From Rhodospirillaceae bacterium (GTDB lineage: Bacteria > Pseudomonadota > Alphaproteobacteria > Rhodospirillales > Rhodospirillaceae): a DNA stretch of 64,000 nucleotides. The DNA is taken from contig JAVJSV010000016.1 of the NCBI GenBank assembly GCA_040219235.1, positions 124,001 through 188,000 of the forward strand, read 5' to 3'. Under the pieces are notes generated by a model that searched no databases, had not been told where the DNA came from, and worked only from the letters and a program-made list of their open reading frames with translations. Shown piece after piece: positions 1-64,000 of the stretch (the first letter of the stretch is position 1; each line of letters opens with the position of its first letter). A program made the position numbers and the translations under genes.

Positions 1-101
1 CTCGTGCAGGCGTGCGTAAGCAAGTGATTGCGGACCAGAATGCCCGTCGCCCTGAAGACACCCTTGAGATCGTTAAGGTCGAGTCAGGGAAGGGGCTATA
101 A
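1..101 (+). CDS. nuoJ: NADH-quinone oxidoreductase subunit J, C-terminal end (partial)
   Basis: The last 32 codons of an open frame that enters from the left edge end at a TAA two bases before nuoK. The residues read as a typical NuoJ tail (RAGVRKQ near the start, [10 protein letters not shown]-like ending). NuoJ is a membrane subunit of the proton-pumping arm of respiratory complex I. Identity rests on this tail and on its place directly before nuoK, as in all nuo operons. Only the tail is visible, so the membrane part cannot be judged. Confidence 0.85.
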
Positions 102-103
102 TT

Positions 104-412
104 ATGGTTGTCAGTCTCGCGCACTTTCTCACTGTTGCTGCGATTTTGTTTACGCTCGGTATCTTTGGGATTTTCCTTAACCGGAAAAACCTGATCGTTA
201 TTTTGATGTCGATCGAGTTGATGCTGTTGGCGGTGAACATCAATTTCGTCGCGTTCTCGGCCTACCTCGGTGATTTGGTTGGGCAAATTTTCACCATGCT
301 GGTGCTAACTGTTGCCGCCGCTGAAGCGGCCATCGGCTTGGCCATTGTTGTGGTGTTCTATCGTTCTCACCGGTCTATCGCGGTGGAAGATATTAACGAG
401 TTGAAGGGGTAG
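104..412 (+). CDS. nuoK: NADH-quinone oxidoreductase subunit K
   Basis: This 102-residue inner-membrane protein has three hydrophobic helices, the normal size and shape of NuoK, a MrpC-like subunit of complex I. The buried glutamates needed for proton transfer in the family are visible: E38 in the second helix ([11 protein letters not shown]) and E74 in the third ([10 protein letters not shown]). It starts 2 bases after nuoJ and ends 7 bases before nuoL, so it belongs to one operon. No oddities. Confidence 0.97.
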
Positions 413-419
413 GGGCATC

Positions 420-2342
420 ATGGAAGCTGCCGCAATTTTCCTGCCTCTGTTAGGGGCACTTATCGCTGGGTTCTTTGGCCGCCAGATTGGTGACCGGGCC
501 TCTCAGGTTGTGACATGCGTGGGCGTTGGGTCCGCTGCTGTTTTATCGATCCCACTGTTCTTTGATGTGGCGATTGGCGGCAACGAGCGCGTTGTGACAC
601 TGATGAGCTGGATTAACTCCGGCACCTTTGAAACATCCTGGGCGCTGCGTTTTGACACTTTGTCTGCTGTCATGGTGATGACGGTGACCTGTGTGTCCAC
701 ACTGATTCACGTCTACTCGGTTGGCTACATGAGCCATGATGACTCGAAGCCCCGGTTTATGGCGTATCTGTCGCTGTTTACCTTTGCGATGCTGATGCTG
801 GTGACCGCCGATAACCTGGTGCAGTTGTTCTTTGGCTGGGAAGGCGTCGGCGTTGTCTCCTACCTGCTGATCGGGTTCTGGTTTAAGAAGCCCTCGGCTA
901 ACGCGGCGGCCATCAAAGCGTTTGTGGTCAACCGGGTTGGAGACTTTGGCTTCCTGCTGGGGATCTTTGGCATTTACATGCTGTTTGACGCGGTCACGTT
1001 TGACGCGATTTTTAATGCGGTGCCGAACCATGTGGATGACAGGGTAACGTTCTTTGGCATTGAAGGGCATGCGCTAACATTGATCTCGCTGCTGCTGTTT
1101 GTCGGTGCCATGGGCAAGTCAGCTCAGTTGTTGCTGCACACCTGGTTGCCAGATGCCATGGAAGGTCCGACACCGGTGTCGGCGTTGATTCATGCCGCAA
1201 CCATGGTGACGGCGGGTGTGTTCCTGGTGGCACGGATGTCGCCGGTGTTTGAATATGCCCCATCGGCGTTGCAAGTTGTGACCATTGTTGGGGCTTCGAC
1301 AGCCTTTTTTGCGGCCACCATTGGCTGTGTACAGAACGATATCAAGCGCGTGATAGCCTATTCGACCTGTTCGCAGTTGGGCTATATGTTTTTTGCCTGT
1401 GGTGTCGGGGCCTATTCAGCCGCCATCTTCCACCTGATGACTCACGCCTGGTTTAAAGCTTTACTTTTCCTTGGCTCAGGGTCGGTCATTCACGCCATGT
1501 CCGACGAGCAAGACATGCGCAAGATGGGTGGCATCTGGAAGCACATTAAGTTCACCTATGCGATGATGTGGATTGGCACGTTGGCTTTGGTCGCGGTGCC
1601 GCCTTTTGCGGGATACTATTCTAAGGACCTCGTGCTTGAAGCGGCTTACGCGGCACATTCCAGCGTGGGCACCTATGCCTTTGTGATGGGCATTGGCGCG
1701 GCGTTGCTAACGGCATTCTATTCTGGGCGGCTGTTGTTCATGACGTTCCACGGCAAGCCGCGTGCGGATAAGGATGTGATGGACCATGTCCATGAGAGCC
1801 CATTGTCTATGACGATTCCCCTGGCTGGTCTGGCCCTTGGTGCCATCTTTGCTGGCATGGTTGGCTATGATGTGTTTGTCGGCGATGGCCGACTAGACTT
1901 CTGGCGTGATGCGCTGGCCGTGGTTGGGGCAGATGCTGTTGAAGACGCGCATCATGTACCGGCGTGGGTGGTGTGGTCGCCATTGGTTGTGACGGCGATT
2001 GGCCTAGCTGTGTCGTTCCAAATGTATATGCGGAAGCCAGATATGCCAGCAAAACTGGCTGCGGAGTTCCCTGGCGTTTATCAATTCCTGCTGAACAAAT
2101 GGTACTTCGACGAGCTTTATGACTTCCTGTTTGTGCGCCCGGCCTTTTGGATTGGTGACAAACTTTGGAAGAAAGGCGATCAAGGCATCATTGACCGCTT
2201 TGGTCCTGATGGCATTTCATCCTCCATTGCCAATGGCGCGCGCAAGCTTGGCGCTGTTCAGTCTGGTTATCTCTATCACTATGCGTTCGCGATGATCATT
2301 GGCGTTGCCTTATTCGTATCGTGGATTGTGGTGGGGGGCTGA
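420..2342 (+). CDS. nuoL: NADH-quinone oxidoreductase subunit L
   Basis: A 640-residue antiporter-like subunit at the distal end of the complex I membrane arm. It has the family's run of about 16 transmembrane helices, the conserved [18 protein letters not shown] segment near residue 140, the [20 protein letters not shown] block (about residues 240-260) and the long C-terminal amphipathic helix that braces the arm. The ATG is preceded by AGGGG. Length is close to the usual 610-660. It pumps protons together with NuoM and NuoN, which follow. Confidence 0.97.
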
Positions 2343-2346
2343 GCAG

Positions 2347-3900
2347 ATGAACGGATTTGCTGAAAGTTTACCGCTGCTGAGCGTGGTCACGTTTATGCCC
2401 TTGCTGGGCGTACTTTTGTTGCTGACGATTCGCGCCGATGACCCAGAGATTGTGGCCCGCAACTGCCGGTGGGTGACGTTGTGGGTTACGCTTGGGGCGT
2501 TCCTTGTCTCGCTGCTGATCTGGGCGAATTTCGACAAAAGCACGGCCGACTTCCAGTTTGTGGAGAAGGCTGAGTGGTTCCCGCTGTTTGGGATCAACTA
2601 CCATATGGGAGTGGATGGCATTTCTATGCTGTTCGTCATCCTGTCCACCTTCCTGATGCCGATTTGTGTGTTGGCCAGTTGGGATGCGATTAAGACCCGT
2701 GTGCGGGAATACATGATCGCGTTCCTGATCTTAGAGACCATGATGATTGGCATGTTCTGTGCCTTAGACATGGTGTTGTTCTACCTGTTCTTCGAAGCTG
2801 TGCTGATCCCTATGTTCCTGATCATTGGGATTTGGGGTGGGGCGCGGCGCGTGTACGCGGCCTTTAAGTTCTTCCTCTATACCCTGATGGGCTCGGTGCT
2901 GCTGCTGGTCGCGATTCTGGCCATGTACTTTGTTGCGGGTACTACAGACGTACCGACGCTGATGGCGACGGAATTCCCGTTCCAGATGCAGTTCTGGCTG
3001 TGGCTGGGCTTATTTGCGTCATTCGCAGTGAAAGTGCCGATGTGGCCTGTGCATACCTGGTTGCCGGACGCCCACGTGGAAGCGCCAACGGCAGGCTCGG
3101 TTATTCTGGCTGGAGTATTGCTGAAGATGGGCGCTTATGGCTTCCTGCGCTTCTCTCTGCCGATGCTGCCCCTGGCCAGTGAATACTTTACGCCATTGAT
3201 TTACGGCCTTTCCATTGTCGCTGTGATCTACACATCCTTGGTGGCTTTGGCCCAAGAAGATATGAAGAAGTTGATTGCTTATTCTTCTGTCGCGCATATG
3301 GGGTTCGTGACCGTCGGTATTTTTGCCGCGACGCAGCAGGCTGTTGAGGGGGCGATCTATCAGATGCTGAGCCATGGGGTTGTTTCTGGTGCATTATTCC
3401 TCTGTGTGGGAGTGGTGTACGATCGTTTACACACCCGCGAGATCAACCGTTATGGTGGCTTGGCCAATAACATGCCGAAGTATGCACTCGTCTTTATGCT
3501 GATGATGATGGCCTCCGTTGGTTTGCCAGGGACGGCTGGCTTCGTCGGCGAGTTCCTGGTTCTGACCGGAGTGTTCCAGGTTAATACGTGGGTTGCGCTG
3601 TTTACCGCGACCGGCGTGATTCTGGGAGCGACCTATATGCTGTATCTCTACCGGCGCGTCATTTATGGCGAGCTGGTGAAGGAAGACCTTAAAGGTATGA
3701 CCGATCTCAATCCGCGCGAAGTTGCCATCTTTGCACCTTTATGTGTGGTGGTGATGTGGATGGGCGTTTATCCGATGTCGTTCCTGAGTGTGATGGATGT
3801 TTCTGTTGCGAAACTTATTGCCGATTATCAGTCAGCGATTGACGCCAACACGGCCATGCTTGGCCTGGCGGATGGCGTGCGCGTCGCGTTGGGCCGATAG
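2347..3900 (+). CDS. nuoM: NADH-quinone oxidoreductase subunit M
   Basis: A 517-residue antiporter-like proton-channel subunit of complex I. Signatures include [18 protein letters not shown] near the start, [20 protein letters not shown], and [20 protein letters not shown], which carries the loop typical of the MrpD/NuoM/NuoN group. I chose the ATG at 2347, which follows a GGGGGGCTGAG stretch four bases past the nuoL stop; an upstream in-frame ATG at 2299 would lie inside nuoL. About 14 transmembrane segments. Confidence 0.96.
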
Positions 3901-3911
3901 GGGAGATGGAT

Positions 3912-5351
3912 ATGACTGCACTCCCAGATTTAACCCCCGCGTATGCTGAGATTTTCTTGGCCATTGCCGGTATGGCCTTGTTGATGGTCGGTGTCTTCCG
4001 CAAAACCGATCCGGCGCGCGGTGTTACCCTACTGGCTGTTCTTGCGTTTGCCATTGCAGCGGTTCTTGCGCTGACCACAAATGCTGTTGAAACCGTGACC
4101 TTTAACGGCCTGTTTGTGGTGAACGCGTTTACCGGATTCGCCAAGATGCTGATTTTGTTGGCGGCGGCGTTGTCGATGTTCCTGGCGTTATCTTGGGCGA
4201 AGAATGAAGGCATCGCACGATATGAGATGCCGGTAATCATGCTGTTTGCCGTGCTGGGCATGATGATGATGGTGTCATCCAACAATCTCATCTCATTGTA
4301 CATTGGCTTAGAGCTTCAAAGTTTGGCGCTGTATGTGCTGGCCTCCTTCAATCGCGGTAATCTGCGGGCGACGGAAGCGGGCGTGAAGTACTTCGTTCTT
4401 GGCGCGTTGGCATCTGGCTTGCTGCTGTATGGCTCGTCGCTGGTCTATGGGTTTGCCGGAACCACCTCCTTTGCCGGACTTGCCGATGCATTGACGGGTG
4501 TTGAACAGAACACCGGTGTTTTGGTCGGGTTGATTTTTGTGATCTGTGGCTTGGCGTTCAAAATATCTGCCGTGCCATTTCATATGTGGACGCCAGACGT
4601 TTACGAGGGATCTCCCACACCGGTGACGGCATTTTTCTCGGTTGGTCCGAAGATCGCAGCGCTGTGTTTGTTTTTGCGGGTTTTAGTCGGACCATTCGAA
4701 GGTCTGATGGATGAATGGCGGCAAGTGCTGACCGTGATCTGCGTTGCGTCGATGCTGTGGGGCGCCGTTGCTGCAATCGCGCAAAACAACATCAAGCGTT
4801 TGATGGCCTATAGTTCCATCGGTCATGTTGGCTACGCACTGATTGGCCTGGTGGCCGGCACGCAAGAAGGGGCGAGGGGTATGATTTACTACATGCTCAT
4901 CTACCTGTTTATGAATGTCGGGACGTTTGCGGTTATTTTGTCCATGCGCGTTAAAGAACGCTACGTGGAAAGCATTGATGATTTGTCCGGATTGTCCAAG
5001 ACAAATCCGGCCATTGCGTTGGCCTTGGCGATTTTGATGTTCTCCATGGCAGGCATACCGCCTCTGGCCGGATTTTTCGGCAAGTATTTCGTGTTTGTTG
5101 CCGCCGTGAACGAGGGGCTGATTCCTCTTGCGGTGATCGGACTTCTGTCCAGCGTCATCGGGGCCTTTTACTATCTACGTCTGATCAAGATTATGTATTT
5201 TGATGAGTCTGTAGAAGCTTTTGATCGTCCCGATCACTCCACGGCTTTAATTATGGGATTGTGCGCGCTTTTAGTCGTGCTCTTTGTTGGTCTTCCTGAG
5301 CCACTTCTGGCTGGTGCAGACACAGCAGCTGCAGCCCTGTTTCCGGGTTAG
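3912..5351 (+). CDS. nuoN: NADH-quinone oxidoreductase subunit N
   Basis: A 479-residue antiporter-like membrane subunit, last gene of the complex I operon. It carries the family blocks SNNLISLYIGLELQSLALYVL and PFHMWTPDVYEGSPTPVTAF, which include the glutamate and lysine positions of the proton path, and about 14 hydrophobic helices. Two ATGs are available, at 3906 and 3912. GGGAG at 3901-3905 lies six bases before the second, so that start is preferred; the first would leave no room for ribosome binding. Confidence 0.95.
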   Translation: MTALPDLTPAYAEIFLAIAGMALLMVGVFRKTDPARGVTLLAVLAFAIAAVLALTTNAVETVTFNGLFVVNAFTGFAKMLILLAAALSMFLALSWAKNEGIARYEMPVIMLFAVLGMMMMVSSNNLISLYIGLELQSLALYVLASFNRGNLRATEAGVKYFVLGALASGLLLYGSSLVYGFAGTTSFAGLADALTGVEQNTGVLVGLIFVICGLAFKISAVPFHMWTPDVYEGSPTPVTAFFSVGPKIAALCLFLRVLVGPFEGLMDEWRQVLTVICVASMLWGAVAAIAQNNIKRLMAYSSIGHVGYALIGLVAGTQEGARGMIYYMLIYLFMNVGTFAVILSMRVKERYVESIDDLSGLSKTNPAIALALAILMFSMAGIPPLAGFFGKYFVFVAAVNEGLIPLAVIGLLSSVIGAFYYLRLIKIMYFDESVEAFDRPDHSTALIMGLCALLVVLFVGLPEPLLAGADTAAAALFPG

Positions 5352-5363
5352 ACTAAAACTTTC

Positions 5364-6107
5364 ATGACCTTCGTGTCTGAGCTACCGACAGGATGGCGTC
5401 TCACCAAAGTCTCCGAGACTGAAAGCACGAATTCAGATATGAGGAAACTCGCCGAAGCGGGCGAGTCTGAGGGCTTGCTTCTTCTGGCAAAGACACAAAC
5501 GTCTGGTCGTGGCCGGCGAGGCCGGGTGTGGAGCAGCCCAACGGGTAATCTTTATGTGAGTATTCTGGTTGATGCGCCGTCACCAACTGGAGGCGAAGTT
5601 GGTTTTGTTGCAGCCTTATCTTTGATAGATGCCGTTGAATTGGTCGCCGGTCGTGAAGTGGCTGCCTTGTGCTGTAAATGGCCCAATGACGTGTTGTACA
5701 GAGGTGGAAAAGCCGCCGGGCTATTGCTCGAAGCCGTGCCTGAGCGGTCTCAGGTGATTGTTGGTATTGGGGTCAATTTGATTGAGACAGTGGTTGAAGA
5801 TGCGCTTTACCCTGTTGGTTCATTGTCTGACTTGTCTATTGCGCCTGAAGATCTAGCCGTAAGCCTCGCGCAGTGTTTATCTAAATGGCTCGGGACATTA
5901 CGGACGTTGGGATTTGCACCGGTAAGACGGGCCTGGTTGAGCCGTGCGACCGGTGTTGGAGAACATGTTGTCGTGCGTTTACCTCAAGATACCTTTGAAG
6001 GCACGTTTAAAGGTTTGGCGGAGGACGGTGCACTTTTATTAGAGCAAGGTATGAGTGGCGTTAAAACTGTGTCTGCGGGTGACGTCTTTTTTGGGGCCGG
6101 AGCTTAA
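5364..6107 (+). CDS. birA: Biotin--[acetyl-CoA-carboxylase] ligase
   Basis: A 247-residue biotin-protein ligase that activates biotin with ATP and attaches it to a lysine of the carboxylase carrier protein. The biotin-binding loop SGRGRRGR (residues 47-54) and the KWPNDVLY block (105-112, with the catalytic-site lysine in GGKAAGLLLE just after) are visible. There is no N-terminal helix-turn-helix, so this is the class I form that does not repress transcription. It sits 12 bases after nuoN and 2 bases before coaX, the common alphaproteobacterial order. Confidence 0.95.
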   Translation: MTFVSELPTGWRLTKVSETESTNSDMRKLAEAGESEGLLLLAKTQTSGRGRRGRVWSSPTGNLYVSILVDAPSPTGGEVGFVAALSLIDAVELVAGREVAALCCKWPNDVLYRGGKAAGLLLEAVPERSQVIVGIGVNLIETVVEDALYPVGSLSDLSIAPEDLAVSLAQCLSKWLGTLRTLGFAPVRRAWLSRATGVGEHVVVRLPQDTFEGTFKGLAEDGALLLEQGMSGVKTVSAGDVFFGAGA

Positions 6108-6109
6108 CC

Positions 6110-6886
6110 ATGTTGCTGGTGATTGATTGTGGGAACACGAACATCGTGTTCGCTGTTTATGAAGACGATAGGCTGGTGGGGCAGTGGCGCACGGCAACGC
6201 AAAGCGAAAAAACCGGCGATGATTATGGGGTATGGCTGACTCAGATTATGCAGCGGGATGGCATTGCGCGAGACGATATAACAGCTGCTATTGTTTCTTC
6301 TGTGGTGCCCAGCAAGGATCGTGCCTTGCGGACAATGTGCCAATCTTTCTTTGAGGTGAACGCGCGTTTTGTAGGCGATGAAGGTCTTGTACTTGGGCTG
6401 AATGTGTTGCTGCAAAATCCCCGCGAGGTTGGCGATGACCGGCTGGTCAATGCTATTGCAGCACAGGAAACCTATGGTGGTCCGTTGATCATTATCGATT
6501 TTGGTACGGCGACAACGTTCGATGTCGTCGACAAGGATGGTAACTATGCGGGCGGCGTTATTACCCCTGGTATAAACCTTTCGATGGAAGCGCTGCATAT
6601 GGCGACGGCTTTGCTGCCTAAAATTCCGATTGAAAACCCTGGGAACGCGCCTGTTGTTGGAACGTCTACCGTAGAGGCGATGAGATCAGGCGTTTTTTGG
6701 GGTTACATTGGTTTGATTGAAGGGTTGGTTGGTCGTATCCAGGCTGAACAAGGTCCGGGTTTAAAAGTGATCGCCACAGGCGGTCTGGCACCACTGTTTG
6801 CAGAGTCTGCTGGTGTGATTGATCATACGGATGACACGTTGACCTTGCGTGGTTTGCGCGCTGTGCACGAACGTAATCCGGTATGA
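6110..6886 (+). CDS. coaX: Type III pantothenate kinase
   Basis: This 258-residue ASKHA-fold kinase carries out the first step of coenzyme A synthesis, ATP-dependent phosphorylation of pantothenate. Visible motifs are the phosphate loop DCGNTN (6-11), PREVGDDRLVNA (about 105-116) and DFGTATT (131-137). The stop overlaps the rnj start as ATGA, so the two are translationally coupled. The length is standard. Confidence 0.96.
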   Translation: MLLVIDCGNTNIVFAVYEDDRLVGQWRTATQSEKTGDDYGVWLTQIMQRDGIARDDITAAIVSSVVPSKDRALRTMCQSFFEVNARFVGDEGLVLGLNVLLQNPREVGDDRLVNAIAAQETYGGPLIIIDFGTATTFDVVDKDGNYAGGVITPGINLSMEALHMATALLPKIPIENPGNAPVVGTSTVEAMRSGVFWGYIGLIEGLVGRIQAEQGPGLKVIATGGLAPLFAESAGVIDHTDDTLTLRGLRAVHERNPV

Positions 6887-8568
6887 GCACGGCACGCCCC
6901 GCCTCCCGGCCTGTACCAAAGGGTTTAAACAAAGGATTGTGGTTTGTGCCGCTGGGTGGTTCCGGCGAGATCGGCATGAATTTGAATCTGTATGCCTGTG
7001 ATGACCAATGGCTGATGGTCGATCTTGGGGTCACATTTGGGGATGACAGTATTCCGGGCGTCGATGTGGTTATGCCGGATCCCAGCTTTATCGCCGAGCG
7101 CAAGGACACGCTATTAGGCTTGGTGCTGACCCATGCCCATGAAGATCATTTGGGGGCGGTGTGTTACTTGTGGCCGCAACTGCAATGCCCGGTTTATGCG
7201 ACTCCCTTTGCGGCGGAATTTTTGAAACGAAAGCTCGTCGAGACGGGCCTGCAAGATGTTGTGCCACTGACCATCATTCCATTGGGGGGCAGGCTTGAAC
7301 TCGGGCCCTTTGATATAGAGTTTATCACGCTGACTCATTCCATTCCTGAGCCGAATGCGCTGGCCATCCGTACATCCTATGGCAACATCATGCATACGGG
7401 CGATTGGAAGTTCGACCCTGACCCCCTGATTGGTGAAATCACTGATTTTGCAACGCTTGAGGCGCTTGGTGACGAGGGCGTATTGGCGATGATTGCGGAT
7501 TCAACCAATGTTTTCTCAGAAGGTGAGGCAGGATCCGAAGGGGATGTGGCTGTTGCGCTTACAGAATTAATTGGGAAACTCAGCGGTCGCGTTGCTGTTG
7601 GTTGCTTTGCGTCCAACTTTGCTCGGGTGGAGAGTATTGCGCGGGCGGCTGAGGCCAATGATCGGCATGTCTGTCTTGTCGGAGCCTCGCTGTGGCGTGT
7701 CACGGAGACGGCGCGTAAGACTGGCTACTTGTCTGACGATTTAACGTTTTATGAAGCCGAGGATGCAGCCCATCTGCCAAACGATAAAGTGCTCTATATC
7801 TGCACCGGCAGCCAAGGCGAGGCGCGAGCGGCTCTCAGTCGCATTGCCTTTAACAACCATCGCGAAGTTACCCTGGAAGAGGGAGACACGGTTGTGTTTT
7901 CGTCGCGGGTGATTCCGGGGAACGAGAAGTCGATTTTCAAATTGCAGAATCAACTGGCACGACTAGGTGTGGATATCATTACCGCTAAAAATGCCCCTAT
8001 CCATGTTTCTGGTCACCCGGCACGGGATGAGATGCGACGCATGTACGGCATGATCCGTCCACATACCGCCATTCCGGTTCACGGTGAATACATGCATATG
8101 CGGGCACATGCGGCTCTGGCTTTAGAGTGCCAGGTGCCCCAAGCGATACAAGTGGAAAATGGCTGTGCTGTTCGTCTGGCCCCTGGCGATCCAAAAGTCA
8201 TGGGTGAAGTTTGGGCTGGAAGAATGTCTTGGGAAGGCACTAAGGCGGTGCCGTTCTGGGATCCGGTGCTGCGAGACCGAAAGAAGATGTTTTATGGCGG
8301 CAGTGTGGTGGTGTCGGTTGTTCTGGAGGACGATGGCCGTCTCGCGACAGATGCACAGGTGTCGGTGTTGGGGATCGTTGACCCACTTGAGGCTAAGGGC
8401 GAGGACGCCCTGGCTATTGAGATTGAAAGCGCCATTGAAAGATTACCTGGCCGAACAAAGCGGGATGACGGCGTTATTGAAGAGGCTGTCCGCAGATGCG
8501 TGCGCCGCATATTCTCAGGCGGGCAAATGGGCAAACCCTTGATTAAGGTTCATGTTGCCAGAGTATAA
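6883..8568 (+). CDS. rnj: Ribonuclease J
   Basis: A 561-residue metallo-beta-lactamase/beta-CASP ribonuclease with 5'-to-3' exo- and endonuclease activity in rRNA and mRNA processing. The zinc motif HAHEDH is at residues 84-89, with a further ligand region in IMHTGDWKFDPDP. The beta-CASP part follows, with the HVSGH motif near residue 372, and a short C-terminal domain ends in GGQMGKPLIKVHV. It overlaps coaX by four bases. This gene order is typical of Rhodospirillales and relatives. Confidence 0.95.
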   Translation: MSTARPASRPVPKGLNKGLWFVPLGGSGEIGMNLNLYACDDQWLMVDLGVTFGDDSIPGVDVVMPDPSFIAERKDTLLGLVLTHAHEDHLGAVCYLWPQLQCPVYATPFAAEFLKRKLVETGLQDVVPLTIIPLGGRLELGPFDIEFITLTHSIPEPNALAIRTSYGNIMHTGDWKFDPDPLIGEITDFATLEALGDEGVLAMIADSTNVFSEGEAGSEGDVAVALTELIGKLSGRVAVGCFASNFARVESIARAAEANDRHVCLVGASLWRVTETARKTGYLSDDLTFYEAEDAAHLPNDKVLYICTGSQGEARAALSRIAFNNHREVTLEEGDTVVFSSRVIPGNEKSIFKLQNQLARLGVDIITAKNAPIHVSGHPARDEMRRMYGMIRPHTAIPVHGEYMHMRAHAALALECQVPQAIQVENGCAVRLAPGDPKVMGEVWAGRMSWEGTKAVPFWDPVLRDRKKMFYGGSVVVSVVLEDDGRLATDAQVSVLGIVDPLEAKGEDALAIEIESAIERLPGRTKRDDGVIEEAVRRCVRRIFSGGQMGKPLIKVHVARV

Positions 8569-8596
8569 TCGGGTGTTGGTTGCGAAAGAGGGCGAT

Positions 8597-9001
8597 ATGA
8601 TTGGACAATTGAACCACGTGGCGATTGCTGTACCGGACTTGGCGGCGGCGAGCGCCACCTATCGGGATGCGTTAGGGGCTGAGGTTTCTGAGCCAGAAGA
8701 CTTGCCCGAGCATGGCGTGACCGTGGTTTTTGTGAAACTGCCAAATACCAAAATCGAACTCTTGCACCCGCTTGGGGAGAATTCCCCAATCCAGGGCTTT
8801 TTAGATAAAAACCCATCCGGCGGTATGCATCATCTATGCTTTGAAGTTGAAGATATCCTGGCGGCACGCGACCAGTTGATTGCGGAAGGCAAACGTGTGC
8901 TGGGCGATGGCGAACCCAGAATTGGCGCTCACGGCAAGCCGGTGCTGTTTGTGCACCCTAAAGACTTTGTTGGGACGTTGATTGAGATTGAGCAGGCGTG
9001 A
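8597..9001 (+). CDS. mce: Methylmalonyl-CoA epimerase
   Basis: A 134-residue VOC-fold enzyme that interconverts R- and S-methylmalonyl-CoA, linking propionyl-CoA breakdown to succinyl-CoA. Likely metal ligands are H7 (QLNHVAIAV), H78/H79 (GGMHHLCFEV) and E130 (GTLIEIEQA). I prefer ATG 8597 (after GAGGGCGAT): it gives the normal start MIGQLNHVAIAVPDL, whereas the upstream ATG at 8552 would overlap rnj and add 15 atypical residues. The stop overlaps the next gene's GTG. Confidence 0.94.
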   Translation: MIGQLNHVAIAVPDLAAASATYRDALGAEVSEPEDLPEHGVTVVFVKLPNTKIELLHPLGENSPIQGFLDKNPSGGMHHLCFEVEDILAARDQLIAEGKRVLGDGEPRIGAHGKPVLFVHPKDFVGTLIEIEQA

Positions 9002-9573
9002 GTGCTGACGAGGCTCGGTTCCTCGATCTGATTAAGATCAACCCTATTAATGAGACGCTTCTAAGCAGACTACCAGACCTTGGTTTGCCTGATATTTGGC
9101 TTGTATCGGGGAGTCTGTTTCAAACGGTTTGGAATGTTCAAACCGGTCGCCCACCTCATTACGGCATCAAGGATTACGACTTGTTTTACTTTGAGCCCGG
9201 AGATTTAAGCTGGGAAGCCGAAGATGCGGTTATACTAAGATGCAAGGGCGTTTTCTCGGATATCAAGGCGGAGGTGCAGATCCGCAATCAGGCGCGGGTG
9301 CATGTTTGGTATGAAGAGAAGTTTGGCGCTCCTTATCCACCCTTGAAGAGTAGTTGTGACGGTATCGATCGCTTCACCACACCCTCAAGCATGTATGGTG
9401 TTGGTCATGACGATGAAGGAAACGTGAAGGTATATGCGCCCCACGGCTATTCTGACGCCTTCGATCTGGTGGTACGGCCAAATCCGGATAGTGAGGCTGT
9501 GGCCTATGTGTATGCCGAAAAAACGACGCGCTGGAAGGCGTTATGGCCGGAATTACAGGTTGTTCCATTTTGA
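8998..9573 (+). CDS. Nucleotidyltransferase-like protein (DUF925/COG3575 type)
   Basis: A 191-residue protein starting with GTG that overlaps the mce stop (GTGA). The segment VSGSLFQTVWN (36-46) followed by GIKDYDLFYF (56-65) gives the G-S and D-x-D pattern of the nucleotidyltransferase fold (D59 and D61), as in the DUF925/COG3575 family. Substrate and role are unknown. It replaces the small membrane gene that many relatives have between mce and proS. Family placement is from pattern only; activity is not shown. Confidence 0.75.
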   Translation: MSADEARFLDLIKINPINETLLSRLPDLGLPDIWLVSGSLFQTVWNVQTGRPPHYGIKDYDLFYFEPGDLSWEAEDAVILRCKGVFSDIKAEVQIRNQARVHVWYEEKFGAPYPPLKSSCDGIDRFTTPSSMYGVGHDDEGNVKVYAPHGYSDAFDLVVRPNPDSEAVAYVYAEKTTRWKALWPELQVVPF

Positions 9574-9648
9574 TGTTTTAGGGCTCTGCGGCGCCAGCTC
9601 TGCTGTTTTAAGAACCGGTTGTTAACCATTCAAATGCACACTTAAAGC

Positions 9649-10125
9649 ATGAAAAACGAGATTATCAGCCTCACGACATTCGCATGCGTGGTTTTGTCAG
9701 TACCGGCACTAGCGCAGATCTCAAGTCATCGTGTCAGCACCGATGATTGCCGCGCAATTGTGGCGCATGTTCCAGCAGATGACGTTGCTTTCGTGCCTGG
9801 GGTTGATGTGCGGGGCCGGCAAGTCGCACCCGCAGATCTGGATGGTGGCTACGACATTGCGGTACCTGATGTTGTAAATATCGATATTCGGCTGGACCTG
9901 GCGGAACGCCTTGGTCTGGGTGAGGATTCAGAAGGCGGGGTGTCTGCATTGATTGCTGGGGAGGGCGTGGTTGGCCGGGTTAGTGTTCAGGGGCGTGATG
10001 TTTACTGGAATGATTCTCTGCTTCCATTGAATCGCGCCTCAATTCTGGCTGCTGCCTGCCGCGAGGCTTTCACCGATGCGGGGATCCCGCTGCCGCTTAT
10101 TAAGCCTGAGGCAAATGCAGACTAA
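9649..10125 (+). CDS. Hypothetical secreted protein
   Basis: A 158-residue protein with a Sec-type signal peptide (hydrophobic TTFACVVLSVPALAQ, predicted cut after ALA or AQ near residue 22). The mature part is small, acidic, with two cysteines (C32 and one in AACREAF). I do not recognise the family. It is a single gene between the nucleotidyltransferase-like gene and the convergent TPP enzyme. The ATG is the only reasonable start that includes the signal peptide. Confidence 0.7.
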   Translation: MKNEIISLTTFACVVLSVPALAQISSHRVSTDDCRAIVAHVPADDVAFVPGVDVRGRQVAPADLDGGYDIAVPDVVNIDIRLDLAERLGLGEDSEGGVSALIAGEGVVGRVSVQGRDVYWNDSLLPLNRASILAAACREAFTDAGIPLPLIKPEANAD

Positions 10126-10156
10126 GACTAGGACGTTTGTTAATGTCTGGTGTCAG

Positions 10157-11893
10157 CTAGTTTGAAGGTTTGTTTTCTGAGGCAAAGTGCGTTGCGCGCG
10201 TTGCCTCTACGTCGTGATAAAGAAGGGTGCTGGTGAGAGGGTTTAGCCCGCCCTCATCCTTGACAATTACATCAACAACAACGGGCTTCTCATTGATATT
10301 AAAAGCTTTATCAAGAATTGGTGCTAGGTCCTCAACGGTCTCTACACGAAACCCGATCGCACCTAATCCTTCAGCGACTTTGTTATATTGAACATCGCCA
10401 AAATGGGCATTTATGGTTCGTCCAACTTGATGAGGTTGGGTGTGGATTTCATTGCCCCAGCCGCCATTGTTGGAGATGACGCAGAGAAATGGCAGGCCAG
10501 CTTGAGCAGCTGAGTCAATCTCGGCGCAATAAAACCCGAAGGCCCCATCACCGGTCACTAGGACCACCTTGCGCTCTGGTGTGCCGGTTTCCGCTGCTAC
10601 TTCTTTAGACCCAGCAACAGCACCTAAGGCGAGTGGCGTGCCCATCCCCATGGACCCCAGTGGCATGGTGTCCATGTAGCCCCCTTCGGCGCTGTATGTG
10701 GTGACAGCCCAACTGCGCACCAGGATGGAAGCGCCGTCCTGCACAAAAATGGCATTCTTTGGCAGGCGCAGGTTGACCTCGCGCGCTAACCGCATGGGAT
10801 GAATATAGTCCTGCTCATGACCCGTTTCTGCGATAGCATTGAGGCGGTCTTGCAGGGAGGATTTAACCCAAGTGGGGTCTTTCGGAGTGGTTTTGCGGTG
10901 TTTCAGTTCTGAAAGTATGGCTTCTAACGAGAGTCTGCAATCGGCATTGATACCGACCTCGACCATGCGATTGCGACCGATTTCCTCAGCCTCAATATCA
11001 ATTTGGATCATCTTGGTGGAAGCCGGGAACCGAGGACTGAGACCATAGCCGAATTTTTTGCCCATGCGAGCCCCGGCCCAGACCACGACATCGGCATCTT
11101 TGGTGGCAAACTGGGCGAGGGGCCAGCCCCAAGCTGAGTCTTGATTTTCATCAACCAGGCCGCGCCCAAGATTGTTGGTGGCAACCGGGATGCCGAAATC
11201 CGTGATGAGTTGACGTAAGGCTATGCCAGCACCGGAGCGAAAGGCTCCGGACCCGGCGATGACCAATGGGCGTTCCGCAGTTTCAAGAAGGTCTACCGCT
11301 CTGGTCACATTTTCTGGGATCGGTGCGGGCGGAGATGGCATGTGAACAGGTGTGTCGATATCGACCCCAGGATCGACAAGTTGGCTTAAGAAGTCCTTGG
11401 GGAAGGCGAGTACGACTGGTCCAGGCCGGCCGGATAAGGCCCGGCGGCAGGCGGCTTCAAGGTACTCGCCAAGGCGCGCGGCGCTCTGAACATTTCTGGC
11501 CCATTTGGTGACGGGTTGGACCATGCCGAGAACACCGTGATCAAAGTCCAGTTCTGGCTGAGTCCAACTGTCAGGCTCACGCCCAACCAGGACGACAACC
11601 GGGGAGCAGGCTTCCAGTGCTTGTTGCAGGCCAGTGATGGCGTTTGACATGCCTTGGTCGATGTTAACCATGGCAATGCCAACCTTTCCGGTCACACGGG
11701 CATACCCATCGGCAGCGCCGACCGTGGCGCTTTCGTGCCGGCCGGGAACGATCCGGAAGCCGGATTTTTCGCATTCATCGAGAAGTTTTGTCTGCGAGGC
11801 GCCAGCCAGGGCAAACACGGTTTTGACCCCAAAGCGCTGGAGCACACGCCGCATAACGGACGCGCCCGTAAAGCGGTTTGTTTCGGTGGACAT
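10157..11893 (-). CDS. Thiamine pyrophosphate-dependent enzyme (acetolactate synthase-like)
   Basis: A 578-residue member of the acetolactate synthase/benzoylformate decarboxylase superfamily with the usual three domains: Pyr (about 8-170, with the cofactor-activating glutamate E54 in GRHESATVGAADGYAR), a central domain (about 195-330) and PP (about 370-560), which carries the ThDP/Mg motif GDG at 448 and NN at 475-476. The start at 11893 has GGGGAG upstream; an in-frame ATG at 11986 lacks such a site. No regulatory subunit gene is nearby and the gene stands in an accessory patch, so a catabolic decarboxylase or ligase role is more likely than branched-chain synthesis. Substrate unknown. Confidence 0.88.
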   Translation of the reverse strand: MSTETNRFTGASVMRRVLQRFGVKTVFALAGASQTKLLDECEKSGFRIVPGRHESATVGAADGYARVTGKVGIAMVNIDQGMSNAITGLQQALEACSPVVVLVGREPDSWTQPELDFDHGVLGMVQPVTKWARNVQSAARLGEYLEAACRRALSGRPGPVVLAFPKDFLSQLVDPGVDIDTPVHMPSPPAPIPENVTRAVDLLETAERPLVIAGSGAFRSGAGIALRQLITDFGIPVATNNLGRGLVDENQDSAWGWPLAQFATKDADVVVWAGARMGKKFGYGLSPRFPASTKMIQIDIEAEEIGRNRMVEVGINADCRLSLEAILSELKHRKTTPKDPTWVKSSLQDRLNAIAETGHEQDYIHPMRLAREVNLRLPKNAIFVQDGASILVRSWAVTTYSAEGGYMDTMPLGSMGMGTPLALGAVAGSKEVAAETGTPERKVVLVTGDGAFGFYCAEIDSAAQAGLPFLCVISNNGGWGNEIHTQPHQVGRTINAHFGDVQYNKVAEGLGAIGFRVETVEDLAPILDKAFNINEKPVVVDVIVKDEGGLNPLTSTLLYHDVEATRATHFASENKPSN

Positions 11894-11965
11894 TATTTCT
11901 CCCCAAAAGGACCTAGTTTGATTAGGCTGAAGGCTACTTTTATCAATCAGAGATATGTTTGTCTT

Positions 11966-12994
11966 ATGCGGATCATACAACACCATATTAAATCAGCATT
12001 TGCAGTTATCGTGTTCGCATTATGGGCGAATATTGGCCCGAGTCAGGCTGAGCCTATAACGGGACGCATTGCCGCGAGCGCGCCAAAGGGTTCAGTTTGG
12101 GATCGCCAATGGGATGGCTACAAAGAGGTGTTTGCCTCGCGCCCGGACCTATTTGAACTCGACTACCATATTTATGGTGAACTGGGCGCGTCTGAGCCAC
12201 TTCTGGGCGCATTGAAACGCGGGCGGGTGCAATTTGTCGGTACGTCACAGTCGGTTATTTCAACTCAGATTCCAGAAGTTGCGGTGCTGAGCCTGCCGTA
12301 TTTGTTCGAGAGCCGGGCGGAGGCGGATTACGTCTACGATTGTTGTATCCGCGATCTCTATCAGCCGTTGGTGGCCAAAGAAAACTATGTGCTGTTGATG
12401 TTTGCGGAAGCTGGCTGGTCGCATTTCTATGCGGATCAAGCTGTGCGCCTGCCGGTTGATGTGAAGGGCTTAAGTATTCGGGCCGCGCAGTCGCCTGCCG
12501 TGGTTGGATTCCTCCAGCAACTGGAAGCGGACACCGTGTTTCTGACTATGTCAGACGTTGTGCCGGCCTTGCAGACGGGCATGATCAATGGCGGATTTGG
12601 GGCGATTACCTGGCATGTGGGAGCAACACGCGAAGATGCGCCCCATTTCACCCTTACGGGACATGTCTATGAAACGGGATTATTTCTGGTCAATAAACGA
12701 TGGTGGGACGGCTTTACGGACGAGCACCGTGCGGTGATGCTTCAGGCGTTTGGCGGCTTTGAGCAGCAGCGCACCGAAGTCCGTTTTGATCAGGATGCTG
12801 AGATTGCCCGCATCCGGGCCGAAGGTGATCCCGTACACGATCTCACGGAGGCTGAACTTGCCGCTTGGGTTCAAGCCGGGCAAGCGAGTCACGCGGCGGT
12901 CCTTGATGAAATTGGCGGTGAGGCCCAGGCGATCTACGACCGTATTATGCAAGCGAAAGCGGCGTTTAAAGCGCAGGCGGGGAAGTACGAATGA
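11966..12994 (+). CDS. TRAP-type substrate-binding protein, DctP family (orphan)
   Basis: A 342-residue periplasmic solute-binding protein. The signal peptide ends near GPSQA at about residue 28. The DctP fold is shown by LLGALKRGRVQFVGTS, VKGLSIRAAQSP, whose arginine usually binds the ligand carboxylate, and VVPALQTGMINGGFGAI. Start at ATG 11966; longer reading overlaps the divergent TPP gene. No DctQ/DctM membrane partners are in the window, so it either serves a transporter elsewhere or has another role. Its stop overlaps the next gene (ATGA). Start regions of the divergent pair are 72 bases apart. Confidence 0.85.
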   Translation: MRIIQHHIKSAFAVIVFALWANIGPSQAEPITGRIAASAPKGSVWDRQWDGYKEVFASRPDLFELDYHIYGELGASEPLLGALKRGRVQFVGTSQSVISTQIPEVAVLSLPYLFESRAEADYVYDCCIRDLYQPLVAKENYVLLMFAEAGWSHFYADQAVRLPVDVKGLSIRAAQSPAVVGFLQQLEADTVFLTMSDVVPALQTGMINGGFGAITWHVGATREDAPHFTLTGHVYETGLFLVNKRWWDGFTDEHRAVMLQAFGGFEQQRTEVRFDQDAEIARIRAEGDPVHDLTEAELAAWVQAGQASHAAVLDEIGGEAQAIYDRIMQAKAAFKAQAGKYE

Positions 12995-13569
12995 CGACGC
13001 GCGGATATTCCATCGCTTTTGCGCGGGACATGATTCCAGAGAAGATGAAGCCGTATTCCTCATCCCTGCCGCCAATTTATGAGAAATACCAAGGCAAATA
13101 TCTGGCGATTGGCGGACCCGGTCGCGGCGTTGATTGGCTCTGCGGCGACTGGGGCAATCGCATGGTCATGGTCGGAGAGTTTCCGACACCGCAAGCGGTA
13201 GGTGATTTCTGGTGGGGTCCAGAGTACCGGGTGTCGGCCAAGCTGCGGGCCGGGGCTGTATCGGTTGATGTGGGGCAGGTGGCTGGCACCAACCTCGCAC
13301 CATCAGCCGATCATAAGGTTTTTCTTCTGATTGCGGTTCCTGGTGGGGCCAAAGCGGCGGCTCCTATCACTGTTTCTAAGGGTGATACAGTGATCAGTGC
13401 GGCCCCTGAGAGCATAACGACCCTCGAAGGAGATCTCTCCGGATTAGCAATAACAATGGTCGGTTTTCAGACACGAGAGCGGCTTGAGGCCGCCTGGGAT
13501 ATGGTTTCGGATCAGGTTAAAGCACTCGGTGGATATGCCTGCGCAGCATCGCGGGCACCTGCAGGTTAA
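12991..13569 (+). CDS. DUF1330-like double-domain protein
   Basis: A 192-residue cytoplasmic protein that starts in the ATGA overlap with the DctP gene. The first half has the DUF1330 pattern (ferredoxin-like alpha/beta fold): GYSIAFARD strand, then YLAIGGPGRGVDWLCGDWGNRMVMVGEFPTPQAVGDFWWGPEY. The second half (from about residue 105) looks like a degenerate repeat of the same fold. The function of DUF1330 proteins is unknown. Coupling to the binding protein suggests a shared small-molecule role. Confidence 0.7.
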   Translation: MTTRGYSIAFARDMIPEKMKPYSSSLPPIYEKYQGKYLAIGGPGRGVDWLCGDWGNRMVMVGEFPTPQAVGDFWWGPEYRVSAKLRAGAVSVDVGQVAGTNLAPSADHKVFLLIAVPGGAKAAAPITVSKGDTVISAAPESITTLEGDLSGLAITMVGFQTRERLEAAWDMVSDQVKALGGYACAASRAPAG

Positions 13570-13593
13570 ATCAGAGAAATTAGGGGGCAGCAA

Positions 13594-14070
13594 ATGTCAG
13601 ACAGCAACAAAACGGCACCGGTCAAAAGGACAACCATCATCGTACGCGATATGGAAAAATCTCTGAAGTTTTATAGAGATTTATTGGGGATGGATGTGTT
13701 CTACGAAGGACATATTGGCAATCCTGGGGCCTCTGATCTCATGGGCATGACGATCTCAGGCTTACACATGGTGGTGATGAGCGCAGCTGGCGCTGATACC
13801 GGTATGGTGGGCCTTATGGAACTGAAAGATGCAGAGCCGACGATGAAGGAAACGGAGTGGTCTGATACGGTCAAAGCTGGCGAGACTATATTGGTGATCC
13901 CGACGGAAAACATGAAAGAGTTGTATGAAGGGATGCTTGCTCAAGGTTTCACTGTGGCCACGCCACCGACCAAAATGGAAGTTCCCAACCGGCCTGAAAT
14001 TCACGAGATGATGGCCCGTGATCCTGACGGTGTGATCGTTAATCTGACCCAGCGTGGACCATTGCGATAG
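13594..14070 (+). CDS. VOC-family protein (glyoxalase/bleomycin-resistance fold)
   Basis: A 158-residue vicinal-oxygen-chelate protein. It shows the typical opening TTIIVRDMEKSLKFYRDLLGMDVFYEG and the closing EIHEMMARDPDGVIVNLTQ, where the RDPDGxxxNL strand usually supplies a metal ligand. Preceded by a purine-rich AGGGGGC site. It is the last gene of a likely run with the DctP and DUF1330-like genes (24-base gap). Substrate cannot be told from sequence; candidates are aromatic-ring cleavage or lactoylglutathione-type chemistry. Confidence 0.85.
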   Translation: MSDSNKTAPVKRTTIIVRDMEKSLKFYRDLLGMDVFYEGHIGNPGASDLMGMTISGLHMVVMSAAGADTGMVGLMELKDAEPTMKETEWSDTVKAGETILVIPTENMKELYEGMLAQGFTVATPPTKMEVPNRPEIHEMMARDPDGVIVNLTQRGPLR

Positions 14071-14182
14071 ACTTTTTGATTGATCCTGTGCCGGGCTTGA
14101 AAATGGTTTCATAGACAGTCGCCCAAGCTTTGCCTAAATTGCGCGGCAGTCTTGTTATTAATCTAATTTTTCGAGGTTTTTC

Positions 14183-15517
14183 ATGCGGTTGTCGCGCGCT
14201 TTCATCCCTACCCTCAAGGAGACGCCGTCTGAAGCCCAGGTTGCGTCACATCGCCTCATGCTGCGGGCGGGGCTGGTGCGTCAGCATGCGGCGGGCATCT
14301 ATAATTGGCTGCCTATGGGGACACGCGTTCTCAAGAATATCGAGCAGATTGTACGTGAAGAGCAAAATGACGCTGGCGCGCAAGAAATTCTTATGCCCAC
14401 AATTCAGTCGAGCGAGTTGTGGAAAGAAAGCGGGCGCTACGACGATTATGGCCCGGAAATGCTGCGTATGACGGACCGGCATGACCGCGACATGCTGTAT
14501 GGACCTACTCATGAAGAAGTGGTCACGGATATTTTCCGCAACAACGTCCGGAGCTATAAAGACCTGCCGCTGAACCTGTATCAGATCAATTGGAAGTTCC
14601 GCGACGAAGTGCGGCCCCGTTTTGGGGTAATGCGTGGGCGTGAGTTTCTGATGAAGGATGCGTACTCTTTCGATCTGACCTACGAAGCGGCGAAACATTC
14701 CTACAATCAGATGTTTGTTGCCTATTTGCGGACCTTCGCGCGTCTGGGCCTGAAAGCTATTCCAATGAAGGCTGACCCTGGTCCGATTGGCGGGGACCTC
14801 AGTCACGAATTTATTGTGCTGGCTGAAACCGGCGAAAGCGCCGTGTATTGCCACAAGGCTCTGCTGCAAAAGCCAATTCCATTGATCGTTGATTATGCCA
14901 GCGACCTGCAGCCGATTGTCGATGACTGGACCAGCGAATACGCCGCGACTGATGAAGAACACGATGAGTCGCAGGGCAAAGAGCTTGGGGATGATTTGGT
15001 CTCTGCCCGTGGAATTGAAGTCGGGCATATATTCCACTTTGGCAAAAAGTATTCTGATCCGATGGGCGCTCAATTCGCTGCTCCAGGCGGAGAGATGGCT
15101 ACGCCGTACATGGGCAGCTATGGCATTGGTGTGTCCAGGCTGGTTGGCGCGATTATTGAAGCTTGCCATGATGATGACGGTATCATCTGGCCGGATACGG
15201 TGGCGCCCTACCGGGTTGGTTTGATTAATCTGAAAGCGGGCGATGCTGAGACGGATAAAGTGTGCGGCGACTTATACGCCAAGTTCCAGGAGATTGGTCT
15301 GAGCACGCTTTATGATGATCGCGAAGAACGCGCCGGTGTGAAGTTTTCCAATATGGATCTGATTGGCTTGCCCTGGCAGTTGATTGTTGGCCCCAAGGGC
15401 CTGAAAGACGGCGTGGTTGAACTGAAACGCCGGGCCACGGGCGATCGCCAGACGTTGCCGCTGGGTCAAGTTTTGTCGGTGTTGACAGGCTCTTCTTCTG
15501 AGGTGGGGGCCGGCTAA
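14183..15517 (+). CDS. proS: Prolyl-tRNA synthetase (short alphaproteobacterial form)
   Basis: A 444-residue class II aminoacyl-tRNA synthetase that charges tRNA-Pro. The N-terminal [16 protein letters not shown], motif 2 ([32 protein letters not shown]) and motif 3 ([18 protein letters not shown]) are clear, followed by the anticodon-binding domain (from about residue 340). The roughly 180-residue editing insertion of the E. coli enzyme is absent, as is normal in alphaproteobacteria and mitochondria; free editing proteins may compensate. Its stop overlaps the lolC start. Confidence 0.96.
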
Positions 15518-16761
15518 TGTTTGGCCCCTTCGAGCGGATGATGGCTGGGCGCTACCTGCGGGCACGGCGCAAAGAAGGCTTTGTCTCAGTCATCGCCGGT
15601 TTTTCCCTGCTCGGGATCGGTTTAGGCGTTGCCACCCTGATTATTGTGATGGCCGTCATGAACGGCTACCGGCAGGACATCATGAGCCGGATTCTCGGCG
15701 TAAACGGTCACATTGAGGTTCAGGGTATTGAATTCTCGATTGCTGATTATGACGCGCGCGGTGATGCCATCCGGAATATCCCAGGGGTGGAATCGGTCTT
15801 GCCGCAGATTACAGGACAGGTCATGGCGACCACAGGCGGTGTGACCTCCGGCGCTGTTGTGCGTGGCGTTCGTGGAGAAGACCTTGAGGCCCGGACGGTT
15901 GTCTCCGGAAATATCATTCTGGGGTCGTTGTCTGCCTTTACCCGCGGCGAAGGTCTTATGATCGGTATTCGTATGGCCGACCGGTTCAGAATTTCCGTCG
16001 GTGATAAACTGACGTTGATATCACCGAAAGGGAACGTCACGGCATTTGGCACGGCCCCACGCTTGAAAGACTATCCCATCGTTGCTGTTTTTGATGTCGG
16101 CATGAGCGATTTCGATTCTTCGATTATCTATATGCCGCTCGACCTGGCTCAAACTTATTTCAAGTACCCCGGCTCGGTTACAGGCATTGAGGTTCAGGTT
16201 TCGGACCCGGATCAAGCCCGTTTCATTGCCCGCGAGGTTATGGAAACAACGGGGCCGGGTGTTCGGGTGCTGTCCTGGGAGCAAACCAACTCAACGCTGT
16301 TCAATGCGTTGCAGGTGGAGCGCAATGTGATGTTCCTGATTCTTACGCTGATCATTGTGGTGGCGGCATTTAACATAATCGCCGGACTGATAATGCTGGT
16401 GAAAGATAAGGGGCGTGATATTGCGATCCTGAGAACCATGGGGGCGACACGTGGCATGATCATGCGGGTGTTCTTCCTGGCTGGTGCGAGTGTGGGAGCG
16501 ACAGGGACAATTTTGGGTCTGATCCTCGGGATTGTGTTTTGCGAAAACATTGAAGCGGTCCGAAGAGTTTTAGAGACTTTAACGGGTACGGATTTGTTTT
16601 CAGCGGAAATCTACTTTCTCTCGACCATTCCGGCGGATATGGATTGGGCCGAGGTGGCCTCGGTTGTGTTGATGGCTCTTGGCCTGTCTTTAGCCGCAAC
16701 GTTGTATCCGTCATGGCGGGCGGCGCGGACGGACCCCGTTGAAGCGCTACGCTATGAGTAG
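15517..16761 (+). CDS. lolC: Lipoprotein-releasing ABC transporter permease LolC/LolE
   Basis: A 414-residue inner-membrane permease of the FtsX/MacB type: one N-terminal helix (about 22-48), a large periplasmic domain (about 49-270), and three C-terminal helices (about 275-400). With LolD it extracts outer-membrane lipoproteins from the inner membrane and passes them to LolA. The typical ending TLYPSWRAARTDPVEALRYE is present. A single permease gene suggests a homodimer of the LolF kind used by many alphaproteobacteria. It overlaps both neighbours. Confidence 0.93.
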   Translation: MFGPFERMMAGRYLRARRKEGFVSVIAGFSLLGIGLGVATLIIVMAVMNGYRQDIMSRILGVNGHIEVQGIEFSIADYDARGDAIRNIPGVESVLPQITGQVMATTGGVTSGAVVRGVRGEDLEARTVVSGNIILGSLSAFTRGEGLMIGIRMADRFRISVGDKLTLISPKGNVTAFGTAPRLKDYPIVAVFDVGMSDFDSSIIYMPLDLAQTYFKYPGSVTGIEVQVSDPDQARFIAREVMETTGPGVRVLSWEQTNSTLFNALQVERNVMFLILTLIIVVAAFNIIAGLIMLVKDKGRDIAILRTMGATRGMIMRVFFLAGASVGATGTILGLILGIVFCENIEAVRRVLETLTGTDLFSAEIYFLSTIPADMDWAEVASVVLMALGLSLAATLYPSWRAARTDPVEALRYE

Positions 16762-17446
16762 AATCACCCGCATTCCAGCTCTACAACTTCAGACCGTTTT
16801 TCGAACCTTCGAGCAAGGCGGCAAGAAGCTAGAAGTACTACGTGGCGCTAATCTAACGGTGAACCCTGGCGAGGTAGTTGCTTTGGTTGGGCCCTCCGGG
16901 TCCGGCAAATCAACGCTGCTGCACCTGGCGGGATTATTGGAAAAGCCCGATAAAGGCGAAGTGATCATCGCCGGAGAAGCCTGCGGCACGGCGTCCGAGG
17001 GCCGTCAGACTGAGTTGCGGCTGAAGCATCTGGGCTTTGTCTATCAATACCATCATTTGCTACCCGAGTTCTCGGCGGTCGAGAATGTGGTGCTGCCGCA
17101 GATGATCGGGGGGGTGGTCCGTGAGGCTGCGACGGTAAGGGCTCAGGAGCTTCTGACAGACTTAGGGCTGGCGGAACGTTTTGATCATCGGCCAGGGTTG
17201 TTGTCCGGGGGAGAACAGCAGCGTGTGGCAATCGCTCGGGCTTTGGCAAATCATCCAGATTTGCTGCTGGCCGATGAGCCTACGGGTAATCTCGATCCAC
17301 ACACGGCTGATGGCGTTTTCGATGGCTTGATCAAGCTGTCACGTGATCATGGCCTGGCGGCGTTGGTTGCTACGCACAATCCAGACTTAGCCAAGCGCAT
17401 GGATCGTGTGGTGCGCTTGGAAGAGGGCGTGCTGCTTGAGGTATAG
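16754..17446 (+). CDS. lolD: Lipoprotein-releasing ABC transporter ATPase LolD
   Basis: A 230-residue ABC ATPase that powers the Lol exporter. Walker A GPSGSGKST (46-54), Q-loop FVYQYHHLLPEF (about 95-106), signature LSGGEQQR (150-157) and Walker B with its glutamate LLLADEPTGNLD (170-181) are all intact. I chose ATG 16754, inside the end of lolC (8-base overlap), because the ATG five codons earlier lies in the conserved lolC tail. The proS-lolC-lolD order is conserved in relatives. Confidence 0.95.
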   Translation: MSRITRIPALQLQTVFRTFEQGGKKLEVLRGANLTVNPGEVVALVGPSGSGKSTLLHLAGLLEKPDKGEVIIAGEACGTASEGRQTELRLKHLGFVYQYHHLLPEFSAVENVVLPQMIGGVVREAATVRAQELLTDLGLAERFDHRPGLLSGGEQQRVAIARALANHPDLLLADEPTGNLDPHTADGVFDGLIKLSRDHGLAALVATHNPDLAKRMDRVVRLEEGVLLEV

Positions 17447-17464
17447 GCTGTTGCGGTCTCAATT

Positions 17465-17492
17465 AAACCCAAGCGTGTAAACCCAAGCGTGT
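17465..17492. repeat. Two-copy 14-base tandem repeat
   Basis: The unit AAACCCAAGCGTGT occurs twice in direct contact just after lolD. It is too short to be a minisatellite of note; it may be replication slippage. No function is evident. Confidence 0.8.
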
Positions 17493-17531
17493 CAAACTAT
17501 CGAGTCAAAACTATATCTGTTACACGCGGTT

Positions 17532-17550
17532 ACCCTAATTCTTTTAGGGT
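17532..17550 (+). terminator. Possible terminator hairpin after lolD
   Basis: ACCCTAA and TTAGGGT form a perfect 7-base stem with loop TTCTT, 86 bases after lolD. The stem is AU-rich and only TTT follows, so termination would be weak. Position between lolD and the next gene supports the reading. Confidence 0.35.
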
Positions 17551-17619
17551 TTAGACCGGCTTGGATTAGATTAAAGCTCAGTCGCGGTTTGTTTGCATTG
17601 ATTTGGGGGACATTTCGAT

Positions 17620-18561
17620 ATGCCAGCAGAAGCCAGCAGTACATCCGGAACATCTAAGGCCGGTTTTTTTACCCGCCCGCCATTCATCGGGTTATTTGCC
17701 TTTTTCATCGTCTTTGTGTTCCAGGGATTGGGACACACCATCATGATCGTGATGGAGAACGTGTTTGGTGAGGAATACGTCTACCAATGCGCCTTTGCCA
17801 TGGGACTTGCAGGGGCCGGGTTGTTATTCTGGGGGATGAAAAGCAGCAATGAGGTTGCTGCCACATGGCTTGGCTTCTGGGCTGGCTCTTTTCTGTGGAC
17901 AGGCTGGGTCGAGTTTTCTTTCGTATGGTCTGGCAACTACCTCGGAGTGCCTGATTTGATGGACCCCAATATGCCGGGAGAGATTGCGACAAAAGCCGAA
18001 TACCTGGTGATGATGTCGTCGGTCGGTGTTTTGGCGTCGACGCTGGTTTACTTTCTGCTGAACAAAGACACGAAGTGTAATTTCTTTTTGTGGTTTCAGC
18101 GCAACGCCGGTATGCGTGTGGCCAAACCAACCCCTAATTATGAGCGCAATTTTGCCGCTATTACGGCCCTGGAGACGATTTACGTCATCTGGTTTTTCTA
18201 TCTCATGCTGCTGTTCATTTATGACGAGAATATCCTTGGGGACCGCCACCCTGTTACGTATGGAATTTTTTTCTTAAATACGATCTGGGGCTTCTATTTG
18301 TTTCAGCGGTTAATTAAATTTTGGCGGGTTCCGACCGCGATCCGGTATGGTATTCCGACTGCTATCATTTGCTGGAACTCGGTGGAGTTGGCTGGGCGCT
18401 GGCATCTCTTTACGGAGTTCTGGGAAAAGCCGACCGAGTTTGCGCTGGAAATGACTTTGGTGCTGGTTGCCATTGCGATCGCAGCTGTACTGGCCGCGCG
18501 CGCGCCGGCGAACCCCAAGTCTGCGTTGTCGGCAGAAGAAAGAGCGGCACATCGAAGTTAG
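17620..18561 (+). CDS. Unknown eight-helix inner-membrane protein
   Basis: A 313-residue protein with about eight hydrophobic helices (approximate spans 22-46, 57-76, 83-104, 126-146, 180-204, 213-236, 242-262, 276-298) and a short charged C-terminus. Polar or aromatic residues lie within helices (FQGLGHTIMIVME, WTGWVEFSFVW, WNSVELAGRW), which suggests a bound cofactor, metal or substrate rather than a plain anchor. A GGGGGA ribosome site precedes the ATG. I do not recognise the family. A good terminator follows, then a periplasmic copper chaperone gene; a link to copper or respiratory enzymes is only a guess. Confidence 0.75.
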   Translation: MPAEASSTSGTSKAGFFTRPPFIGLFAFFIVFVFQGLGHTIMIVMENVFGEEYVYQCAFAMGLAGAGLLFWGMKSSNEVAATWLGFWAGSFLWTGWVEFSFVWSGNYLGVPDLMDPNMPGEIATKAEYLVMMSSVGVLASTLVYFLLNKDTKCNFFLWFQRNAGMRVAKPTPNYERNFAAITALETIYVIWFFYLMLLFIYDENILGDRHPVTYGIFFLNTIWGFYLFQRLIKFWRVPTAIRYGIPTAIICWNSVELAGRWHLFTEFWEKPTEFALEMTLVLVAIAIAAVLAARAPANPKSALSAEERAAHRS

Positions 18562-18580
18562 CTTTTCTATCTTATAATTC

Positions 18581-18614
18581 AGAAAAGCCGGTTGTTATCT
18601 CGACCGGCTTTTCT
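18581..18614 (+). terminator. Intrinsic terminator after the eight-helix protein
   Basis: AGAAAAGCCGGT (18581-18592) pairs perfectly with ACCGGCTTTTCT (18603-18614) over a 10-base loop. The A-rich left arm and T-rich right arm make it potentially bidirectional. Confidence 0.8.
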
Positions 18615-18626
18615 TATGTCTAGCGC

Positions 18627-19073
18627 ATGATCAAATATCTTTTTTCTGCTGGCTCTTTGGCCTGTTTAGTCTTGGCCCCTCTTTCAGGCTTTGCCGCTGA
18701 TATCGCGATTTCAAACGCGTGGGTCCGGGCGACCATTGGGCAAGCAAATGTGACAGCCGGCTATCTGACCATCGTAAACCAAGGCAGCGCAGCTGATCGC
18801 CTGATTGCGGTGGAAGCGCCTGTGGCGGCCAAGACTGAAGTCCATACGACTCTCATGGGAGAGGGCGGTATGATGAGCATGCGGCCAGTTGAATCTGTCG
18901 ACATTCCAGCCGGTGAGAGCGTCGCTTTGGAGGCCGGCAAAGATCATCTGATGCTGACCGGTATTAAATCAGGCTTGAAAGATGGCGAAGTCATTGATTT
19001 GATTTTGACTTTTGAGAGGGCAGGCACCCTTGAGGTGCAAGCCGATGTGGCGCGCCGCAATCCTTATCCCTAA
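18627..19073 (+). CDS. Periplasmic copper chaperone PCu(A)C
   Basis: A 148-residue secreted protein, signal peptide about 1-23 (ending GFAA). It belongs to the PCu(A)C family that delivers Cu(I) to the CuA site of cytochrome oxidase and similar targets. Ligand candidates are H73, M85, H107 and M109, matching the family spacing. The usual methionine directly after the first histidine is threonine here (VHTTLMG). It begins 12 bases after a terminator, so it probably has its own promoter or is expressed by read-through. Confidence 0.9.
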   Translation: MIKYLFSAGSLACLVLAPLSGFAADIAISNAWVRATIGQANVTAGYLTIVNQGSAADRLIAVEAPVAAKTEVHTTLMGEGGMMSMRPVESVDIPAGESVALEAGKDHLMLTGIKSGLKDGEVIDLILTFERAGTLEVQADVARRNPYP

Positions 19074-19088
19074 AGTTATGCAGAGATA

Positions 19089-19109
19089 TATCCACTTTTC
19101 TGTGGATAA
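19089..19109. promoter_or_regulatory. DnaA-box palindrome upstream of dnaE
   Basis: TATCCAC and GTGGATA form a 7-base inverted repeat around TTTTCT. The right half reads TGTGGATAA, whose complement TTATCCACA is an exact consensus DnaA box; the left half is a weaker box in opposite orientation. It lies about 40-60 bases before the likely dnaE start. It could instead act as the terminator of the copper chaperone gene. Confidence 0.5.
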
Positions 19110-19147
19110 CATGTTCTGTGTACTGGTCGTTGAGGGCCAATAATGGA

Positions 19148-22100
19148 ATGAATAGGGGTATGACAAAGCCTGATCATGCTCCCTTTGTGCACCTTAGAAC
19201 ACACTCCGCGTTTTCCCTCGCTGAGGGTGCGATTAAGATTCCCCAGCTGGTTGCGCTGTGCGTCAAAAACCGCATGCCCGCGGTGGCTTTGACAGATACG
19301 CGAAACCTCTTCGGCGCCTTAGAATTTTCAGTGTCTTGCGCAGAAAAAGGCATTCAGCCGATCATTGGTTGTCAGCTTTCAGTTGAGCGTGCTGTCGAGG
19401 AGGGTAAGGCGGGGTCAGGCCCAAGAGTGCCCGAGCCCGATCAACTGGTTCTGCTGTGCCAGACGGAAGAAGGTTATTCCAACTTGTTGAAGTTGGTCAG
19501 TCAGTCCTTTTTAGAGACACCGCCCGGTGAAACACCACATGTGTCTATGGCTGACATCAAACTCAATTCGGGTGGACTTATTGCCTTGACGGGCGGCTTG
19601 CAAGGCGCTGTTGGGCGCCACCTTGTTGAGGGGCAGTTCGCCAAGGCCGAGACTGTGCTGCTTGATCTGGCCAAGACGTTTCCAGACCGTTTGTATGTTG
19701 AAATCCAGCGCCATGGCTTGCCGGATGAAGATCGTATTGAGCCTGCTTTGGTTGATCTCGCGTTTGCACACGATGTGCCTCTGGTCGGAACCAATGAGCC
19801 CGCCTTTGCGGATGCAAGCATGTACAGCGCCCATGACGCCCTGATGTGCATTGCCGAGAAGTCTTATATCTCGATTGCAGACCGTAAGCGGTTGACACCT
19901 CAGCATTACTTTAAATCAGCAGAGGAGATGGTCGAACTTTTTGAAGACCTGCCGGAAGCTGTGGAAAATACGCTGGTTATTGCGCAGCGTTGCTCTGTCA
20001 TGGTGGAGCGTAGAGACCCCATTTTACCACGTTCGCCAAAGGCTGGCGACCGGACAGAGGAAGAGGCGCTGCGAGAACTCTCTCTCGAGGGCCTGGAAGG
20101 GCGTTTGAAAAAGCACGTTTTTACAGCGGACATGAGTGAGGCCGATAAACAGGAGGTTGCCAAGCCTTACCGGGAACGCCTGGAGTATGAATTGGGTGTG
20201 ATTGGTACCATGGGGTTCCCTGGTTACTTCCTGATTGTTGCCGACTTCATTCAATGGGCCAAAGATCAAGGGATTCCGGTTGGCCCGGGTCGTGGTTCGG
20301 GGGCGGGCTCTGTTGTCGCTTGGGCGCTCTTAATTACCGACCTCGACCCATTGCGCTTTGATTTACTGTTTGAACGCTTCCTGAATCCTGAGCGCGTGTC
20401 GATGCCTGACTTCGATATCGACTTTTGCCAGGACCGCCGAGAGGAAGTTATCAAGTATGTACAGCATGAGTATGGCGTAGATCGGGTCGCTCAAATTATT
20501 ACATTCGGAAAACTACAAGCGCGCGCCGCTTTGAGAAACGTTGGGCGGGTGCTGGAGATGCCACTCGGTTATGTGGACAAGATCTGCAAGATGGTCCCGA
20601 ATAATCCGGCGAGTCCCGTGACACTGCAGGAGGCTATTGAGTCTGAAAGCGAGCTCAGAGCCCTGCGCGATACCGACGAAAATGTTGCGCAATTGTTCGA
20701 TATCTCGCTCAAGCTTGAGGGGCTTTACAACCATGCGTCAACGCACGCCGCAGGCGTGGTTATTGGAGACCGGCCCCTCGCTGAATTGGTTGCGCTATAC
20801 CGCGATCCCCATTCTGAAATGCCCGTGACTCAGTTCAACATGAAGTGGGTTGAGCAGGCGGGTTTGGTGAAATTTGACTTCTTGGGCCTGAAGACACTCA
20901 CAGTATTAGATACTGCGGTGAAGCTTCTGGCCAATCGTGACATTAAACTCGATTTAGCAACCATACCTCTGGATGATACGGCGACTTTCGACATGTTATC
21001 GCGCGGCGATACGACGGGCGTGTTCCAATTGGAAAGTACGGGCATGCGCGATGTCCTGCGCAAACTGAAGCCAGATGTGTTCGAAGATATTATCGCCGTT
21101 GTGGCTTTGTATCGTCCGGGGCCAATGGATAACATTCCTAGTTTTATTGACCGCAAGAACGGGCGCGAGAACATCTCCTATATGCACCCTGTGTTGGAGC
21201 CGATCTTGAAAGAAACCTACGGCATCATGATCTACCAAGAGCAGGTGATGCAGGCGGCCCAGGAGATGGCCGGATATTCATTGGGTAGTGCTGATCTTCT
21301 GCGCCGCGCCATGGGCAAAAAGATCCAGGCGGAAATGGATGCACAGCGCGAGCAGTTTGTGAAAGGGGCGACGGAAAGAGATACAACCGCTGAACAAGCT
21401 TCTGACGTTTTTGATACCATCGCTAAGTTTGCGGGCTACGGCTTTAATAAATCCCACGCTGCGGCCTATGCTTTGGTGGCCTATCAGACGGGGTATCTCA
21501 AGGCGAACTATCCGGTTGAGTTCATGGCGGCGACCATGTCTCTTGATATGCAAAATACGGACAAGCTGGAAGGGTTTAAGTCTGAACTCAGGCGCTTGGA
21601 TATTGAGCTCTTGCCACCTGACGTCAATCACTCCGGTGTCAGGTTCACGGTTGAGCAATTGCCAGACGGGGCATGGGCCGTGCGGTATGCGCTGGCGGCG
21701 GTTAAAAACGTCGGTGCCGGTGCCATGGAAGGGCTGGTGAAGGTCAGAGATGAGGGTGGGCCGTTCAAGGATCTTAATGACTTCGCGGGCCGGCTGGACA
21801 CGAAACTTATCAATAAACGCCTGATCGAAAACTTAGTGCGGGCCGGGGCCATGGACAGCCTGCATTCTAATCGTGCTGAGATGATGGAAGGGTCTGAGAT
21901 TATTTTGCGTCATGCTCAAGCCGGGGCCGAGGCGCGAAACTCGGATCAGCATGCTCTGTTTGGAGGTGAGGCTGACCTTCCCAAAGTAAAACTGCCGACC
22001 GTCGAAGACTGGCGCAAGATGGAGCGTCTGGAAAAAGAGTTTGAAGCTTTCGGGTTTTACCTCTCTGATCACCCTCTTGATGCCTATTCGGCAACGCTTA

Positions 22101-22639
22101 AGGCGCAGGGCGTCGTGAGCGCGCGTGACTTAGACACACTGACAGCAGCGGATTTTGCAAAGCCACTGCGCATGGCCGGAACCATGTTGAGTAAACGCGA
22201 GCGCGTCAGTAAGAGCGGCAACCGCTACGCGTTTTTAAATTTGTCCGATGCGACAGGCTCCTTTGAAGCCGTGATTTTTTCGGAAGTGCTTGCGGCATCA
22301 CGTGAGCTGCTAGACTCCGGCCAGCCTATGCTGATCACACTTGATGGCCGCCAGGAGGATGATCAGGTGCGCCTGATGGTGACCAAACTCACGCCGCTTG
22401 ATGAGGCGGTTGCCGCACGGCTCGATAACCTGCGCATTGAGATGAAGGACGGCACTCCGGTTGAGGAGCTGAAGGCTATTATTGCCTCAGACGGTGTTGG
22501 TAATGGCCGTATTCTTCTGGTGGCGCGTTCCAACGGGCACGAAGTTGAAGTGGCATTGCCAGACCGGTACGCGATCTCGCCGCAGACCCTTGGACGCGTG
22601 AAAGACGTGCCGGGCGTGACCGATATCCTCCAATTTTGA
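19148..22639 (+). CDS. dnaE: DNA polymerase III alpha subunit
   Basis: The replicative polymerase catalytic subunit, 1163 residues from ATG 19148. It has the N-terminal PHP domain (FVHLRTHSAFSLAEGAIKIPQL), the polymerase palm with PGRGSGAGSVVAW and the catalytic PDFDIDF near residues 420-426, the fingers, a tandem HhH region, and an OB fold near the C-terminus (MLSKRERVSKSGNRYAFLNLSD). Three starts are possible (19118, 19148, 19160). GAGGG at 19132-19136 fits 19148 best, but not strongly. Length matches DnaE1. Confidence 0.96.
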   Translation: MNRGMTKPDHAPFVHLRTHSAFSLAEGAIKIPQLVALCVKNRMPAVALTDTRNLFGALEFSVSCAEKGIQPIIGCQLSVERAVEEGKAGSGPRVPEPDQLVLLCQTEEGYSNLLKLVSQSFLETPPGETPHVSMADIKLNSGGLIALTGGLQGAVGRHLVEGQFAKAETVLLDLAKTFPDRLYVEIQRHGLPDEDRIEPALVDLAFAHDVPLVGTNEPAFADASMYSAHDALMCIAEKSYISIADRKRLTPQHYFKSAEEMVELFEDLPEAVENTLVIAQRCSVMVERRDPILPRSPKAGDRTEEEALRELSLEGLEGRLKKHVFTADMSEADKQEVAKPYRERLEYELGVIGTMGFPGYFLIVADFIQWAKDQGIPVGPGRGSGAGSVVAWALLITDLDPLRFDLLFERFLNPERVSMPDFDIDFCQDRREEVIKYVQHEYGVDRVAQIITFGKLQARAALRNVGRVLEMPLGYVDKICKMVPNNPASPVTLQEAIESESELRALRDTDENVAQLFDISLKLEGLYNHASTHAAGVVIGDRPLAELVALYRDPHSEMPVTQFNMKWVEQAGLVKFDFLGLKTLTVLDTAVKLLANRDIKLDLATIPLDDTATFDMLSRGDTTGVFQLESTGMRDVLRKLKPDVFEDIIAVVALYRPGPMDNIPSFIDRKNGRENISYMHPVLEPILKETYGIMIYQEQVMQAAQEMAGYSLGSADLLRRAMGKKIQAEMDAQREQFVKGATERDTTAEQASDVFDTIAKFAGYGFNKSHAAAYALVAYQTGYLKANYPVEFMAATMSLDMQNTDKLEGFKSELRRLDIELLPPDVNHSGVRFTVEQLPDGAWAVRYALAAVKNVGAGAMEGLVKVRDEGGPFKDLNDFAGRLDTKLINKRLIENLVRAGAMDSLHSNRAEMMEGSEIILRHAQAGAEARNSDQHALFGGEADLPKVKLPTVEDWRKMERLEKEFEAFGFYLSDHPLDAYSATLKAQGVVSARDLDTLTAADFAKPLRMAGTMLSKRERVSKSGNRYAFLNLSDATGSFEAVIFSEVLAASRELLDSGQPMLITLDGRQEDDQVRLMVTKLTPLDEAVAARLDNLRIEMKDGTPVEELKAIIASDGVGNGRILLVARSNGHEVEVALPDRYAISPQTLGRVKDVPGVTDILQF

Positions 22640-22681
22640 GTCTTTCCGCTCTAAGCTCTTTGCCTTGATTTTCCTATTGAG

Positions 22682-22699
22682 TGTCAAGTGACCTTGACA
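22682..22699. promoter_or_regulatory. Palindromic operator, copy 1
   Basis: A perfect inverted repeat, TGTCAAG then TGAC then CTTGACA. The right arm contains TTGACA, an ideal -35 element, so a protein bound here could block the promoter of the following membrane-protein/HTH pair. Confidence 0.65.
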
Positions 22700-22719
22700 G
22701 CTACCGTCACACACTGGTA

Positions 22720-22737
22720 TGTCAAGTAAGCTTTACA
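22720..22737. promoter_or_regulatory. Palindromic operator, copy 2
   Basis: A second copy with the same 7-4-7 layout: TGTCAAG, TAAG, CTTTACA, one mismatch in the right arm. The start-to-start distance from copy 1 is 38 bases, close to whole helical turns. It probably binds the same regulator. Confidence 0.6.
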
Positions 22738-22793
22738 TTTACGGATGTGCATTTTCCCGTGCAACAAGGTGGACACTCAAAGGAGGAGGCAAG

Positions 22794-23222
22794 ATGTTTT
22801 CTTTTTGGAAGAGCCCCAGTAATTCCAATGTGTTTGATCGCGATAACAACAAAAAATACCGATGGGAACTAGGTACTGGAGTTCTATTGTATTTTTTGCT
22901 GACGATAACCCAAGGCTGGTCCTATCACTTGTGGCAGCTTGATGAGAGTCGTTGGCGCGCAATCATCGCACTTTCGCCGATGATGGGCATTGCGGTTTGT
23001 TTATGGGCCGGATGGCGCATGTACAAACGGGTCGATGAATTTCAGCGTCGTATTATGAATGAAGATATTACGATTGCTGCATTTGGTACTGCTTTTATCA
23101 CTTTTGGATATGGCTTTCTTGAACAGATTGGTTTCCCGCGACTTACCATGTTCTGGGTATGGGGCGTTCTCGGGACTCTGTGGATAATGGTGTACTGGGG
23201 CAATCGCCTCTTTCGCCGTTAA
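22794..23222 (+). CDS. Four-helix membrane protein paired with an HTH regulator
   Basis: A 142-residue protein with a charged N-terminus and four hydrophobic segments (about 27-44, 55-76, 92-112, 117-137). After helix 2 it has MYKRVDEFQRRIMNED; a short DEFQRRI-like motif at this place is common in small membrane proteins that neighbour YozG/XRE-type regulators. The start at 22794 follows the strong site AGGAGGAGG; an in-frame ATG at 22719 lies within operator copy 2. The function of the family is not known. The HTH gene follows 14 bases later. Confidence 0.78.
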   Translation: MFSFWKSPSNSNVFDRDNNKKYRWELGTGVLLYFLLTITQGWSYHLWQLDESRWRAIIALSPMMGIAVCLWAGWRMYKRVDEFQRRIMNEDITIAAFGTAFITFGYGFLEQIGFPRLTMFWVWGVLGTLWIMVYWGNRLFRR

Positions 23223-23236
23223 CACACAACTAGATT

Positions 23237-23428
23237 ATGAAAAACTTGTTGTGCGACATGCGTAAACGGGCGGACTGGTCTCAAGCGGAACTTGCAGATC
23301 GGCTTGAGGTGTCCCGCCAGACCGTTAATGCATTAGAGACAGGAAAGTATGACCCGAGTCTGCCGCTGGCCTTCAAAATCGCAGCTCTGTTTGACTGTCG
23401 TATCGAAGACGTTTTTTTCCCGGAATAA
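23237..23428 (+). CDS. Small XRE-family helix-turn-helix regulator
   Basis: A 63-residue protein that is almost only a DNA-binding domain: WSQAELADRLEVSRQTVNALETGKYDPSLPLAFKIAALF (residues 14-52) is a textbook XRE helix-turn-helix, and IEDVFFPE is the standard ending of this compact group. It is co-transcribed with the membrane protein before it and most likely represses their shared promoter through the two TGTCAAG palindromes. A role in sensing membrane state is speculative. Confidence 0.9.
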   Translation: MKNLLCDMRKRADWSQAELADRLEVSRQTVNALETGKYDPSLPLAFKIAALFDCRIEDVFFPE

Positions 23429-23523
23429 GGAATGCTCATTCAGCGGCTGACATAGAGCGCAGATGTCATCGCCAAGCGTCTGCAATGTGTTATCGTGTCT
23501 AAATAATTTTATAGGAGACAAGT

Positions 23524-24468
23524 ATGTCTAATATTTTTTTCCGTTTCTCACGGCGGGCGGCCATGGTTTCAACTGCCAAAGCGGCTTTGGTTGCAGTCGC
23601 CGCGAAGGGCAGTTTTTCTGCGGCCAAAGCGGATGGACACGAAGGCCAGGGCAAATACACGATCACCCGTGGTTATGCAGACGGCCCCTTTGGTCAGGTT
23701 CATTACCAGGATGTTTCACCGGCTGATCCGGTCGGTCTACCATTGATCCTTCTGCATCAGGCCCCCATGTCTTTGCGTCAGTTCGATAACGTTTATGGAC
23801 CACTGGCTGCGCGTGGCATTAGATCGATCTCAATCGACATACCAGGGTTTGGCCAATCGGATACGCCTGATTTTGTTCCGAGCGTTGATGATTATGCGAC
23901 GGCCATTCCAGCTGTTCTTGATCATTTGGGTCTGGAGAAAGTTGATCTGTTAGGGCACCACACCGGCGCGATGGTTGTCACATCGGTTGCCTTACAGTTT
24001 CCGGATCGTATCAATAATCTTGTGATCAACGGCCCGTTCCCAATGACCGACGAAGAACGCGCCAAGTTCCTTAAAGGCAATAAAGAACGTGAGCAGGATT
24101 TTGTGTACGAAGACGATGGCACACATGTCCAAAATAGCTTTTTGACTCGTTATCGCATGTATGGCGAGGGCGTAGATGCCAAATTAATTACCCGTTACAC
24201 GGCTGAAAAATTTATCGGTCTCGGGCCTTTCTGGTACGGACACCATGCGGCATTTCAATATAATCATAATGAAGCCTTGCCCAAGATTACCCATCGCACT
24301 TTGCTACTGACCAATACGGGGGATCAGATTTACGAAAATGCTAAATGGGCGAAGGAAATGCGCCCAGACCTGGATTATATTGCGCTTGAAGGCGGTGGTG
24401 TAGATGTGGTCGACCAAATGCCAGAGGAATGGGCTGATGCCGTTACTGGTTTCCTAAAAGGAATGTAG
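23524..24468 (+). CDS. Exported alpha/beta-hydrolase-fold protein with altered catalytic triad
   Basis: A 314-residue protein with an N-terminal SRRAAMVS (residues 9-16) and a hydrophobic stretch, a possible Tat signal. The fold is clear: oxyanion strand LILLHQAPMS (74-83), DIPGFGQSD (105-113) and the elbow strand VDLLGHHTGAMV. The elbow reads G144-H-H-T-G148, so the nucleophile place (146) is histidine instead of serine, aspartate or cysteine. The acid D267 (TGDQIY) is kept, but the usual catalytic histidine near 292 is missing (LEGGGVDVVDQMPEEW). Relatives with G-Y/H-H-T-G exist as I recall; their chemistry is unknown to me. It is followed by a small secreted-protein gene 3 bases later. Confidence 0.85.
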   Translation: MSNIFFRFSRRAAMVSTAKAALVAVAAKGSFSAAKADGHEGQGKYTITRGYADGPFGQVHYQDVSPADPVGLPLILLHQAPMSLRQFDNVYGPLAARGIRSISIDIPGFGQSDTPDFVPSVDDYATAIPAVLDHLGLEKVDLLGHHTGAMVVTSVALQFPDRINNLVINGPFPMTDEERAKFLKGNKEREQDFVYEDDGTHVQNSFLTRYRMYGEGVDAKLITRYTAEKFIGLGPFWYGHHAAFQYNHNEALPKITHRTLLLTNTGDQIYENAKWAKEMRPDLDYIALEGGGVDVVDQMPEEWADAVTGFLKGM

Positions 24469-24471
24469 GGC

Positions 24472-24816
24472 ATGTTTAGGTATGGTCTTTTATGTGCCGG
24501 TGTTCTGGCTTCGATGATCAATATACAGCCTGCAGCGGCTTTGTCTGGCCGAGAGTACTTGCAACTTGATGCCTCCAATCGCGCGCTCCATGTCATGGGG
24601 ATGGTTGAGGCGATGAAGTACACAGATGATCTATCCGGAACGAATTCACTGAAGTGGTTGTTTCAGTGTGCGGGCAGTTGGACCGGGGTGCAGTTTGAGC
24701 AGGCCTTATCTGATTATATTCAGCGCAACCGTTACAAGTTGAGTTATCGCACACCCTCTTTGTTGGTTTCTGCTGTCGGCAGCCGGTGTCCCAATGCGCC
24801 CATGTGGGCGAGATAG
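24472..24816 (+). CDS. Small secreted Rap1a/Tai-like protein
   Basis: A 114-residue protein with a signal peptide (about 1-23, ending in PAAA). The mature part, starting LSGREYLQLD and carrying two cysteines (C66 in FQCAGSW and C104 in GSRCP), resembles the Rap1a/Tai family first known as immunity proteins to type VI amidases, but widespread as small periplasmic proteins without a known role. No type VI genes are nearby. It follows the hydrolase by 3 bases and overlaps the longest glsA reading. Confidence 0.6.
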   Translation: MFRYGLLCAGVLASMINIQPAAALSGREYLQLDASNRALHVMGMVEAMKYTDDLSGTNSLKWLFQCAGSWTGVQFEQALSDYIQRNRYKLSYRTPSLLVSAVGSRCPNAPMWAR

Positions 24817-24826
24817 AGTACGCGCG

Positions 24827-25768
24827 ATGATGCAGTCTAACGTGCTGCAAGATTTAAATATTCAGGATGTGCTTGAGCGTGTCTCGCAGGAGGCCACCAA
24901 GGACTTTGGCAAAGGCAGGGTGGCGGCTTATATCCCTGCGCTAAAACGGGTCCCATCGCGCAAGTTTGCGATGTCTGTGTGCACCGTAGATGGCCATGAG
25001 TATAATGTGGGCGACTCAGATGAAGCCTTTTCCATTCAAAGTATTTCTAAAGTCCTAACCCTTGCGATGGCACTTGAAGAGTTGGGCACGGGGCTCTGGA
25101 AACGTGTCGGCAGAGAACCGTCAGGCAACCCATTCAATTCATTGGTTCAGCTTGAACGGGAAAACGGAATTCCGCGGAATCCGTTTATTAATGCTGGTGC
25201 ATTGGTGGTGACGGATGTTGTGACGTCACGCATGTCCGACCCAAAGCTCAGCCTACGGAACTGGGCGAGGGCCTTGTCAGGCAATAAGCGCGTTACCTTC
25301 GATAAAGAGGTTGCCCAGTCTGAAAACCAGACGGGCGACCGGAATCGAGCTATTGCCTACTTTTTGAAAACCCATGGCAATCTCAAGTCAGATGTTGAGT
25401 CGGTATTGGACGTTTATTTTCATCAATGCTCACTAAGCATGTCTTGTCTTGACGTCGCGCGGGCATTCAGGCCCCTCGCCAACCGGGGCATGGTTCCGGG
25501 CACAAAAGAGCAGGTGATGCCGCTGCGTCGCGCTAAGCGGATCAACTCATTGATGATGACTAGTGGTGTGTATGACAGTGCGGGAAACTTTGCTTATCGT
25601 GTTGGCATACCCTGCAAGAGTGGTGTCGGGGGCGGAATCGCGGGTGTCATACCTGGCGTGATGTCTCTTTGTGTATGGTCGCCGGAATTGGACTCTGCTG
25701 GAAACTCTTTGGTGGGGACTAAGGCGCTAGAATTATTTACGACAAAAACAAAACTATCGGTGTTTTAG
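24827..25768 (+). CDS. glsA: Glutaminase
   Basis: A 313-residue glutaminase of the serine-dependent beta-lactamase-like fold that converts glutamine to glutamate and ammonia. The catalytic pair is S72-x-x-K75 (FSIQSISKVLTLAM). Further family blocks are NPFNSLVQLERENGIPRNPFINAGALVV, SENQTGDRNRAIAYFL and KSGVGGGIAGVIPG. I use ATG 24827 (a second ATG follows at 24830) after GAGTACGCGCG; the 24794 start would overlap the preceding gene. Size equals that of E. coli YneH/YbaS. Confidence 0.95.
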   Translation: MMQSNVLQDLNIQDVLERVSQEATKDFGKGRVAAYIPALKRVPSRKFAMSVCTVDGHEYNVGDSDEAFSIQSISKVLTLAMALEELGTGLWKRVGREPSGNPFNSLVQLERENGIPRNPFINAGALVVTDVVTSRMSDPKLSLRNWARALSGNKRVTFDKEVAQSENQTGDRNRAIAYFLKTHGNLKSDVESVLDVYFHQCSLSMSCLDVARAFRPLANRGMVPGTKEQVMPLRRAKRINSLMMTSGVYDSAGNFAYRVGIPCKSGVGGGIAGVIPGVMSLCVWSPELDSAGNSLVGTKALELFTTKTKLSVF

Positions 25769-25778
25769 GAGCCTTGAT

Positions 25779-26312
25779 ATGAAACCGTATGCCAGACTCT
25801 TAATGATTGTTGTTCTCACAGGACTAGCAGCCTGTGCAACGGACTCGAACGTGTCTCAGAGGGACTTGGCCGGTTTAGACGCACAAAACCCGCAATTGGT
25901 GAACGCCTCTGTGGTCAGCGGCGGCCAACCAACAGCGGCAGATTTGGCTCTTCTGAAGTCGAAAGGCATCGGTACGGTTATTAATCTTCGCAGAGAAGAC
26001 GAGGATCTTGGGTTTGATGAGGCTGCTGAGGCTGAGAGCCTGGGATTGTCATACGTTAACTTGCCTGTGGGTATGGAAAACCTGGACCTTCAGACCGCGA
26101 CGCAACTGCGCGCCATTCTTAACCAGACGGCAGCGCCCGTTTATTTGCACTGTGGCAGCGGCAATAGAGTGGGCGCGCTATATGCCATCGGCGCTCATTT
26201 GATTGATGGAAAACCCCTCGAAGAGTCTCTGGATGTGGGGCGCAAGGCCGGTATGACCGGATTAGAGCCCAGGGTCCGTGAGATTTTAACGAACGCTGAA
26301 GCAGCGCCTTAA
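25779..26312 (+). CDS. Lipoprotein tyrosine-phosphatase-like protein (DUF442/Blh-related)
   Basis: A 177-residue protein with a lipoprotein signal (TGLAAC, acylated C19), so a membrane-anchored periplasmic protein. The phosphatase fold is shown by SGGQPTAADLALLKSKGIGTVINLRRE and the P-loop HCGSGNR (124-130), with C125 as nucleophile and R130. The spacing C-x4-R, not C-x5-R, is typical of the bacterial Blh/DUF442 side family. The physiological substrate is unknown. It lies 10 bases after glsA and may be co-transcribed. Confidence 0.85.
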   Translation: MKPYARLLMIVVLTGLAACATDSNVSQRDLAGLDAQNPQLVNASVVSGGQPTAADLALLKSKGIGTVINLRREDEDLGFDEAAEAESLGLSYVNLPVGMENLDLQTATQLRAILNQTAAPVYLHCGSGNRVGALYAIGAHLIDGKPLEESLDVGRKAGMTGLEPRVREILTNAEAAP

Positions 26313-26420
26313 GTCAGGTAATCTGCACTTCCAAGGTTCTCTCTTCACTGTTTTGGGGATTCCAGGTGGAAAGGTCTTGCTATTCCGCCACTTTCTCCTT
26401 AGAAACCGCGTCATTCCACA

Positions 26421-26510
26421 CGCAGGGATGCGGCGCTCGGGTGTTCTGAGTGTTCGGTCCGGTCCAAGGCATGTGTCTTGGTCACCCCCTGCGGAGGCTT
26501 AACCGGAGAA
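26421..26510 (+). promoter_or_regulatory. Structured leader of rpsB
   Basis: The 5' leader shows a long-range 7-base pairing, CGCAGGG (26421-26427) with CCCTGCG (26487-26493), enclosing a smaller hairpin, CCAAG (26464-26468) with CTTGG (26477-26481). It ends in GGAGGCTTAACCGGAGA, which carries the ribosome site. Such leaders before rpsB often mediate feedback by S2. Identity as a named RNA family was not tested. Confidence 0.5.
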
Positions 26511-26516
26511 AGACTT

Positions 26517-27524
26517 ATGACGCTGCCCACGTTCAGCATGCGCCAGCTCATTGAAGCTGGCTGCCACTTTGGCCACAATACCCGTCGCTGGAATCCGAAG
26601 ATGGATTCATACCTTTATGGTGTGCGCGACGGTGTTCATATTATCGACCTTCAACAGACCGTACCGCTGTTGCACCGCGCCATGCAGGCCGTACACGATG
26701 TGGTTGCCGGCGGCGGACGTGTCCTGTTCGTAGGCACCAAGCGCCAGGCTCACGATTTGGTCAAGGAATACGCAGAGCGCTGCGGCCAGTATTATGTCAA
26801 TCACCGCTGGCTTGGCGGGATGTTGACCAACTGGAAGACAATTTCTAAGTCGATTAAGCGTTTGAAAGACCTCGAAGTACGTTTTGCCAGCCCAGAAGGC
26901 TTGGTTGGTTTGACCAAGAAAGAAGCGCTGAATCTTCAGAGAGAGAAAGATAAGCTTGATCTGGCGCTTGGCGGGATTAAGGACATGGGCAATGTTCCTG
27001 ACTTGATCTTCATTATTGACACAAACAAAGAAGATATTGCGGTTTCGGAAGCCAATAACCTGAATATTCCGGTTGCAGCAATCTTGGATAGTAATTCTGA
27101 TCCCAAGAATATTACCTATCCAATTCCCGGTAACGATGATGCCATTCGGGCGATTAAATTGTACCTTGAATTGATGGCAAACTCGGCTTTGGAAGGTATC
27201 CAAGACGAGATGAAAGCCGCTGGCGTTGATGTTGGGGCGCAGGATGAAGCTCCTGTAGAAGACCTCTCTGCCGTTGAAGAAGATGGAGCTGACGATGCTG
27301 CGCCTGCCGCTAAAAAAATAGCGCCTGCCGCTAAAAAGACGACTGAACCAGCTACAGACGCAGAAAAGAAACCTGCTGTTAAAAAGACAGTGGTGAAGAA
27401 AAAAGCCACAGCAAAGAAGGCTACAACGGCTAAAAAGGCCCCTGCAGCTAAGAAAACGACAGCCAAGAAAACCACGGCAAAAAAGACAACAGCAAAGAAA
27501 GCTGTGGCCAAGAAAGAAGACTAA
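26517..27524 (+). CDS. rpsB: 30S ribosomal protein S2 with a lysine/alanine-rich tail
   Basis: A 335-residue S2. Residues 1 to about 225 are the normal ribosomal protein ([56 protein letters not shown]). The final 100 or so are extra: an acidic linker, then an AKK/TAKK repeat tail resembling histone H1, not needed for the S2 fold. Start at ATG 26517 after CCGGAGA; the upstream GTG/ATG-type reading from 26478 falls inside the leader. Paired with tsf as in nearly all bacteria. Confidence 0.96.
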
Positions 27525-27640
27525 AGCTGACAGAAAATAATACGAGCAGGCCGACCAATTTGCGTGATTGCGCAGTTAATCATAGCTGACAATTGTTAAC
27601 TTGACCGCTCGTAAGGACTGACAAGTAAGGACGAAGACGA

Positions 27641-28570
27641 ATGGCACAAATCACAGCGGCTCTGGTCAAAGAGCTGAGAGAAAAAACCGGCGCTGGTATG
27701 ATGGACTGTAAGAAGGCTCTTGCAGAAACCGATGGCGATCTTGAAGGCGCGGTTGATTGGCTGCGTAAGAAGGGTTTATCTGCCGCCGCCAAGAAATCTG
27801 GCCGTGTGGCCGCTGACGGTCTGATTGGTGTGGCCGTTGATGGTACCAAAGGGGTTATGCTGGAAGTTAATGCTGAAACTGATTTTGTCGGTCGCAACGA
27901 TAGCTTCCAAGGATTTGTTGAGGCTGCTACTCAGCTTGCGCTCCAGGTTGATGGCGACATGGAAAAGCTGAAGACAACAGATATGCCTGGTGAAGGCCGT
28001 AATGTTGAAGAGCAGGTCACCCATTTGGTCGCGACAATTGGCGAAAATATGAAATTGCGCCGGTCTGCCGCATTATCCGTCGATAAAGGTGTTGTGGCGG
28101 CTTACGTCCATGCCGCAGTTAAACCTGGTCTTGGTAAGATTGGTGTTTTAGTTGGGTTGGAATCAGATGGTGATACCGAGAAATTGAGTGCATTAGGTAA
28201 ACAGCTGGCTATGCACATAGCGGCTGCCAGTCCACGGTTTTTGACGACCGATGAAGTTGATGCTGAGACCATGCAACGTGAGCGCGAAGTGCTGACTGAT
28301 CAAGCCAAGGAATCGGGCCGTCCAGATGATGTCATTGCTAAGATGGTCGATGGCAGGATGCGTAAATTCTATGAGGAAGTCGTATTACTCGAACAGATTT
28401 ATGTGATTTCTGAAGACAAAGCGAAGGTTAGCAAAGTGGTTGAAGATGCCGCCAAAGACATCGGTTCACCGATTAAATTAACCGGCTTTGTGAAATTTAA
28501 CCTCGGGGAAGGTATTGAGCGCGAAGAAAAAGACTTTGCCTCTGAAGTTGCTCAAGCCGTTGGCCGTTAA
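27641..28570 (+). CDS. tsf: Translation elongation factor Ts
   Basis: A 309-residue nucleotide-exchange factor for EF-Tu. The N-terminal UBA-like domain ([22 protein letters not shown]) and the TDFVGRN motif that enters the EF-Tu nucleotide site are present, then the two core subdomains and the C-terminal module. The ATG follows AAGGACGAAGACG. A 116-base gap separates it from rpsB; two hairpin terminators follow it. Confidence 0.97.
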
Positions 28571-28590
28571 GGCGGCAACTTAAAACTCTA

Positions 28591-28629
28591 AAAAGCGCCC
28601 GTTTCTCCTCAAAAGAAGCGGGCGTTTTT
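28591..28629 (+). terminator. Intrinsic terminator after tsf
   Basis: CGCCCGTTTCT (28596-28606) pairs with AGAAGCGGGCG (28614-28624), with one G-U pair, and is followed by TTTTT. It closes the rpsB-tsf transcript. Confidence 0.85.
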
Positions 28630-28694
28630 GATTTGAAGTGTGTATTATCTGAGACGTAACGACCGAGATCGCCAGTTAGGCGGGAATGAAGTTG

Positions 28695-28720
28695 AAAGGG
28701 ACGTAGACCGTCCCTTTTTT
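28695..28720 (+). terminator. Second intrinsic terminator before pyrH
   Basis: AAAGGGACG and CGTCCCTTT form a perfect 9-base stem over loop TAGAC, running into TTTTTT. It lies about 90 bases after the first terminator and 75 bases before pyrH. Confidence 0.8.
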
Positions 28721-28794
28721 GCAAGTTAACCCGGGCTGGCAGCGCATTAGTCGCCAAGTCGAGAATGTTTGGCCAGTTGGAGGTTTTGCGGATC

Positions 28795-29520
28795 ATGACC
28801 AAGGTGCCGAAATATAAGCGGATAATGGTCAAGGTCTCCGGTGAAGGCCTCATGGGGCCAGAATCCTACGGGCTTCACAAGGCTACGGTCTTGGCCATCG
28901 CGAAGGACATCAAATCTGTGGCCGAGATGGGCCATGAGGTTTGCTTGGTCATCGGGGGCGGCAACATCTTCAGAGGTGTGTCCGTAGCTGCAGAAGGCAT
29001 GGATCGCACCTCAGCTGATTATATGGGTATGTTGGCCACAGTCATAAATGCGCTGGCCGTGCAAAACGCGTTAGAAAGCGTCGGTGTCGAGACCCGGGTT
29101 CAATCTGCAATAGAAATGAACGAAGTCTGCGAACGCTACATTCGGCGGCGGGCTGAACGTCACCTCGAAAAAGGGCGCGTGGTCATATTCGCCGCTGGCA
29201 CTGGAAATCCTTATTTTACAACGGATTCTGCCGCAGCGTTGCGTGCGGCCGAGATGCACTGCGATGCTTTGCTTAAGGCAACGCAGGTCGATGGCGTCTA
29301 TTCTGCTGATCCAAAAACAGACCCAAGTGCAACGCGCTATGATCGCCTGACTTTTGACATGGTTCTTGCTCAAGGTTTGCGGGTTATGGACACGTCAGCG
29401 ATTGCGCTAGCCAGAGATAATGGGATGCCGATTATTGTTTTTAAGATGCAGGGAGACTCATCTGTAACCCAAGTCCTGAAGGGCGAGGGGAACTTTACTG
29501 TCATTACGGAGAAGGAGTGA
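28795..29520 (+). CDS. pyrH: Uridylate kinase
   Basis: A 241-residue UMP kinase of the amino-acid-kinase fold that makes UDP for RNA, DNA and envelope precursors. Visible blocks: [14 protein letters not shown] (ATP/phosphate loop), [10 protein letters not shown] (UMP site), [19 protein letters not shown] and [13 protein letters not shown]. Start at ATG 28795 with GGAGG ten bases upstream; the earlier ATG at 28765 would put the Shine-Dalgarno inside the gene. First gene of the pyrH-frr-uppS-cdsA-dxr-rseP run. Confidence 0.97.
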
Positions 29521-29523
29521 GAT

Positions 29524-30087
29524 ATGGCTGGCTTCGCCGATCTAAAAAAAGACTTGAAGCACCGTATGGAGATGACGTTTGACGTCGTTAAAAAGGAGTT
29601 TGCTGGTTTGCGCACAGGTCGTGCTACCACCAGTTTGCTTGATCCCATTATGGTTGATGCCTACGGAAGTCAGATGCCATTGGCGCAGGTTGCGAGTATT
29701 GCGGCACCTGAAGCGCGCATGTTGACGGTGCAGGTCTGGGATAAGGGCCAAGTGAAAGCTGTTGAAAAGGCAATCCGGGAATCTAGCCTCGGGCTAAACC
29801 CGGCCGTAGACGGGCAGTTGCTTCGGGTTCCGATTCCAGCGCTCAATGAGGAACGTCGTGAAGAATTGAAAAAAGTTGCGGGTAGGTATGCTGAAGACGG
29901 CAAGGTTGCCATTCGTAATGTGCGGCGCGATGGCAATGACCAGTTGAAGAAAATGGAAAAAGACGGGGACATTTCTGAGGATGAAAGTCGCCAGTATCAG
30001 GATGAAATCCAAAAAATAACGGACGATCTAGTGAAGCAGATTGATGATGCCTTGAGCCAGAAACAAGAGGAGATCATGCAGGTTTGA
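29524..30087 (+). CDS. frr: Ribosome recycling factor
   Basis: A 187-residue protein that, with EF-G, splits the post-termination ribosome. The L-shaped fold is indicated by the long helices ([24 protein letters not shown] at the start; [21 protein letters not shown] near 140) and the hinge-containing middle domain. It starts 3 bases after pyrH and its TGA shares one base with the uppS ATG. Confidence 0.97.
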
Positions 30088-30827
30088 TGGAAGACCTTTC
30101 TCTCAAACCCGTTGAAGACTCTGGGCCTGTTCCAGAGCACGTTGCCATCATTATGGATGGCAACGGCCGTTGGGCACATGCCCGAGGTTTGCCGCGCAAG
30201 GCGGGCCATAAACGTGGCGCGCAGGCGGTTAAGAAAACTATCATTGCAGCCGCAGAAATGGGCATTAGGTATTTGACGTTGTTCGGGTTTTCTGCCGAGA
30301 ACTGGCAAAGGCCGGACTCTGAAATTCGTGATCTGATGGCTTTGTTGCGCTTTTATTTGGTGAACAACATCGACCAACTGGCTGAGGATGGGGTGCGCCT
30401 GAAAGTTGTTGGAGATCGGTCAAGGCTTCCCTCTGATACAGTTGAGATGATCAGTGATGCAGAGCGGCGCACTGCATTGAATGAAAAACTTATCCTGACC
30501 ATTGCGCTAAGCTACGGTAGCCGACAGGAATTGGTGCATGTCGCAAGGCAGCTTGCTGAAGCGGCAAAGCTGGGCCGCATTGATCCATCGCGTATTGATG
30601 AGGCTATGTTTGCAGACCACTTGTACACTCGTGATATTCCTGATCCGGATCTCTTAATCCGCACTTCGGGTGAACAGCGTATTAGTAATTTCCTACTCTG
30701 GCAGCTGGCTTATACAGAACTAGTTTTTACTCAGACACGTTGGCCGGATTTCGATGCGGCTGAATTACATAATGCGGTTACAGAATTCAGACGCCGGGAA
30801 CGTCGTTTCGGAATGGTGGCGGGCTAA
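30087..30827 (+). CDS. uppS: Isoprenyl (undecaprenyl) diphosphate synthase
   Basis: A 246-residue cis-prenyltransferase that builds undecaprenyl diphosphate, the lipid carrier for cell-wall synthesis. The catalytic aspartate D24 lies in IIMDGNGRWAHARG; further conserved parts are TLFGFSAENWQRP and DLLIRTSGEQRISNFLLWQ. Start at the ATG in the TGATG overlap with frr. Followed 5 bases later by cdsA. Confidence 0.97.
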   Translation: MEDLSLKPVEDSGPVPEHVAIIMDGNGRWAHARGLPRKAGHKRGAQAVKKTIIAAAEMGIRYLTLFGFSAENWQRPDSEIRDLMALLRFYLVNNIDQLAEDGVRLKVVGDRSRLPSDTVEMISDAERRTALNEKLILTIALSYGSRQELVHVARQLAEAAKLGRIDPSRIDEAMFADHLYTRDIPDPDLLIRTSGEQRISNFLLWQLAYTELVFTQTRWPDFDAAELHNAVTEFRRRERRFGMVAG

Positions 30828-30832
30828 TTAGT

Positions 30833-31618
30833 ATGTTTTGGACGAGAGTTGCCACATCTGTCGTTCTCGCGCCTGTCGCATTAGGTGCCGTATATTATGG
30901 CTTTCCCGTTTTCCAATTGTTTGTCGCTGCGATGGCGGCTGCCGTCATGTGGGAATTTATTCACATCGTCGGTAAAGCTGGTTTTCCGCCAAGGGCTGTA
31001 TTGGCGCTGTGGAGCACGATTGGTGCCGTGGGTCTTGCGGCCGGAAATATGCCGTTGGCCCTTGCGGTCATAGCGGTTGTCTGGCTCATTTTGCTGGCTA
31101 CAGATCAGCGTGGAGATCGAGTACGGTTTGCCTCCACGCAGACTGCACTGCTTTATGCCGCTATCCCGGCCGTTTGCCTTGTTTTTGTTAGAGAGTTAGG
31201 TGGGGCCGAAACTGTATTCTGGGTTTTGGCGGTGGTGTGGGCCACGGACATTGGCGCTTATTTTGTTGGCCGGATTGTAGGCGGACCAAAACTTGCGTCC
31301 TCGATTAGCCCGAATAAAACCTGGTCTGGAGCGATTGGCGGCGCGGTGTCTGCCGTTGTTGCGGCCATTGGGCTTGCTATTGTTATTGGCGTTTCACCTT
31401 CGCTGCTAAGTGTGGCTCTGGCGTTCCTGTTATCAACGACAAGTCAAGTTGGTGATCTTATTGAGAGCCGTTTTAAGCGAGTTCATGGGGTTAAAGACTC
31501 TGGGACATGGATGCCTGGTCACGGCGGAGTCATGGACCGTGTAGACGGCTTATGGGCTGTCACGCCGTTTGCCGCTTTCATCTGTGCCGCTTTACAAGGT
31601 GGTATGTCGTCATGGTGA
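30833..31618 (+). CDS. cdsA: Phosphatidate cytidylyltransferase
   Basis: A 261-residue integral membrane enzyme that makes CDP-diacylglycerol from phosphatidate and CTP, the branch point of phospholipid synthesis. About seven helices are seen. The family signature is complete near the C-terminus: ESRFKRVHGVKDSG followed by MPGHGGVMDRVDG. Directly follows uppS and precedes dxr, the standard order. Confidence 0.95.
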   Translation: MFWTRVATSVVLAPVALGAVYYGFPVFQLFVAAMAAAVMWEFIHIVGKAGFPPRAVLALWSTIGAVGLAAGNMPLALAVIAVVWLILLATDQRGDRVRFASTQTALLYAAIPAVCLVFVRELGGAETVFWVLAVVWATDIGAYFVGRIVGGPKLASSISPNKTWSGAIGGAVSAVVAAIGLAIVIGVSPSLLSVALAFLLSTTSQVGDLIESRFKRVHGVKDSGTWMPGHGGVMDRVDGLWAVTPFAAFICAALQGGMSSW

Positions 31619-31625
31619 GCGGTTG

Positions 31626-32807
31626 ATGCGGCTGGAACGCGAGCAAAAGCGCATCACGATCCTCGGGTCGACGGGCTCAGTCGGTGTGAACACGCTGGAC
31701 ATCGTACGTCGCAATCTAGACATGTTTGATGTCGTGGTGTTGACGGCGGGACAAAATGTAGATCTGCTGATTGAGCAGGCGCTTGAATTTAAACCTGAAC
31801 AAGCTGTGATCGCGGACTCTTCCTTGTATGATAATTTAAAGGCGGGATTGGCGGGAACAGATATCTCTGTATCAGCCGGTGAAGACGCGCTGATCGAAGT
31901 GGCGCAACAGCCAGTCGATTTGGTCATGGCGGCGATTGTTGGGGCTGCCGGACTGGCTTCAACGCTTAGGGCTGTTGAACATTCCCATATTATTGCTCTG
32001 GCCAATAAGGAATGCCTTGTTAGTGCCGGAAGATTGTTTATGGACTCTGTAAGGCTTCACGGCGCGCAGCTCTTACCTGTTGATTCAGAACACAGCGCCA
32101 TATTTCAGGTTTTAGATACCAAACAAGCTGATGCGCTTGACCGCATTATTCTCACAGCCTCCGGTGGACCTTTCCGGGAGTGGTCGTTTGAGCGATTATC
32201 CACCGCGACACCTGATCAGGCTGTTGCCCATCCTAACTGGTCTATGGGTGCTAAAATCTCAGTTGATTCGGCGACAATGATGAATAAGGGGCTTGAATTG
32301 ATCGAGGCTCAATATCTATTCGATGTTGCTGAGTCTCATATCGAAATCGTTGTGCATCCACAGTCTATTGTTCATAGCCTCGTCAGTTATGTGGACGGCT
32401 CTGTTTTGGCCCAGCTTGGCACCCCTGATATGCGGACACCGATTGCCTATGCGCTAGGCTGGCCGGAGCGCATTTCGGTGCCTATGGAACGCTTGAATCT
32501 CTCAGATATTGCCCAACTTACCTTTGAAGCCCCTGATTTTAAAAGATTTCCGGCCTTGGTTCTGGCACGGCAGGCTTTACAGTCTGGGGGAGGGGCGCCT
32601 ACTATCTTAAATGCAGCAAATGAAGTTGCAGTGGCCAGATTTTTGGCAGGAGAGATCAAATTTCTGGACATTATTCAAGTTGTTGAAAAGACGCTTGAGC
32701 GCTGTGAAAGTGCCGACCCATCCTCACTTGCAGAAGTTATGCTTCTCGACGAAGAAGCGAGAAGGTTGGCGCAAGGATGCAATTTATTAAAGACTGCTGC
32801 GGCATAG
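31626..32807 (+). CDS. dxr: 1-deoxy-D-xylulose 5-phosphate reductoisomerase
   Basis: A 393-residue enzyme of the MEP isoprenoid pathway that makes methylerythritol phosphate using NADPH. The nucleotide loop ITILGSTGSVGVNTLDIV, then NKECLVSAG, the metal-binding VDSEHSAIFQ and the substrate block MNKGLELIEA are present. I chose ATG 31626; a longer frame from 31569 overlaps the end of cdsA. It supplies precursors used by UppS upstream in the same operon. Confidence 0.96.
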   Translation: MRLEREQKRITILGSTGSVGVNTLDIVRRNLDMFDVVVLTAGQNVDLLIEQALEFKPEQAVIADSSLYDNLKAGLAGTDISVSAGEDALIEVAQQPVDLVMAAIVGAAGLASTLRAVEHSHIIALANKECLVSAGRLFMDSVRLHGAQLLPVDSEHSAIFQVLDTKQADALDRIILTASGGPFREWSFERLSTATPDQAVAHPNWSMGAKISVDSATMMNKGLELIEAQYLFDVAESHIEIVVHPQSIVHSLVSYVDGSVLAQLGTPDMRTPIAYALGWPERISVPMERLNLSDIAQLTFEAPDFKRFPALVLARQALQSGGGAPTILNAANEVAVARFLAGEIKFLDIIQVVEKTLERCESADPSSLAEVMLLDEEARRLAQGCNLLKTAAA

Positions 32808-32826
32808 ATTAAGGGACGCTTGACCT

Positions 32827-33969
32827 TTGGAACAAATACTCGGCATTTCGTTTACGCTGATCAACTTCATCATTGCTCTGTCAGTGGTGGTTTTTGTGCA
32901 TGAACTGGGGCACTTTCTCGTCGCGAGGTGGAACAATGTGCGATGCGACATTTTTTCCATCGGCTTTGGACCTGAGTTGATCGGTTTTACAGATCGTCAC
33001 GGCACACGCTGGAAGTTCAGTCTCATTCCCTTAGGGGGCTACGTCAAAATGTTTGGCGAAGCTGATACGGCTAATCCCGGTGCGAAAGATGACGCTAAAG
33101 ATGTTGATGAGGAAGATAATGGCGTCGGACGTGAGATGACGCCAGCAGAGAAAGCGGTTTCGTTTAAATACAAAACTCTGGGGCAGCGCTCAGCCATTGT
33201 TTTTGCCGGACCAGCTGTAAACTTTATTTTTGCTATTGCTGTTTTCTTTATCATGTTCATGTCGGTAGGGAGACCTGTAACAGAGCCGATTATTGGCAAT
33301 GTAGCAGAGGAGAGCGCGGCTGAGGAGGCGGGGCTTCTCGCTGGAGACATAATCCTGGCGATCGATGGTTCTGAAATTGATCGCTTCGAAGATTTGCAGC
33401 GCGTTGTGCCCCTTGGCAATGGCGCTCCAATGCGGCTGACGGTTCAGCGTGATGAGAGTATTCTCGATATTGTTGCGGTTCCAAAAATTGTCGAAGAGGT
33501 TGATCCGTTCGGCAACCCACAGAAGCGCGCCTTGTTGGGGATTTCATCGACAGGTGAATCGCGCGCTATGGTCCGACATAATCCTTTTAGTGCTCTGGGT
33601 TTGGCCGTCACACAGACATATACGGTTGTAGAGGGGACCTTCATTGCGGTTGGACAGATTATTTCTGGCGAACGAGGGACAGAGGACCTTGGAGGCCCTA
33701 TTCGGATTGCTAAGTACTCTGGCCAAGCGGCCGAGTCCGGGATCGTTAATTTCATAATATTTATGGCAATTTTGTCGATAAACCTTGGCATTATCAATTT
33801 ATTCCCTGTGCCGCTGCTTGACGGCGGTCACCTGTTGTTTTACGCCATCGAAGCCTTACGTGGACGACCTCTTTCTGATCAAGCGCAGGAATGGGGTTTG
33901 CGGTTTGGTTTGGTTTTGGTGCTGTCGCTTATGGTGTTCGTAACGTGGAACGATATCCTGCAATTATAG
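32827..33969 (+). CDS. rseP: Site-2 membrane metalloprotease RseP
   Basis: A 380-residue zinc protease that cuts within membranes, in regulated proteolysis of anti-sigma factors. The HELGH motif is at residues 25-29; a PDZ domain follows (about 150-230: EEAGLLAGDIILAIDGSEI); the third zinc-ligand helix has NLFPVPLLDGGHLLF. The start is TTG at 32827, after AAGGGACG; no usable ATG lies upstream. The family's normal length supports this start. Confidence 0.94.
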   Translation: MEQILGISFTLINFIIALSVVVFVHELGHFLVARWNNVRCDIFSIGFGPELIGFTDRHGTRWKFSLIPLGGYVKMFGEADTANPGAKDDAKDVDEEDNGVGREMTPAEKAVSFKYKTLGQRSAIVFAGPAVNFIFAIAVFFIMFMSVGRPVTEPIIGNVAEESAAEEAGLLAGDIILAIDGSEIDRFEDLQRVVPLGNGAPMRLTVQRDESILDIVAVPKIVEEVDPFGNPQKRALLGISSTGESRAMVRHNPFSALGLAVTQTYTVVEGTFIAVGQIISGERGTEDLGGPIRIAKYSGQAAESGIVNFIIFMAILSINLGIINLFPVPLLDGGHLLFYAIEALRGRPLSDQAQEWGLRFGLVLVLSLMVFVTWNDILQL

Positions 33970-34033
33970 CGACGGACGTCGTGAGTCTCCTGCAATGGAC
34001 CCGGAAAAATATTAAAGTGGAGCCGTGTAAAGG

Positions 34034-36328
34034 GTGACTAACGGTCGTCAATCTTGGTTGGTAGGTGTTTTGTGCGCAGTAATTATGCTGCTTGCCACGA
34101 CGCCGTCCTATGCTCAGCAACTGGGCGGTGCAATTGCTCAGATTGCCGTTCAGGGTAATCAGCGTATCGAACCGGCCACAATTCGAACTTATATTTCTGT
34201 TCGGGAAGGGGATCCGTTTGACCCGGTGACGATTGACCGTTCACTGAAGAACCTCTTTGCCACTGGCTTATTTGCTGATGTGAGTATCGGGAGACAGGGT
34301 GATATCCTGGTTATTCGCGTTGTCGAGAATCCGATTATCAACAGAATAACCTTTGAAGGAAATAAGCGGCTTGATAATGATAAACTCCAGCCTGAAGTGC
34401 AGCTTCGCCCCAGGGTTGTCTACACGCGAACAAAAGTTCAACAAGACGTCGAGCGTATTCTAGACCTTTATCGCCGTAGCGGCAGATTTGCGGTTACGGT
34501 TGAGCCAAAAGTTATTGAACTCCCACAAAACCGTGTCGATCTCGTATTTGAGATCAATGAGGGCGACCCCACGTACGTTCGTAAAATTACTTTTATCGGC
34601 AATGAAAAATTTTCTGATGGCGATTTGCGCGACGTTGTACTGACTCGTGAGGAGCGTTGGTGGCGCTTTCTCACCTCCAACGACACCTACGATCCAGATC
34701 GAATGGCGTTCGACCAGGAATTGCTGCGCCGTTACTATTTATCTGAAGGATACGCCGACTTTGAAGTTGTCTCTGCGGTGGCTGAATTATCTCCAGACAG
34801 AAAAAGTTTTTTCATTACGATGACGGTCGATGAAGGTCCTCGCTATCGCTTTGGCGAGATGACAGTTGATGTCTCTATACCTAATCTTGATCCGGATGTG
34901 TTGCGGGCTGCCATCGTTCCGTCACCGGGGGACTGGTATAACGCTGAAGATATTGAAGGCACCATTGACGTCTTTACAGACCTCGTCGGTGCCCTTGGTT
35001 ATGCTTTTGTCGATATTCGTCCCCGTGTGTCTCGTGACGTTGCAAACCGAACCATCGAGATCATCTTCGATGTTCAAGAAGGGCCGCGTGTTTTTGTCGA
35101 GCGCATCGACATCACCGGCAATGTCAGAACCCTAGATAAAGTTATCCGCCGTGAGTTTCGGTTGGTCGAAGGTGATGCCTTCAACACAGCCAGGCTGCGG
35201 CGTTCACGTGAACGCCTTCAAAACCTAGGTTACTTTAAAGAAGTTGAGGTCGATAATGTGCCGTCTGAGGTGTATCCAGACCGCACAGTTGTGACGGCCA
35301 CGGTTGAGGAACAATCTACGGGCGAATTGCAGTTTGGCATCGGCTTTTCTAGCGCTTCGGGCGCGTTGTTTGATGTTGGTATCCGCGAGCGTAATCTGCT
35401 TGGAAAAGGCCAAGACCTTCGTTTCAACTTCAGTTTGGCCCAACAACAAACCCAGATTGATCTCGGTTTTACCGAGCCATACTTCTTAAATCGTCGCCTT
35501 GCGGCGGGGGCGGACCTGTTTGCCACAGAAACAGACTTTATTGATGAAGCCGGCTTTATCAGTCAGTCAATTGGTGGGTCGCTGCGGCTCGGGTTCAACT
35601 ACAACGAATATATGTTCCAAAGGCTGACCTATCTCTTGTCCTGGACTAAATTGGAAGGCATCAGCCAGTTCGCCTCTGAATTTACACGTGAACAAGAAGG
35701 AACGACGACCACGTCTCAAGTCAGCCAAACCTTTGCGATTGATAAGAGAAATAATGTTATTGATCCTTCGGATGGCTATTTCATAAGTCTTTCGAATGAC
35801 TTAGCGGGCCTGGGCGGGACCGAGAAGTATGTCCGATCAAGCGTGGCCCTCGGCTATTACTGGGAGCCGTTTGAAGGCTGGATCTTTAGCGCAACCGGGA
35901 ATGCGGGTTATATTCTTGGTATTGGTGAAGATATCAAAATCTTTCAAAGATATCAGCTTGGTGGTAACAACCTTCGCGGCTTCGATGACTTTGGAGCGAG
36001 CCCAAGAGATTCTAGGACTGGCGATGCCCTGGGTGGCGACTGGATTGCAACCGCGCGCGCTGAACTAAAAATACCGCTTGGTCTTCCTGAAGAGATCGGT
36101 ATCACTCCTAAGATGTTTACGGATTGGGGTGCTATTGGGTCGCCGACTGATTTGAAAGACAGGAGTTTTGATATTCTAAAGTCGCAACGTGTTCGTGGCT
36201 CTGTGGGCCTCGGCATTGAATGGGAGTCGCCTGTCGGACCAATCAACATTGATTGGGCCCATGTTCTACGACAGGCAGATTTTGATATAACTGAAAGTTT
36301 CCGTGTGAATTTCGGACAAAGGTTTTAA
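34034..36328 (+). CDS. bamA: Outer membrane protein assembly factor BamA
   Basis: A 764-residue outer-membrane protein. The signal peptide (about 1-27, ending TTPSYAQ) is followed by five POTRA repeats (about 30-430) and a 16-strand barrel with a final aromatic residue (VNFGQRF). The barrel's ERNLLGKGQDL and NNLRGF/GGNNLRGFDDFG region matches the lid-lock VRGF-type motif. The start is GTG 34034 with GGAG 11 bases upstream; it is needed to include the signal peptide. BamA folds other outer-membrane proteins; the chaperone OmpH is next. Confidence 0.95.
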   Translation: MTNGRQSWLVGVLCAVIMLLATTPSYAQQLGGAIAQIAVQGNQRIEPATIRTYISVREGDPFDPVTIDRSLKNLFATGLFADVSIGRQGDILVIRVVENPIINRITFEGNKRLDNDKLQPEVQLRPRVVYTRTKVQQDVERILDLYRRSGRFAVTVEPKVIELPQNRVDLVFEINEGDPTYVRKITFIGNEKFSDGDLRDVVLTREERWWRFLTSNDTYDPDRMAFDQELLRRYYLSEGYADFEVVSAVAELSPDRKSFFITMTVDEGPRYRFGEMTVDVSIPNLDPDVLRAAIVPSPGDWYNAEDIEGTIDVFTDLVGALGYAFVDIRPRVSRDVANRTIEIIFDVQEGPRVFVERIDITGNVRTLDKVIRREFRLVEGDAFNTARLRRSRERLQNLGYFKEVEVDNVPSEVYPDRTVVTATVEEQSTGELQFGIGFSSASGALFDVGIRERNLLGKGQDLRFNFSLAQQQTQIDLGFTEPYFLNRRLAAGADLFATETDFIDEAGFISQSIGGSLRLGFNYNEYMFQRLTYLLSWTKLEGISQFASEFTREQEGTTTTSQVSQTFAIDKRNNVIDPSDGYFISLSNDLAGLGGTEKYVRSSVALGYYWEPFEGWIFSATGNAGYILGIGEDIKIFQRYQLGGNNLRGFDDFGASPRDSRTGDALGGDWIATARAELKIPLGLPEEIGITPKMFTDWGAIGSPTDLKDRSFDILKSQRVRGSVGLGIEWESPVGPINIDWAHVLRQADFDITESFRVNFGQRF

Positions 36329-36330
36329 AC

Positions 36331-36942
36331 ATGACTTACTTAAAAACGTCTCAGCACTTTCTCAGTGCCATAGTTCTTACAGCTGCTGCATTTGTAATGA
36401 CTGCTCCAGCCACTGCGCAAGAAAGCAGCCATACGCGTCCTATTATCGGTGTTCTGAATACAGAATTGATCGAACGGGATTCTCTCGCCGCTAAAGGTAT
36501 TCGCTTAGAACGCGACAAATACATCACCCGCTATCAGACCGAAGTGAGAGCGCTTGAAACAGAATTGCGGGGAGAAGAGCAGCGTTTAACCCAGCAACGC
36601 AACGTGTTGGCGCCGGAAGTGTTTCAGCAACAAGTCGAAGCATTTCAGCAAAAGTTTGCTGTTGCGCAACAGGAAGCGCGGGTTAGTCAGCAAAACCTGA
36701 ACGCGGTGTTCCAACAGGCTATGGTGCAAATCAACCAAGAAATGATTCGTATCTCGAGCCAGGTGGCTCAGGAGAGAGGCATTAACATGGTTATGCCGCA
36801 GAGCCTTATTCTGCTGTCAGATCCATCAATGGACATCACCCGTCCAGTGCTTGAGATTTTAAATGAGCGCCTTCCGGCCGTTGCCATGCAAGATCCTGAA
36901 GTTGCCGCAGCAGAAGCAGGCAAGGCTGCTGCTTCAGAATAA
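36331..36942 (+). CDS. Periplasmic chaperone OmpH/Skp
   Basis: A 203-residue secreted protein: signal peptide about 1-29 (TAPATAQ), then a short beta part (GVLNTELIERDS) and a long glutamine-rich helical hairpin (residues about 60-140) that forms the jellyfish arms of the Skp trimer. It holds unfolded outer-membrane proteins on their way to BamA. It starts 2 bases after bamA and is followed by lpxD, the order seen in most proteobacteria. Confidence 0.9.
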   Translation: MTYLKTSQHFLSAIVLTAAAFVMTAPATAQESSHTRPIIGVLNTELIERDSLAAKGIRLERDKYITRYQTEVRALETELRGEEQRLTQQRNVLAPEVFQQQVEAFQQKFAVAQQEARVSQQNLNAVFQQAMVQINQEMIRISSQVAQERGINMVMPQSLILLSDPSMDITRPVLEILNERLPAVAMQDPEVAAAEAGKAAASE

Positions 36943-36953
36943 GCATATAAAGT

Positions 36954-37997
36954 ATGCCAGACTCACGATTCTTTCAGCGTACCGGTCCGTTCCGGGCTAG
37001 AGAGATAGCAGATTGGGTCGGAGCGACTTGTTTCAAAAATGGCAACCTAGACCGCCTCGTCGAAGATATTTCTGATCTCGGCGAGGCGGGTCCAGGGCAT
37101 TTATCTTACTTGTCCGGAGCGGACTACATTGATCAAGCCGCAACCAGTTCTTGCGGCGTCTGCCTGACAACAGAAACTCTGGCGGAGTGCGCGCCCCCAA
37201 GTGCAGTGATATTGCTGGTCACTGATCCGCAGTCAGCATTCGCGACGGCTGCGGATAAATTTTATGCCCCAAAACCGGTACCTTTGACCAAGTGTAAGCC
37301 ATCAGATTCTGGAGCGATGATTGATGACTCCGCTCAATTGGGTGTTGATGTCACTTTAGAAGTTGGCTGCGTGGTTGGAGCTAATGTTCAAATTGGAGCG
37401 CGGACACGTATCGGCCCTGGCACAACGATTGGTGCAGGCGTTGTTATTGGTGAGAATTGCGATATCGGTGCAAATGTTTCTCTAGTGTGCTGCCTTATAA
37501 GCGACGATGTCATTATTCATCCTGGCGCTCGGATTGGTCAGGATGGGTTTGGATTTATTTTTGACGCCACAGCACAGCGCCACCGTAAAATTCCGCAGCT
37601 TGGTCGGGCCATCATTAAAGAAGATGTTGAGATTGGTGCAAATACCACGATTGACCGTGGTGCGCTTGGCGACACAATAATTGGGCCTGGGTGCCGGATC
37701 GATAACCAAGTGCAGATAGCTCACAACGTTGTTCTGGGAGCTCGATGTATTGTTGTCTCTCAAGTCGGCATATCCGGAAGCTGTCAAATTGGAGACGATG
37801 TGGTGTTAGCTGGGCAGGTTGGCCTCGCTGACCATGTTAAAGTGGGTTCTAAGGCGCAAGTTGCGGCCAAGTCTGGGGTTATGCGAGATATTGAACAAGA
37901 GCAGGTGGTAATGGGGTATCCTGCGAAGCCGATCCGGGAGTTTTGGAGAGATGTTGCGGCTATTGGCCGGTTAAGTAAGCGTAAAAAAACTCCATAG
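36954..37997 (+). CDS. lpxD: UDP-3-O-(3-hydroxyacyl)glucosamine N-acyltransferase
   Basis: A 347-residue acyltransferase, third step of lipid A synthesis. An N-terminal uridine-binding domain (about 1-100) precedes a left-handed beta-helix made of hexapeptide repeats (about 110-290), with the catalytic histidine in the [12 protein letters not shown] block. The C-terminal helix is short. It belongs to the lpxD-fabZ-lpxA-lpxI-lpxB cluster. Confidence 0.96.
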
Positions 37998-38045
37998 AGA
38001 ATAGCTATTGAGACACATGCTGTATCGAGAAAAAGGACAAGTCTT

Positions 38046-38513
38046 ATGGATGGTGAGCCAGTCCAAGCGTCAACGAAGACCATAGATATTCATCGAATCA
38101 TTGAGATGATTCCTCATCGCTACCCGTTTTTGCTGGTTGACCGGGTTGAAGATGTTATTTCTGGTGAAAGTGCAGTCGGCGTAAAGAACGTCACAATAAA
38201 TGAGCCCTTTTTTCAGGGGCATTTCCCGAGTAGGCCGGTCATGCCAGGCGTATTGATTATTGAAGCTATGGCGCAAACCGCTGCTGTTTTGGTGGTCGAT
38301 AGCCTCGGCGCTGCGGCTGAAGGTAAACTTGTATACTTCATGAGTATTGAGAACGCACGTTTTAGACGTCCAGTTGAGCCCGGTGATCAATTAAAACTGA
38401 CGTGCTCCAAAGTGCGGCAACGTGCAAATGTATGGAAGTTTAACGGTGTTGCGAGAGTTGGTGACACAGTTGTTGCAGAGGCAACATACGCTGCCATGAT
38501 TATGGATGAATAG
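38046..38513 (+). CDS. fabZ: 3-hydroxyacyl-[acyl-carrier-protein] dehydratase FabZ
   Basis: A 155-residue hot-dog-fold dehydratase of fatty acid synthesis. The catalytic motif GHFPSRPVMPGVLIIEAMAQ contains the histidine and glutamate. It competes with LpxA for 3-hydroxyacyl-ACP, which explains its place between lpxD and lpxA. AAGGA precedes the ATG by 8 bases. Confidence 0.97.
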   Translation: MDGEPVQASTKTIDIHRIIEMIPHRYPFLLVDRVEDVISGESAVGVKNVTINEPFFQGHFPSRPVMPGVLIIEAMAQTAAVLVVDSLGAAAEGKLVYFMSIENARFRRPVEPGDQLKLTCSKVRQRANVWKFNGVARVGDTVVAEATYAAMIMDE

Positions 38514-38516
38514 CCT

Positions 38517-39323
38517 GTGACAGATGTACACGCGTCGGCGGTTGTCGACTCTTCAGCGCAAGTTGCCGAAACAGTCACGATTGGCCCCTATTGTATTGTA
38601 GGGCCTAACGTTGTTTTGGCTGAAGGCGTTAAGCTCACCTCGCACGTTGTGGTCGATGGTCATACAACAATTGGTTCAAATACTGTGGTTCAACCTTTTG
38701 CCAGTCTTGGAACGCCACCACAGCATTCTCGGTTTAAAGGCGAACCCTCGACCTTGGTTATCGGTGCAAATAACACCATCCGAGAGCATGTCACCATGCA
38801 TCCTGGGACTGAACATGGACGGATGACGACGACGATTGGCGACAACTGCTTATTTATGGTGGGGAGCCACGTGGCACATGACTGCAAGGTCGCTAATGAT
38901 GTTATATTAACAAATAGTGTTGCGTTAGGTGGGCATGTGGTGGTGGATGAGTTCGCCATTATCGGCGGCTTATCGGGGATTCATCAGTACGTTCGCATTG
39001 GTAAACATTCAATGATTGGCGGGTGTTCAGCCGTCGAGAGTGATGTCATTCCCTACGGTTCAGTTAAGGGAAACCGGGCCAGATTATCGGGTTTGAATAT
39101 TATTGGATTGCGGCGTCGTGGGTTCTCACGCGAAGATATTCGGTCACTGCGTACCGCATATGGTCTGCTGTTCTCTCAGGGAGGAAACATGGCTGAACGT
39201 ATCAGTGAAGTCGCAGATCTCTTTGCAGAGCACCCTGGTGTTCGTGATATTCTCGATTTTATTCAAGCTGATTCTTCACGCGCAATTTGCCAACCGTTGT
39301 TCTCGAATGGCAATGGAAGTTGA
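38517..39323 (+). CDS. lpxA: UDP-N-acetylglucosamine acyltransferase
   Basis: A 268-residue trimeric hexapeptide-repeat enzyme, first step of lipid A synthesis. The catalytic histidine is in MVGSHVAHDCKV; GGLSGIHQYVRIG and the C-terminal helical domain (from about 190, GLNIIGLRRRGFSREDIRSL) are typical. It starts with GTG 3 bases after fabZ. Confidence 0.97.
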   Translation: MTDVHASAVVDSSAQVAETVTIGPYCIVGPNVVLAEGVKLTSHVVVDGHTTIGSNTVVQPFASLGTPPQHSRFKGEPSTLVIGANNTIREHVTMHPGTEHGRMTTTIGDNCLFMVGSHVAHDCKVANDVILTNSVALGGHVVVDEFAIIGGLSGIHQYVRIGKHSMIGGCSAVESDVIPYGSVKGNRARLSGLNIIGLRRRGFSREDIRSLRTAYGLLFSQGGNMAERISEVADLFAEHPGVRDILDFIQADSSRAICQPLFSNGNGS

Positions 39324-39361
39324 CTCAGTTGCAACCATTTTAAGTTCTTAAGCTGAGGCTC

Positions 39362-40234
39362 ATGGATGACATATCGAAAGATAAACTTGGTATAATCGCA
39401 GGTGGAGGCGACCTTCCAAACGTATTAGTGGGAGAATGCTTAAAGCAGAAACGTCTGTTTGTTCTTGTCGCATTGGAAGGAGAGGCAGATGTTGCCTCGC
39501 TTTCCGTTAAACCTGATTTGGTTATGCGTATTGGCCGCGCAGGACAATGTTTCCGAAAATTCCGGGAAGCTGGTGTCTGCTCGGTGGTCATGGCTGGTAA
39601 AGTTAATCGTCCGTCCTTACTTGGGCTTAGGCCAGATTTCAGAACATTAAAGTTTCTCATTAGAATAGGCACCCGTGCTTTTGCGGACAAGAAGTCTGTC
39701 GGCGACGATCGCCTTCTGCGAGCCGTTATTCAGGAAATAGAGTTGGAAGGCTTCAAGGTTGTGGGCGTCGGTGACGTGTTATCAAGCTTGTGTGCTCCAC
39801 CGGGCGTATTAGGTAGGCATCAGCCTAGTGAGTCCGACTACGCAAGTGTCTCCATTGGCATTATGGCGGCAAAAGAGCTTGGAGCAGCTGATATCGGTCA
39901 GGCGGTTGTGGTGCACTCTGAGACTGTTATTGATCGAGAAGATGAGAATGGAACCAATGCGCTTATTCAAAGAGCTGGGCATTCAAAAAAAGCTGCTGGA
40001 GGGCTGATCCTGATTAAGACCTTAAAACCGTCTCAGGACCGCCGTGCGGACCTACCTGTGATTGGACCGGAGACAATTGAACATTGCGCTAGCGCTGGCT
40101 TCAAAGGCATTGCGGTTGAGGCTCAGGGCACACTAATTCTTGATCGTGGAAAGACAGTCGCTGCCGCCAATGATGCTGGATTGTTTTTTGTTGCTGTCGA
40201 GTGTGTCCCGACTGCACACCAAACCTCTTGTTAA
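39362..40234 (+). CDS. lpxI: UDP-2,3-diacylglucosamine diphosphatase LpxI
   Basis: A 290-residue member of the LpxI (DUF1009) family, which cleaves UDP-2,3-diacylglucosamine to lipid X in alphaproteobacteria that lack LpxH. The N-terminal domain starts LGIIAGGGDLPNVLV; the C-terminal domain has RAGHSKKAAGGLILIKTLKPSQDRRADLPVIGP with the catalytic acidic residue near DRRADLP. Position between lpxA and lpxB confirms it. Confidence 0.93.
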   Translation: MDDISKDKLGIIAGGGDLPNVLVGECLKQKRLFVLVALEGEADVASLSVKPDLVMRIGRAGQCFRKFREAGVCSVVMAGKVNRPSLLGLRPDFRTLKFLIRIGTRAFADKKSVGDDRLLRAVIQEIELEGFKVVGVGDVLSSLCAPPGVLGRHQPSESDYASVSIGIMAAKELGAADIGQAVVVHSETVIDREDENGTNALIQRAGHSKKAAGGLILIKTLKPSQDRRADLPVIGPETIEHCASAGFKGIAVEAQGTLILDRGKTVAAANDAGLFFVAVECVPTAHQTSC

Positions 40235-40248
40235 AAATGTTAGTTAAT

Positions 40249-41403
40249 ATGGACAAGCCAATTGTCTACCTATTAGCCCTAGAACCCTCGGGAGATGCCT
40301 TGGGCGCAGCATTGATTGAAGCCATCAGCCAAGAATTGAACGGTGAAGTCATCTTCGCCGGTGTTGGTGGGCAAGCCATGCAAGAACGCGGGCTCATATC
40401 TCTGTTTGATCCATCTGATCTTGCTCTCCTTGGTGTTTTTGAAGTTTTACCAAAGGCGAGTCTGGTCTTTCGCCGCGTACGTGAAGTGCTCTTAGACATA
40501 GAACGCGTTAAGCCAGATATATTGGTCACGATAGACTCTTGGGGTTTTACTGGCCGTATTCATAAAGCGCTAACCAAGCAGAAGAGTCCGCTTAAGCGCG
40601 TGAGATATGTCGCACCGCAAGTGTGGGCGTGGCGGCCTGGACGCGCAAAGCAGTTGTCGAAATGGATAGATCACCTGCTTACTCTTTTTCCATTTGAGCC
40701 CCCCTTGTTTATCGCAGCCGGTTTACCGGCCACCTGGGTTGGCCATCCTGTTGTTGACCGGGAGCGGGATGTTGAGTCAGGTGTGCTGCTGCGGAAAAGA
40801 CTCAACATAAGCGAAAGAGCCACCGTACTCGCGGTTTTGCCAGGTAGCCGGAAATCCGAGGTAAAAAGTCTCACGCCAGTTTTTTCTGAGACGATAGCTC
40901 AGCTGTACCAGCATATTCCCGAGCTGGTTATTGTTATTCCTACCGTCTCGGGAGTTAACGCAGATGTTAGAAAGTGGGCTTCGACCATTCCTGCGGGGGC
41001 GCATGTGCTGGAAGGCTCGTTGGATAAATTTGCAGCTTTGGAAGCTTCGGATATCGCGCTCGCAGCATCTGGAACCGTAACGCTTGAGCTTGCCCGGGCG
41101 CAAGTTCCCCACGTCATCGCCTATAAAGTACACCCGCTTTCTGCATTCGTCTTTCGGCGGCTAACACTCACAAAATACGTTAATCTTATAAATATTTTGC
41201 TTAATAGAGAGGTTATCACAGAGTGCCTTCAGCAAGGCTGTACGGCTATAAATCTTGCCAGTGACCTTAAAAAGCTTTTGCCGGGAGCGCCAGGAAGGCT
41301 TGATCAGATAAACGCCTTTGAGGAGGCACTGAATCAGCTAACGCCCCCAAATGGAAGTGCCAGCCAGGCCGCAGCCTTGTCAGTGGTTAAGCTGATGACC
41401 TAG
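40249..41403 (+). CDS. lpxB: Lipid-A-disaccharide synthase
   Basis: A 384-residue GT-B glycosyltransferase joining lipid X and UDP-diacylglucosamine. Typical segments are LALEPSGDALGAALIEAI, the PQVWAWRPGRAKQL block, VGHPVVD, VLPGSRKSEV and ASGTVTLELA. ATG 40249 gives the normal family start; ATG 40237 and a reading from 40201 overlapping lpxI are also possible. Last gene of the lipid A cluster; the next gene is convergent. Confidence 0.94.
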   Translation: MDKPIVYLLALEPSGDALGAALIEAISQELNGEVIFAGVGGQAMQERGLISLFDPSDLALLGVFEVLPKASLVFRRVREVLLDIERVKPDILVTIDSWGFTGRIHKALTKQKSPLKRVRYVAPQVWAWRPGRAKQLSKWIDHLLTLFPFEPPLFIAAGLPATWVGHPVVDRERDVESGVLLRKRLNISERATVLAVLPGSRKSEVKSLTPVFSETIAQLYQHIPELVIVIPTVSGVNADVRKWASTIPAGAHVLEGSLDKFAALEASDIALAASGTVTLELARAQVPHVIAYKVHPLSAFVFRRLTLTKYVNLINILLNREVITECLQQGCTAINLASDLKKLLPGAPGRLDQINAFEEALNQLTPPNGSASQAAALSVVKLMT

Positions 41404-41430
41404 GTGATTGAACGCAAGGCTGGAAAATTT

Positions 41431-42576
41431 CTATTCTGTTTTTGCAGCCAGAGTTTGCCGTATGGGTAGTTTTACTTCTGCTCGAGTCCCACCTTCGGGC
41501 CGTTCTGTGAATGTCAGTTGGCCTTCATGAAGTCTTACAACCGCATTAATAATGGACAGCCCAAGTCCAATTCCGCTGTTCTCATCTCTGTATTGCCGCA
41601 GGGCGGCATCAGATAGCTCAGCATTGTGATTTTGGAAATTGCCGTTTTCTTGTTTCATTCCAATGCCAGTGTCTTTTACGACTATGGTCACTGTCTGTCT
41701 CTCCGATGTGCCTTCTGAGTTAACACAAACCTTTACGGTGCCGTTGGGTAGGGTGAATTTTAAAGCGTTATTGAGCAAATTAATCACGACCTGCTTAAGA
41801 CCTTTGCGATCAGCTTCAACACGTATTGGGATGTCTGGCAATTCGTTCTCTAGTTTTATTTTTTTTGAATCTGCCAGTCCGCTCAGCATAGAAAAACATT
41901 CGGAGAGTATTTCATTTAAATCAACCAACTCTAATTTAAGCGAGTTAACACCGATCTCGTAGCGAGACAATTCAAGTAGGTCATCTATCAGTGTTCCAAG
42001 ATGAGAGGCGGAGCTTTTGATTAAGCCTAAGTATTCATCGAGGTCGATTGGTTTTTTAGAGAGCGTCTCGCGCTGTAGCAGAAAGTCTGTAAATCCGACA
42101 ATTGCATTCATGGGGGTTCGGAGTTCGTGACTGATATTCGCTAGGAAACGAGTTTTCGCGCGGTCGGCTTGTCGGGCATCATCGCGGGCTTGTGCCAAAG
42201 CCGCCATTGCTTCTTTTTCTGCGGTAATATCAATCATCACCCCATATAGCCGGACGGGCCGTCCTTTATCACTTTCGACTGCAGCAATATCACGGATCCA
42301 AACGGTGCGACCGTCGGCCGCGAACATTCTATATTCAAACTCGTGCGAAATAAGTTTCGCGGTACAGTCTTGGCAAAAAGAGACGGCGCGAACAACATCA
42401 TCTGGATGTATTAACGACGACCAGAACCCGGGCTCTTTCCATTTTTCTACAGGGTAGCCCAGCACAGTTTCAGCATAGCGGGAGGTATAGATAAACTCGA
42501 AGGTGGTTGGATTTGCTTCCCAACCGATGACGTTGCTGTTTTCGATGATACGTTGATAGATTGAGTCAGTCGTCAT
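41431..42576 (-). CDS. Soluble PAS-domain sensor histidine kinase
   Basis: A 381-residue kinase with no membrane segment. One PAS domain (about 11-120) of the PAS_3 type is followed by HisKA with the phospho-acceptor in FLANISHELRTPMNAIVGF (histidine near 150) and an HATPase_c domain with N box (LNNALKF), DTGIGM and GIGLGLSI. Start is ATG 42576; a GTG five codons upstream is possible. No response regulator gene is close, so it is an orphan kinase. It lies downstream of gltA across a strong terminator. Confidence 0.9.
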   Translation of the reverse strand: MTTDSIYQRIIENSNVIGWEANPTTFEFIYTSRYAETVLGYPVEKWKEPGFWSSLIHPDDVVRAVSFCQDCTAKLISHEFEYRMFAADGRTVWIRDIAAVESDKGRPVRLYGVMIDITAEKEAMAALAQARDDARQADRAKTRFLANISHELRTPMNAIVGFTDFLLQRETLSKKPIDLDEYLGLIKSSASHLGTLIDDLLELSRYEIGVNSLKLELVDLNEILSECFSMLSGLADSKKIKLENELPDIPIRVEADRKGLKQVVINLLNNALKFTLPNGTVKVCVNSEGTSERQTVTIVVKDTGIGMKQENGNFQNHNAELSDAALRQYRDENSGIGLGLSIINAVVRLHEGQLTFTERPEGGTRAEVKLPIRQTLAAKTE

Positions 42577-42607
42577 GCTTTTGAAAGCCACCAGTACTTA
42601 AGTAAGA

Positions 42608-42640
42608 AAAAAGGCATTGCCAGTATAGCAATGCCTTTTT
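42608..42640 (-). terminator. Intrinsic terminator of gltA
   Basis: A perfect 13-base stem: AAAAAGGCATTGC (42608-42620) and GCAATGCCTTTTT (42628-42640), loop of seven. On the minus strand it ends in TTTTT, 28 bases after the gltA stop. Confidence 0.9.
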
Positions 42641-42668
42641 CTATTACTATCCAAGTCTGGCGGTGAGC

Positions 42669-43955
42669 TTAACGCTTCCCAAGCTCAACATAGGGACGAT
42701 GACCTTCACCCGTGTACAACTGGCGCGGCCGGCCAATTTTCTGCTGAGGATCTTCAATCATTTCGTTCCACTGGGCTATCCAACCGGTTGTTCTCGCCAG
42801 CGCGAATAAGGCTGTGAACATGGTTACTGGGATGCCCATTGCCTGGAAGATAATTCCAGAATAAAAATCGACGTTTGGATAAAGTTTCTTTTCAATGAAG
42901 TACTCATCTTCCAAAGCGATTTTTTCCAGCGCAACTGCGATGTCCAAAAGCGGATTATCTTTGATGCCAAGTTCTGCGAGAACCTCTTTACAGGCTTTGG
43001 CTAAAATCGTTGCCCGCGGATCGTAGTTTTTATAAACGCGATGACCAAAGCCCATAAGACGGAAGGGGTCGTTCTTATCCTTAGCGCGTTTAACAAACTC
43101 ATCAATACGGCTTACGTCGCCAATTTCATTGAGCATATTTAGCACAGCTTCGTTGGCACCACCGTGCGCAGGACCCCAGAGCGACGCAATACCAGCTGCG
43201 ATACATGCAAATGGGTTTGCACCAGAGGAGCCAGCCAATCGAACGGTCGATGTTGACGCGTTTTGTTCGTGATCCGCATGAAGAATAAGAATACGGTCCA
43301 TAGCTTTGGCGAGAATCGGGTTAACTTCGTAATCTTCGCAAGGTGTTGCAAACATCATGTAGAGAAAGTTCTCGGCGTATCCCAGGTCATTACGAGGATA
43401 GATGAATGGCTGCCCTAATGAATATTTGTAGGCCCACGCAGCGATGGTCGGCATTTTTGCAATAAGGCGGTAGGAAGAGATCCGCCGATGTTCTGGGTTC
43501 GTGATATCTAAACTGTCGTGATAAAACGCAGAAAACGCGCCGACAACGCCACACATAATAGCCATCGGGTGCGCATCGCGTCGAAAACCAGAATAGAAGT
43601 TCCGAATTTGCTCATGCATCATCGTGTGGTAGGTGATGTCATGCTCAAATTGGTCTTTTTCTGCCTTGTTAGGTAGTTCACCTTTGAGAAGCAGGTAGGC
43701 AACTTCTTCAAAGTTACAGTTGTTGGCGAGATCATCGATGGCATAGCCGCGATGCAGCAACATGCCCTCATCCCCATCAATGTATGTGATGGCTGATTCA
43801 CAGCTGCCCGTCGACGTGAAGCCAGGGTCGTAGGTGAACATGCCAGTATTGGCATAGAACTTCCTGATATCGACAACATCAGGCCCTGTTGAGCCACTGA
43901 GGACTGGAAATTCGTAGTTTTGGTTGTCTACGGTGAGGTTTACTTTTTTTGTCAC
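42669..43955 (-). CDS. gltA: Citrate synthase
   Basis: A 428-residue type II (hexameric, Gram-negative) citrate synthase that condenses oxaloacetate and acetyl-CoA. Catalytic histidines lie in [18 protein letters not shown] and [29 protein letters not shown] is also conserved. A short N-terminal beta domain is typical of this type. Monocistronic by appearance: its own terminator follows and a 167-base region separates it from gltX. Confidence 0.97.
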
Positions 43956-44122
43956 GTGCAGTACTTTCCATGATTGGGATGAGCGCCTCCCAAAAGCGTC
44001 AAACCCTTATTTTCTTTAGGAATTATTGCGCTGCTTATAATACGCCAGGGCATTTTGATCAATTGCCAGAGGCGTTAAAGCATTAATGTGACCAATGCGC
44101 GAATGCATAAAACCCTTATTTA

Positions 44123-45529
44123 TCAATTACTTTGAGTGTAATCTTCAATTCTCTTTAGAGTTTCTTCTTGGCCAAAAATTGCCATAACTTCAAAAATCGG
44201 GGGAGAAACCGTGCTGCCCGTCACGGCGGCGCGGAGCGGTTGGGCCAATTTACCCAGCTTTAGTCCCATTTTTTCAGCGTAATCTCTAGCCCAGTTTTCA
44301 AGAGCGTCTGAAGTCCAGGGCTGGAAGTTGGCGAGATCATCCCGCGCTGCAGCAAGTGTAATTCTGGCATCGTCATCCAAAACCTTAAGGGCTTTGTCAT
44401 CAAGGGTCAGAGGGCGCGGTGTGACATAAAGCCTGGCGCTATCGGTTAGTTCGAGCAGAGTTTTAGCGCGCTCTTTCAAGCTCGCCATGCCAAGTTTGAG
44501 ATGCGAGCGCGTTGTGTCATCGAGTGAGCTGCCGGCTAGATCTTCTAGCTCATCTTGTATCAGGGATAAGAGCCGGTCATCGTCAGCCGTTTTAATGTAG
44601 TGGGCGTTCAGAGCCGTTAGCTTAGCTGTATCGAAGCGGGCAGGCGCTTTGCCAAGGCCAGTGCCATCGAACCACTCTGCGGCTTGTTCATCAGAGATGA
44701 TTTCATCATCGCCATGTCCCCAGCCCAGACGAAGCAGATAATTACGCAGCGCTTCGGGTAAAAATCCCATCTCGCGGTAGGCTTCCGCACCCAGGGCGCC
44801 ATGGCGTTTTGAGAGTTTTGCCCCATCTGGTCCATGAATTAGCGGAATATGCCCGTAAATTGGCACAGTCCAGTCCATGGCACGAAACAGCTGGATTTGA
44901 CGAAAGGCGTTGGTGAGGTGGTCATCTCCCCGAATAACGTGGGTGATGCCCATATCGTGATCATCGACAACGACCGATAGCATGTATGTGGGGGAACCAT
45001 CGGAGCGTAGCAAAATCATATCGTCGAGTTGCGCATTTGCGACCGTGACTTTGCCCTGCACTAAATCTTCGAGAACCGTTTCACCGTCTTGGGGTGCTTT
45101 CAGTCTGATGACGGGGGCGATACCATCAGGGGCGTCTACCGGGTTTCTGTCGCGCCAACGGCCATCATAGCGCGTTGGCAAACCCGCAGCCTTTTGCGCG
45201 GCGCGCATGTCTGAGAGTTCTTCTGGAGACGCATAACAGCGATACGCATGTCCACCATCCAATAACTGCTGTGCAACCTCGGCATGCCGTTCCCGGCGCG
45301 AGGATTGAGAGACTGGCTCGCCATCCCAATCGAGGCCGAGCCATGCCAGAGCATCATAAATTGCATCAATCGCGTCCTGAGTGGAACGCTTGATATCTGT
45401 GTCCTCAATTCTCAGGAGGTACTGTCCACCATGATGCTGAGCAAACAACTTATTGAACAACGCCGTGCGTGCCCCTCCGATATGAAGGAACCCAGTCGGT
45501 GAGGGCGCAAAGCGGGTAATGACAGACAT
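44123..45529 (-). CDS. gltX: Glutamyl-tRNA synthetase
   Basis: A 468-residue class I synthetase. The HIGH-type motif is in APSPTGFLHIGGARTALF and the KMSKS-type motif is GAKLSKRHGALG; an all-helical anticodon domain follows. Many alphaproteobacteria have two GltX copies, one charging tRNA-Gln for transamidation, and only one lies here. It is divergent from comEC with a 127-base spacer. Confidence 0.96.
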   Translation of the reverse strand: MSVITRFAPSPTGFLHIGGARTALFNKLFAQHHGGQYLLRIEDTDIKRSTQDAIDAIYDALAWLGLDWDGEPVSQSSRRERHAEVAQQLLDGGHAYRCYASPEELSDMRAAQKAAGLPTRYDGRWRDRNPVDAPDGIAPVIRLKAPQDGETVLEDLVQGKVTVANAQLDDMILLRSDGSPTYMLSVVVDDHDMGITHVIRGDDHLTNAFRQIQLFRAMDWTVPIYGHIPLIHGPDGAKLSKRHGALGAEAYREMGFLPEALRNYLLRLGWGHGDDEIISDEQAAEWFDGTGLGKAPARFDTAKLTALNAHYIKTADDDRLLSLIQDELEDLAGSSLDDTTRSHLKLGMASLKERAKTLLELTDSARLYVTPRPLTLDDKALKVLDDDARITLAAARDDLANFQPWTSDALENWARDYAEKMGLKLGKLAQPLRAAVTGSTVSPPIFEVMAIFGQEETLKRIEDYTQSN

Positions 45530-45588
45530 AATTTCGCAATCAAACTAATCGTTAGAACACAGCATATCGCTGTTTTTATGCCGTTCCT

Positions 45589-45603
45589 GTAGCATACTGC
45601 TAC
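45589..45603. promoter_or_regulatory. Palindrome between gltX and comEC
   Basis: GTAGCA and TGCTAC flank TAC, a short operator-like inverted repeat in the divergent promoter region. No known regulator is assigned. Confidence 0.3.
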
Positions 45604-45656
45604 CATCAGGGAAATGATTGTGCCGTCTGATCACTGACGCATTGGAGCGCATCATC

Positions 45657-47807
45657 TTGAGTGAAGCTACGCCAAGAGATTTGTTTGACGAAGACGCTCC
45701 AGATGAGCGTTTCCCGGACGCGTCTGTTGGCAAGTTATATGCTTTTAGCTCTAGCCGCTTTTTGACCGAAGAACTTGAAAAACAAAGTTCCCATGCGGTG
45801 CTGTGGTGGCCAGTTGTGATGGCCATCGGCATCGGTATTTTCTTCGCACTTCCAGCGGACCCACAGCCCTGGATTGGGTTCCTGTGTCTTGCAGCCGTTC
45901 TCGCCGTGAGGACGGCGTTTAGGGTCAGCTTTTGGGTGCGATTGTTCACGTTCGTCCTCGCGCTGATCAGTGTTGGATTCTGTGCAGCACAACTTCGGAC
46001 ACATCTTGTTGATGCCCCAAGCCTTCTCGAGGACGTTGGGCCGGCGCTGGTGACGGGGACTGTAATTCAGGTGGAACCTTCGGGATCAGCGCATCGCGTT
46101 ACGCTGGATCGGTTGCATATCTCCGGGTTTTCCGAGGATCAAACTCCTGCAAAGGTTCGTGTTCGCATTCCAGGCAGCCATGGGGTGCCGCGCGTTGGTC
46201 AGAACATCGAGGTTCGCTCAATACTACGTCCTCCTGGACGTCCAGTTGCGCCCGGTGCGTTTGATTTCCAGCGGTACAGCTATTTTCGCCAGCTTGGCGG
46301 CGTTGGTTTTGCAGTTGGCCAATGGCAGTCCGTGTCTGACTTGGGGGCAACGACGTCTGTTTGGAAAGACCGTGTCTTAGAGTTGCGCGCCGACGTCGGG
46401 GGCAGGCTCTCAAAGAGCTTGCCGGATGAATCTGGTGCTGTGGCCCGTGCGCTCATAACTGGCGAAAGAAACGCCGTGCCAGAAGATCTACAGGAAGCCT
46501 ACCGTCAGGCTGGGCTGGCTCATATGCTTGCGATCTCCGGGCTACATATGAGTCTTCTAACGGGGCTGGCTTTTCTGTTTTTCCGTTATGGACTGGCCCT
46601 CGTGCTCCCCATAGCGGAACGCTTTGATATCAAGAAGCTTTCAGCCGTAATTGCCCTTGGCGCGGCATTGTTTTACCTGGTGCTGTCGGGGTCGAATATT
46701 CCCGCGCAACGGGCGTTTATTATGGTGAGTGTTGTCCTGGGTGCCATCCTTATAGATCGCACAGCTTTGTCATTACGAACGTTAGCCTGGGCGGCGATGC
46801 TTGTTTTGCTGCTTCAACCTGAGGCATTAGTCGGCGCAAGCTTTCAGCTCTCTTTTGCGGCTGTTGTTGCGCTGATCGCCGTTTACGAGCGGGTCCATTT
46901 GAGAAGTCGACTTTGGAATCGATATGGAAACTTTCAGCCTCTCAAAGCTTTGGCGCTTTATGCTCTGGCGGTGTTGGTGACAGACTTGATTGCAACGAGC
47001 GCAACTGCGCCATTTACAGCTTTTCATTTTCATGAAATCCCGAGCTACTCGTTATTGGCAAACCTTTTGGCTGGACCCGTTATGGGATTGTTGATTATGC
47101 CTTTTGGCTTGATCGCGCTCTTGCTCATGCCTTTTGGGTTAGAATCTATCGCCCTTATCCCCATGGGATTTGGTATTGATCTTGTTGACTCCATAGCCCG
47201 CTTTGTATCTTCTCTCCCAGGCTCAATCCTTGTTACTCCACAAGCAGAGCTCTGGGCGCTTATCGCTGTCTCTGTTGGTGCTCTCTTTCTCGCCTTGTGG
47301 CAGGGGCACCTGAGATGGTTAGGCACAATTGCTATGGTAATTGGATTATTGCAACCCTGGAATTCTGTGGGGCCAGATATCGTGATCGATGAAGACGCTC
47401 AGCTGATTGCCTTTAAAGGGGAAGATGGAAAATTGAGCCTCCCATCAGGTCGTGCGGACGGTTTTACGCGCGGCGTATGGAGCGAAATGTGGGGAAGATC
47501 GAACGTTGCTCAGAAGGACATCGACGGGCTGAACTGTGATGCCATCGGCTGTCGATATGCCAAGGGTGGTCTTATTATTTCTATTGCCAACACAGAAGCG
47601 GCGGTGTTTGAAGACTGTGGTCAGTCAGATGTATTAGTTGCGCGTGTTCCAACGTGGCAGATTTGCAAACAAGATCAGAGCATTGATCGCTTCGATGTCT
47701 GGAGGCATGGCGCTCATGCAATTTGGCTAAATGGGGGCGAAGTTAAGGTCGAACGGGTGTCAGATAAAACTGGCCGCAGGATTTGGAACAGATCCACTTG
47801 GCGTTAA
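45657..47807 (+). CDS. comEC: ComEC/Rec2-family DNA-uptake channel protein
   Basis: A protein of about 716 residues with an N-terminal DUF4131-type part (two helices then an OB-like domain: VTGTVIQVEPSGSAHRVTLDRL) and the Competence domain with about ten helices (HMLAISGLHMSLLTGLAF is the family hallmark). The C-terminal metallo-beta-lactamase domain seen in some relatives is absent; a short soluble region takes its place. Start is uncertain: TTG 45657 has GGAG ten bases upstream, TTG 45618 is the longest. It may move single-stranded DNA across the inner membrane. Confidence 0.88.
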   Translation: MSEATPRDLFDEDAPDERFPDASVGKLYAFSSSRFLTEELEKQSSHAVLWWPVVMAIGIGIFFALPADPQPWIGFLCLAAVLAVRTAFRVSFWVRLFTFVLALISVGFCAAQLRTHLVDAPSLLEDVGPALVTGTVIQVEPSGSAHRVTLDRLHISGFSEDQTPAKVRVRIPGSHGVPRVGQNIEVRSILRPPGRPVAPGAFDFQRYSYFRQLGGVGFAVGQWQSVSDLGATTSVWKDRVLELRADVGGRLSKSLPDESGAVARALITGERNAVPEDLQEAYRQAGLAHMLAISGLHMSLLTGLAFLFFRYGLALVLPIAERFDIKKLSAVIALGAALFYLVLSGSNIPAQRAFIMVSVVLGAILIDRTALSLRTLAWAAMLVLLLQPEALVGASFQLSFAAVVALIAVYERVHLRSRLWNRYGNFQPLKALALYALAVLVTDLIATSATAPFTAFHFHEIPSYSLLANLLAGPVMGLLIMPFGLIALLLMPFGLESIALIPMGFGIDLVDSIARFVSSLPGSILVTPQAELWALIAVSVGALFLALWQGHLRWLGTIAMVIGLLQPWNSVGPDIVIDEDAQLIAFKGEDGKLSLPSGRADGFTRGVWSEMWGRSNVAQKDIDGLNCDAIGCRYAKGGLIISIANTEAAVFEDCGQSDVLVARVPTWQICKQDQSIDRFDVWRHGAHAIWLNGGEVKVERVSDKTGRRIWNRSTWR

Positions 47808-47833
47808 TTTCCTTGCCAGATGACTTTACGCTC

Positions 47834-48526
47834 TTAGTACTGCCTTAAAAGACCAACCAGTTTACCTTGGACCTTTACCCGATCAGGCCCAAAAATACGG
47901 GTTTCATACGCCGGGTTGGCAGGCTCTAAGGCTATGGATTCACCCTTGCGGCGTAGTCGCTTCAAGGTTGCCTCTTCGCCATCAACTAGGGCAACCACAA
48001 TGGTTCCGTTTTCGGCCCGATCACTGTGCTGGATGATCACGGTGTCTCCATCCAGAATTCCAGCATCAATCATGGAATCACCTTCAATCGTGAGGGCGTA
48101 ATGGTCGCCGCTTCCGCCCAACATGGAGGGGGGGACGCCAATGTGCGACGCGGGATCACTCAAGGCTTCAATGGGCATACCGGCAGCGATCTTGCCATAC
48201 AGAGGAACCTGCATGTGACCATCCGCATCGTTGGCCGGGACGGGGTCTGCTTTACCAAAATGGGCAGAAACGACATTCGAGGAAGCTGGTTGGACTCCTG
48301 TGATTGTGGTGTTCTCAGGCAGTTTCATAATTTCCAGAGCGCGGGCGCGATGGGGAAGACGTCGCAAGAACCCCCGTTCTTCCAAGGCCGTAATGAGACG
48401 ATGAATCCCAGATTTTGACTTCAAATCCAGAGCGTTTTTCATTTCATCAAAGGACGGTGCAACGCCGTCACTTTGCATTCTGTCATGAATAAACATCAGC
48501 AGTTGGTGTTGTTTTTTCGTCAGCAT
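47834..48526 (-). CDS. lexA: LexA repressor
   Basis: A 230-residue SOS repressor. The N-terminal winged helix-turn-helix (about 1-70, [13 protein letters not shown]) is followed by a linker and the self-cleaving domain: cleavage site A115-G116 ([10 protein letters not shown]), catalytic S151 (EGDSMIDAG) and K189 (ATLKRL). Start is ATG 48526; the reading from 48562 would begin next to the operator. Autoregulated through the SOS box just upstream. Confidence 0.97.
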
Positions 48527-48564
48527 GCCAGCCTCAGTGTAAGGAACAAAGGGTAAACACAAAT

Positions 48565-48579
48565 GTTCTACTTTAGTTC
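48565..48579 (-). promoter_or_regulatory. LexA operator (alphaproteobacterial SOS box)
   Basis: GTTC (48565-48568), seven bases, GTTC (48576-48579): the exact direct-repeat SOS box of alphaproteobacteria, about 39 bases before the lexA start. Confidence 0.85.
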
Positions 48580-48741
48580 TAATTCACCGTCAAGTTGTCT
48601 TAAAGCGACCATAAATTGTACGCAGGGCTATTTACTTTCTCTGAGTGGACACGCGCAGTGTTATGAGGGCATTTGTAGTTGATAGATACGCGTTTTAGAT
48701 GTATCGCAAAACGTGATTTAACTCTATTTCTTGGGGAAACC

Positions 48742-49965
48742 ATGGGGCCTTTATTCTCTAATAAACTATCATTTTCTGTATCAATATTTGCACTCACAAT
48801 CGCTGTCACTTCTGTTTCAGGCACAGCTGAGGCGCAGATGAAAGCTAAGTATTACAAAGAATGTTATGCGCCGGTTGAGCAGGCGCGCGCAATGATTCCG
48901 GAGCCAAAAGCTGATGTTGGTGATTCTGCAGGTAAACTCGGGTCGGCAGCGGGTGCGCTCGGGAAAATTGGTGGGTTCGGGGGCTTTGGTGGTCTAGGCA
49001 AAGTGGCTCAAACGGCAGCGACGATTGAGCAGTATTCTGGATATGTCGCATCTGCCGCAGCGCTGACTGAAAAAATGCAGTCCGATTATCCTGATCCGGC
49101 AGACCGGATTTTGGCCTATGGCGAGCAGCTTGGGGAAGACGCGAATAAGATTCAAACAGGCGCGGAAACTCTAGAGGCTGCGCAAACCTGCTATGACGAC
49201 GCTTACACCAAACTTGTCGCGGATTTTGAAGCGGGTGAGATCAAAAAGAAGGAGGCCAAAAATCAGCATCGCGAAATCCAAAAAGGGATGATTGAGATCA
49301 ATGCCGTTCTGGCAGATGCGCAACAAGTAATGGATACAAACCTGCAAAATTACAATGAAGCCTTGACCACAGAAACAACCGGCATGGGGCTCAACCTTGG
49401 TGACATGGCGCAAGCCGCGTCCCTGGCCCAAGGTGCAGCCGGATCTGCAGGGATCGGCAGCGTCGGTTCTTTTGGTGGGACTGTCACAAGCCGAACGGCT
49501 GGATCACAGGCCATCCTTCGTCAAGGTGCCGCGTATCGCGCACGCGCCATGGGCAACCTCGGAGCCATGCAGGCGTCACAAGGTGCGGTGCCAGCGGCAG
49601 CGAACGTTTCGCCAGCCTCTTTCGGTATCATGAACGACTTCGCAATGATGGGGAATATCAGTGCGCTGTCCAATATGAGCGGCACTGGTGGGGCGATTGT
49701 CGGCAGCCAGATTGGCATCGGCGCAATACAATCCGCGATAAACAATCGCAACGATGCTCAAGCAACGTCCGGAGTTGCTCCGACTGCTCAGCCGGTACTA
49801 GAAGAGCAACCTGCGCCACCACAAATTTCACAAGAGATGATGGCCAGTCTTCAGGCGGCGGGTGTCAGTAGTGCAAAATTCATGGAAAGTTACGGACAGG
49901 TTGCGTTAACAACTGAGCGCCAATTTGAAGTCACCGGCAAAGTCGGACAAAGCGCGGGCTGGTAG
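48742..49965 (+). CDS. Secreted glycine/alanine-rich protein of unknown function
   Basis: A 407-residue protein with a signal peptide (about 1-32, ending GTAEAQ). The mature part has a Gly/Ala-rich stretch (GKIGGFGGFGGLGKVAQ), a charged region likely to be helical or coiled-coil (about 120-210: EAGEIKKKEAKNQHREIQKG), a second Gly/Ala/Ser-rich zone (about 225-330) and a C-terminal helix. Two cysteines lie in the mature protein (YYKECYAP and AQTCYDD). I do not recognise the family. ATG 48742 follows GGGGAAA. It stands alone between lexA and moeA, which are adjacent in many relatives. Confidence 0.72.
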   Translation: MGPLFSNKLSFSVSIFALTIAVTSVSGTAEAQMKAKYYKECYAPVEQARAMIPEPKADVGDSAGKLGSAAGALGKIGGFGGFGGLGKVAQTAATIEQYSGYVASAAALTEKMQSDYPDPADRILAYGEQLGEDANKIQTGAETLEAAQTCYDDAYTKLVADFEAGEIKKKEAKNQHREIQKGMIEINAVLADAQQVMDTNLQNYNEALTTETTGMGLNLGDMAQAASLAQGAAGSAGIGSVGSFGGTVTSRTAGSQAILRQGAAYRARAMGNLGAMQASQGAVPAAANVSPASFGIMNDFAMMGNISALSNMSGTGGAIVGSQIGIGAIQSAINNRNDAQATSGVAPTAQPVLEEQPAPPQISQEMMASLQAAGVSSAKFMESYGQVALTTERQFEVTGKVGQSAGW

Positions 49966-49983
49966 TCTTCGCGGCGAAAAGAC

Positions 49984-51186
49984 TTAAAGGAGGCCGTCCA
50001 GGAGCAACACCGGGACGGCCTCGCCTGTTTTGGTTGCCAGGGCGTTTACCGGTCGGATAATCAAAGCATCTGAATTCGCCAATGCACCGATCATACTCGA
50101 GTCCTGGGTAAATATTGGCGTGACGGTGAGGGTACCGTCATCATTGCGAGAGGTGACAGCCCGCATGTAATCCTGTCGGCCTCCATTACTTGAGAGGTCT
50201 GCACCAAGGGTTAGAAGATGAGACTGTGGTGATGCTCCTGGAAGTCCAAGCAAGCGGTCAAGAGCAGGACCCAAGAATAGTAGCGCGCAGACCAAAGCGG
50301 AGACCGGATTGCCGGGCAGGCCGAGCATGGGCGTGCCATCCAGTGTGCCGAACATCAAGGGCTTGCCGGGGCGCATCGCAATCTTATGGAAACCGACGTC
50401 TAAACCGGCGTCACCGAAGGCTGTTCTGACGAGGTCTTTATCACCGACAGAGACTCCGCCTGAGGTCACCACCAAATCGCAATCTTTTGCGGCGGTGGCG
50501 ATGGCGGTAAGGGCATCTTTATCGTCTTCAACCACACCTAGGTGAACAGGAACACCGCCTTTCGCAGCAACGAAGGCCGCGAGGGCGGGACCATTGGCGC
50601 TGACAATCTGATTGGGGCCACGGGGTTCGCCTGGCAGAACAATCTCATCGCCGGTGGACAGAATCGCGACGCGTGGTTTGCGGTATACCTGAATCCAAGG
50701 TTTATCCGCTGCGGAAAGCAAGCCGATATGCCTGGGCGAGAGTCGTAACGGAGGCATAAGGATTGTATCGCCTTCGGCAAAGTCCTGCGCTTTTGGACGA
50801 ATATGACGACCGGGTTCGATTTCCCGGATGCTAATTTTATTCCCCTCCCGATCCACATTCTCTTGCAGGACGATTGTGTCTGCGTTTGCGGGGACATGGG
50901 CACCAGTGAAAATACGGACGGCTTGCCCTTTACGAAGCTCGCCTTGAAAGGGATGCCCGGCGGCTGACTCACCGATGACGGTTAATTCACTGGGAATAGT
51001 GGGCACATCATCAGATCGCACGGCGTAGCCGTCCATGGCGGAGACGGTATGCGCGGGATGGGCAATGCGTGCTTTCGGTGTTTCGGCTAGTACACGCCGC
51101 AGGGCCTGGGACAGAGAAATCGTTTCAGTGCCAAGCGGTTGGATGCCCTCGCGAATAATCTTTTGGGCCTGTTCTACGGGAATCAT
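49984..51186 (-). CDS. moeA: Molybdopterin molybdenumtransferase MoeA
   Basis: A 400-residue enzyme that inserts molybdate into adenylylated molybdopterin. Blocks: SAMDGYAVRSDDV, PRVAILSTGDEIV, VVTSGGVSVGDKDLV and GLPGNPVSALVC. Start is the ATG in the TGATG overlap with moaC; GTG 51189 is an alternative. A 9-base inverted repeat at 49991-50021 spans the last codons and may help end the transcript. Confidence 0.96.
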   Translation of the reverse strand: MIPVEQAQKIIREGIQPLGTETISLSQALRRVLAETPKARIAHPAHTVSAMDGYAVRSDDVPTIPSELTVIGESAAGHPFQGELRKGQAVRIFTGAHVPANADTIVLQENVDREGNKISIREIEPGRHIRPKAQDFAEGDTILMPPLRLSPRHIGLLSAADKPWIQVYRKPRVAILSTGDEIVLPGEPRGPNQIVSANGPALAAFVAAKGGVPVHLGVVEDDKDALTAIATAAKDCDLVVTSGGVSVGDKDLVRTAFGDAGLDVGFHKIAMRPGKPLMFGTLDGTPMLGLPGNPVSALVCALLFLGPALDRLLGLPGASPQSHLLTLGADLSSNGGRQDYMRAVTSRNDDGTLTVTPIFTQDSSMIGALANSDALIIRPVNALATKTGEAVPVLLLDGLL

Positions 51187-51665
51187 CACTCGGACTCAAA
51201 GGTGCCAGACTTCCCACCGGTCTTTTTGACAAGACGAATGTCAGTCAGATGCATGCCTTTGTCGATGGCTTTGCACATATCGTAAACGGTCAGCGCTGCC
51301 ACAGAAACGGCTGTCAAAGCTTCCATTTCCACACCTGTTTTGCCCGTAATTTTTGCCGTTGCCGTGATATCGACAGCCTTGCGGTCTGTGTCACAGGTCA
51401 GTTCGACTTTCACCGACGATAGCGCAAGAGGGTGGCAGAGCGGGATCAGGTCTGCGGTCTTTTTTGCGCCCATAATGCCGGCAAGTTGTGCAACGGAGAG
51501 CACATCGCCTTTCTTGATGCCATGCCCCATAATTGCACTGATGGTTTCCGGCTGCATCAGGACAGACCCCTTGGCCGTTGCCTCGCGCGTGGTTTCCGTT
51601 TTGTCGGTAACGTCGACCATCACGGCATTGCCGTCATCATCAAAATGGGTGAGCTTGTCGGTCAT
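51186..51665 (-). CDS. moaC: Cyclic pyranopterin monophosphate synthase MoaC
   Basis: A 159-residue enzyme of molybdenum cofactor synthesis, making cyclic pyranopterin from the MoaA product. [40 protein letters not shown] and VKKTGGKSG are the family's catalytic blocks. It couples to moeA by overlap and follows trpC by 3 bases. Confidence 0.97.
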
Positions 51666-51668
51666 GTT

Positions 51669-52475
51669 TTATGCTGCTTCCGGCGCTGGATTTGCGAGAA
51701 GGGCGGAGGTGGCCGCAGCAACATCAGGCTGACGCATCAACGATTCCCCTACCAAGAATCTTCGGGCACCTGACTGCGCAAGTTGCGCTAAATCGCCTGG
51801 TGTTTTTAAGCCACTCTCAGCAACCAAAGCACGATCAGCTGGGAGGCGCTTGGCCAAGCGCTCTGTCGTGCTGATATCAACTTCTAAGGTTTTCAAGTTG
51901 CGATTGTTAACGCCGATGAGCGGCGAACGCAGCGCAAAAGCGCGGTCTAATTCTGCTTCATCGTGGACTTCAATGAGCACATCCATCTCATGATCCAGAG
52001 CACAGGCTTCAAGCTCCAGCGCCTGGGTGTCTGACAAACAGGCTAAAATGAGCAGGATGCAATCCGCCCCTATGGCGCGGGCTTCAACCACTTGATAGGG
52101 ATCAAGCATGAAGTCTTTGCGCAAAACGGGCAGGGTGCAGGCCGCGCGGGCCGTCTTCAGATAGTCATCAGAACCTTGAAAATTGTCCTGCTCGGTCAGA
52201 ATTGAGAGGCATGCCGCGCCGCCCGCTTCATAGGCTTTGGCGAGTGCAGGTGGATCAAAGTCAGGCCGGATCAAGCCGGCTGAGGGTGAGGCTTTTTTAA
52301 TCTCGGCAATGAGGCCGTAGCCGGTTTCTGCGGCACGCGCCAACGCGAGACCAAAGCCACGCACGGGGGATGCGTTGCGCGCTTCGGCTTCGATTGCGCT
52401 GAAAGGCCGTTGTGATTTGATCCTCACGTAATGTTCCAGGCGGGCCGCACAGATGGCATCTAAGACATTACCCAT
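51669..52475 (-). CDS. trpC: Indole-3-glycerol phosphate synthase
   Basis: A 268-residue TIM-barrel enzyme of tryptophan synthesis. Catalytic lysines and glutamates lie in [43 protein letters not shown] and ALVAESGL. It is the stand-alone form (not fused with TrpF). Its start overlaps the trpD stop. Confidence 0.96.
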
Positions 52476-53494
52476 CAGGACTCACCGCGCGTAATGGCAG
52501 CGAATTTTCCCAAAGTCGCTTTTGCTGCGCCGTCATCAATGGCGGCTGCCGCCAAGGTTACGCCCGATTTTAGATCCGGCGCTTTATCAGCGATGACCAA
52601 CGCTGCGGCTGCATTCAGAAGCACGATGTCGCGATAGGCTCCGGGAGCACCATCCAAAAGTGCGTTGAGCGCTTTGGCATTGTGTTCTGGTTCGCCACCT
52701 TTAAGAGACTCTGGCGTGTGACGTGACAGGCCAGCATCTTCCGGTGTGATCTCAAAGGATGAGACAAGTCCATCCTTGAGTTCAGCAACGTGAGACGGGC
52801 CAGTGATGGTTAACTCGTCTAACCCGTCTGATCCGTGAACCACCCAGGCGCGTTCGGACCCAAGCGCTTTGAGTGTTTCTGCCATTGGCACGACCCAAGC
52901 CTCTGAGAAGACTCCCAGCAACTGGCGCTTCGCACTTGCTGGATTCGAGAGGGGACCAAGCAGATTGAACAGGGTGCGTATACCGAGTTCGGCCCGCACA
53001 GGGCCGACATGCTTCATGGCGCTGTGATGCTTTTGGGCGAATAGAAAGCCGATGTTTGCTTGTGCGAGTGCTTTCTCAACACTGTCGGGTGTTGCATCTA
53101 GATTGATGCCCAAAACTTCCAGAACATCTGCGGTGCCTGATTTAGAGGAGGCCTTGCGATTGCCGTGCTTAGCGACCGGCACACCACAGGCCGCAACTAC
53201 AATGGCGACGGCGGTTGAGACGTTGAATTTCCCCGAGCCGCTCCCGCCCGTGCCGCAGGTATCGATGGTGCCGTTGGGCGCTTTTACGGTTAGGGCCTTA
53301 GATCGCATGATGCGCGCGGCACCGGTAATTTCAGCTACGGTTTCACCACGCACGGCCAGGGCGGTGAGGAGGCTGGATATCTGAACCGGAGAGGCTTGAC
53401 CCGACATGATCAGTTCAAATGCCTCTTCGGCTTGCTGCTCCGTCAGGGAGGTGCCACTGGCGGCAATAGCGATAAAGGGTTTGAGATCTGACAT
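52475..53494 (-). CDS. trpD: Anthranilate phosphoribosyltransferase
   Basis: A 339-residue enzyme that couples anthranilate with PRPP. The PRPP-binding loop reads [20 protein letters not shown], the second site [18 protein letters not shown]. The usual aspartate in GTGGD is serine here, which is common in alphaproteobacteria as far as I know. Between trpG (12-base gap) and trpC (overlap). Confidence 0.96.
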
Positions 53495-53506
53495 GCGGAC
53501 GATGCC

Positions 53507-54118
53507 TTATGCCGCGACAGAGCGGTCGGGAATATCAGGCGCATCTAAGCCAGCTGAGCGCAGAAAATTGCGTAAAACACGATGGCCGAACTGAGAGGCG
53601 ATGCTTTCAGGATGGAACTGAACACTGGTGATGGGCAGAGACTTATGGGCAAACGCCATGATCACGCCGTCGTCGGTTTCAGCCGTGATTTCCAGATCAT
53701 CTGGCACAGAGTCACGCGCGACGATCAACGAATGATAGCGGGTGGCTGTAAACGGTGAGGGGATATCTTCGAACATCTTGTGATTTGTATGGCGTAGGGC
53801 GCTGACCTTGCCGTGCATGGGTTCTGCCGCACGGATAACCTGACCGCCAAAGGCTTGCCCGATGCTTTGATGACCCAGGCAGACCCCAAACAGCGGCAGG
53901 CTTGATTGCGCGGCAGCTTCCACAAGACCAAGGCAAATGCCCGCGCGATCCGGGTCGCAGGGACCGGGGGAGAGAATAATGCCTTGGGGTTTCCGCGCCA
54001 AAGCCTCTGCCACCGTAAGCTGATCATTGCGCTCAACCTCAACGTCCGCGCCCAGTTCACCCAGGTAGTGCCACAGGTTGTAGGTAAAGCTGTCGTAGTT
54101 ATCGATGAGCAGAAACAT
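53507..54118 (-). CDS. trpG: Anthranilate synthase component II (glutamine amidotransferase)
   Basis: A 203-residue class I glutamine amidotransferase giving ammonia to anthranilate synthase or to aminodeoxychorismate synthase (PabA role). Catalytic C80 ([16 protein letters not shown]) and H169/E171 (VQFHPES) are present. trpE, which normally lies just upstream, is missing: an unrelated divergent gene follows. It marks the end of the conserved gene order. Confidence 0.95.
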
Positions 54119-54271
54119 GCGGAGTACTCAGGTTGTTCGGGTCAATATTTAAGGCGCGCATTGTGACCAGTGTTTGAGGCAGGAAAATGCCCTTTTCCGG
54201 GGTTGCAGGTCAAGGATCGTAGGCAAAACCCATCACGTTGTTATACTACGTTGCACAACAGGGAGATACAG

Positions 54272-55096
54272 ATGTTCCGCAACACACTCACCGCAGGTTT
54301 TTTGAGTTTAACATTGATGACGCCTGTGTTGGCCGATCACCCGTCGACCTATGCCGGTGTGGCTGGCGCAAAGGTGCTGGACAGCGGCGTGATGGTGGTG
54401 ACAGGAAACCCAGATTTTGCGCGCGAAGAAGCCTTTGAATATGTGCAACGGCCCGATGGCGGGATCACGCTGCTGAACACAATTTCTGCCGGAAATGGCA
54501 GCTTTCGGGTGCGCGCCCGGTTTGATCTGGATGCGGATTGGCAGTCGTTAAGCGCCAGCGGTTTAGGGCTGTACGCCGGTGTGCCGGTGGTGAGTTATAT
54601 GGAGCGGGTTGGAAGTCAGGTGGAGATACAGGTCCACAGCCTGAGCGAGGGTGACGGCGTGCATCTTGCGTCCACAGCGGTGTGCGACCCGGATTGCTTT
54701 ATCAACATGAGCCCCAGTTCCGTGGCGATGTTTGTCATGACCCGGCACTACGATTTGGAAAAAGGCGGCGTGCAGACGTTTCAATGGGCGGGGCAAGACC
54801 TGGACAAGGTAAGAACGTTATCCGGCGGCAAAGCGAACTTGGTTTATCAGGGCGAGCAGGCGGTGAAGCGCGCCGCCTTGCCAGAGGCAGAGGCCGAAAC
54901 TGTGATGCTGCGGCACTTCACGTTTGTTGAAGAACTGCCCATGCCGAACGGCGGTGTGTTCAAACTGGACTTTGATTTGTGGACGGACCTGGATCACTGG
55001 CCCATGGGCTTTCAGGTCAGAACGCCCGGCACAGCCGGTGCCACTCTGGGCTTTCGTAAGGGCTGGGACGACGTGCGGGGGCAGGTGGCGCAGTAA
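54272..55096 (+). CDS. Secreted protein of unknown function
   Basis: A 274-residue protein with a signal peptide (about 1-22, ending PVLA). The mature part is mostly beta-strand in character, with alternating patterns such as SFRVRARFDLDADW, GLGLYAGVPVVSYMERVG and FKLDFDLWTDL, suggesting a beta-sandwich or lipocalin-like fold. Two cysteines are close together (AVCDPDCF) and may bond. I do not recognise a family. The start has GGGAGA seven bases upstream; TATACT at 54241-54246 may be the -10 box. Confidence 0.7.
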   Translation: MFRNTLTAGFLSLTLMTPVLADHPSTYAGVAGAKVLDSGVMVVTGNPDFAREEAFEYVQRPDGGITLLNTISAGNGSFRVRARFDLDADWQSLSASGLGLYAGVPVVSYMERVGSQVEIQVHSLSEGDGVHLASTAVCDPDCFINMSPSSVAMFVMTRHYDLEKGGVQTFQWAGQDLDKVRTLSGGKANLVYQGEQAVKRAALPEAEAETVMLRHFTFVEELPMPNGGVFKLDFDLWTDLDHWPMGFQVRTPGTAGATLGFRKGWDDVRGQVAQ

Positions 55097-55169
55097 ACAC
55101 TTGTTCTGTCTCGAAACCTAATAATTCTGCTGTTTTAACGTTTGATTCAGAGAAAACGGGTCAGGTTCT

Positions 55170-55204
55170 TCTCAACGTTCGACGTGAGATCGGACGAGTT
55201 GAGA
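55170..55204 (+). promoter_or_regulatory. Hairpin leader of the small ORF
   Basis: TCTCAAC (55170-55176) and GTTGAGA (55198-55204) can pair; the ribosome site GAGGTG starts at once after it. It could be a translation-control hairpin. Pairing was found by eye only. Confidence 0.35.
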
Positions 55205-55218
55205 TGAGGTGACAAGTT

Positions 55219-55443
55219 ATGTTTCAGCCCGACAATAAGACCGCCGCAGATCTGATGGCTGAGGTGGTTAAGACAGGTAAAGCCGAAAAGGCAAAAGGTC
55301 CACAGATTGCTATGCGGTCTGTGGTGGCCAATGAGAATCGGCCTCTCCCGTCTCAAGCCCTAAAAATCCCCACCTATGATGCCCCAGAAGCCCGCAATAT
55401 TGCCTGGGAAGACGACGACTATTTTTACGTCGTTCAGGATTAA
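55219..55443 (+). CDS. Small hypothetical protein
   Basis: A 74-residue hydrophilic protein with a good ribosome site (GAGGTG, seven bases before ATG). It has a lysine-rich first half and an acidic, aromatic end (WEDDDYFYVVQD). No signal peptide or membrane segment, no family recognised. A terminator-like hairpin follows within 15 bases. The ribosome site and hairpins support a real gene. Confidence 0.55.
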   Translation: MFQPDNKTAADLMAEVVKTGKAEKAKGPQIAMRSVVANENRPLPSQALKIPTYDAPEARNIAWEDDDYFYVVQD

Positions 55444-55457
55444 ATCCCGGAATTCTT

Positions 55458-55544
55458 GGCTCGACCTCGGTTCGAGATTTTTTGATTTGGGCGCCCCCCT
55501 CGGAACGAGATTTTATTTTCCGGGCTCGACCTCGGTTCGAGCCC
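55458..55544. repeat. Cluster of CTCGG-centred palindromic repeats
   Basis: A 19-base unit, GGCTCGACCTCGGTTCGAG, occurs at 55458-55476 and again at 55523-55541; between them CTCGGAACGAGATTTT (from 55499) is a half copy. Each unit folds by CTCGA/TCGAG. The second extends to an 8-base stem (GGGCTCGA with TCGAGCCC, 55522-55544). The first is followed by ATTTTTT and could end transcription of the small ORF. CGAGCCCATGCAC from 55538 recurs at 55595-55607. Confidence 0.7.
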
Positions 55545-55688
55545 ATGCACGCCACCCTGTTTTCAATAAAATCAATGGGTTAAGGGGACGTGAAACGAGC
55601 CCATGCACAACATTATTGCAGAAAGCCGTAATTTTCTTTCGCACTGAAACCCCTATATAGATCAAATGCTTAAGAGGTGTGGCGCGGC

Positions 55689-56378
55689 GTGGTTGTGACG
55701 GTCGCCCGTGTTTTAAGCCAATTTTTGGATTCTGGGAACGTCGATCCGCTCATGCGCTTCTTTCTTGCGTTTCAGTCCTGGCTTGCCGGGACCTTTATTG
55801 GTCCGCGTGGCTACACGGTCTATGCGGATGGTCGGCTGGAGCGCGGCAGGGCGCCGGGCCGGGACCAAGACCTCCGCGCGGCAGAGATCGACACAGCCCA
55901 GTTTAACGCGTTGTTTGGTCCCGGCAGCAGCAAAGATGGCCGCACATTCTTTGTGCCCCGCTTGCCCGCACGGCATGCGAACGCGAGCCAAGACGATAAC
56001 GTCATCCCAACAGAGGGGGCCGGCGAGGCCGAAAGTTTCGGCGGTATGCAGGGCTCCTTCCATCGTGAGGCGGGCGAACTGGTCGCCGTGGCCGAGTTCG
56101 TGTGGAACCGCGCCGGGGTAAGGCTCTCCCTGACGTATGTGTGGATCTGCCTGGGTGCGGCGATGCTGGACGTCCTTGCGGGGCTGATCACCCTGGCGCA
56201 AGGCGATATGACGATCGGGCGGGCGATTGTGATCGGACTCACCTTGATGATGATCGTGCTGTTTATGTTTGCACCCCGGTTGCTGAACGAGGGGCGTGAA
56301 CACCTCAGCAAAACGCACCGCGCACCGTTGTTGGCAAAACTCTCGGCCTTCGTGCAGTTTGCCGGACGGAGTACCTAA
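55689..56378 (+). CDS. Membrane protein of unknown function
   Basis: About 229 residues. The N-terminal region has an amphipathic stretch (FFLAFQSWLAGTFIGPRGYTVYADG); the middle is soluble and proline/charge-rich; two helices close to the C-terminus (about 160-182 and 188-208: VWICLGAAMLDVLAGLITLA, IVIGLTLMMIVLFMFAP) anchor it. Start uncertain: GTG 55689 has AGAGG upstream; GTG 55677 and ATG 55752 are alternatives. Family not recognised. Codon use matches the GC-rich neighbours. Confidence 0.6.
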   Translation: MVVTVARVLSQFLDSGNVDPLMRFFLAFQSWLAGTFIGPRGYTVYADGRLERGRAPGRDQDLRAAEIDTAQFNALFGPGSSKDGRTFFVPRLPARHANASQDDNVIPTEGAGEAESFGGMQGSFHREAGELVAVAEFVWNRAGVRLSLTYVWICLGAAMLDVLAGLITLAQGDMTIGRAIVIGLTLMMIVLFMFAPRLLNEGREHLSKTHRAPLLAKLSAFVQFAGRST

Positions 56379-56383
56379 GCACC

Positions 56384-57124
56384 CTAGTCCTGTGGCGTAT
56401 CGCCAACGGCATTCAAGGTTTTGCCATAGCAGGCCGGGTTGAGAATGCAGGGCTGGGTGATGCGCGCCAGATCAGAGCGCGTCATGGTGGTGTCGATGGA
56501 GAGATCATCCGACAGTGCGCCGGTGCCGGTGGGGGCGGCAGGCTCGGGTGTCACGCTGGCGTTAAGGACGATGGTGTATTCCAAATCTGAGTTGGCGGCA
56601 GCTGTTTCCAAAGCAATTTCGGCCCGGGCAAGATCGCGCATGTAATTGATAACGCGGGGTTCATCCGCGAACATGGCCGGGGGTTGGGTGAGAATTGGCC
56701 GTGCACCGCGCCCGCTGTGGCGGATGATTTGGGTGACCTCAGCCGCCTGGGCGGCTTCAACCAGAGTGCGCATGTAGCGCCAATAGAAGCTGTCGCCATC
56801 ATCCAAGCGAATGCCGGACAGGTTAGACGCATCGATGATCACGGCGGGCTTGGCCTCCAGCACGGCGGCCTTTACGGCGGCGGCGTCCATGAGATCGGCG
56901 ATCATCACTTCATAGGTGCTGCCTTCGAGGCGCTCGAAGGTCGAGGAGGGCCGCGCCAGCACAATCACCCGCTCGCCTGCGGCGGACAGCTGGTTGACGT
57001 GATAGGAGCCCAGTTGCCCGGTGCCGCCGATGATGAGAATGCCCGTGTTGGCCGCCAAGGCGTTGGGGAACGGCAGGGCGGCAACGAATAGTGCTAAAGC
57101 GAACAATGTACGGAGCAGAGTCAT
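56384..57124 (-). CDS. Exported NmrA-like Rossmann-fold protein
   Basis: A 246-residue protein. After a clear Sec-type signal peptide (about 1-25, ending NALA), the mature chain begins with a dinucleotide-binding motif GILIIGGTGQLGSYHVNQL (GxxGxxG) and continues as an atypical short-chain dehydrogenase/NmrA fold (VIVLARPSS, VIIDASNLSG). The YxxxK catalytic pair is not evident. Start ATG 57124 with GAGGA five bases upstream; ATG 57136 is possible. An NAD(P)-binding fold after a Sec signal is unusual, since cofactor is scarce outside the cytoplasm. Confidence 0.75.
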   Translation of the reverse strand: MTLLRTLFALALFVAALPFPNALAANTGILIIGGTGQLGSYHVNQLSAAGERVIVLARPSSTFERLEGSTYEVMIADLMDAAAVKAAVLEAKPAVIIDASNLSGIRLDDGDSFYWRYMRTLVEAAQAAEVTQIIRHSGRGARPILTQPPAMFADEPRVINYMRDLARAEIALETAAANSDLEYTIVLNASVTPEPAAPTGTGALSDDLSIDTTMTRSDLARITQPCILNPACYGKTLNAVGDTPQD

Positions 57125-57179
57125 ATTAGTCCTCATAGAGAAGTGTCATGGCTGAGATTATCCGTGACGTCAGCGCGGT

Positions 57180-57914
57180 TTAATCCGCCGCGAAGCAATA
57201 GAACTGCCCCGCACCGCCGGTGGCCACCAGATTTTCCTGACTGCACCCAACGCTGGCGTGGGCATCGTTCCACGACATGCTGGTGAAGGTGGTCAGGCGA
57301 TCATGGTGGCCGACGTTGACGCTGCCGTCCGGGCTGTTGCTGGTGTAGTTGCGGCAGGTGCGATCGAGCGTATCGGTAAAGGCCGTGCCGTCGATGCGCG
57401 TGCCGGTGATGATGTCATGCTGATTGCGACCTTCTTGTCCCACGACTTTGATTTCTCCGGGAACGCGTTCGCCGGTTTCGTCCAGCGCCGTGTTGATGTT
57501 GAGGATGTTGCCATGACGCGCTTCGTCCAGCGTGTCGCCATGCAGATCACTGAGGTTGCGCGCAATGCGCACGCCTTTGAAGTTGTACCACGGGCCATTG
57601 CCAATGCGGTCGCGCGCGTTAATGCCGGGGGCGTCCGTATAGGTTTGTGTGCTGAGATACGCGCGCCAGGTTTTACCGGCGGCCCCTTCTGCGCCCGAGG
57701 CTGCGGCAAGGGATTGGCAATGGGCATCTGCCCCAGCCAGACCGCCCAAGTTTGCCCCATCGCCTAGGCCGACACTGGTGATGAAGAAACTCATCTGGCC
57801 TTTATCCGGGCGCGGTGGAATTTCCGGCACGCCGGTGGGAGATTGCGCGAGGGCGAAAGCAGAGGAGGTCAGAAGAAAGAGCGCGGCGAGGGGGGTGGTT
57901 GTTGCGGTTTTCAT
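57180..57914 (-). CDS. Secreted lectin-like (C-type-lectin/endostatin fold) protein
   Basis: A 244-residue protein with a signal peptide (about 1-23, ending AFALA). The mature part follows the pattern of bacterial lectin-like proteins: MSFFITSVGLGDGANLGGLAGADAHCQSLA, TWRAYLSTQ, ARDRIGNGPWYNFKGV and a cysteine-rich end (VGCSQ, FYCFAAD), with cysteines spaced for disulfides. Ligand unknown. Start ATG 57914 after GGAG. Confidence 0.72.
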   Translation of the reverse strand: MKTATTTPLAALFLLTSSAFALAQSPTGVPEIPPRPDKGQMSFFITSVGLGDGANLGGLAGADAHCQSLAAASGAEGAAGKTWRAYLSTQTYTDAPGINARDRIGNGPWYNFKGVRIARNLSDLHGDTLDEARHGNILNINTALDETGERVPGEIKVVGQEGRNQHDIITGTRIDGTAFTDTLDRTCRNYTSNSPDGSVNVGHHDRLTTFTSMSWNDAHASVGCSQENLVATGGAGQFYCFAAD

Positions 57915-58082
57915 GTGGTCGGTTCTCCGTTCAGCGTACAAACTGATGTTCATCTCATGCCATAAGGCCATATTTTTGAGAGCAGGTCACTTAGGAAAAA
58001 ACACTGTGAAGGTTAGGCGGGGGCCTGTAAACGGTTTAGGGTTTTGGCCGCGAACAGAGGCCCAAAGTCAGAGAGCGCAGAT

Positions 58083-58715
58083 ATGAGTGATAATCCCAAC
58101 TACGTCCCGGCGCCGCCGCTGCCCGATGGCACGCGCAATCAAAATCCGGCAGAGGGCAAACTCAAAGGCACCACCTTGCGCATTAAACGCGCACTGGTGT
58201 TTGTGACCGACCTCAAACGCTCGATCGATTTTTATGAAAATGTGATCGGCCTGGAAGTGTATGCGGTGGACCAGGTGTACAGCCTGGATCAAAGCACCAT
58301 GGGCAACAGGTTGTTTAACACGACCGAGGGCACGCGGCGGCGCATTGCGCAATTGAACACCTCGAACGAGACACGCGGCATTGCCCTGCGCGAAGTGGAT
58401 ACGCCCTTTGAGGTGCCGCAAAACCCGCGCGTGAGTACGGTGCTGTTTGAAGCCAGCGACATACTGGGTATTGGCGAACGTGCGACCGCCTATGGCAGTG
58501 AAGTGATCGGACCGATTTTGGCCCAAAAAGAAGCGACGACAAAAGCAGGGGATGACGGCGAAGTGAAAACGCCGCGCCTGCGCTATATGGAACTAGGTGT
58601 GGTCGACCCCGACGGCCATGTGATCGCGTTTTTTAAATACTATGAAGACAACCCCGAAGACGACGCGGAGTGGGACAAGGCGGCGGAGCGGTACCGGGTG
58701 GAAGTGGAGTTGTAG
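58083..58715 (+). CDS. VOC-family protein
   Basis: A 210-residue protein with a proline-rich lead (about 1-32) and a VOC fold: LRIKRALVFVTDLKRSIDFYENVIGLEVY opens the first module and LRYMELGVVDPDGHVIAFFKYYE closes the second, giving a likely metal-ligand strand. It is the third VOC protein in the window and is not close to the others in sequence. ATG 58083 follows GAGAGCGCAGAT. Function unknown. Confidence 0.8.
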   Translation: MSDNPNYVPAPPLPDGTRNQNPAEGKLKGTTLRIKRALVFVTDLKRSIDFYENVIGLEVYAVDQVYSLDQSTMGNRLFNTTEGTRRRIAQLNTSNETRGIALREVDTPFEVPQNPRVSTVLFEASDILGIGERATAYGSEVIGPILAQKEATTKAGDDGEVKTPRLRYMELGVVDPDGHVIAFFKYYEDNPEDDAEWDKAAERYRVEVEL

Positions 58716-58871
58716 GGGGGAATCCTTTTGGGAAGTGTGGGCGGTGTAATGGAATTATGTCGCGTTCTTGAATAGGTGACAGGCGTCGCTTGGGTGTTTG
58801 CATGAAATTCGTTTTAAATGCTGAAGGCGACCTAAAAGGATAAGTCTATTTAGTGCAATTCAGCTCACTTT

Positions 58872-58899
58872 ATGGTATACGTATTGGTGTATATACCAT
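58872..58899. promoter_or_regulatory. Inverted repeat before the PRTase-NADAR pair
   Basis: ATGGTATA (58872-58879) and TATACCAT (58892-58899) are perfect 8-base arms. A weak promoter can be read just here: TTGGTG at 58884-58889, 17 bases, TATGGT at 58907-58912. The repeat would overlap the -35 box, the usual place for a repressor. Confidence 0.5.
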
Positions 58900-58937
58900 C
58901 CTGAGTTATGGTTTAGGCGAGTAAACTAATTTAAAGT

Positions 58938-59978
58938 TTGGATTTCATATTGTCAGACAGCACATACTCTAAAGCTTGTGAGAATTTATCGAATATAATT
59001 GAAGATTATAGGCAGGATGAATTAGCCACGCTAACGCCTGAGCATGTGGAGCGCTGGGCCAATCAATTCGAGGAAATGGATCGACATCAGATCGTAACAG
59101 AAACCGCTAATATCCTTAATAAGACATACGTAAGTGAGAAAAAAGTCGATGGTTTTCTGAAGAGTGTGCTGAATGATTCAAATTTTACTGCTGGGGATCC
59201 CAAGAAATTTTGGCAGAATGTAGGATTACTTGATATCCAACCTAATAGTCGTAGCCAAAAAGAGTTAAATAGAAAGCTATGCGAGCTTTGCAAACAAGAA
59301 TATGGCGTTGATATTGCTGTTAATTCCTCAAAGAACAATGTTTGGATTTACTTAGACGATGGAATTTTTACAGGCCATCAGATGACGGTCGATTTAAGTA
59401 ATTGGATCGAAGCCAATAACGTTGAAAACGTAGAAATTCGAACTGTGGTTATTGGCGCTCATAAATTTGGAGAATATGAATTAAGTAAACTGGGTATTAA
59501 GGTACAGAAAGAAAGAAGCATAACTGTAAAACCTTGGGCAGTTATTAGACTAGAAAATAGAAAAACTTACCGTGCTAATTCCGACGTTCTCTGGCCGACA
59601 TTTATACCAGATGGTGGTATGGTGGAAGAATGGCTTACCAAAAGAGAAATGAAGCTTGATCATTTCCATAGCCGGAGCGGCGAAAATCTTGGAGATGCTA
59701 ATTTATTTTCAACTTCTTCTGCAAGAGCAAAGCTAGAATATGCATTTATGGAACGCGGTGCATATATTTGTACTTTAGGAGCTTCAAATAATCGAATGAT
59801 GAAACCTTTGGGATATTCAACATTTCGAAGTGTAGGTTTTGGTACACTTTTCTGCACCTACCGCAATTGCCCAAATAACGCCCCCTTAGTTCTTTGGTGG
59901 GGCGATCCAAATGGCAACCAGACGCTTCGTAGATGGTACCCATTAATCCAACGAGCTTCACGTGAGTTTGCAAACTAA
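58938..59978 (+). CDS. Phosphoribosyltransferase-like protein of a conflict-type cassette (PRTase-CE-like)
   Basis: A 346-residue soluble protein. An all-helical N-terminal region (about 8-100) leads into a PRTase core whose PRPP-binding loop is plain: hydrophobic VWIYL, then D140-D141-G-I-F-T-G146. A C-terminal region (about 290-325) has GYSTFRSVGFGTLFCTYRN, CPNNAP and a tryptophan-rich LVLWWGD, which I associate with the conflict-related PRTase-CE group. The start is a non-ATG codon: TTG 58938, or TTG 58950, which has GGAT six bases upstream. DNA is much more AT-rich than the neighbours. The NADAR gene follows 6 bases later. Substrate base unknown. Confidence 0.75.
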   Translation: MDFILSDSTYSKACENLSNIIEDYRQDELATLTPEHVERWANQFEEMDRHQIVTETANILNKTYVSEKKVDGFLKSVLNDSNFTAGDPKKFWQNVGLLDIQPNSRSQKELNRKLCELCKQEYGVDIAVNSSKNNVWIYLDDGIFTGHQMTVDLSNWIEANNVENVEIRTVVIGAHKFGEYELSKLGIKVQKERSITVKPWAVIRLENRKTYRANSDVLWPTFIPDGGMVEEWLTKREMKLDHFHSRSGENLGDANLFSTSSARAKLEYAFMERGAYICTLGASNNRMMKPLGYSTFRSVGFGTLFCTYRNCPNNAPLVLWWGDPNGNQTLRRWYPLIQRASREFAN

Positions 59979-59984
59979 CACACT

Positions 59985-60686
59985 ATGGAACATGTAATTT
60001 TAAATTCCGATGCTAAATCAAAGCCTAAACTTGAAGAACGTGTTTACGAACGTAAGAAGTCTGTAATTTTTAAGAAAACGCGTGAAAAATGGGGTGGCTT
60101 ATCGAATATGGCTGCTGGTTATCCTATAGAAATTTCAGGTATCAGACTGCGGACATCTGAGGCGTTGTATCAATCTTGTAGGTATCCCCACCTTCCAGAG
60201 GTTCAGGGAAGTATAATATCTGAAAAAAGCCCAATGACGGCCAAAATGAGAGGCAAGCCGTTTCGTGATTCAACCAGACCAAAATGGGACCAGATAAGAA
60301 TTCCAATTATGAAATGGTGCTTAAAGGTTAAGCTAGTTCAAAATTGGGATAAATTTGGAAACTTGCTATTAGAAACTGGCGATAGTCCGATCGTAGAAGA
60401 GTCTAATAAAGACCCATTTTGGAGTGCAAGACCGGAGAGCGCTGAAATACTAAAGGGAACAAATGCTCTTGGGCGCTTATTGATGGAGTTGAGACAACAA
60501 CTTATTGAAACTCCTAACTCTCTTGAGATGGTTGAACCTCTGCCGCTTGAAAAATTTTTACTATTAAATAAACCAATTGAGACTATTTATCGTGATTCAA
60601 ATAATTATGCTTTAGATCACGATAAAACGGAGTCTAATTTGGAAAGTGAGACAGAATCTAAAAGAAATATGGCATTTGGATTTTAA
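59985..60686 (+). CDS. NADAR (YbiA/DUF1768) protein
   Basis: A 233-residue protein with a NADAR domain (about 26-172). Conserved blocks: WGGLSNMAAGYPIEI (36-50), TSEALYQSCRYP (57-68), MTAKMRGKPF (84-93), DPFWSARP (143-150) and GTNALGRLLMELR (158-170), which match the family's SNF, SExxYQ, AKxxG, W and GxNxLGxxLMxxR positions. NADAR enzymes cleave N-glycosidic bonds, such as ADP-ribose on guanine or riboflavin intermediates. A 60-residue polar tail follows. AT-rich and coupled to the PRTase-like gene. No other domain is fused. Confidence 0.88.
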   Translation: MEHVILNSDAKSKPKLEERVYERKKSVIFKKTREKWGGLSNMAAGYPIEISGIRLRTSEALYQSCRYPHLPEVQGSIISEKSPMTAKMRGKPFRDSTRPKWDQIRIPIMKWCLKVKLVQNWDKFGNLLLETGDSPIVEESNKDPFWSARPESAEILKGTNALGRLLMELRQQLIETPNSLEMVEPLPLEKFLLLNKPIETIYRDSNNYALDHDKTESNLESETESKRNMAFGF

Positions 60687-60691
60687 CTAGC

Positions 60692-60850
60692 TCACTTCCC
60701 CAAATGAAGCCAAGAACCCTTGTCGGCCAGTGCGTCCGCGTCGTCGATCTGGGATTCCTCGCCGAAGGCGTCTAGCAAGATGCGATGGATGTGAGGAAGG
60801 TCCGTCTGTTCGAACGGACGAATTGCCAGTCGGTCTGTTGTCAGGATCAT
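60692..60850 (-). pseudogene. Truncated GNAT acetyltransferase, N-terminal fragment
   Basis: A 52-codon frame starts with ATG 60850. It reads MILTTDRLAIRPFEQTDLPHI, the classic first strand and helix of GNAT acetyltransferases, then stops after GSWLHLGK. A complete enzyme needs about 150-180 residues. The last residues (LGK) and the DNA CTTCCCCAAAT look like the end of uvrA, so the break probably lies at a junction. GC-rich, unlike the cassette beside it. Confidence 0.65.
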
Positions 60851-60878
60851 TGCTCGTGCCGGACCTCTCTCTGACGTG

Positions 60879-60955
60879 TCACTTCCCCGGCACGCCCTTC
60901 AAATACTGCCCCGTGTAACTTGCTTTGATTTGTGCGATCTCTTCTGGGATGAGGA
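60879..60955 (-). pseudogene. Diverged remnant of the uvrA 3' end
   Basis: On the minus strand this reads [18 protein letters not shown] then VPGK and stop. The intact uvrA ends [23 protein letters not shown] and stop at 62151. The two DNA segments match over about 70 bases with several differences, so this is an old or foreign copy, not a recent duplication. Nothing UvrA-like continues beyond about 60955. Confidence 0.8.
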
Positions 60956-61015
60956 TGGCGCGCTTGCTTTTTTTCGTTCGGATCAGTCACGCCTCAAAAA
61001 AGTGACAGAGATTAT

Positions 61016-61044
61016 GGATTCGCCGGTCAAGCCGGCGAATGACA
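61016..61044. repeat. 29-base palindromic repeat, copy 1
   Basis: Identical to copy 2 at 62091-62119. Nine-base arms ATTCGCCGG and CCGGCGAAT surround TCAAG, preceded by GG and followed by GACA. This is the form of dispersed REP-type elements found in many proteobacteria. Confidence 0.85.
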
Positions 61045-61116
61045 AAAATAATGCATGAGATATTATGACATAAGAAATAGGGTATGACCCGCAGCGTTGC
61101 GAAACGGTTATCGTTT

Positions 61117-61455
61117 TTACGCCGCACTTTTAACAGGGCGGGCGCGCTCGATCCGTTTGCGCCGCTCCGGTGTGTTTAAGGCTTTCCAGAGGTCTGTTCG
61201 GGTTTGAGAATTCAGCCAGAATACGGGCGTGTTACCAAACACGCGCGCGAGCATCAGGGCTGTATCGGCGGTTACGGCGCGGCGGTCGTTGCACAGTTCA
61301 TTGACCAATCGTCGCTCGACGCCGCTCGATATTCATGGGGTGGCCTCGGCCAGGGCTGTCTGAGTCAGGGCCGTCTGAGTCAAGCCCAGCGGTTTGATAA
61401 ACTCTTCGCGCAGCATTTCACCGGGCGTTGCGCGCCTGCGTTGTGTTGTTCGCAT
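61117..61455 (-). pseudogene. higA: Broken higA-type antitoxin gene
   Basis: The frame starts at ATG 61455 (MRTTQRRRATPGEMLREEF), the usual start of HigA/VapI antitoxins, but meets TGA at 61333-61335 after 40 residues. The remaining part continues in the same frame downstream (LVNELCNDRRAVTADTALMLARVFGNTPVFWLNSQTRTDLWKAL). Between them another frame reads MNIERRR, which fits the family, so small insertions/deletions broke the helix-turn-helix. TQTAL is also duplicated in tandem (15 bases). No higB toxin gene is adjacent. Confidence 0.75.
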
Positions 61456-61465
61456 CAGTCACACC

Positions 61466-61720
61466 TCAGAGATTAGCGGACACTGCTTTCTCCAGAACTT
61501 CTCTGATAAGGCGTTGATACGGAATGCCGCGTGCGGCAGCTTTCGCTTTAACCGCCTTGAGGAGCGAGTCCGGCAGCCGCATGTTGACGCGTGCGGCCTT
61601 GGTTTCAAACTCGAAACGCATGGGCGTCGCGCCGGACAGGTCGTACTCTGACAGATCGGCTTTATCGACGAAGTCTTCTGCGGCCTTGTCGGTCTTAAAG
61701 GTTGGAATTTTCTTTTTCAT
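61466..61720 (-). CDS. brnA: BrnA-type antitoxin
   Basis: An 84-residue antitoxin: N-terminal toxin-binding part (FKTDKAAEDFVDKADLSEYDLSGATPMRF) and a ribbon-helix-helix DNA-binding end (RVNMRLPDSLLKAVKAKAAARGIPYQRLIREVLEKAV). It neutralises BrnT and should repress the shared promoter. It overlaps the brnT end by 26 bases. Confidence 0.88.
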   Translation of the reverse strand: MKKKIPTFKTDKAAEDFVDKADLSEYDLSGATPMRFEFETKAARVNMRLPDSLLKAVKAKAAARGIPYQRLIREVLEKAVSANL

Positions 61721-62015
61721 AACGGTGAATTTCTTTCCGGTGCATGTAGCGGGCAGAGATGGGGCGAATGTAAGTTTGTCCGTTGCGGTTCCTCAACGTG
61801 AAAACAACGAAGACATAGCGATTGGCCACGGCCGGCTGAATATTGGTTTTACCAATGGCGCGGAACCGCTGCTCGCCAATCGAATGATCGGGGTCCGGCA
61901 GAACCATGACCGTTCCATGAAACACGCTTTCAATCTCTTCTAGCGTTAGCCCGTGTTTGCGGCATTTTTCGCGGTTGGCATCGTCCCACTCAAAGCCGGT
62001 CACGGGGCTTGTCAT
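61695..62015 (-). CDS. brnT: BrnT-type ribonuclease toxin
   Basis: A 106-residue toxin of the BrnT family, a RelE-like-fold RNase. It has FEWDDANREKCRKHGLTLEEIESVF at the start and RFRAIGK, YVFVVFTLRN, IRPISARYMHRKE in order, the strands with the expected basic and arginine residues. ATG 62015 follows GGGGAT; the longer frame from 62105 runs through the promoter. First gene of the toxin-antitoxin operon. Confidence 0.88.
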   Translation of the reverse strand: MTSPVTGFEWDDANREKCRKHGLTLEEIESVFHGTVMVLPDPDHSIGEQRFRAIGKTNIQPAVANRYVFVVFTLRNRNGQTYIRPISARYMHRKEIHRYEKENSNL

Positions 62016-62037
62016 ATCCCCTGTCTCACAAAACCAG

Positions 62038-62065
62038 TATGTATAAATGTATGTACATTTGTCAA
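62038..62065 (-). promoter_or_regulatory. Promoter of the brnTA operon
   Basis: On the minus strand: TTGACA (62065-62060), 16 bases, TACATA (62043-62038), about 22 bases before the toxin start. The spacer repeats ATGTA/TACAT elements that could bind the antitoxin. Confidence 0.55.
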
Positions 62066-62090
62066 CATTATTGGTGTGCGTATTGTCCCT

Positions 62091-62119
62091 GGATTCGCCG
62101 GTCAAGCCGGCGAATGACA
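62091..62119. repeat. 29-base palindromic repeat, copy 2
   Basis: Identical to copy 1 at 61016-61044 and in the same orientation. It lies 32 bases after the uvrA stop and could also act as its terminator-like hairpin. The two copies enclose the brnTA/higA segment. Confidence 0.85.
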
Positions 62120-62150
62120 GGGGTGGGAGATGGCTTGGCGCGTTCGTATG

Positions 62151-64000
62151 TTACCGCTTCCCCAAATACCCTTTGAGATACTGCCCCGTATAACTCGCTT
62201 TGATTTTGGCAATCTCTTCCGGTGTACCGGTGCCGACAATGTGGCCGCCGCCGGCGCCGCCTTCGGGGCCGATGTCGATAAGGTGGTCGGCGGTTTTGAT
62301 GACCTCTAAATTATGCTCAATCACGATGACCGTGTTGCCCTGATCGACCAGGTGATGCAGCACTTCTAATAACTTGCGCACGTCTTCAAAGTGCAGGCCG
62401 GTGGTCGGCTCGTCGAGGATATAGAGCGTGCGCCCGGTGGCGCGCTTGGAGAGTTCTTTCGCCAGCTTGACGCGCTGCGCTTCGCCGCCGGAGAGGGTGG
62501 TGGCCTGCTGGCCGAGGCGGATGTAATCGAGCCCGACCTGTTGCAGCAGCACCATTTTATCGCGGATGGCAGGAACGGCCTTGAAGAAGGTCACGGCTTC
62601 CTCGACGGTCATGTCCAGAATGTCGGCGATGGATTTACCTTTGAACTTCACGTCGAGGGTTTCGCGGTTGTAGCGCTGGCCGTTGCAGACATCGCAGGTG
62701 ACATAAACATCGGGCAGGAAGTGCATTTCGATTTTGATCAGGCCGTCGCCCTGGCAGGCTTCACACCTGCCGCCCTTGACGTTGAAGGAAAAACGCCCCG
62801 GCTTGTAGCCGCGGGCCTTGGCTTCGGGCAGTTCGGCAAACCAATCGCGGATCGGCGTGAACGCCTGGGTGTAGGTGGCGGGGTTGGAGCGCGGGGTGCG
62901 GCCAATGGGGCTTTGATCAATGTCGACGATTTTGTCGATATAGGTGAGACCGTCGATCTTTTTGTGGGGGCCGGGCAGATCGCGTGCGCCATGCAGGGTT
63001 TTGGCCAGCGCTTTATAGAGAGTCTCCAGCACCAGTGACGACTTGCCGCCACCGGACACGCCGGTGACGCAGGTGAAGGTGCCGAGCGGGAAGCTGGCAT
63101 CGACCTTTTGCAGGTTGTTGGTTTCCGCACCGATGACCTTGATGGCCTTGCCATTGCCGGTGCGGCGCTGTTTGGGCACGTCGATCTTTTTGACGCCGGT
63201 GAGATAGGCGGCGGTGAGGGAGTCCTTATTCATCATCACCTGGGACGGCGTGCCCTGGGCGACCACATGGCCGCCGTGGACGCCCGCGCCCGGACCCATA
63301 TCAATCAGGTGATCGGCGGTGCGGATGGCGTCTTCATCATGCTCGACCACAATGACGGTGTTGCCGATGTCGCGCAATCGACGCAGGGTTTGCAGCAGGC
63401 GTTCGTTGTCGCGCTGGTGCAGGCCGATGGACGGTTCATCGAGAACGTACAACACGCCGGTGAGGCCGGAACCGATTTGCGAGGCGAGGCGGATGCGCTG
63501 GCTTTCGCCGCCGGACAAGGTGCCGGAGTTGCGCGCGAGGGTGAGGTATTCCAGGCCGACGTTGTTGAGGAAGCCGAGGCGTTCGTCGATCTCGCGCAGG
63601 ATGCGGCGGGCGATTTCGGTGTCTTTGGCGGAGAGTTTTGTCTCCAGCGCCTGGAACCAGGTGTGGGCGTCGGAGATGGACAGCTCGGACACTTCGCTGA
63701 CGTGCTTGCCATCAATTTTGACCGCCAGGGCTTCGGGCTTGAGACGGTGGCCGTCGCAGGCTTCGCACTTCTGGCTGGTTTGATACTTGGACAGTTCTTC
63801 GCGGATCCAGGCGGAATCGGTCTCGCGCCAGCGGCGGGCGAGGTTGTTGATGACGCCTTCAAAGGGTTTGCGGGTTTCATACTTGCGGTTGCCATCGTCG
63901 AACTTAATCAGGATGGGCTCGTCGCCGCTGCCGAAGAAGATAGCCTGCTGTACTTTCTTGGGCAGTTTGCTCCATGGGGTGTCAACATTGGCACCGTTGA
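62151..64000 (-). CDS. uvrA: Excinuclease ABC subunit A, C-terminal two thirds (partial)
   Basis: About 615 C-terminal residues of UvrA, damage sensor of nucleotide excision repair; the frame is open to the right edge and the start is beyond the window. Visible in order: first zinc-module cysteines ([15 protein letters not shown]), signature [12 protein letters not shown] with Walker [14 protein letters not shown], second Walker [16 protein letters not shown], second zinc finger ([13 protein letters not shown] and [12 protein letters not shown]), second signature [12 protein letters not shown] and [12 protein letters not shown]. The usual fourth-position serine-type Walker A is intact. Its 3' end lies next to the accessory island, and a remnant of a second 3' end lies at 60879. 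Confidence 0.97.

Follow-up and report, generated by a model that had tools for sequence, protein, structure and literature searches.

A stand-alone, divergent PRTase-NADAR pair of the anti-phage system DS-32 and relatives whose NADAR is fused to restriction-modification or Hma-type subunits

The gene pair and its genomic surroundings

Two adjacent genes in the 64,000-nucleotide stretch of Rhodospirillaceae DNA analyzed here (the window) encode a PRTase and a NADAR protein and, judged from their sequences, form a stand-alone, divergent new member of the known anti-phage system DS-32; in about a third of the loci that carry this pair, NADAR is the N-terminal part of a DNA-recognizing or DNA-methylating subunit. 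The PRTase reached 342.9 bits against the NCBIfam equivalog NF053875 (DS-32; cutoff, 250), and the NADAR protein, encoded directly 3′ of it, reached 271 bits against the equivalog NF053876 (DS-32; cutoff, 240). A first-pass annotation of this DNA had put the pair forward as a fresh candidate system, a description that falls away since both halves already pass these cutoffs. The DS-32 families carry an anti-phage name at NCBI, and the window copy is a member by sequence. The features of the region are as follows.

58044 to 58715, + strand: glyoxalase-fold gene, left edge of the variable spot
58716 to 58937, + strand: upstream AT-rich region (GC, 0.41), the expected promoter site
58938 to 59978, + strand: PRTase-CE protein, first component of DS-32 (DS32_1_antiphage), 346 amino acids, TTG start
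within 58938 to 59978: PRPP loop Y138-L-D-D-G-I-F-T-G146 of the PRTase
within 58938 to 59978: C-terminal motif R309-N-C-P-N-N314 of the PRTase
59985 to 60686, + strand: NADAR protein of the YbiA type, second component of DS-32 (DS32_2_antiphage), 233 amino acids, ATG start
61466 to 62105, − strand: CopG-type antitoxin and BrnT ribonuclease toxin genes (Pfam)
62151 to 64000, − strand: uvrA (3′ portion, running off the window end), right edge of the variable spot

The coordinates, the 6 bases between the PRTase stop and the NADAR start, and the AT richness of the two forward-strand open reading frames (ORFs) were all as first described. The GC content of the pair is 0.385 versus a window mean of 0.522, and the pair is the most AT-rich 1.75 kb in the window; among 623 sliding windows of 1,749 nt, GC fell below 0.45 only in those starting at 58201 to 59601, which overlap the pair. 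The surrounding chromosome had been called GC-rich, but it has just about 52% GC here. The PRTase start at TTG 58938 is uncertain, and TTG 58950, with GGA ahead of it, fits too. Promoter and terminator scans gave no excess, including nothing promoter-like in 58716 to 58937, and the window contains no tRNA genes.

System names beginning with “DS” come from DefensePredictor, in which 42 of 94 cloned units, challenged with a 24-phage panel, defended E. coli MG1655 (PMC13092281). The main text of that paper mentions PRTase and NADAR domains, and “DS-32” is absent from it; we tie DS-32 to this study by its name at NCBI and the shared DS prefix. In E. coli, the two proteins bear the RefSeq labels “phosphoribosyltransferase-like anti-phage protein” and “NADAR family anti-phage protein,” and in one genome their genes lie inside a lambdoid prophage, right after replication gene P. 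DNA matches to the E. coli pair were found in 63 of 5,426 complete E. coli genomes, with 43 covering at least 80% of the query. In one E. coli record (NZ_CP122823.1, positions 3850784 to 3853617), the DS-32 PRTase gene is, from its annotation, apparently split by an ISKpn26-type transposase gene. The window proteins share 32% (PRTase) and 44% (NADAR) identity with their E. coli DS-32 counterparts, in the same gene order and operon form and with both proteins over the cutoffs, but the window pair sits in a chromosomal spot whereas the E. coli pair sits in a lambdoid prophage.

Two of six same-genus genomes carry a glyoxalase-fold gene closely similar to the flanking one, followed in both by uvrA, and in neither does a DS-32 pair lie between these flanks. 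One genome (G746; L182, 6024 to 6873) is nearly empty there, with ~0.9 kb and short ORFs only, while the other (G744; L181, 5169 to 8428) holds ~3.3 kb of different genes, among them a DUF488 gene and two ORFs without an assigned family, which look like another defense-type cassette. Given this differing content between the glyoxalase-fold gene and uvrA, positions 58716 to 62150 are therefore a variable spot, at which the pair probably arrived by transfer. The two flank-keeping genomes without the pair also argue against a housekeeping unit fixed in position, an outcome that the first-pass annotation had named as counting against its proposal.

Gene remnants and toxin-antitoxin genes had been noted beside the pair; the BrnT/CopG-type pair is real, and the remnant-like pieces are without a Pfam match. 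Two of these pieces (61117 to 61308 and 61333 to 61455, − strand) resemble a broken HigA-type antitoxin gene. A third, a 52-amino-acid ORF (60692 to 60850, − strand) that stops where the DS-32 pair begins, had no Pfam match and no match in the 20 relatives searched; we take it to resemble the beginning of a GNAT acetyltransferase. The 3′ end of uvrA includes a 44-nt sequence that recurs, at 75%, 1,275 nt away (60882 to 60925 and 62157 to 62200), and a palindromic repeat occurs as a 30-nt perfect copy near both, at 61015 to 61044 and 62090 to 62119. These repeats may be a clue to how the toxin-antitoxin segment came to be duplicated or inserted.

Pairing of the two genes and fusions of NADAR among relatives

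We assembled 120 PRTase loci, comprising the window, two loci from the search of 385 class genomes, three plasmid records, one E. coli genome, 80 genome contigs (the best 80 of 179 relatives), and 33 viral contigs. A duplicate of the window locus (L006) and two weak matches (L004 and L005; PRTase at or below 50 bits, no NADAR) were left out of the counts. The 120 loci contain near-copies, above all from E. coli prophages; a nonredundant set at 85% identity and at least 250 amino acids retained 80 pairs, 19 of them restriction-modification (R-M)-wired and six of the DUF1156 type. The 80 genome loci (the best 80 of 179, as above) come from 10 named phyla, several of them represented here by metagenome bins alone. 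Neither the window PRTase nor the E. coli DS-32 PRTase had a match among 50,697 phage records; on viral contigs, a single-sequence scan returned no matches and an alignment scan returned the 33 loci. A tree of the 80 PRTases, built with a quick method, places the window pair on a long branch.

In 119 of the 120 loci, including the window, the PRTase gene is immediately followed by a same-strand NADAR gene, and the lone exception (L072) ends 93 nt past the PRTase. The two genes are thus near-obligate neighbors, which disposes of the concern, raised in the first-pass annotation, that they might rarely be found together elsewhere, and their pairing is far beyond chance. Gaps between them are mostly overlaps or a few bases, with estimates that vary with the start codon picked. 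Starting from the other gene, a NADAR at the DS-32 level was present in three of the 398 phylum genomes, one of them the source of the window, with a PRTase beside all three, while none of 27 lower-scoring NADARs had a PRTase nearby (27 of 34 matches, ~1.5-kb flanks). The first component was over its cutoff in three of 385 genomes of the class, the window's own included. L004, which encodes a more distant PRTase-like protein under the cutoff, had no NADAR in its flanks. Distances among PRTases and among their NADARs were correlated (r = 0.80 over 80 pairs; 0 of 1,000 shuffles as high), which shows joint transfer rather than contact, because linked genes share descent.

In 35 of the 120 loci (19 of the 80 nonredundant pairs), the NADAR domain makes up the N terminus of a type I R-M specificity subunit, and the operon order is hsdM - PRTase - NADAR::hsdS - hsdR. 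Pfam Methylase_S was detected in the NADAR fusions of L014, L015, and L089, and the L014 fusion also matched PADLOC Specificity_I (E = 8.8e-54); the HsdS fusions were Pfam checked in these three proteins and otherwise assigned by similarity cluster. HsdM, HsdR, GmrSD, HmaA, and DUF499 labels are likewise similarity clusters, with one or two members of each compared to Pfam or PADLOC. With labels so defined, hsdM lies upstream in 31 of the 35 R-M-wired loci and hsdR downstream in 30, always on the same strand and often abutting. Six loci are without hsdM, hsdR, or both, five of them short flanked; the HsdS fusion of L015 has neither gene clustered, though its flank had room. A gene of the GmrSD type, a type IV restriction family, lies between hsdM and the PRTase in 11 of the 35 (L002, L014, L020, L033, L035, L046, L082, L085, L089, L095, and L098) and ahead of hsdM in four (L048, L051, L068, and L084).

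A second kind of fusion, found in six of the 120 loci and Pfam checked in four proteins, joins NADAR to the DUF1156 methylase of an Hma-type system. PADLOC identified the fused methylase of L031 as HmaB (2.4e-100) and its upstream helicase as HmaA (3.8e-172), and all six loci have a helicase upstream and a DUF499 gene downstream. Altogether, 41 of 120 loci carry a NADAR fusion of one of these two kinds, with an R-M specificity subunit or with an Hma-type methylase, and 79 are without such a fusion, including L073, which was tallied as stand-alone and whose NADAR frame reaches the contig end, with an HmaA-family gene upstream. The first-pass idea of a self-contained two-gene anti-phage pair therefore stands in its core for the window copy but not as a general rule. 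NADAR ORFs of at least 600 amino acids occur in 40 of 119 DS-32 loci versus none of the 27 lower-scoring loci.

Mapped on the 80-PRTase tree, the R-M label changes seven times, at least five of them forced by starred branches, and movement of the pair into or out of R-M operons therefore seems to have occurred several times. Stand-alone pairs are more AT rich than their surroundings in 57 of the 64 loci with enough flank (median difference in GC, −0.07), as are, by a smaller margin, 23 of 32 R-M-wired pairs (median, −0.006). We found no description of NADAR::HsdS or Hma fusions in the literature covered, most subscription papers and preprints being outside that coverage; a paper on NADARs (PMC11543638) mentions hsdS solely as part of strain genotypes.

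Other arrangements were seen in single loci or small groups. The NADAR of L081 has a helix-hairpin-helix domain, and a radical-SAM gene with a helix-hairpin-helix motif lies directly before the PRTase there (6466 to 9940); three further extended NADARs had no second Pfam domain. In L037, a RES-domain gene (6880 to 7902) lies 72 nt upstream of the PRTase, and the same gene cluster is found in L042 and L044. The RES-domain gene is preceded in L037 by two conserved genes without a Pfam family (Pfam was run on L037 alone).

Active sites and kinship with known systems

The PRTase gene product matches Pfam PRTase-CE (PF24390; E = 4.1e-48), and its predicted structure (pLDDT, 92.5) matches uracil PRTase and kin among the chains ranked by Foldseek, the only structures compared. 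From sequence and model together, the protein is predicted to adopt the fold of type I PRTases, and its PRPP loop is intact. The fold is thus predicted to be that of a PRTase, as the first-pass annotation required, and the loop it had reported, LDDGIFTG, is exactly residues 139 to 146. Across the nonredundant pairs, D140 (80/80), D141 (79/80), F144 (80/80), and G146 (80/80) are conserved, as is each position of the R-N-C-P-N-N motif (at least 78/80); we take a Phe at position 144 to be unusual relative to the PRPP-loop consensus. Sequence searches of solved structures gave nothing strong: the one weak match on topic was PyrR (4p80; E = 0.82), across the PRPP loop, and other weak matches were off topic.

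The identification of the second protein as a NADAR was likewise borne out, by a match to Pfam NADAR (PF08719; E = 1.7e-22; 80.9 bits versus a cutoff of 35.1) and by E59, which is invariant in all 80 nonredundant homologues together with K87, R98, K116, N160, and R170. Position 168 is Glu in 72, Asp in five, Leu in two, and Gln in one of the 80 (Glu168 in the window), and both E59 and position 168 align with Glu residues of YbiA. Since these active-site residues are conserved over the 80 pairs, both enzymes look active in most members, and since three of 80 are without an acidic residue at position 168, NADAR catalysis may be dispensable in some. The DS-32 NADARs also appear to share a group-specific change at the phosphate site. 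DarT1-linked C7-type NADARs have a phosphate-binding Lys (K95), whereas DS-32 NADARs have Arg66 instead (Arg in 79/80 versus 3/27 other NADARs, which have Lys in 20/27); we take Arg66 as the counterpart of K95, by alignment and equal spacing.

PRTase and winged-helix genes are described as typical effectors of type III-A1 retrons (PMC12548924), and the DS-32 PRTases resemble type III-A retron PRTases in having a PRPP-type loop and a CPNN...LW motif that is found in three retron loci. The PADLOC model PRTase_III-A matched an E. coli-type DS-32 PRTase (L107; residues 36 to 336, 7.4e-10) and that of L031 (residues 36 to 335, 1.2e-11), and it matched the window PRTase at the C-terminal end only (9.3e-6); hhalign comparisons of DS-32 and retron PRTase profiles were weak (probabilities, 5.6% and 62%). 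Among 10 loci found with the PRTase_III-A model, six have an RT-like Y-x-D-D motif in an adjoining ORF, and three of these six retron loci carry the CPNN...LW motif. The retron PRTase, however, lies beside a reverse transcriptase, whereas that of DS-32 lies beside a NADAR. No reverse transcriptase lies near the window pair, where other ORFs between 58716 and 62150 are at most 139 amino acids and too short, and we rejected membership in a retron because none adjoins it.

Three other systems invite comparison. The gene for PrrC, an anticodon nuclease, lies in the EcoprrI type IC operon, and its product is sequestered in the R-M complex and freed on T4 infection, as described in PMC3874165. A putative latent effector gene within an hsd operon is also found in 35 of the 120 DS-32-type loci, but it codes for a PRTase, and the connection to the R-M enzyme is covalent, through the NADAR::HsdS fusion. 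No hsd genes accompany the window copy, which thus does not share this feature. DarTG1 (DarT-NADAR) and YarT-YbiA likewise place a transferase beside a NADAR (PMC11125620, PMC11543638), but the window transferase is, by profile and predicted fold, a PRPP-type PRTase and not an NAD+-using ART. Finally, the DprA-PRTase pair of P2-like phages, reported to guard against T7 and lambda, joins a PRTase to a partner thought to sense DNA (PMC9122126); that partner is DprA rather than NADAR.

A proposed mechanism and its alternatives

With moderate confidence, we propose that the DS-32 PRTase is a PRPP-using effector and NADAR a ribosyl-hydrolase that restrains it or erases its product, with both tied to DNA surveillance. 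The PRTase would serve as effector, as proposed for type III-A retron PRTases; once triggered, it would draw on PRPP to alter or use up some essential nucleic acid or nucleotide, thereby stopping phage growth. NADAR would keep the PRTase in check: as an N-ribosyl hydrolase, it would bind the PRTase, reverse what the PRTase has made, or do both as long as the cell is uninfected. The trigger would be something that happens on DNA. Contact with DNA would come from the HsdS or methylase part in the R-M and Hma forms, like PrrC held in EcoprrI, the nearest design, while in the stand-alone window form, NADAR itself would have to sense the change. The pair cannot be the sole effector in most R-M-wired loci, because hsdR is kept there.

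A specific form of this explanation, to which we give limited credence, is a PRPP-based parallel to DarTG in which the PRTase would phosphoribosylate a nucleic-acid base and NADAR would strip the modification from host DNA. We know of no precedent for a PRTase that acts on polymer DNA. The riboflavin intermediates cut by YbiA are phosphoribosyl-amines. NADARs are reported to take ADP-ribose off guanine (PMC11125620, PMC11543638), and YbiA cuts the N-glycosidic bond of riboflavin intermediates (PMC11543638); both activities are in keeping with an eraser of this kind, as are the conservation of both active sites and the tethering of NADAR to HsdS or methylase in 41 of 120 loci. The Arg at the phosphate-Lys position (79/80 versus 3/27) would fit a changed, phosphoribosyl substrate. 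However, a Lys-to-Arg change in a C7 NADAR kept hydrolysis in vitro and lost antitoxin function, as reported in PMC11543638, which speaks against this form.

That NADAR is fused to an R-M specificity subunit in 35 loci, 30 of which retain hsdR, would also suit a role in counter-modification, in which NADAR would clear phage DNA of ribosyl-type marks and thereby open it to cleavage by HsdR or host nucleases, with the PRTase regulating or supplying this activity; the E. coli pair, being in a lambdoid prophage, could act in this way against competing phages. We consider this unlikely, given that 79 of 120 loci are without a fusion, that no R-M-type nuclease gene lies beside the window copy, and that this reading assigns no evident role to the PRTase, whose active site is nonetheless nearly invariant. 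Similarly improbable, in our judgment, is that a soluble nucleotide signal is synthesized and degraded by the pair, or that the pair depletes PRPP or NAD+. PRTases do use PRPP, the fold resembles enzymes that act on free bases, and a NADAR role in processing soluble ADP-ribose signals has been proposed (PMC9503650), but the HsdS or methylase fusion points to DNA rather than to a diffusible signal, and there was no receptor-like family among the identified neighbor clusters, a set that most small clusters fall outside. A housekeeping role in riboflavin damage control or base salvage, which the NADAR score of 68.5 bits, just short of the cutoff (73.7) of the riboflavin-intermediate N-glycosidase model TIGR02464, might suggest, is very improbable and was rejected on distribution, the pair being patchy (three of 385 class and three of 398 phylum genomes, the window's own in both), an AT-rich island within a variable spot, related to pairs in prophage, R-M, and Hma-type loci, and named an anti-phage system at NCBI.

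PRTases recur as defense effectors, in type III-A retrons, DprA-PRTase, and DS-32, and the NADAR partner, with its fusions in 41 of 120 loci, focuses attention on DNA surveillance combined with a ribosyl-bond hydrolase. The fusions into R-M machines hint at how the pair senses foreign DNA, and the R-M- and Hma-wired relatives offer a concrete context in which this poorly understood class of PRTase effectors can be tested. More speculatively still, and more doubtful than the DarTG parallel above, the pair may represent a new type of immunity based on DNA marks, in which the PRPP enzyme would write a phosphoribosyl mark on nucleic acid that a sequence-guided NADAR::HsdS or NADAR::HmaB would erase from self DNA, with the window pair as the minimal, stand-alone form. 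If true, the phosphoribosyl mark would be a second, ribosyl-based test of self and non-self in type I R-M and Hma systems.
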